From contig RCSS01000401.1 of the NCBI GenBank assembly GCA_004000155.1, positions 9,584 to 35,889 on the forward strand: a stretch of 26,306 nucleotides of DNA, in the 5' to 3' direction. Below are positions 1-26,306 of this stretch, in pieces. The notes beneath the pieces were generated by a model. It did not search any database. It was not told where the DNA came from and saw only the letters and a program-made list of their open reading frames with translations. Position numbers and translations under genes: made by a program. This stretch comes from Tubulinosema ratisbonensis. Taxonomy: Eukaryota; Microsporidia; Tubulinosematidae. Position 1 is the stretch's first letter. Each line of letters begins with the position of its first letter.

Positions 1-2
1 AA

Positions 3-1301
3 GCTTTAAAAAATTTAAAATTTTCAGAATTAACAGAAGTTCAAAAAGAAACAATCCCATTACTTTCTTCTAAGAATGATTTACTTGTTTTAGCACCAAC
101 TGGTACTGGTAAAACTTATGCATTTTTACTTCCCATGTTACAATTAAAAGAACCATTTTCTGGGTTGATAGTTGTTCCTACAAGAGAATTAGCNTTGCAA
201 ATTAAAACATTCTACGATGCTTTAAACACACAAAATAAATGTGTGGCTGTATACGGTGGTAAATTGACCAGTGATGATTTAGAAGCTTTAAATTGTAATC
301 CTACAATTGTGATTGGCACTCCTGGAAGATTATTAGAAATTTGTGAAAAAAAGAACATTTTTAAAAAATTAGAATTTTTAATTTTAGACGAAGCTGATAA
401 ATTATTTCAGCTTGGTTTTTTAAATACCATTCTTAAAATTATTTCATATTTAAATGAAAAAAGAACCACTGCTTTATTCTCAGCCACTTTGAATGTTGAT
501 TTCTCTCCTATAAAAATGATTAACCCCAAAATAATAAACATTATCAAGAAATATGACATTGAATTGTATTTTTCTAAGGTTACAGGAATAGAAAAACTTA
601 GTTTACTTCACAATTTGTTAAGTTGTGGTAATAAAATAATTGTTTTTTTCTCAACCTGTGCTTGTGTTGATTTTTTTCATTCACTTTTTACAAAACTAAA
701 TTTTAAAATTTCAAAAATACATGGAAAAATGAAGCAAAATGAACGAGAAATGGTGTACCAAAATTATCAAATACTCTTTTCTACTGATTTAGCTGCCAGA
801 GGAATAGATTTTAAGGATGTACATACAGTAATTCACTTCGATACCCCCGTAGATCCATCTAATTTTATTCATAGAAGTGGTAGAACAGGAAGAAATGGCA
901 AAGAAGGAAGGGTTATTCTTTTTTTAAACAACAACGAAGAGAAATACATAAATTATTTAGAAGTTAAAAAAATACCAATCTTAGAATTAACAGATAAATT
1001 TAGCACAGAATTTAATTATAATTTTTTTAAAAATATTATTGACGATGAAATATTAAGTTTGTCTGTGAAAGCATTTGTTTCTTTTATTAGATCTTATAAG
1101 GAACATATACTTAAATATATTTTAAATTATAAAGAATTAGATTATAATAAATTAATACAAATGTATTTTCTTAAAAAAGTGCCTAGGATGGATGAACTGT
1201 CAAATGTTAAATTTGATAATTTTAAAAAAATTAGAAAAAATAATAAAAAATCAAGCATAAAAATTAACAAGGAAAACAAAAAGAAATTTAAAAATAAATA
1301 A
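3..1301 (+). CDS. SPB4: DEAD-box ATP-dependent RNA helicase Spb4 (DDX55), 5'-truncated
   Basis: Nucleolar RNA helicase of 60S ribosomal subunit assembly. The reading frame is open from base 3, 44 codons before the first internal ATG (135), so the true start lies outside the window. About 432 residues are visible. In order: Q motif (LTEVQKETIP, about residues 10-19), Walker A APTGTGKT (31-38), PTREL (59-63), TPGRL, DEAD (about 129-132), SAT, DLAARGIDF and HRSGRTGR (about 290-297). The Spb4 assignment rests on the C-terminal extension: SVKAFVSFIRSYKEH, then KELDYNKLIQMYFLKKVPRMDEL, closely resembles the DUF4217 region of Spb4/DDX55 (AFVSYVR..., LRLPKMPEL). The tail is lysine-rich. One N (194) leaves one residue after PTREL unknown. 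It converges on the Swi5-like gene with a 24-bp gap. The family is certain; the subfamily is well supported. Confidence 0.92.
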   Translation, partial: ALKNLKFSELTEVQKETIPLLSSKNDLLVLAPTGTGKTYAFLLPMLQLKEPFSGLIVVPTRELXLQIKTFYDALNTQNKCVAVYGGKLTSDDLEALNCNPTIVIGTPGRLLEICEKKNIFKKLEFLILDEADKLFQLGFLNTILKIISYLNEKRTTALFSATLNVDFSPIKMINPKIINIIKKYDIELYFSKVTGIEKLSLLHNLLSCGNKIIVFFSTCACVDFFHSLFTKLNFKISKIHGKMKQNEREMVYQNYQILFSTDLAARGIDFKDVHTVIHFDTPVDPSNFIHRSGRTGRNGKEGRVILFLNNNEEKYINYLEVKKIPILELTDKFSTEFNYNFFKNIIDDEILSLSVKAFVSFIRSYKEHILKYILNYKELDYNKLIQMYFLKKVPRMDELSNVKFDNFKKIRKNNKKSSIKINKENKKKFKNK

Positions 1302-1325
1302 AATTTTAATTTATGCTGCATAATT

Positions 1326-1691
1326 TTAATATTCCTCTTTTATTTCAAATATTTCATTGGCTTCTTTGATTGTGATTCCTTTTAAATCTGCTATTTTACC
1401 TATCATTGCTTGTCCAATATCCTTTAATTCGTTGTATTTGTTAAGTTTAGAAATAAAGTTTTTTATTTCTAAGTTAACGTCTTGTATTTCTAATTCTTTG
1501 GTTAATTTTTTTATTTCTTGGTCATAAAAAAGTGCTTTAATGTCTTCCAAGTCTTTTGACAAACAATAATAATCATCTTCAATCAGAGTTAAACATTCAT
1601 TTTCTAACAAAAAATCATAATTCAGTATTTTACTTTTGTGTATGATTGGATTTTTTGTCCAGTCATTAAAATATTCATTTTTTAAATTCAT
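1326..1691 (-). CDS. SWI5: Swi5/Sae3-like recombination mediator
   Basis: Protein of 121 aa. The C-terminal part (about residues 82-116) has the Swi5 signature: YNELKDIGQAMIGKIADLKG followed by a short helix ending EIFEI, matching the family pattern of HxYNEIKDxGQxLxGxxAxxxGVT. Residues about 48-84 are charged and probably coiled-coil, as in Swi5, where this region pairs with Sfr1. Swi5-Sfr1 (Sae3-Mei5 in budding yeast) stimulates Rad51/Dmc1 filaments in homologous recombination. The N-terminal 45 residues are not recognised. The start is the ATG preceded by AACC. It is divergent from KRE33 with only 33 bp between the two start codons, so the promoters must overlap. The family call comes from pattern recognition of a short motif, so it is good but not certain. 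Confidence 0.75.
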   Translation of the reverse strand: MNLKNEYFNDWTKNPIIHKSKILNYDFLLENECLTLIEDDYYCLSKDLEDIKALFYDQEIKKLTKELEIQDVNLEIKNFISKLNKYNELKDIGQAMIGKIADLKGITIKEANEIFEIKEEY

Positions 1692-1724
1692 GGTTTAAAA
1701 TAAAAAAAAAATAATTTAAATTTT

Positions 1725-3689
1725 ATGACAGCACAAATTGAAAGAGAAATTGTTTTTTTGCAATGTGAAAAAATTAACTTAAAAAAAATAAAATTTTCAG
1801 AAGATACTTGCTTAGTCTCTGAAAAGAAAGACTTTGTTAATTGTTATACTTACAAAGACATAGATAAATTACTTGGCAAAACTTACAAGAATATCATTTT
1901 TACTGATTTATATTTTCTTACTCCTAATTCCTTTTGTATAGCTGCCGGAGCAATCTCTACAGGCGGTAGTTTGATATTCCTAACTGATATTTCTTTAGAA
2001 AAACTTTCTGTGTCTAATTTTTACCTTCATATAACGTATTTTCGGTCACAAAATTTGTTTTTTAAAAGATTTTTTTTAATTTTTAAAAAATATTTTAAAG
2101 TTTATGCAATCGAGAATATTCTAGAAATAAACAAATTTTTAACAACTAAACAAGAAATTGAAATAAAAACAAATGATTTACAATCCAAAACAAAAGACCC
2201 TTCTTTTATTAAAGATTCTATTTTAAATTTTTTAGTTACCAATGACCAAAAAGAAGCCTTTTTAGAAATAATTGATAAAAAAAATAAATGTATTTTTATT
2301 ACTTCAGAACGGGGATGTGGCAAAACTTTTTTGTTAGGAGCTTTGACAGTTTTTTTTGTTTTAACAAAATACGAAAAAGTCGCAGTAATAAACTCTTCTG
2401 ACACCTTAATTTATGCCATAAAACAAATATTTAAAATTCTTAGCATAAATTATGATATAAGAAAAAATTCAATCAAACTCTTAGATTATTTTACCAAAGA
2501 AATTACCTTTTCTAATGGTGAAATATACATTGTAGATGAAGCAGCCACTTTATCAATAACTAAAGTAGCTGAGTTAACAAAGTTTAAAAGCATATTTGCT
2601 ACAACAGAACATGGTTACGAAGGCAGTGGAAAGGCATTGACACATAAAATTTTGATAAAAAAAGAAATTAAAAAAATGAAGTTAAATGAAATTATAAGAC
2701 ACTGTCAAAATGACAAACTACAAAATTTTATAAACGAAGTTTTTTTATTTAATGTCAAAATGAAAGAAATTTATGAATTTGACGAACCGCATGAATTGAA
2801 ACATTTATCTAAGAATGATTTATTTAACAATGAAAGTTTACTAAAAGAAGTATTTTCTTTACTTTTAAATGAACACTACAGAAGTAACCCCGACGAAATG
2901 ATGTTTATTTTAGATTCTTGTTTTACAGAAGTAACACTTTTAATGAAGAATGAAGATGTCATAGGTGTTTTAGTTTATGTCATAGAAGAAATGTGTGATA
3001 AAAATAATAAAACAGGAAATTTAATCAATAATTTAATGAATGAAAAGTATTTTTTACCTCATTTTACCAATAAAGGAATAAGAATCTTTAGATTAGTCAT
3101 TCATCCTTCTTTTAGAAAAAGAGGGTTAGGTAAAGTATTAGTTAATAATTTTATTAACTTCATGCAAGAATATGATTTTATTGGAGTATCCTTTTCTATT
3201 TCACATGATTTATTAATTTTTTGGCAAAAATGCAAATTTTTTCCATTTTACCTCTCAAAAAAAGAATCAGAAAAAACAGGTAATTTTAATTTAATTATGA
3301 TATACAATTTAAAAATACCTTATTTTTTTACAGAATTCTTTAATAATTTATATTTTTCATTTAGAAAATTAAACAGTGTAATTATTTTACAATTAATTTG
3401 TAATTTTAAAGAAAAATTTAATAAATTAATAAAATTTAATTCGTTTGAAAAAATTAAAATAAAGAAATTTTTAGAAAATTCCACTGACCCTAACAAAGTA
3501 ATAGAATTTTTACCAAGAATAGCAGAGAATGATTTATTTAATGATCAATTAGGATTGTTAGAAAGACTACTTTTAATTAAGGTAGGGTTATTAAGATATT
3601 CTTTTTATGAGTTTTGTGATGAAATTAATTTACCAGTTAAAAATTTAACAAGTATTTTAAAAAGTATTTTTAAAATATTTGATAATTAA
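1725..3689 (+). CDS. KRE33: RNA cytidine acetyltransferase Kre33/NAT10 (reduced)
   Basis: Nucleolar ATP-dependent enzyme that makes N4-acetylcytidine in 18S rRNA and some tRNAs and acts in the 90S pre-ribosome. The helicase-like part shows Walker A SERGCGKT (194-201), Walker B IVDEA (269-273), and the family motif HGYEGSGKALTHKI (about 297-309; NGYEGTGRSLSLKL in relatives). LLNEHYRSNPDEMMFILDS (about 380-398) precedes the GNAT acetyltransferase domain, with GIRIFRLVIHP and the acetyl-CoA loop RKRGLGK (464-470). VSFSISHDLLIFWQKCKFFP (about 488-507) and a tRNA-binding-like C-terminal region follow. At 654 aa it is much shorter than yeast or human proteins (about 1025-1056 aa). The loss is in the N-terminal region and the basic C-terminal tail, and the catalytic motifs are kept. 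Its stop lies 50 bp from that of the convergent proteasome gene. Confidence 0.95.
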   Translation: MTAQIEREIVFLQCEKINLKKIKFSEDTCLVSEKKDFVNCYTYKDIDKLLGKTYKNIIFTDLYFLTPNSFCIAAGAISTGGSLIFLTDISLEKLSVSNFYLHITYFRSQNLFFKRFFLIFKKYFKVYAIENILEINKFLTTKQEIEIKTNDLQSKTKDPSFIKDSILNFLVTNDQKEAFLEIIDKKNKCIFITSERGCGKTFLLGALTVFFVLTKYEKVAVINSSDTLIYAIKQIFKILSINYDIRKNSIKLLDYFTKEITFSNGEIYIVDEAATLSITKVAELTKFKSIFATTEHGYEGSGKALTHKILIKKEIKKMKLNEIIRHCQNDKLQNFINEVFLFNVKMKEIYEFDEPHELKHLSKNDLFNNESLLKEVFSLLLNEHYRSNPDEMMFILDSCFTEVTLLMKNEDVIGVLVYVIEEMCDKNNKTGNLINNLMNEKYFLPHFTNKGIRIFRLVIHPSFRKRGLGKVLVNNFINFMQEYDFIGVSFSISHDLLIFWQKCKFFPFYLSKKESEKTGNFNLIMIYNLKIPYFFTEFFNNLYFSFRKLNSVIILQLICNFKEKFNKLIKFNSFEKIKIKKFLENSTDPNKVIEFLPRIAENDLFNDQLGLLERLLLIKVGLLRYSFYEFCDEINLPVKNLTSILKSIFKIFDN

Positions 3690-3739
3690 AATTTACAGAT
3701 ATTTTTAAAATAAATATTATTAATTAAGAAATCATTATT

Positions 3740-4447
3740 TTATTTATCAGCCACTCTTTGTAAAAGTAAATCTACTTCTTGGTTGGTAAATTCTTTTAAC
3801 TGTAACCCTCTTTCTAAAACATAAACACTTATATCATTTGGACTGACATCTTCTCCTATTGCTTGTAATAATCCTTCAGTGATTACTTCTTGTAATTCTG
3901 AATCATTTAAATTTACATTGTAATTCTTTTCAAGAAAAGAATTCACTCTGCCATTTTTTATACCCATCCCTAAAGCATAATAAGGATAATGTATAGCAGA
4001 GACATCAGTGTAATAAATTGAAGGAATATTATTATCAAAGCCAAACAAAGCTAAAGAAAAACACAATGGTCTACTACCTGATTCTTGTATTACTTTCTGT
4101 GCCTTATCTGCTATGTTTAATGATAAAATATCAGGTGTTACTTCAATACCTAACTCATATTCTCTGTTAGCATGAATCTCTTTTGCTTTTATAATAATAT
4201 TATCAACATCATAGTGTAACCCTGTGGATGCACCATAAATTGTATTGGTTATTTTGAAAATATTTGTTGGTTGCTCATCCAAAAGCTTTGATTTAAAGAT
4301 TTTTTTTGTTGCACAGACAATTGAGTTTTTGTTTCTGCCTATTACAACTGGGTTACTTCCGTTTAGTGCTTCTAAAGCGTATTCTACTTGTAAGATTTTA
4401 CCTTCTTTGTTGAAAATACAAAATATTTCTTGTTCAATGTCATTCAT
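3740..4447 (-). CDS. SCL1: 20S proteasome subunit alpha type 1 (PSMA6-like)
   Basis: Structural alpha-ring subunit of the 20S proteasome. The alpha signature is seen at residues 16-27 (GKILQVEYALEA). An N-terminal helix replaces the catalytic threonine of beta subunits. Several segments best fit alpha1: KSKLLDEQPTNIFKIT (DKLLDSSTVTHLFKIT in human PSMA6), TPDILSLNIADKAQ followed by SRPL, and the C-terminus EVDLLLQRVADK (EIDAHLVALAERD). Length 235 aa, slightly under the usual 246. The canonical YDxxITIFSPEGR start is worn down to EQEIFCIFNKEGK. On the coding strand the ATG is preceded by CCCTGA, the microsporidian C-rich start signal. The alpha family is certain; the subunit number is likely rather than proved. 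Confidence 0.9.
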   Translation of the reverse strand: MNDIEQEIFCIFNKEGKILQVEYALEALNGSNPVVIGRNKNSIVCATKKIFKSKLLDEQPTNIFKITNTIYGASTGLHYDVDNIIIKAKEIHANREYELGIEVTPDILSLNIADKAQKVIQESGSRPLCFSLALFGFDNNIPSIYYTDVSAIHYPYYALGMGIKNGRVNSFLEKNYNVNLNDSELQEVITEGLLQAIGEDVSPNDISVYVLERGLQLKEFTNQEVDLLLQRVADK

Positions 4448-4450
4448 TCA

Positions 4451-4453
4451 GGG
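4451..4453 (-). promoter_or_regulatory. CCC start-proximal motif of SCL1
   Basis: GGG on the + strand reads CCC on the coding strand, 3 bases before the ATG (4447-4445). It stands out in an intergenic region made almost only of A and T. C triplets next to start codons are a described feature of microsporidian genes. Here the function is inferred from position only. Confidence 0.5.
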
Positions 4454-4524
4454 TTTTTATTTATTTCTAAATAAAAAATTAAAAAATAAATTAAAAAAAT
4501 AAAATTTAATTTAAAAATGTAAAT

Positions 4525-5070
4525 TTATTTTTCTGACACTGCTTTGATAAACAAATTAACTTCTTCTATTTCTTCCACACCATCAAAATATGCTATAAAG
4601 TTATTCCTAAACAGTGCATTCTTCTGGTAAAGCTTCTTAAACACGTCAAGTGAATAAAATTCATGCATACTAAAAAAATTATGGGTACATTGATCTAACA
4701 CTTTAAATTGCTTAAAATACTTTTGCAGTGGCATCAAAAAGAAAGCCAAATGGCTTGGTGCAAATAAATCCAATTTATATTTCAATAACAAATATTCTAA
4801 ATAAAATTCAAATGACTCTTCTTGTAAATACTTGTATAAATTTAATAATTCTTTATGTATTTTAATTTTAAATTCATGCAATTCAGTTTGTTTTAAATGT
4901 TCTGGATTTAATTCAGAATATTCTTCTAAAAAAAGAGAAGGAAAGGTGATTTGTTCTAACAATACTTCTGTGTCACACTCTAAATTCTCCAAAAAAGATA
5001 TTTTTGGCTTATAACTTAGCTCAGATGTTTTTTTTAATTTTTTCAATTCATTTAATTTTTCTCTTAGCAT
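4525..5070 (-). CDS. hypothetical protein, 181 aa, helical
   Basis: Uninterrupted ORF with codon use like its neighbours, filling the space between the proteasome gene (77 bp away) and NIP7. I do not recognise the family. The N-terminal 25 residues are charged and lysine-rich (REKLNELKKLKKTSEL). The rest is predicted to be mostly helical with many Leu, Phe, Tyr and Glu and no convincing membrane segment. A central region about residues 75-150 has clusters such as YKYLQEESFEFYLEYLLLKYK and HLAFFLMPLQKYFKQF, which could be an alpha-helical repeat. No cysteine ligand sets, nucleotide-binding loop or signal peptide are visible. Many neighbours are ribosome-assembly factors, so a diverged factor of that kind is possible, but this is only context. 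Confidence 0.75.
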   Translation of the reverse strand: MLREKLNELKKLKKTSELSYKPKISFLENLECDTEVLLEQITFPSLFLEEYSELNPEHLKQTELHEFKIKIHKELLNLYKYLQEESFEFYLEYLLLKYKLDLFAPSHLAFFLMPLQKYFKQFKVLDQCTHNFFSMHEFYSLDVFKKLYQKNALFRNNFIAYFDGVEEIEEVNLFIKAVSEK

Positions 5071-5104
5071 AAATTAATGGCATAAAAAAAATTAAAAAAA
5101 AATA

Positions 5105-5107
5105 CCC
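5105..5107 (+). promoter_or_regulatory. CCC motif abutting the ATG of a 33-aa ORF
   Basis: The triplet CCC directly precedes the ATG at 5108 inside an A-rich spacer. The same CCC-ATG arrangement is found at PWP2 (17622-17625). It is the main reason to take the tiny downstream ORF seriously. Confidence 0.4.
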
Positions 5108-5209
5108 ATGAAAAAAGAAAAATTTATAAAAAAATATTTACAGAAATCAGAGAAATTAAAAAGAAGAAAAAAACTTTTGAATGAAATTAGAAAATTAGCA
5201 GAAGAATAA
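5108..5209 (+). CDS. possible small basic protein, 33 aa
   Basis: A 34-codon ORF (stop included) sits in the 144-bp gap between two minus-strand genes and ends 5 bp before the end of NIP7. It starts MKKEKFIKKYLQ, has a basic middle (KLKRRKKL) and ends NEIRKLAEE, so it would be a single charged amphipathic helix. Support: CCC immediately before the ATG, as in clear genes here, and a tight fit between neighbours in a block where little DNA is unused. Against: it is very short, lysine-rich ORFs arise easily in A-rich DNA, and I recognise no family. It does not match eL41, the only comparably short basic ribosomal protein I considered. Confidence 0.4.
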   Translation: MKKEKFIKKYLQKSEKLKRRKKLLNEIRKLAEE

Positions 5210-5214
5210 ATTTA

Positions 5215-5745
5215 TTAAAGTAAAGTTTCATTTCTTATGTACTCACCAGTGTCAGCCTGGTTAACTACAACCAATGCTTTACCACTAGACTGAGAAATAT
5301 CACCTGAGCTACGAGCAGTAAGCCCAAATCCTAAAGGAGTGTCATTCTGGTTGTAAACAAATATTATTTGATTTATTGGCACGTTTTCTGATATTTTATG
5401 CATATGTGCTCTTATAATATTATTTTTATATAAAAAATTCATTTCAGCAGAACTTTTAATCCAAATTTTATGAATGGCATAAGGGCTTAGCAAATTTAAA
5501 GCAGTAACTGTGATTTTAAATTTGTCACTTCTGGTAAATTTTCCTATCTGACAGCCACAAGATGCAAGATTTTCTTTTTTTATTTGGTTTGTAAATTTGT
5601 ACATCTTTTTGCTGCATAAGAATACTCTTTTGTTTAGGAAGTATAACTCATTTTCTTCTGTGAGTAATTTGTTTGTATTTTCTCCAATAAAGCTGTTTAG
5701 CTTTGTTAAGACTTTTTCTAATTCTTCTTTCTTAAGTTTTCTCAT
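5215..5745 (-). CDS. NIP7: 60S ribosome biogenesis factor Nip7 (PUA domain)
   Basis: RNA-binding factor of pre-60S particles, needed for 27S pre-rRNA processing. At 176 aa it is essentially full length (180-181 in yeast and human). The N-terminal domain (about 1-90) starts MRKLKKEELEKVLTKL and includes the block around residues 62-90 with GKFTRSDKFKITVTALNLL (human GKFTKTHKFRLHVTALDYL). The PUA domain (about 91-172) shows HKIWIKSSAEMNFLYKNNI, then PLGFG (137-141), and ends VVVNQADTGEYIRNE (159-173), the RNA-binding PUA signature. Human Nip7 has VVFHQADIGEYVRHE there. On the coding strand, CCTAA precedes the ATG. Together with SPB4 it makes two pre-60S factors in this block. Confidence 0.97.
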   Translation of the reverse strand: MRKLKKEELEKVLTKLNSFIGENTNKLLTEENELYFLNKRVFLCSKKMYKFTNQIKKENLASCGCQIGKFTRSDKFKITVTALNLLSPYAIHKIWIKSSAEMNFLYKNNIIRAHMHKISENVPINQIIFVYNQNDTPLGFGLTARSSGDISQSSGKALVVVNQADTGEYIRNETLL

Positions 5746-6249
5746 TTAGGATGAAAAAAATAAAAAATAATTTAAAATTAAAACTTTAAAATTTTTTTAG
5801 AAAATAAAATTAAAATAATAATTTATAAAATAATTTTATTTTAGAAAATGTTACAAGTATTATTATTTTATATATTTAATCAAAGCAAATAAAATTATAG
5901 TTTTACTTTGTGGTAGAGGTAAATTTTTGCATAAAAAAAAGATAAATAAATTTTATATATAAAATTTTAATATAAATATTATAATATACGAAAATTTAGA
6001 ATAATTATATGAATAGATAAAATTGAGAATAATAAATAAAAATGAACAAATATTTAAGTATTTTTTAAGGTAAAGAATTAAAATTCGATGTAATTTATTT
6101 TTAAAAATACATTTTAATGTTATTAATTAACATTTAATGCAAAAATACAATGAAAGTAAACAAAGAATTTAATAAAAGAAGGATATATTTTTGTAACCTT
6201 ATAAAAATAATTTATTTTTATTTTGATTTGAATGTCGATCCTGAAGTAT

Positions 6250-6425
6250 TTTTAAATTTACAGAGATTAACAAACCAAAGTGTAGTATCCTGATTTATTG
6301 ACTAGGTGCAATGGGTGTTTACATTAGGTATCCTGTGACAAAAGATCAAACAAATCTTTGTTGCTCCTCACCCCTTCAAAGAATAAAATATTTTTAAAAC
6401 AAATAAAGTAATCAACTTTTGATTT
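6250..6425 (+). ncRNA. candidate U2-like spliceosomal snRNA
   Basis: AAGTGTAGTATC at 6278-6289 is identical to the invariant branch-point recognition segment of U2 snRNA, and GUAGUA is the part that pairs with intron branch sites. The following sequence is GC-richer than its surroundings and can fold: GGGTG (6313-6317) pairs with CACCC (6369-6373), enclosing a hairpin built from ACAAAAGAT and ATCTTTGT. An Sm-like U-run (ATTTTTA) lies at about 6389-6396, followed by a 6-bp hairpin AATCAA-CTT-TTGATT (about 6410-6424). This order (branch-point segment, stem, Sm site, 3' stem) is that of U2. The 5' stem I and a clear stem IIa are not convincing, and no intron was seen in the window, so this is a tentative call with approximate ends. 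Confidence 0.3.
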
Positions 6426-6667
6426 CCACAAAATAATTTTTTAGGGTGATTTAAAAATATATACAAAATTTAGGTAAACTCTCATATTTGAAAGCTGAAA
6501 GATAGATAAGAAATACTATATTTTTATATAAAAGTCTTTAAATGGTTAATAAAATAACTTTTCATTTTCAAAATTAAAATGTGATTACTATCTTTTCTTG
6601 AGATATATGACCGGAATAATAAGTGTTTTTAAAAAATTTAGTTAATTTTTTGTTTATTTAAAATTCC

Positions 6668-6680
6668 TGCTCTGTTAGAC
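6668..6680. repeat. 13-bp direct repeat, left flank of repeat copy A
   Basis: TGCTCTGTTAGAC is identical to 6902-6914 and lies directly outside the T-run end of the element. It fits a target-site duplication made at insertion. Confidence 0.7.
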
Positions 6681-6901
6681 TTTTTTTTTGTTGCCTAGGG
6701 ATGGGAAATCCATACGGAGATCTTTTCGCTATACCTTCTTTATAAGAGTATTTTCACCTAGTCGACGGAAACATACGGTAAAATATGTTTCCAATGCTTA
6801 GGGATAGCTCAAGATACTGCGAGCCTTTACCGGCTAAAACCACCCCCGTGCACTCTATTGACTGCCTAAGTCTACCTTACCTTGCAGGCTTTGGTTACAG
6901 G
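6681..6901 (-). mobile_element. SINE-like retroposon, copy A (most complete)
   Basis: A 221-bp non-coding element, GC-richer than its surroundings, bounded by an exact 13-bp direct repeat. The left end is a run of nine T, so read on the minus strand the element ends in poly-A. It contains a perfect 9-bp hairpin, GGAAACATA (6767-6775) with TATGTTTCC (6784-6792), and a core at 6811-6892 that recurs at 15895-15977 and 22432-22515. On the minus strand, 6842-6830 reads TGGTTTTAGCCGG, which resembles a pol III A box with one extra base, but no B box (GGTTCRANNCC) was found. Poly-A end, flanking duplication and dispersed, variously shortened copies are the marks of a SINE-type retroposon. A transcribed structured RNA gene family is the alternative. 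Confidence 0.6.
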
Positions 6902-6914
6902 TGCTCTGTTAGAC
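6902..6914. repeat. 13-bp direct repeat, right flank of repeat copy A
   Basis: TGCTCTGTTAGAC, exact copy of 6668-6680, 234 bp downstream. Confidence 0.7.
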
Positions 6915-7062
6915 ATTGGTATTTTTTATTCAAAAAAATATAAAAAAAAATAAATTAGAAAATTAAGGTTTAGAACTCATGTCTAAAAGATTATGTTATA
7001 AAGATATAACAATAATATTTAAAGAAACTTAGTTTAATATTTAATTGTATAAAGATTTTTAT

Positions 7063-7190
7063 GTTGCCTAGGAATGAGAAGTCTTTTATAAATCTTTTGC
7101 TATTCCTTCTATATAAATTATAAGATTTTTTTAATAAGAAACAATTGGTAAAATATGTTTCAACATAACTAAGTTCAGTGCACGAAATGT
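7063..7190 (-). mobile_element. SINE-like repeat, copy B (shortened)
   Basis: Aligns with 6690-6803 of copy A: TTGCCTAGG-ATG-GAA at the left end, then CTTTTGCTATTCCTTCT, the hairpin GAAACA (7138-7143) with TGTTTC (7156-7161) and the conserved loop TTGGTAAAATA. The GC-rich core of copies A, C and D is missing. If the element reads on the minus strand, the missing part is the 5' end, as expected of incomplete reverse transcription. A T-run precedes it (7056-7060). No flanking duplication was found. Confidence 0.5.
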
Positions 7191-7581
7191 GAAACTTTCA
7201 TTTGTTACATAATTAAAATTATATTATTTTTGGTAAAAAAAGATCAGAATAATTATGTTTTTTTTAACTTAAAATATTACAAACTTAATTAATTAGTGAA
7301 TCTTCTAATATCATAGATTTTTAGTAAAAATCTCTATGTTTTTTGAAAAAATTTCAGAAAGAATTTCTAAACAAATAAATTTATCATTTATTTTTTAACA
7401 GCAAAAGAATGTAACTGTAATGATCTTTTAATATCTTTGATTTGATGTTAAAATATAAAACAGGTAAGACGTCTATATGACCAAATAGATGCCTAAAACA
7501 TTACGAAAAATATAAACAGTAAAAAAATACTATGGCTTACAACAATCTTATTAATAAAACCTGTACAAAGTCATTATTTGA

Positions 7582-7715
7582 TAAATTTATTAAAGATAAG
7601 TCCTTCGAATAGGACAAGAATTAATAATTAATTTCTAGATTTTTGAGATGTAACAAATATTAGTTTTGTATTTTTATATATGTTCTATCCGAAAGACTTA
7701 TCTTTAATAAATTAA
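7582..7715. repeat. 35-bp inverted repeat with 64-bp spacer (MITE-like or hairpin)
   Basis: Positions 7582-7616 and the reverse complement of 7681-7715 agree at 31 of 35 positions, including ATTTATTAAAGATAAGT. The spacer is AT-rich with no ORF. It could be a 134-bp miniature inverted-repeat element or a long transcribed hairpin. No target-site duplication is evident. Confidence 0.6.
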
Positions 7716-8115
7716 ACAAAAAAGGTTTATTTAATATTGTAATGTCATAATATTTTTTAATATATCTATTTTTATTAATTTTCTCAGACATTAATTTAAT
7801 GATATAAATGTTATGCTGTTAAATATTTTGGAATTAAACCAAAGATGCCATTACAATACATAAAATGTATAAATACGAAAAATTTTATCTCAAATATTGA
7901 TAATTTAAGCACAAAGATATTTTCTTTAGTTAAGTTTGTCAAAATTATTTTTCTTATTAAGAGTTCTGTTAGAAATTCTCTAAATGTTTACCTTTTGAAA
8001 TATAAATTAATTTACTTGTAAACCTAATACTTTTTACACATATTTTATTAAAAAATTAAAGAGGTAAACTTATTTTTTATAAAAATCAGCAAAAAAAGTA
8101 TTTTTATTTATCTTG

Positions 8116-9177
8116 CTATTTATTTTTTACTTTAGACTCATAATTAACACATCTTAAATAATCACAAGGATGTGTATAAATCAAAAAATTAGTGAAAAAA
8201 TTCAGTTTAGTGACTGAATAATTTTTATATGCAAGCTTAATAAGCCCTTTCATCAAATGTTCACCATAATTTAATTTAGTTGCATAATCATCTGAGATAA
8301 ACTCAACTCTAATATTGTGTAAATGTGTTAAGATAGAATTTACTTCGTTAATGACTGGTAAAAAACAAATTAACAGAAAAAGAGTTAAACTTCTTGCACC
8401 ATCAAAAAATTCTTCGCAGTACCACTTACACATTAAATAAAAGAATGAAAGTACAGAGAAGTATATGATTAAATTTATAATAAAGCACTTATGAACTCCT
8501 AAATTACCTCCATGTCCAATCTCATGAAGTATAATGGCATAAATCTCATCTTCTGTCAAAAATGAAGTGTCCCCCAAAAAAACAATACATTGTTTATAAC
8601 CTATTGGTCCATTAAAACAATTAGTACCCCAATATATTCGTTCTACTGCTACGTAATCAAAATGTTCTGCCATCAAATCAACACATTTGTCTGATATTGT
8701 GGTTATTTGATTTGGTGAAGATAAAATATAGTAATATAATCTGAAATAACTTGTTATTAACTTAGAAATACTAAAAATTATCAGAACTAAGAGAATAAAA
8801 ATGTATGAAATTTCTACCTCTAAAAATTTAACAACCTTATCGATAAAAATTAATGCATAACTTCCAACCAAGAATGAGATTACGTAACTTAAAATATTAT
8901 CTTCTAAAATAGAAGTACACAACACCCAGATAAAATAAATTAAATAAAAACAAGTGTATCCTGGTTGGAGCTCCACTGTGTTCAAAGATTTTTTATTTTT
9001 AAACTCAAAGAAAAATTCATACCAGCTGGTAGAATGAACGGTATCAATGTTGTACAAAATAATAAAAAAATTAATTAAAAATATTAAAAACAGTGCTGCT
9101 TTGATACCNAATTTCTTAAANACATAATAAAANCCTCTTCTTTCGTTAAGCAGGTGACTAGAATTATTATCAACCAT
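8116..9177 (-). CDS. M48 family (Ste24-like) membrane zinc metalloprotease
   Basis: Integral-membrane peptidase of 353 aa. Hydrophobic segments lie at about residues 26-43, 76-91, 97-113, 122-146, 231-252 and 263-276. The zinc site is HEIGH (His218, Glu219, His222) with a third ligand Glu292 in EFISDDYA, followed by a C-terminal THPCDYLR (about 335-342). This is the M48A order HExxH ... ExxxD ... HPxxxxR of CAAX prenyl protease Ste24. Just before the site is GDTSFLTEDEI, nearly the same as in the second protease at 24997-26208. Relatives usually have HELGHW; here it is HEIGHGG. Four N bases (9109-9134) leave three residues near the N-terminus unknown. Ste24 relatives process prenylated proteins and clear translocons in the ER. 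The real substrate here is unknown. Confidence 0.88.
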   Translation of the reverse strand: MVDNNSSHLLNERRXFYYXFKKXGIKAALFLIFLINFFIILYNIDTVHSTSWYEFFFEFKNKKSLNTVELQPGYTCFYLIYFIWVLCTSILEDNILSYVISFLVGSYALIFIDKVVKFLEVEISYIFILLVLIIFSISKLITSYFRLYYYILSSPNQITTISDKCVDLMAEHFDYVAVERIYWGTNCFNGPIGYKQCIVFLGDTSFLTEDEIYAIILHEIGHGGNLGVHKCFIINLIIYFSVLSFFYLMCKWYCEEFFDGARSLTLFLLICFLPVINEVNSILTHLHNIRVEFISDDYATKLNYGEHLMKGLIKLAYKNYSVTKLNFFTNFLIYTHPCDYLRCVNYESKVKNK

Positions 9178-9696
9178 TTTTCTAAATGTATCACATTTTA
9201 TTTTCTTTATTTTTTGTCTTTCTATCTTTAGGTAATCTAATGAGGTTAATACTAAGGCTACGATGTAAAAAATAAGAATTGTTATATGCTAAAATTGTAT
9301 TATTATCCCAACAATTAATTTTTTTATCATTGAGGGATTAATTATTTTAATATTTATAAAAATGCTCCTTTTTTTCGATAATAGATATATTTTTACCAAA
9401 AAAGAATATTAAATTTTTTCTAAGAAAAACAAAAATATTAAATATTAACGTTAGAAATGATTAAAATAAAAAATAAATTAAAAAATATTTAAAATATTTA
9501 AATCTAAAATATAATTAAAAAAAAGTTTAAAATATAATTAAAAATGTAATTAATATTAAAAATAATATTTGAATTAAATAAAAAAAAATATTAAAAATAT
9601 AAAATATAAAAAAATTGTAAAAATAATAAAAATTAAAAATAAAAAAAATAATAAAAATTAAAATATTTTTTTTAAAAATATAAAAAATTTTACCCT
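9178..9696. other. AT-only divergent spacer before RPL28
   Basis: This 519-bp gap lies between divergently transcribed genes. The part from about 9440 to 9690 is almost purely A and T, with A-runs on the + strand, and ends in CCCT next to the RPL28 start. No ORF, repeat copy or RNA gene was seen. It probably contains both promoters. Confidence 0.6.
9693..9696 (+). promoter_or_regulatory. CCCT start-proximal motif of RPL28
   Basis: CCCT directly before the ATG at 9697, following about 250 bp with almost no G or C. It fits the C-rich start signal of microsporidian genes, which is typical of strongly expressed ribosomal protein genes. Confidence 0.55.
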
Positions 9697-10143
9697 ATGG
9701 TAGTAAAAGTCAGTAAAACAAGAAAACTTCGTGGACACGTATCCCATGGACACGGTAGAGTAGGTAAGCACAGAAAGCACCCGAGTGGAAGAGGTAAATC
9801 TGGTGGTTTAAAACACTTAAAAACCTTGTTTCAAAGGTACCATCCTGACCACTTTGGAAAGAGAGGTATGAATGTTACACACCTAAAAAAGAATGCTTTA
9901 TGGAAACCTCAGATCAATGTTTGTAAGCTTTGGTCACTTATCCCAAAGAGCCAAGTAAATGACTTTATCTCTGATGAGAGTATTGCTCCTAAGATTGATT
10001 GTAGAATGTTTGGTTATCACATTGTAAGAGGTAAAGGGGATTTATCAATTAATAAACCTTTAATAGTCACTGCTAGATATTTTACACCTAATGCTATTAA
10101 GAAGATTGAAGCAGTTGGAGGAAAATGCATTATTTCTCCATAA
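9697..10143 (+). CDS. RPL28: 60S ribosomal protein uL15 (L27a/L28)
   Basis: Large-subunit ribosomal protein, 148 aa, the same length as human RPL27A. After MVVKV the conserved N-terminus reads [20 protein letters not shown], which matches human [21 protein letters not shown] almost residue for residue. Then come [18 protein letters not shown] and the LWSLIP block, and the C-terminus ends [15 protein letters not shown]. There is no intron. The first third uses more G/C-ending codons (for example CTT CGT GGA CAC) than neighbouring genes, as expected for a highly expressed gene. An 18-bp inverted repeat follows the stop. Confidence 0.99.
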
Positions 10144-10159
10144 TTAAATAATTTTACAA

Positions 10160-10218
10160 AAATATTAAATTTAATAAATTATTTAAAATTTAATAAATTA
10201 TTATTTAATTTAATATTT
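10160..10218. repeat. 18-bp inverted repeat 3' of RPL28
   Basis: 10160-10177 (AAATATTAAATTTAATAA) pairs with 10201-10218 with one mismatch and a 23-base loop. It starts 16 bp after the stop codon and could act in 3'-end formation. Chance pairing is possible in pure AT sequence. Confidence 0.35.
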
Positions 10219-10285
10219 TAAATATTTTTATTATTTTCAATGTTTTCAATATTTTTATTTTCAATATTTTTATTATTTTTATTTT

Positions 10286-10519
10286 ATGAGTGGGTGCAGT
10301 CAGAATCAGTTAATAATTTTATGTATCATTCCTTTACTATTACTTCAATACATCTACCCTTATGATATTAAAATATCTATCTTAGCATTAGGTATTATGT
10401 TTATAATATATTTATTAGGTTATTCATTAAAAGAAGCTATGAGTATGAAGGATTATTCTAAAAAGAGTGAGGAATATCTTAAAAGAATAGAAATAATCAA
10501 AAATAAAATTATAAAATAA
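10286..10519 (+). CDS. small membrane protein, 77 aa
   Basis: ORF with two adjacent hydrophobic stretches (about residues 8-23 and 29-47: LIILCIIPLLLLQYIY and ISILALGIMFIIYLLGY), separated by a short polar turn (PYDIK). A charged, helical C-terminal tail follows, rich in Lys, Glu and Ser (SKKSEEYLKRIEIIKNK). The layout is that of a hairpin membrane protein with a cytosolic tail. I recognise no family. It follows RPL28 by 142 bp, an ordinary distance for this genome, and the tail composition looks coding. There is no C-rich motif before the ATG. It is probably a gene, but a chance ORF in AT-rich DNA is not excluded. Confidence 0.5.
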   Translation: MSGCSQNQLIILCIIPLLLLQYIYPYDIKISILALGIMFIIYLLGYSLKEAMSMKDYSKKSEEYLKRIEIIKNKIIK

Positions 10520-11489
10520 AAATTGTTTCGAAATTTGACTTAATTTTAAAAAAATCTATGTTTATCTAAAAAAATAAATTATTAAAAATTTCTTCTTTTT
10601 TTAAATAAACTCCTAAAATAAATAATATTTTTATAAAATAAAATATTTTTAAAAATAAATGTAATCTTTTTAGGATTGTATATAAAAATAATTAAATTAA
10701 TTTATAAATCATAAGAATTTTTTAATGTTTAGTAACATAAAGAAAATAAATGAAGATTTTATTAAATTATTTTCTTTATATTTTCTTACCTTAAAAAAAT
10801 TTTTAAGATTTGCTTCACTTAAAAATTACATCAAAAAAAGTATTGTAAATTTTATTCTAAATTATTCTTTTGAGCATTGAATATAAATAAAATAAATGTT
10901 TACATTTAAATAGGTAAATAATTTTTAGATTACATTAAAAAATATTAAAAAATTAATTAAATTATAAATAATAAATCATTCTGTAGTGATAATAATTATA
11001 AATATTTTTACTACTTATATATTTTTTATGGGAGAGAAAAAAATTAAATAAATTTACAAGTATTAAGAATTATTAATTTAATAAAGAAAGAAACACACAA
11101 GGAAGTAGTCTAAGGCATTAAGCTTCTAAAATGAGCGACGGTTTTTTGGAAAACTTACTAGAAACTGAGCTAATTTCATCTGCACATTTAATATTTATTC
11201 CATAATTTTAATCATTGCTGAAAGATCAAAAAAACTTTAACAAAATTTTTTATAATCGTGCTTGAAACAAGAATATGTTAAGACAGAAAAAGAGTAAAAT
11301 TACAATTTATCTTATTTTATCATATTTTTTAAATAAGCACAATTAATTCTAAGAATTTAATGTATTTTATTGTATCTCAGCAGTAGAATATGACTTGTCG
11401 TAGAAGAAGTTTAGAATAATATACATTACAGATATTTCTTAATACTTTTATTTAAATTTTTTCTGTATACACAAATGTAATATTTTATT

Positions 11490-11590
11490 TTGTTGACTAT
11501 GTAAAAGAAATCTTTGCTACTTCTTCTTTGTATTATAATAATATCTATTCATTAAGAAATATTTGGTAAAATATTGTGATAACTGTTTAT
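11490..11590 (-). mobile_element. SINE-like repeat, copy F (degenerate fragment)
   Basis: Collinear with copies A and B over their T-run side: TGTTGACTATG (TGTTGCCTAGG in A/B), then TTTGCTACTTCTTCTTTGTAT (TTTTGCTATTCCTTCTATAT in B), then ATTAAGAAATATTTGGTAAAATAT, matching the hairpin and its GGTAAAATA loop. The stem is mostly lost. Identified by order of several short matches, so less certain than the others. Confidence 0.35.
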
Positions 11591-12155
11591 TTGCGGGTTC
11601 GGTTAAATTTGTTTTTATTGGATTTTTTCGAATACGTAAAAGAAGAAGTCATTTATTTAACACACTCTTTTTATCCAAAGTTTTTCTAGAAAACTTTTAA
11701 GGTTACAAAAATATAATTTTTGATATTTAGGAATGCTTTATATTTACTGCAAGTTTTTAACTACTAACCCCATATTTGTTCACTCTACTGATTTTAAACT
11801 CTAAATTATCTTTGGTTACAAGAACAATGAGCAAGAATAACAATAATTTTATATCAGAATTTTTCTTTTTGTCTGTTACTTTAAATCAAGATTTATGTTG
11901 TTTAAAAAACTTTCTTAAATAAAAATATTATGATTTAAAAAATTTAATTTTAATTTATCATAAGTTGCCACACAATCCAAACTATAAAAAGAACAGCTGA
12001 TTTTTTAGATGATTTAGTAAAGATAAAATATACTTTGTTTAATTTAATAAGTTATCTTGCACTTCTTTTAGATTGTTTGTTAAAATTTATCAAAAAAATT
12101 GAAAAATATTTTAACATGATTGCGATTGTCTTTTAAAATTTACAGAAGTATTTAG

Positions 12156-12311
12156 ACAGATCTCAAAATTTTAAGTTAACTAAAATAAAAGTATAAGTTC
12201 AATCATCGAATTATAAAAAAATGTATTTTATAAACAGATCTCAAAATTTTAAGTTAACTAAAATAAAAGTATAAGTTCAATCAACGAATTATAAAAAAAT
12301 GTATTTTATAA
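12156..12311. repeat. 78-bp tandem direct duplication
   Basis: Units 12156-12233 and 12234-12311 start ACAGATCTCAAAATTTTAAG and differ at a single position (AATCATCG against AATCAACG). A third unit begins (ACAAATC) and stops after a few bases. Near identity suggests a recent duplication. Confidence 0.9.
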
Positions 12312-12842
12312 ACAAATCATATTATTTGTACGATATAATAGAATAATGGAAAATAGCATATTTAACATGCTCTCATAAAAAATATATTGTTAATTTATTG
12401 GTTATAAAATTTATCTCTTAAATTGGTTAGTTTGTTTTAATATTTTCTTGAAGTATCCATCTTTAATTATGATAAAAAAATTTCAATTCTATTAAATTTA
12501 ATGTATTATTTATTGGGATATAATTAATAAGTGTTTAAGATAAATTGAGTTATCATTTGTTAATTTTAGTTATTTTTTTATAAGTATTTTAACTAAAGAA
12601 AATATTTTAAAAAGGTTGATGTCTCAAAAGATAGTTAAAAAATATAATTGTAAAGTTATTTTACACCCTTTACTAAAAGCCGAATCCGAAACAGGTAATG
12701 CATTTAAATGATGTGTAAATACCCGAGAACATTTCTTAAATATAAATAACAATACTAGGATTTAAACAATCTTTTAAAACAAGTTTTACATTTAAATTTG
12801 TAAAATAAGTTTGTAATCCTTCTGGTTAGGATATTAACAATA

Positions 12843-12980
12843 AGGGTTTTGACGGGAGAAAGGCTCGCAGTATCTTGGGCTATACCTAANTATANAGAAN
12901 CATATTTTACTNTATGTTTCTTCTAAGTAAGCACTAGTATTTTATGTAAAAAACATGACGAAAGATATTCTTTTGAATTG
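12843..12980 (+). mobile_element. SINE-like repeat, copy E (plus orientation)
   Basis: Matches the reverse complement of copy A: GGTTTTGACGGGAGAAAGGCTCGCAGTATCTTGGGCTAT, split by substitutions, then CATATTTTAC-N-TATGTTTC and GACGAAAGATAT. It is the only copy in this orientation. It contains four undetermined bases (12890, 12895, 12900, 12912), compatible with several similar genomic copies having been merged in assembly. The outer ends are unclear. Confidence 0.5.
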
Positions 12981-14098
12981 AACATCTTTTATTAGAAAAT
13001 AACTGACTCAAATAAGATATTGTTAAATAAATATAATTGGTAAATTGTTGTTCTTAATACTTTTATTCAAGTTGGTTTTGATGTATCGCTCATGTTAAAA
13101 AGTAAAAAATTTTCTTGAATTTTAATTGTTAACTAAATTAATAATTAAATTATTACCTTTGTAGATTACTCAAGTAAATGAAACAATTTTACGAAACCTT
13201 ATGAGATCATTAATAAAATAAACAAATTATTTTTTTAAATTAGTTATTTATTATTAATTTGTATTTTGAGGTCATAAACAGTCATAAAATAATTTAATTT
13301 ATTCTTTTAAGAGAAATAACAAATAATATTTAATTATTTGTCATAAACTGAAAATTATTTTAGTTACTAATTGTTTATGAAAGCATAATTTTATTGACTG
13401 TATTTATTTAGTTATTCATATATTTAAAATAATATTTTTGTCATTGCATTAAAGCTTCACAGAAAAAGGTTTTCAGATAATGTAGTGTTCCCCAAGTCGC
13501 ACCTTGCATAACAGATGCCTAAGGATAAAACGATTTAGTGTTAAGAGAAAAATTAAAATTTTTAAACCCTTTTTGTTTATTTAAATTTGATTTGTCTTAC
13601 TTATCCTTCATGGGTATAATTAATAATTTATTTAAATACTAAATAAATCATTAATTTATTCATTTTGAGTAATGGGACATTACAGATAAAAACATTTATT
13701 TTTTTTGTTAAAATAAAATGTTTTGTTTACATATTTATTTGTTTTCTTTTCACTCAGATTCTTAATGGTTAAATTCTTGAATTAAATAAAAACACAACAA
13801 AGATAATTTTTATGTCCTCATTTAACTTAAAATATTTTTAAATGCTACCTTGATAAAAAGAATGTTAAATAAAAATATACATTAAGTATATCTTACTCAG
13901 ATAAATGTATTTTATTCATCTTTTTTTTATTTTCCCGGATAGAATTATCAAAATTTAAAGATTATCTTTTAAATAAAATTTGCTATATTTTAGATATAGA
14001 AAAGATTTTCACAATAATGAATCAATTCTTTAAATAATCAAAAAATGTAAGTAAATTTTGATATTTTATGTAATTAAACAATTTATCTAGTTACAATT

Positions 14099-15283
14099 TT
14101 ATTCTTCCTTCCTTAGAAACCACATATTTCTAAAATGTTGCATTTTTTTACAAAAATATGATTCAAAATTTTGCGCACATTTGTAGTATTGTGTGTTAGC
14201 AGAATTATAATGGTAACAATTAGAGATCATAAGATAGAAATCACTCTCAAAATCTTCTATTTTCAGATAAAATTTTCTTTTTAATTTTTCTTCCATGGTA
14301 GATAAATCCATAGGTTTTTTTATTACCTTATAATAATCAGGCACGAAGTGAGGATCTACTGGTTTTAAAAATGGCCACGCAGACACGTTGTTGCTTAAAT
14401 CAGCCAAAAGAAAAGTTAGAAAATCATACAACACAGCCTCTTTACTTTTATTTCTAGAAGGTATCACCACCTTGTTATCTTTTAATACAAGTTTGTCTTT
14501 TAGAAGATTCACTTCTTTTAACATTTCTAAGTTATCTTTGCTGATTGGTCCTCTTCTAATTTTCAGTTCTTCTACATTTTTTATTTTCGAAAAAAGAGAT
14601 TCTCTTACTTGGTTGATTAATTGTACATTAATAATGTAATTAATTTCCCAAAATACTCTACATTCTACCAAAGTACCTCCTTCGTAATCTTTAATATGAC
14701 CTACCCATTTGTCAAATCTGATATTAGAAGTAAATCCTTGTTTTTTAAAAAATCCTAAAGCAGAATTATCCGCATAAGTCATAATATAAACAGGGATGTG
14801 TAAATTTGTGTAACTAATCTTATTAATATCCAAAGATACATAACTTTCTTCCTCTTTTATAATACCAGTCTTGAATTTATGAATAGAATACTTGAAATAT
14901 TCTTTAAAAACATAAACCATAAAAGAACCATTCCCTTTGATTTGAGAGTTAAAATTAATTGCTAAAAAAACCATTTCAGTAAAATTGTTTTCATAGAACG
15001 GTCTAAAACAAATTACGCCAATTAAGTCATCCCCATAAAACATANATAGAGTCCTATGTTTCTCATCAAATATTTGCTTTAAAATATATTCTCGAGGCAT
15101 TTTCGGTAATTGTACTTGCAGTAGTTCTTTCGCTTTTAGTAAGTGCAGTTCTGTGTGATCAGAATAGTTTTCTTTAGCGTATATTACTGCGAAGTGTATT
15201 TCTTTAGTGTTTATTTTATTTTTGATATAACGTTCTCTTTCTTCTTTAATTTTTATTTCTTCTGAAATATCAAATATATCCAT
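14099..15283 (-). CDS. GCN5: histone acetyltransferase Gcn5 (GNAT + bromodomain)
   Basis: Catalytic subunit of SAGA/ADA-type complexes that acetylate histone H3. The GNAT domain (about 30-215) includes LPKMPREYI (59-67), the catalytic glutamate Glu103 in FTEMVFLAI, the acetyl-CoA motif QIKGNG (114-119), and MTYADNSALGFFKKQGF then IKDYEGGTLVEC, all matching yeast Gcn5. A linker leads to a bromodomain (about 285-380) with WPFLKPVDPHFVPDYYKVI, KKPMDLSTMEEKL and the acetyl-lysine-binding asparagine in YHYNSANT (Asn360). Length 394 aa, close to yeast Gcn5 (439). An insertion of roughly 27 residues lies between the acetyl-CoA helix and the YADN motif (about 135-163). N at 15044 leaves residue 80 unknown. 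The ATG is preceded by ACC. Confidence 0.98.
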   Translation of the reverse strand: MDIFDISEEIKIKEERERYIKNKINTKEIHFAVIYAKENYSDHTELHLLKAKELLQVQLPKMPREYILKQIFDEKHRTLXMFYGDDLIGVICFRPFYENNFTEMVFLAINFNSQIKGNGSFMVYVFKEYFKYSIHKFKTGIIKEEESYVSLDINKISYTNLHIPVYIMTYADNSALGFFKKQGFTSNIRFDKWVGHIKDYEGGTLVECRVFWEINYIINVQLINQVRESLFSKIKNVEELKIRRGPISKDNLEMLKEVNLLKDKLVLKDNKVVIPSRNKSKEAVLYDFLTFLLADLSNNVSAWPFLKPVDPHFVPDYYKVIKKPMDLSTMEEKLKRKFYLKIEDFESDFYLMISNCYHYNSANTQYYKCAQNFESYFCKKMQHFRNMWFLRKEE

Positions 15284-16175
15284 GGTTATTTTTAATTAAA
15301 TTAATATTAGCTAATTTGAAAAACAAATCTTCTTTTTTAAATAAAATATTAAAAGAATTTTTTTTAATTCATATTTTGAAGATTAAAAAAATAGTAATTT
15401 TTAAATAAATAATTTAATTTATTTTATATCACTGAAATATACTTTTAATTTAATTATAGGTAATAAGAATATCTATTTAAACCAACCAGTTTATTTTTTA
15501 ATTCAGTCTTATTAAGAAAGATATATATTCAAATGAAAAATCATAGAATACATAGTTTATGTTGATTATTCATTTTTTAAAACTTAAAGATCAAAAAATA
15601 ACAGATATTATCAAGATCATTGAAGAAATATTTTTAAATTCCTTGTATTTTAAACCTGAAATGTAAGGCAAACTTTTATAATCAACAATGATTAAAATGT
15701 TTTTTAACGGAAAAAATGCTAAACACCATTGAAAATAGAATAAGCCATTTTTTATGATTTATGAATGATTTTTTTGGTAGTTATGGAAAGGAAATTGTGC
15801 TTGGATCTTTTTCTATATCTTCTTTATAAAATATTAAAACCTATCACCAAAGAAATACAAGGTAAAATACGTTTTTACATAACTAGGTACAGTATAAGAT
15901 ACTGCTAGCATTTTACCGGCTAAACCCATCCCGTACACTCTATTGACTATCTAAGCATATTTTACCTTGTAAGCTTGTGTTGCAAGAAAAGTAAAAAGGA
16001 GCATTTAATTACATATCGAAGCTCGAACCTTTATGTAATACGTCTTTCTTATAATTTCTAATCTTTACAAAAATAATAGTTCTTTATAAAAACGCAAATA
16101 TCCTTTTATAAATCATCATCGAAAAATAGAGGTATACTTTTAAAAAAATTTCTATCTATCTCATAATTTACTTAA
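15284..16175. other. gap with repeat copy C
   Basis: 892 bp without a gene between GCN5 and the PAP2 gene. The main content is repeat copy C (about 15769-15991). The remainder is AT-rich spacer with no ORF or recognisable RNA gene. Confidence 0.7.
15769..15991 (-). mobile_element. SINE-like repeat, copy C (near full length)
   Basis: Collinear with copy A over its whole length: T-run (15769-15775), TATCTTCTTTATAA, the GGTAAAATA loop with a decayed stem, and the core 15895-15977 with AAGATACTGC, ACCGGCTAAA, ACACTCTATTGACT and ACCTTG. On the minus strand, 15928-15916 reads TGGGTTTAGCCGG, the A-box-like block of copy A. The right end CAAGAAAAG is shared with copy D. No flanking duplication was found, so the insertion is probably older than copy A. 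Confidence 0.55.
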
Positions 16176-16898
16176 TTACACTTCAGGATTTCTTTCAACT
16201 TCTTGCCTTCTATTAGAAATCTTATCTTCTATGATAGAATAATTAACTATAGCATAAGTACTCCCGATGATACCTCCTCCTATAACATCATGTAAGAAAT
16301 GTCTATTATCAATTATTCTTGTGTATCCAACATAAGAAGAAAGAGAAAGAAGAACAAATCCAATTAAAAATGTGATTGTAATATTTACAAACTTATTAAC
16401 ACTGTTCTTCAAAATAAAAGTGTGCAAAGTAAAAATAAAAAACACACTCCCTCCAAATGCACTGGCAGTGTGACCAGAGGGAAAACTTTTCTTTCCTTCG
16501 GTGATTTCCTTTTTAATACCTGTGCATGTTCCACCTAAAGGCTTACATCTGGCTAAAAAATCGGGTCTTTTTTCACCAACTAATATCTTTAACACTTCAC
16601 AAGTACAAGTGATTGCAGAATGAGTAAACAAATAGAAAAAGACTATCAGAAACACATTTTTATACGTAAAATCTTTTAAAATAAATACTATTCCAAACAA
16701 GATACACGGTACAATAATGTAAAATGTGTAAATATACCACATAGGAATAGTTTCTTCTTTAAAAGGGTTGTTATTTCTGTAATAGCTGTATTTTAAGTAC
16801 TCTAAGGGAGGCAAATAATGGAATATTATCATCACAATAATAGAAGCAGTGAAGAGAAAGATCACCCATTTATCAAATTTACTGAGCTTATTTTGCAT
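16176..16898 (-). CDS. PAP2-type lipid phosphate phosphatase
   Basis: Membrane phosphatase of the PAP2 superfamily, acting on phosphatidate, diacylglycerol pyrophosphate or related lipids. All three catalytic motifs are present: K104-x6-R111-P112 (KILVGEKRP), PSGH (140-143) and R194-x5-H200-x3-D204 (TRIIDNRHFLHD), with Thr in place of the usual Ser before Arg194. About six hydrophobic segments are visible (about 11-28, 54-74, 82-97, 145-163, 170-189, 205-221), the standard fold. The closest architecture is Dpp1/Lpp1 of yeast. At 240 aa it is complete apart from a short cytosolic tail. Which lipid it uses cannot be told from sequence. It is encoded on the same strand as the RNase P subunit, 295 bp away. 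Confidence 0.93.
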   Translation of the reverse strand: MQNKLSKFDKWVIFLFTASIIVMIIFHYLPPLEYLKYSYYRNNNPFKEETIPMWYIYTFYIIVPCILFGIVFILKDFTYKNVFLIVFFYLFTHSAITCTCEVLKILVGEKRPDFLARCKPLGGTCTGIKKEITEGKKSFPSGHTASAFGGSVFFIFTLHTFILKNSVNKFVNITITFLIGFVLLSLSSYVGYTRIIDNRHFLHDVIGGGIIGSTYAIVNYSIIEDKISNRRQEVERNPEV

Positions 16899-17193
16899 TT
16901 TTTGTTTTTAAACAATAAAAATTATAAAATAATAAGTGTATGAAAATTAATTGGTTATTAAGTGTTCGAAGAATTTAGAGTTTTAATTGATCGAAAAAAT
17001 AAAAAAGAACTTGACATTAACAAAAATTTAAATAATAAAATACAGTTATAATCAGTAAATAGATCTTTTTATTTTAAAATATTTAAATTAATAATTTATT
17101 ACTGCCATAAATCTAATTTCTTTTATAATTAAAGCAAATATTTACAGAATAAATTAGCCAATCATATTTTGAAATATAAAATTTATTTTTATT

Positions 17194-17499
17194 TTATTTA
17201 AAAAAATCCTCAAATGAAAAACTTTCTTCTTTTTCTTTAACAAAGTTTACTTTCTTTTCTAAATCAATGGTCTCCAATAAAACAAATTCACAGTTCATGC
17301 AATTAATTTTAATAAAATTATCATTCAAAGATATTTCACAATTCACAGTTGGAACAAACAAATGTAAACAATTTTTACAGAATAATGATTGAATAGTGTT
17401 ATCTATGTTTAAATTTCTTAGTTTTGATAGGATATATTTTTCTTTTTTTTTGTAAAATGGTAAAAGAGAAATTAAAAATTTTATTGATTCATTTTCCAT
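17194..17499 (-). CDS. RPR2: RNase P/MRP zinc-ribbon subunit Rpr2/Rpp21-like
   Basis: Protein of 101 aa with a zinc ribbon: Cys41 and Cys44 (CKNC), Cys67 and Cys70 (CMNC), and between them LFVPTVNCEISL. This fits the Rpr2/Rpp21/Snm1 pattern CxxC-x2-LxxPGxxC...CxxC, in which the residues P, C and the second CxxC are conserved. A helical N-terminal half (about 1-38) comes before the ribbon, as in the family. These proteins bind RNase P (tRNA 5'-end processing) or, for Snm1, RNase MRP RNA; the two are hard to separate by sequence. It is divergent from PWP2 with 125 bp between start codons. The cysteines are plain; the family name rests on a short motif. Confidence 0.65.
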   Translation of the reverse strand: MENESIKFLISLLPFYKKKEKYILSKLRNLNIDNTIQSLFCKNCLHLFVPTVNCEISLNDNFIKINCMNCEFVLLETIDLEKKVNFVKEKEESFSFEDFFK

Positions 17500-17621
17500 T
17501 TTTTTTATTTAATTTTTAATATTTTTATTTATTGCTTTAGGTAAGAAGTTTGTAAAAAATTTATTTTTTTTAAAAAAATAAAAAAAAATATTTTTTAAAT
17601 TAATAAAATATTAATTTTTAT

Positions 17622-17624
17622 CCC
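17622..17624 (+). promoter_or_regulatory. CCC motif abutting PWP2 start
   Basis: TATCCC directly precedes the ATG at 17625 after a long A/T-only leader. Same arrangement as at 5105 and close to that at 9693. Confidence 0.5.
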
Positions 17625-19778
17625 ATGCTAAATTACTCACTAAGCTCAGTAATACCAACAAAATCATTTTCTAAAGGATTAATCACAGATACAAACTTAA
17701 TATTTACAAATAATACATTTGTATTTTCATTTAATGATAAACCAATGCTAATTGGCACAGTAAAAAGTGACATTCTTTCTATAAAAAATTTACAATCAAA
17801 CTACTTGATTTCTACCCAAAACAAAATTTATTTAATGAATAAGAAAGGAGAAATACTTCATTCTTTTAGAAAAGAAGTAAATTTTATTGAAACTTTTGGA
17901 GAAAAAGTTTATTTTGTAAGTAAAAATATTTTACAAATATATTCTCTAGGCAAAGATTATAGACTTAATTTAGAAAATAACATTTACATTCACTCTGAAG
18001 ACATCAATTTTTTTAAAAGAATAGAAGATTTATTTTTTACTTGTTCGACAGACAGATCTTTAAAATTATTTTATAAAAATAATTTTATGACGATAGGAAA
18101 ATTCCGATCTAAGATAATTAATTTATTTGTTATTAACTTTGATCCTTTTACATTACAAATCATCACTGAAGGAGGTATTCGATACCAGGAAGTTTACTGT
18201 TTTGACTATTTTAATAAGACATTTGTAAAAAAAGAAAAGAATTTTGAGAACATAAACAATATTTTCTTACCGGGAAAGATATGTGCTGCTGTAAAAAAAG
18301 AAAATTGTGTTTATTACGTGCACACTGAAGAAGAAACGAAGAAACTTGTTTTTTTTGAAAACGATAAAATAAAATGTGAATACGAAATCCAAGAAGAATT
18401 TTATGAAATGGAAATTTATAAAAATGAAGTTATTTTGAAAAATGAGAATGGAATAAAAGCATTTACGAATTTGGATAATACTTTGATTGACAAAGTGGAT
18501 TTTCCAGAAGTTATTTGCATGGCGGAAGAAAGAAACAAAGTTGTTTTAGGGTGCACTGATAAATTTATAAGAACTTACGATGACACTTATATGTTCTCTA
18601 AACTTAAAGATGAAAAAAGTTTAGGATCTTTTTTTAGTGTTCATAAAATAAAAAATGTAATTTTTTCTGTTACAGGCAGTGGATATGTCAGTGTTTTTGA
18701 TTTGAATAACAATGTATGTTTTAGAAGCTTCCATGTTGAATGCAGAGTGTCTGGTTCTGCTTTAAACGAGGATGGAAGTTTGTTATTTTTAAGTAATTTT
18801 GATACAAATGAAATTTACGTTATTGATGTTCTAAGAAGTAAAAAAGTAGATACCATTGATAATGGCGCACCAATCATAAAAATGACTATGTTTAAATCAT
18901 TTTTATACGTTCTGTCCACAGAATCTATCATAAAATATGATTTATACAACTCCTCTCATGTATCCATTACTTTTTCTGGAAATTCTTTAACTTTTGGAGA
19001 GAATTTAGCAGCCTGCACTGATAAATCAGTTTATATTTTTGATACCAATTTAAATATCACAAGTATTTTAGATTGTAAATTGATAGGTAAAAATAGTTCC
19101 GAGAAATTTAATAAAAATAAACCAATCACTAAAATTTCATTCGACCATTTAGGAAATATTCTTTGTAGTGGTTGTGTAAATCAAATTTACATGTTAAATG
19201 ACAAAGAAAGTAAGAAATACAATGTTTGTTTTAATGAAACATTAGAAAATTACAAAGATTTTTTTACAAAAAAAGAAGAAAACAAAATTTTTAACGAAGA
19301 AAATTTAATTGAAACAAAAGAACTNATTCATTCACAAAACTCACCTACTTTTTATGTGTTAAGCAANCATGCACTGTTAATTTACAAAATTAAAGAATCT
19401 AAAATTCTGTTTGATTCTTTGGACACCCAAGAAAGTGCCGAAAATTTGTTTGCCAAAAAAGATTTTATTTCTGCGTTATTTTTAGCTTTAAAATTAAATT
19501 TAACAGAACTNACAAGAAATATTGTCAGAAAGACAATCTTTATACCAAATTTTAATGAAGAACTTTTAGAAAAATTGGCAAAAATAGTTGTTAGGATGAT
19601 AGAAGAGAATGATTCATTGGATAATTCATTAGTTTGGTTAAAAAATATTCTTAAACAAATTCAATTATCAGATGATGATAAGAATAAAATAAGAATAATT
19701 TTAGAAAAATTAAGGTTTAATGGATGGATGATGTTTAAGAAAGCATACAAAGAAAATAAAAAAGTTTTTAATAAATAA
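17625..19778 (+). CDS. PWP2: UTP-B component Pwp2/Utp1, WD40 protein
   Basis: U3 snoRNP (small-subunit processome) scaffold needed for 18S rRNA maturation, nucleolar. The protein is 717 aa (about 920 in yeast and human). It is made of weak beta-propeller repeats without clear WD dipeptides. Recognition rests on two regions. Around residues 343-385, VIFSVTGSGYVSVFDL, CFRSF and then NEIYVIDVLRSKKVDTI follow the order seen in PWP2 (VRAFDL, NFRTF, EIFVWSVQTGRLLDIL). From about 580 to the end, ALLIYKIKESKILFDSLD, then FISALFLALKLN and SLVWLKNIL, match the PWP2 C-terminal Utp12 domain (LLIYSLD...LFDPF, ALRLN, FYLLW). Three N bases (19325, 19367, 19511) leave three residues unknown. It could only be confused with Utp12, Utp13 or Utp21, which fit less well. 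Confidence 0.82.
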   Translation: MLNYSLSSVIPTKSFSKGLITDTNLIFTNNTFVFSFNDKPMLIGTVKSDILSIKNLQSNYLISTQNKIYLMNKKGEILHSFRKEVNFIETFGEKVYFVSKNILQIYSLGKDYRLNLENNIYIHSEDINFFKRIEDLFFTCSTDRSLKLFYKNNFMTIGKFRSKIINLFVINFDPFTLQIITEGGIRYQEVYCFDYFNKTFVKKEKNFENINNIFLPGKICAAVKKENCVYYVHTEEETKKLVFFENDKIKCEYEIQEEFYEMEIYKNEVILKNENGIKAFTNLDNTLIDKVDFPEVICMAEERNKVVLGCTDKFIRTYDDTYMFSKLKDEKSLGSFFSVHKIKNVIFSVTGSGYVSVFDLNNNVCFRSFHVECRVSGSALNEDGSLLFLSNFDTNEIYVIDVLRSKKVDTIDNGAPIIKMTMFKSFLYVLSTESIIKYDLYNSSHVSITFSGNSLTFGENLAACTDKSVYIFDTNLNITSILDCKLIGKNSSEKFNKNKPITKISFDHLGNILCSGCVNQIYMLNDKESKKYNVCFNETLENYKDFFTKKEENKIFNEENLIETKEXIHSQNSPTFYVLSXHALLIYKIKESKILFDSLDTQESAENLFAKKDFISALFLALKLNLTEXTRNIVRKTIFIPNFNEELLEKLAKIVVRMIEENDSLDNSLVWLKNILKQIQLSDDDKNKIRIILEKLRFNGWMMFKKAYKENKKVFNK

Positions 19779-19806
19779 ATAATATTTATTTACAATATTA
19801 TTTATT
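19774..19806. repeat. perfect 13-bp hairpin at the PWP2 stop codon
   Basis: AATAAATAATATT (19774-19786) and its exact complement (19794-19806) with a 7-base loop. The stem overlaps the stop codon (19776-19778). It could aid 3'-end formation, but AT-only palindromes are common by chance here. Confidence 0.35.
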
Positions 19807-20109
19807 TATTATAATATTATTTTTTTTAAATATTAATTTATTACTTTAATATTGGTGACAAGAGTTTAAAAAAATCTTTTTTTAAATCTTTTTTACGGGG
19901 TTTTATATTAAATCTGAAAAATAAAAAGTTCTATTAAATATGAGGTTTAAAAGGTTTTATAATAATAATTTTATAAATATTGAAAGTATCTTTAAATATA
20001 TTTCTAAAGAGAGGGTTTATAAATAAATTATTTTTTTTTATATTATTTACTTCTTATTTTTAAAAATAATTAAATTAATAAATTAAAATAATATTTTTTA
20101 TTTATCCTC
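19779..20109. other. spacer between PWP2 and TIP20
   Basis: 331 bp, AT-rich. Apart from the hairpin at its left edge and CCTC before the TIP20 ATG (20106-20109), I see nothing in it. It presumably holds the PWP2 3' end and the TIP20 promoter. Confidence 0.5.
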
Positions 20110-21798
20110 ATGCAAATAAAGGATTTACAATCCAAAAAAGAACATTTAGAAAATCAATTAAAAGAATTAAAATCATTGGAGAAAACTTATTCATCAAACG
20201 TAACAAATATTTCTTTAGAAATAAATAGAATAAAGCATGAATTAATAGAAATACAAAACAAAAAAGAAAATTTTAGAAAAAATTTAGAGAAAAGAAATGG
20301 AAAAATAGTTGAATTGAAAGAAAAATTAACTCAACATAAAGAAAAAAGGAAGGAAGAACAATTTATAATTTTAAAAAGAGAATTAAAAGAAAAAATCTTA
20401 GAAATAGAAAATTTAAATTTTTTTATTTCATTTTCTATTTTTAATTCATTTAAAAAATTAAAAAATTATGAAAATAAATTTTTAAAAAATGAGATAAATA
20501 AAATTTATAAAGAAAAAAAGGAAGAATTAATTGAAAAAATAGAATCATTGATCGAAGAGAATCTTTTTAAAAGAAAGAAACTTAACTCAGCATTTTATTA
20601 TTTTAAATTATTAATTTCTTGTGAATTATTTTTTTCTGAACAATTTTTTGATGATTATTTTTTTAAAAAAATAAGTGATAAATTTACATTTCATTTTTTA
20701 TCTGACAAAGAAACTAACAGGTTGGACAAACCTGAATGGTTGTTTAAATTTTTAAAAGAGCAATTGTTTGATTATTTCAGTTTGTATTTGATTTTTAAGA
20801 AAGATTTTTTTAAATTATTAGAAAAGGTAGAAGAATTGATCAAAATTAAATTAAGAGAAATTTTTATTTTACAGACTGACCAGAAAAGAAAATTGGTATG
20901 GCATTTTTATGATGAATTTATTCTTTACATTAATGAGATTAATAAATTTCTTAAAGAAACAATGTCACTTTACAAAGAGTATATTCCTAAATTAAAAGAA
21001 AATACAGAAATTTTACTAAAAATAGAACAAAATAGTATCAAAGAAAGAATTAATAAGATTCATAAATTAAGTTATAAGAAATGGTTTGAAGAATACAAAT
21101 TGATAACCAAAGAAACATTTCATTTTTGTAAAAGATTTGGTGTTTTAGAAAGTAACTTTGTTGAAGTTTTGGTATTTTTACTTACAAATATAAAAGATTC
21201 TTACGAAATGTTTGTTGATGAAATGAGATTTAGCTCAGAAAGTGAGATTATTTTACTTTGTGAGATTTATTCTCAAATTGAACAATACAAATACTTTCTA
21301 CAATCAGAAGAGAATGAATTATTGATTATTAATCCTAAATTGAATTTTTCAGTTCTACAAAAAACAAAAAATAATTTTTTCATTTTTAATCAACAGAATT
21401 TTAAAACAATTAAAGAACTTTTGTCTGACGAAGTGAATTCTAAACTTAGAAATATTAGAAATTTTAATTACGTAGACCAAAACACAGTTGTTTCTTTTGT
21501 GATTGATTTGTCTAACATTCTTTCTTTGTATAAAAAATGTACTTCTTTTTCTTATTTGGAAAGAATGTGCAATAAAATATTAGACACTTTTTTATTAGAA
21601 AGAATCATTTTGAGTATTAAACTTACTTCTGAACAGTCTTTTAAGCTAAAAGATTTAGTAAAAAGATTGAATGATTTGTTTGATTGTAATTTTGAGATGA
21701 GTTTTAAGGGGGTTAAATGTTTAGAGTGTATTTTTGATGGGAAATTTTATGATGAGGATGTTAAATTATATGAGAAAATCAAGGCAATTTATGATTAA
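20110..21798 (+). CDS. TIP20: RINT1/Tip20-family vesicle tether (Dsl1 complex)
   Basis: Subunit of the Dsl1/NRZ tethering complex that captures Golgi-derived vesicles at the ER. The N-terminal 100 residues form a long charged coiled coil (KDLQSKKEHLENQLKELK onward), as in RINT1/Tip20. The diagnostic block is at about 192-212: FTFHFLSDKETNRLDKPEWL, which matches the family signature FKYHFxGxxxTNxLxKPEW in RINT1. The remaining 350 residues are all-helical, rich in Phe, Lys and Glu, consistent with the stacked helical bundles of CATCHR tethers. Length 562 aa compared with 701 (yeast) and 792 (human). CCTC directly precedes the ATG. The call rests mainly on one motif plus architecture. Confidence 0.75.
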   Translation: MQIKDLQSKKEHLENQLKELKSLEKTYSSNVTNISLEINRIKHELIEIQNKKENFRKNLEKRNGKIVELKEKLTQHKEKRKEEQFIILKRELKEKILEIENLNFFISFSIFNSFKKLKNYENKFLKNEINKIYKEKKEELIEKIESLIEENLFKRKKLNSAFYYFKLLISCELFFSEQFFDDYFFKKISDKFTFHFLSDKETNRLDKPEWLFKFLKEQLFDYFSLYLIFKKDFFKLLEKVEELIKIKLREIFILQTDQKRKLVWHFYDEFILYINEINKFLKETMSLYKEYIPKLKENTEILLKIEQNSIKERINKIHKLSYKKWFEEYKLITKETFHFCKRFGVLESNFVEVLVFLLTNIKDSYEMFVDEMRFSSESEIILLCEIYSQIEQYKYFLQSEENELLIINPKLNFSVLQKTKNNFFIFNQQNFKTIKELLSDEVNSKLRNIRNFNYVDQNTVVSFVIDLSNILSLYKKCTSFSYLERMCNKILDTFLLERIILSIKLTSEQSFKLKDLVKRLNDLFDCNFEMSFKGVKCLECIFDGKFYDEDVKLYEKIKAIYD

Positions 21799-24700
21799 AT
21801 ATTTACTTCTTTTTAGTTTAAATACAAAACTAGTTAGTTTTTTCAATAACCCAGATTTTTTCAAATATTCATATTTTATAAAGAGACATAATACAATCAT
21901 TGAGTAGTGTTTTTCTATTAAAAAATTTACATTTTTAATTTATTTTATTTAGAAAACATCATTTTTAATTTTACTAAACTGAAAATAAATTTTTTTGTTT
22001 ATTAAGAATTGTAAATTTATACAGATATCTTCTAATACACTTTCTTGTGATATTCTATAGATAGTATTTGTGAAAGCAATTATCCTTAAACTAAAGATGA
22101 TACGCTTTGTTATTTTTGTTCCATTTTAGAGTTTTTATTAAATTGTTGACAAACAAAATGCCATAATTATTTATTTGAAGCATTTAAATTTTTTGAACCA
22201 GCTAATCAGCTTTTTATTTTTTCTAAATATCAAGAAAGTCAAAGGGTGAGACTTATTCGCATAAAAAGTCTTGTCAGAAGGTGAGCTGGCAAAAGAAAAA
22301 CAAATAACAGCAGAAGAGGATACAGGACAAGCAGAGGAATGTGTGATTGACTGCCACGTTCCTTAAAAAATATTAATACATGCTCATAAAGAAACATTNG
22401 TAATATATTTTTTTATATATACATGCTAAACGTAAGATATTGCAAGCGTATCACTCGCNNAAACCTTCCCCAGACACTCTATTGATTGCCTAAGTTTACT
22501 TCACCTTGCAGGCTTTATCTACAAGAAAAGATATAGTTNAAAAATTTCTACAAAAAAGATTAATTAGATTCAAATCGGTTAGCTACATGTAGGGATATAG
22601 AGTAATTATAATTTAATAATGCAACAAAAAAGAAAATTAAAGCCAATTCAAAAAATGTTAGACTTGGTAAGTAGAGAAGGGTAAAATATCTCAAAATGAT
22701 TTGTAAAAAATAATTGAAGAAATATTTCTAAATGTTACAATCCTAAGAAACAAAAAAAACTTTTAAATAAATAATTTTACTCAGAGAGTATCTTTATTTG
22801 TACTACATGGAAATAAACAAACATCCTCTTGGATTTGATAAAAATTTCGTAATGAAATTCTTAATATTTTGTAAAATTTAGAACAGTGTTTGGATTTTAA
22901 AAATATTTTTATTATCACATATAAGAAATTTTACCCATCACTACAATATGTCTGATGTCTATTAAACCAGAAAATTTTAACAAATAATGATACTAGAGAA
23001 ACTCCAAAGACTGCATAAAGCGTTTTCAGAGACAATTTTTTGCAAAGAAATGACAGAAAATATTGACATTCTTTTGCATACATCTGTTATCTGATCAATA
23101 AATGTCAAGAGATTCACTGAAGTAAAATACTCAAAACTTAAAAGATAGAAACTTTATTCGTAGATCAAAAATAATAATTAAAAAATTCTCTTAATAAACA
23201 ACTTATATATTCTAAGTTATTTTATAAAAGAATTAAAATCACACGAATTTGATGTTAATCAGAATTTTAATTCCAAGATTTTTAATCCGAACAACTAAGG
23301 GATCTTTAATAATTTTTTATTTATTTAAGTCTTTAATTTTTATCACCCGAGAAAGAGAGGAGCAATATAATTATTAAAATTAACAAACACTTTTAAATTG
23401 AAAACTAAAAAAAGCGAGCATTGTAAACCAGTAACTTACCGAGAAAATGTACTTTATAGCTATATTAAATGTCTTAAAAAAGGGCTGTTTACACTTAAAG
23501 GATTAATTTCATATTCTTTCATACGAAATACGGTGAAAAAAATTTCTAAAAGATGAATTTATGCCAGGCCCATCAAGCATAAAGTAGACTTAACCTTTTT
23601 TTAGATGAAACTGGCATTAATTACATTAATATAGTAATTATGAGCACTTACTCAAGAGAATATAATCAGTGTAAATGATGAAAGCAATAGAATTTAGCAT
23701 ATTAACAGTATGATGATTATAAAAAATTCAAACCTGTTGTGCTTTTAAGTAAAGGTTGATTCATTTGACGAAGGTTTATTGATTGAATTCATTAATACAA
23801 AACTAATGCCACATTTACGAATTCAATAAAATATGTTTTAACAATGAAAAGCTAAAAAAATACAATTTAGAAATGATGTTATCAGTTTATATAAACATTC
23901 AAACATTATTTATACATTCTTTTATCTTATTCATTTCAATAAAACTTATTTTAAGGTTATTCAACTGCTTTAAGTCTAAAATTTCTGCTTTTGTCAAGCA
24001 TAAAACAGAAGAGAAGAAATTATATCATCGTATCCTGATAAATACTGACATAAATCCTATGAATAAAGTAAAAAAATACTAAATTTGAAAATTTTCCTTT
24101 TTTTATTTTTTTCTTACACATATTCATCAGAGTCAAATTTTAAAAATCTTTAAGTAAAAAGACATAATACATTATTATTCATATTTTGGCTCAATGTATA
24201 TTATTTTATAACATAAACAAATACTAGAAATAGTTAAAAATAAATTTATGTGTTTGAAAATTGATTTATTAATATGAGAAGATGGATTGATAAAGCTTTG
24301 AGTAAATAAGAACTTGATTAATTAAATAAAACAATGTAAAATTTTGATATAAATGTTACAGAAGAAAGATATAAAAAATAACGAAGAATTTTTGTTAAGC
24401 CTCATGGAGAAAGATCCTGTGATAAGAAAGGGTTGATAAAAAATGTATTTATTTTTGCTGTAAATAAAAAAATTTCTAGCATTTTGTTTATTTAAATTTT
24501 TCTTACTGAATATCATGAGAAAAAGAATGGGAGTAGTATTCTTTTATAATTTTTGATTTTAAAAACGTATTTTAAATAGTAAATCATATGATATTTGATA
24601 TCTTTTTTGTGTATTTGCCTTGTATTTTCATAAATTTTCTACAAGGTCATAGTTTGAATCAAAACAAAATTTTGCACGAAAATTCAATTTTATTATTAAA

Positions 24701-24996
24701 TACATATAAAGTATAGTTTACTTAATTTATAGCCAAATATTTATACATAAATAACATATATAATAATAGCCCTAATTTGTAAATTATCTCTTTTTTAATT
24801 CTCGTTAAATGAAGGCTTAATCAAAAATACGAGTAACTAATATTGAATAAATATCAATTTTGATAATCTATAATCAATTACAATCTATTTACATAATAAT
24901 AAATATACTAATACTTAATCTTTAATTTCTTTGATATTTTCAAGAAAAACTAAATTTTTTATAAAAAAAATACGAAAATTAATCTTCTATCATATT
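21799..24996. other. gene-poor tract 3
   Basis: About 3.2 kb with only short ORFs (up to 69 codons) that lack family resemblance, start motifs or non-AT-driven composition. It includes a less AT-rich island (22226-22366) of unknown nature and repeat copy D (about 22384-22530). The right half is plain AT-rich sequence. Confidence 0.7.
22384..22530 (-). mobile_element. SINE-like repeat, copy D (partial, with undetermined bases)
   Basis: Shares the core of copies A and C at 22432-22515: TAAGATATTGCAAGCG, CACTCTATTGATTGCCTAAG and CACCTTGCAGGCTTT, and ends ACAAGAAAAG like copy C. AAAGAAACAT before it corresponds to the left arm of the hairpin. The T-run side is missing or changed. N bases at 22399, 22459, 22460 and 22539 suggest mixed reads from several copies. 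Confidence 0.5.
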
Positions 24997-26208
24997 TTAT
25001 TTACATTTAATATTTAATATTCNATGATAAATGCTAGGATGATCACACAAAAAATAACTGTAAAACCTAGGCTTATAAAACAAATCATCATTAATCAAAT
25101 ACATTTTAAAAAACCCACTAATTATATCTCCATCAGGTGCTATTCTTACAGCCTTTAGATCAACTAAATATTCCATATTCTGTGAAAAGAAATTTAAAGA
25201 CAAATAATAAATCGTAGAAAAGAAATATAAATTAAAATAAAAGAGAAATATTTTTGCTTCGTTGTGATCAAATCTTGAGTCTATTTTTTTGGCGTATAAT
25301 TTTATTATTTCGTAATATAAAGTGAATAAAAAAACTGTTAATAGATATTCTAATAGATAAACTAAAATACATTCTAATGTTCCGCCATGTCCTATTTCAT
25401 GAGAAACACATCCTAAAATTTCTGATTCTGTAAAACCAGACCAATCACCAAAAATTAATAAACTTTTTGTAAAAAAATTTAAAAAAGTGCCCATGTTTAC
25501 TTGTTCACTTAAGAAATAATACACGTTCTTTTTTCCATAAAAGTTTTGTGCCATTTCCAATCCTTTACCACTCAAATTTTGAGGTATGTTTGTATTTTTA
25601 GAATAGAATACAGAAAAAATGATTGATTTTATGAAATAGACATAAGGAAAGAAAAGTAAAAAAGAAGAAATAAAAACATTTCTTCTATTTAAATACTTTA
25701 CACTTCCAAACAACTTTCTTCTGACTAAAAATAGTAAAAAAAAATAAACAAAAATCGCAGGTACATAAAATCTCAAATCAATCATCAACGGAAAAAGCAT
25801 CGGTACAAACAATAAACTCAATAAAGAAAGAAAAGTAAGCACTGCTCTGTTATTCTCATCATTAAAAAAAGAGTAATATTGTGGAAAAGTGATAAGAATC
25901 CTGCAAACCTCTACAAAAGTATCATTCGTTCTTCTAAAATAAAACAATAAATTAAGTAAAACCATAAAAAACAAAGTAAAGATATCTTCACTTATTTCCA
26001 ATAACAAAATCTCACAATTTTTCATTTCTTTTATTTTAAAAGAATACCTTATTTTTTCTACTTCATCATTTACTATTTTTTCTTTAAAAATAGGTTTATC
26101 AGAATTGAGTTTTCTTTCATAACATTTTAAATCTACATAGCTGTAAACTAAGATCAAAAGATAAACACCTAATGCTAAAAGTAAAAATAGTTCTAGTTTG
26201 AATTTCAT
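24997..26208 (-). CDS. second M48 family (Ste24-like) membrane metalloprotease
   Basis: Membrane peptidase of 403 aa, a divergent paralogue of the protease at 8116-9177. Zinc ligands His270 and His274 with catalytic Glu271 (HEIGH, 270-274), and a third ligand Glu346 with Asp350 in EYLVD. The C-terminus has HPSIYH (390-395). LLIFGDWSGFTESEI precedes the active site, matching the other copy's VFLGDTSFLTEDEI. Both have the unusual HEIGHGG. Hydrophobic segments lie at about 5-24, 76-91, 123-141, 148-162, 178-201, 279-300 and 320-342, so it is strongly membrane-bound. N at 25023 leaves residue 396 unknown. Ste24 itself cleaves prenylated proteins; the role here may have shifted. Confidence 0.85.
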   Translation of the reverse strand: MKFKLELFLLLALGVYLLILVYSYVDLKCYERKLNSDKPIFKEKIVNDEVEKIRYSFKIKEMKNCEILLLEISEDIFTLFFMVLLNLLFYFRRTNDTFVEVCRILITFPQYYSFFNDENNRAVLTFLSLLSLLFVPMLFPLMIDLRFYVPAIFVYFFLLFLVRRKLFGSVKYLNRRNVFISSFLLFFPYVYFIKSIIFSVFYSKNTNIPQNLSGKGLEMAQNFYGKKNVYYFLSEQVNMGTFLNFFTKSLLIFGDWSGFTESEILGCVSHEIGHGGTLECILVYLLEYLLTVFLFTLYYEIIKLYAKKIDSRFDHNEAKIFLFYFNLYFFSTIYYLSLNFFSQNMEYLVDLKAVRIAPDGDIISGFFKMYLINDDLFYKPRFYSYFLCDHPSIYHXILNIKCK

Positions 26209-26306
26209 ATTTATTTTAAGGTGTAAACAAAAAATTTAAAGAAAACAAACAAATTTACATAAAAAAGGAATTTTATAGAAAAATAAATAAATATTCAGAA
26301 ATAAAA

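Follow-up and report, generated by a model that had tools for sequence, protein, structure and literature searches.

Copy A, a 221-bp element in a 26,306-nt stretch of the genome of the microsporidian Tubulinosema ratisbonensis (the window, i.e., the whole stretch of DNA analysed), belongs to a dispersed family that is best explained as a non-autonomous SINE-like retroposon moved by target-primed reverse transcription, with an L1-like LINE as the most likely helper; we put the probability of this reading at about nine in ten. The case for SINE-like behaviour is strong, and the suggestion of a SINE-like retroposon made in an earlier note on this DNA is supported by dispersal of the family, A tails, target-site duplications in 14 of 65 copies and an unoccupied paralogous site. 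No known eukaryotic genomes are smaller than those of microsporidia, among which SINE-like spread is little documented; the family shows that parasitic DNA is sustained even where the genome has been stripped down.

The body of copy A occupies positions 6690–6901 of the window on the minus strand (212 nt; sense strand CCTGTAACC...CCCTAGGCAAC) and ends in a tail of nine A at 6681–6689, read as nine T on the plus strand. Body and tail together (6681–6901, 221 bp) are bounded on both sides by the exact 13-bp sequence TGCTCTGTTAGAC, at 6668–6680 on the A-tail side and at 6902–6914 on the 5′ side. No frame of at least 80 aa in the list of open reading frames of the window overlaps copy A, the nearest listed frames being a NIP7-like gene (5215–5745, minus strand) and an M48 peptidase-like gene (8116–9177, minus strand). 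Coordinates and frame list thus confirm the element as the earlier note had described it, non-coding, 221 bp long, with a nine-T run and exact 13-bp flanking repeats. The minus-strand poly-A tail and the duplication of SINE/LINE size are equally confirmed, the duplication of copy A scoring 13 against a maximum of 7.3 among 2557 controls in which flanks of this genome were mispaired. A search of the window alone with nhmmer returned five copies or pieces, among them an old and partly recognisable copy at 7057–7200 (minus strand; E 5.4e-12; model positions 73–219), an old partial copy at 12844–12987 (plus strand; E 7e-23; model positions 60–204; core 24-mer with one mismatch), an old near-full copy at 15769–15984 (minus strand; E 4e-34; model positions 3–220) and an old copy without its 3′ part at 22359–22523 (minus strand; E 6.7e-23; model positions 3–167). 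The window also holds a 78-nt stretch duplicated head to tail at 12153–12308 (97% identity) and a 43-nt inverted repeat at 7574–7616 and 7681–7723 (86% complementary, spacing 64 nt), with arms of the GATAAGTC-CTTCGAA type. A HEIGH (HExxH) stretch occurs in two of its frames, 8116–9177 and 24997–26208, both on the minus strand, of which only the former is reached by the Pfam model Peptidase_M48.

The earlier note had proposed comparing copy A with the whole assembly, and this comparison revealed a dispersed family. A DNA search of the organism's own assembly (4,116,903 bases in 236 contigs, 4.12 Mb) gave at least 41 matches including copy A itself, a lower bound obtained by scoring the best 40 of 274 first-look candidates. 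A 24-nt core pattern, allowed up to three mismatches, occurs at 130 places (72 forward, 58 reverse), whereas the same pattern reversed occurs at none in the same assembly under the same mismatch limit; the exact core 24-mer is present in at least 31 of the core places listed. By simple arithmetic, 130 copies of 222 nt would make up about 0.7% of the assembly. The core pattern undercounts old copies, since it lists only two of the five copies or pieces found by nhmmer in the window. Like a SINE, the element is therefore short, non-coding and dispersed in many copies. The loci examined contain 73 non-identical family matches, 54 of them near full length and 19 partial; one partial match (L037:184-222) is an artefact, namely the inner hairpin of a full copy in reverse reading, and is not among the 65 copies tested below. 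At L034:401-768 (contig C158), two copies lie head to tail, the second, which begins at consensus position 65, abutting the A tail of the first. No exact 23-mer match was found in the viral_contigs and genome_contigs collections, which are viral and prokaryotic and hence say nothing about other microsporidia.

Both ends are common to all 54 near-full copies. The 5′ end (CCTGTAACC) is sharp, most of these copies starting at consensus positions 1–3, and the 3′ end consists of GGCAAC plus the A tail. Tails and duplications were scored in the 65 copies that reach the 3′ end with enough flanking sequence, any leading A of a duplication merging with the A tail. A common A-rich 3′ end is evident, with tails of 7–9 A in 51 of the 65 and tails of more than 10 A in none. 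The longest run of A or T in the 114,064 bases examined is 11, in a genome of about 77% A+T, so tail shortness may be a general feature of this genome, in which the absence of A/T runs longer than 11 may limit tail length. Under a strict test, which required a 3′ repeat beginning within the tail or immediately behind it and a 5′ repeat ending no more than 25 nt from the element start, exact duplications of variable length (9–17 nt; score of at least 8) flank 14 of the 65 copies, while 0 of 2557 mispaired controls reach such scores (best control 7.3). The expectation of poly-A ends and flanking duplications in other copies thus held well for the tails and in part for the duplications, 51 of the 65 copies showing no clear one in this test. 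One copy cut down to consensus positions 195–221 (L098; 27 nt of body plus tail) keeps an 11-nt duplication in the strict test, and in six full-length copies 2–4 extra nucleotides separate the duplication from the element.

A clear duplication by the strict test is absent from 21 of the 22 copies below 90% identity, where decay accounts for the loss, but also from 20 of the 30 copies with at least 94% identity; mutated duplications, 5′-extended copies and duplication-free insertions are candidate causes for these young copies, and they do not amount to a full explanation. When mismatches were allowed and the search was extended up to 400 nt upstream, 19 of 62 copies scored at least 12, against 1.9% of 913 controls. 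Among the copies gained by this looser test is L047, whose 15-nt duplication lies 31 nt upstream of the usual start (score 17, control maximum 18); L040, a copy that begins at consensus position 31, scores only 11 in it, a value attained by 4.2% of controls.

The copies form successive subfamilies. The 39 copies collected by similarity to copy A differ from their consensus by 2.7–10% (4.5% for copy A itself), and all 54 near-full copies differ from the consensus by 2.4–24%. An extra base in one column is carried by 11 of the 12 copies at 11.6% divergence or more versus 3 of the 42 below, and a gap at another place by 7 of 7 copies at 16% or more versus 0 of the 47 below, both as judged by eye; these ordered shared changes point to successive source copies. 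The closest pair of copies differs by 3.8%, and current activity is not claimed because no very similar pair was seen. A SINE-like family with so extended a history in an assembly of only 4 Mb implies that LINE machinery was active there in trans over a long period. The unoccupied target site, with the duplicated stretch present once, was found in one paralogous case: both flanks of the copy at C235 align with a single stretch of C104 (89% and 92% identity), where their alignments share 11–14 nt, corresponding to the stretch doubled around the element. An RVT_1-bearing open frame (L096) lies about 150–470 bases from the unoccupied stretch; the insertion thus appears to have hit a repeated region, one empty copy of which is still present.

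The internal polymerase III promoter that typifies SINEs, with its A and B boxes, is not apparent. The A box (TRGYNNARNNG, up to one mismatch) occurs once in the consensus versus a mean of 2.1 in 300 mononucleotide shuffles, so the possible A-box-like block of the earlier note is no better than chance; the lack of a B box that it had also reported is confirmed, GWTCRANNC with up to one mismatch being found 0 times (shuffle mean 0.78). With both boxes at chance level and no small-RNA head recognised by Rfam, polymerase III transcription is unproven, and the family is not shown to be a classical polymerase III SINE. Four stretches compared with Rfam at E values up to 10 gave no credible hit, any scores being far below the gathering scores. 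A tRNA origin found no support: there is no tRNA in the window and none in the consensus. An SRP RNA origin was considered on account of the 5′ end CCTGTAAC, which resembles UGUAA, a motif characteristic of the SRP Alu domain, and was set aside for want of a match to RF00017 or any other credible Rfam match; this negative is weak, since RF00017, at E values up to 10, matched nothing in the genome, including the organism's own SRP RNA, and diverged RNAs can be missed.

Some copies extend further upstream. Sequence upstream of CCTGTAACC is common to four copies, and at least 160 nt of it is shared by the copies at C52, C201, C36 and others. A search of the assembly with 215 nt of upstream sequence found 11 places including the query, and in 6 of the 10 non-query places this long form starts within 3 nt of the same point, about 160 nt upstream of the short form; in an alignment of six long copies, about 25 nt more appear by eye to be common to four. 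We read the long form as a rarer, 5′-extended form of the same family, so that the complete element may be longer than the 221-bp unit. A LINE origin of the long form found no support in the 1.7 kb upstream of the long copies at C2 and C189, which holds no LINE-like frame. At C201, LINE reverse transcriptase remnants lie upstream of the long copy in the same sense, and the sequence upstream of the C52 long copy gave one weak 21-aa match to that upstream of C201 (E 0.001). Tentatively, the family could be taken as a SINE-like family that arose within the microsporidia from an RNA other than tRNA, 5S or 7SL RNA, with a long (~380–407 nt) and a short (222 nt) form that have their 3′ end in common; a second start, RNA processing or a strong stop in reverse transcription would then account for the short form. 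We know of no described SINE with such coexisting forms. Another repeat, of at least 128 nt, occurs without the family at the edge of C82 (L110:2-129) and adjoins the long form at C2 (L108/L105) and C36 (L104); it looks like a separate repeat.

The retroelements of the assembly include degenerate or diverged LINE remains at three places. RVT_1 matches were found at 27 places, and two of the ten frames scanned for domains also carry an aspartic protease domain, as in Ty3/Gypsy elements. At L071 (C231), LTR-retrotransposon-like frames of 269 aa and at least 875 aa contain, by eye, gag-, protease-, reverse transcriptase-, RNase H- and integrase-like stretches. The endonuclease model PF14529 matches one place in the assembly, C19, where endonuclease and reverse transcriptase are spread over three separate frames, which marks this LINE copy as broken. 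The nearest solved structure to the C19 reverse transcriptase piece is LINE-1 ORF2, and a large protein search, in which the 7995 candidates sharing the most common words were scored, related it to at least seven proteins at 27–32% identity, the named ones mainly from Rhizopus. Diverged LINE sequence also occurs at C157 and C201. The assembly, which may be devoid of young repeats, yielded no intact LINE. Family pieces lie downstream of the reverse transcriptase remnants in the same sense at C19, as a 32-nt piece about 615 nt past the reverse transcriptase stop, and at C201, the true 3′ ends of these LINEs not having been located, while the stretch examined downstream of the C157 LINE contains no sense-strand copy. 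The search for a LINE with a matching 3′ end that the earlier note had advised thus yielded degenerate LINEs only, at C19, C157 and C201, none of which demonstrably matches.

These observations bear on a different account, in which the 222-nt unit is the 3′ end of a longer element, be it a LINE or a long retroposon without coding capacity, and 5′ truncation at a strong reverse transcription pause at CCTGTAACC would have produced most copies; movement would still proceed by target-primed reverse transcription. The shared upstream sequence, the positions of family pieces relative to the C19 and C201 reverse transcriptases and the occurrence of copies truncated at other points are all in keeping with it. 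However, the sharp 5′ end of the short form, with duplications directly at that end, argues against a truncation product, as do the restriction of the long form to 11 listed places with a fairly sharp start of its own, the lack of LINE-like frames in the 1.7 kb upstream at C2 and C189 and the C157 LINE, which has no sense-strand copy in the downstream stretch examined. This account appears rather unlikely. The earlier note had regarded membership in a longer autonomous transposon as fatal to its reading; a longer 5′ form does exist, and no intact LINE was found.

Two other explanations dispense with LINE-driven movement. The copies could be a dispersed functional small-RNA gene or its pseudogenes, without mobility, as might be suggested by the GC content of the consensus body (43% versus 23% for the window), by a fold of the consensus at −66.3 kcal/mol and by two copies whose folding is modestly more stable than that of shuffled sequences (z −2.16 and −1.67). 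RNAalifold predicted no base pair and no covarying structure on 54 copies. Scattered, decaying copies that number more than 100 and bear tails and duplications, weighed together with the C235/C104 site and with the Rfam result, in spite of the diverged RNAs that Rfam can miss, make such a gene very improbable; the Rfam comparison included rRNA, snRNA, tRNA, 5S and SRP RNA, so that the element is not recognised as the rRNA or snRNA gene that the earlier note had also named as a refutation. Least probable of all is an origin as a MITE, derived from a DNA transposon, or as a solo LTR, even though Ty3/Gypsy-type elements are present in the genome and they too leave target duplications. LTR integrases and MITE transposases produce short duplications of fixed length, and solo LTRs have TG...CA ends and 4–6 bp duplications; here, duplication length varies from 9 to 17 nt, and the ends, read directly from the consensus as CCTGTAACC and GGCAAC plus A tail (CC...A), are neither mutual inverted repeats nor TG...CA.

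Altogether, the preferred reading, that of a SINE-like retroposon, leads to a model in which a few source copies would give rise to a short structured RNA, whose A-rich 3′ end would be used by a LINE endonuclease-reverse transcriptase. This enzyme would nick the target and copy the RNA into the nick, which would yield variable 9–17 nt duplications, a short A tail, stray nucleotides at the 5′ end and some 5′-truncated copies. What the sequences themselves show is the dispersal, the A-tailed 3′ end in common, the duplications, including that of a truncated copy, the single unoccupied paralogous site and the succession of subfamilies. We infer an RNA intermediate with its promoter, as well as the helper, which is probably an L1-like LINE with an apurinic-type endonuclease, whose degenerate remains would be those seen in the assembly. 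Counting against this reading are the many young copies in which the strict test reveals no clear duplication, A and B boxes no better than chance, the lack of a recognised small-RNA head, of an intact LINE and of a LINE 3′ end that demonstrably matches, the short and uniform tails, the lack of covarying RNA structure and the existence of the long form.

That the genome is of microsporidian type, as the earlier note had assumed, is supported by the relatives of the GCN5-like gene of the window. Its closest protein relatives are 81, 74 and 72% identical, and the best organism-labelled match is jgi Antlo1 (49%), which we take to be Antonospora locustae, followed by Encephalitozoon, Vairimorpha and other microsporidia; among the first 40 matches listed, all organism-named proteins are microsporidian but one, which is recorded as contamination of a louse assembly. 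A literature search, conducted outside Repbase, SINEBase, supplementary files and most subscription journals, found no characterised microsporidian SINE family, in line with the earlier note, which knew of none that was well described; the nearest record is an unclassified "SINE" row in the repeat table of Nosema bombycis (28,669 bp, 0.18% of the genome) in the text available (PMC3614468). Microsporidian repeat surveys, in their available parts, describe LTR elements, LINEs and DNA transposons and no SINE family (PMC4202319, PMC3614468, PMC13174016), and a term search for the word SINE gave 0 occurrences in the accessible text of PMC4202319, PMC3749934, PMC7313128, PMC12558613 and PMC13174016. 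The sexual reproduction and ploidy of microsporidia are under study, according to the part of the article available (PMC12558613). The family would supply insertion markers for microsporidian isolates, as well as a structured non-coding RNA with a traceable origin.

Among known systems, the SINEs Alu and B1 carry poly(A) tails and are mobilised by L1-type LINEs. The present family resembles them in being short, non-coding and A-tailed, with variable duplications and successive subfamilies, but differs in having no detected 7SL or tRNA head and no A or B box, in its long and short 5′ forms and in the uniform tails of 7–10 A found in all young copies but one. Young Alu copies carry long A tails, unlike the short and uniform tails seen here. 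AfuSINE of Aspergillus fumigatus, with reported duplications of 4–14 bp, likewise resides in a fungal-side host and has target duplications; fungal SINEs are, in the portion of the source available, described as tRNA- and 5S-related (PMC5063351), a description that sets them apart from the present family, which has no Rfam tRNA or 5S match. The Nosema bombycis "SINE" row is also microsporidian, and the available text gives no subtype, sequence or mechanism to compare (PMC3614468). The four LINE families of Anncaliia algerae (PMC4202319) and the Dong-R4 and L1 LINE types of Microsporidia sp. MB (PMC13174016), as reported in the accessible parts of these articles, are autonomous and long, unlike the SINE-like family, and represent a possible type of helper, an endonuclease- and reverse transcriptase-bearing LINE being present here too.
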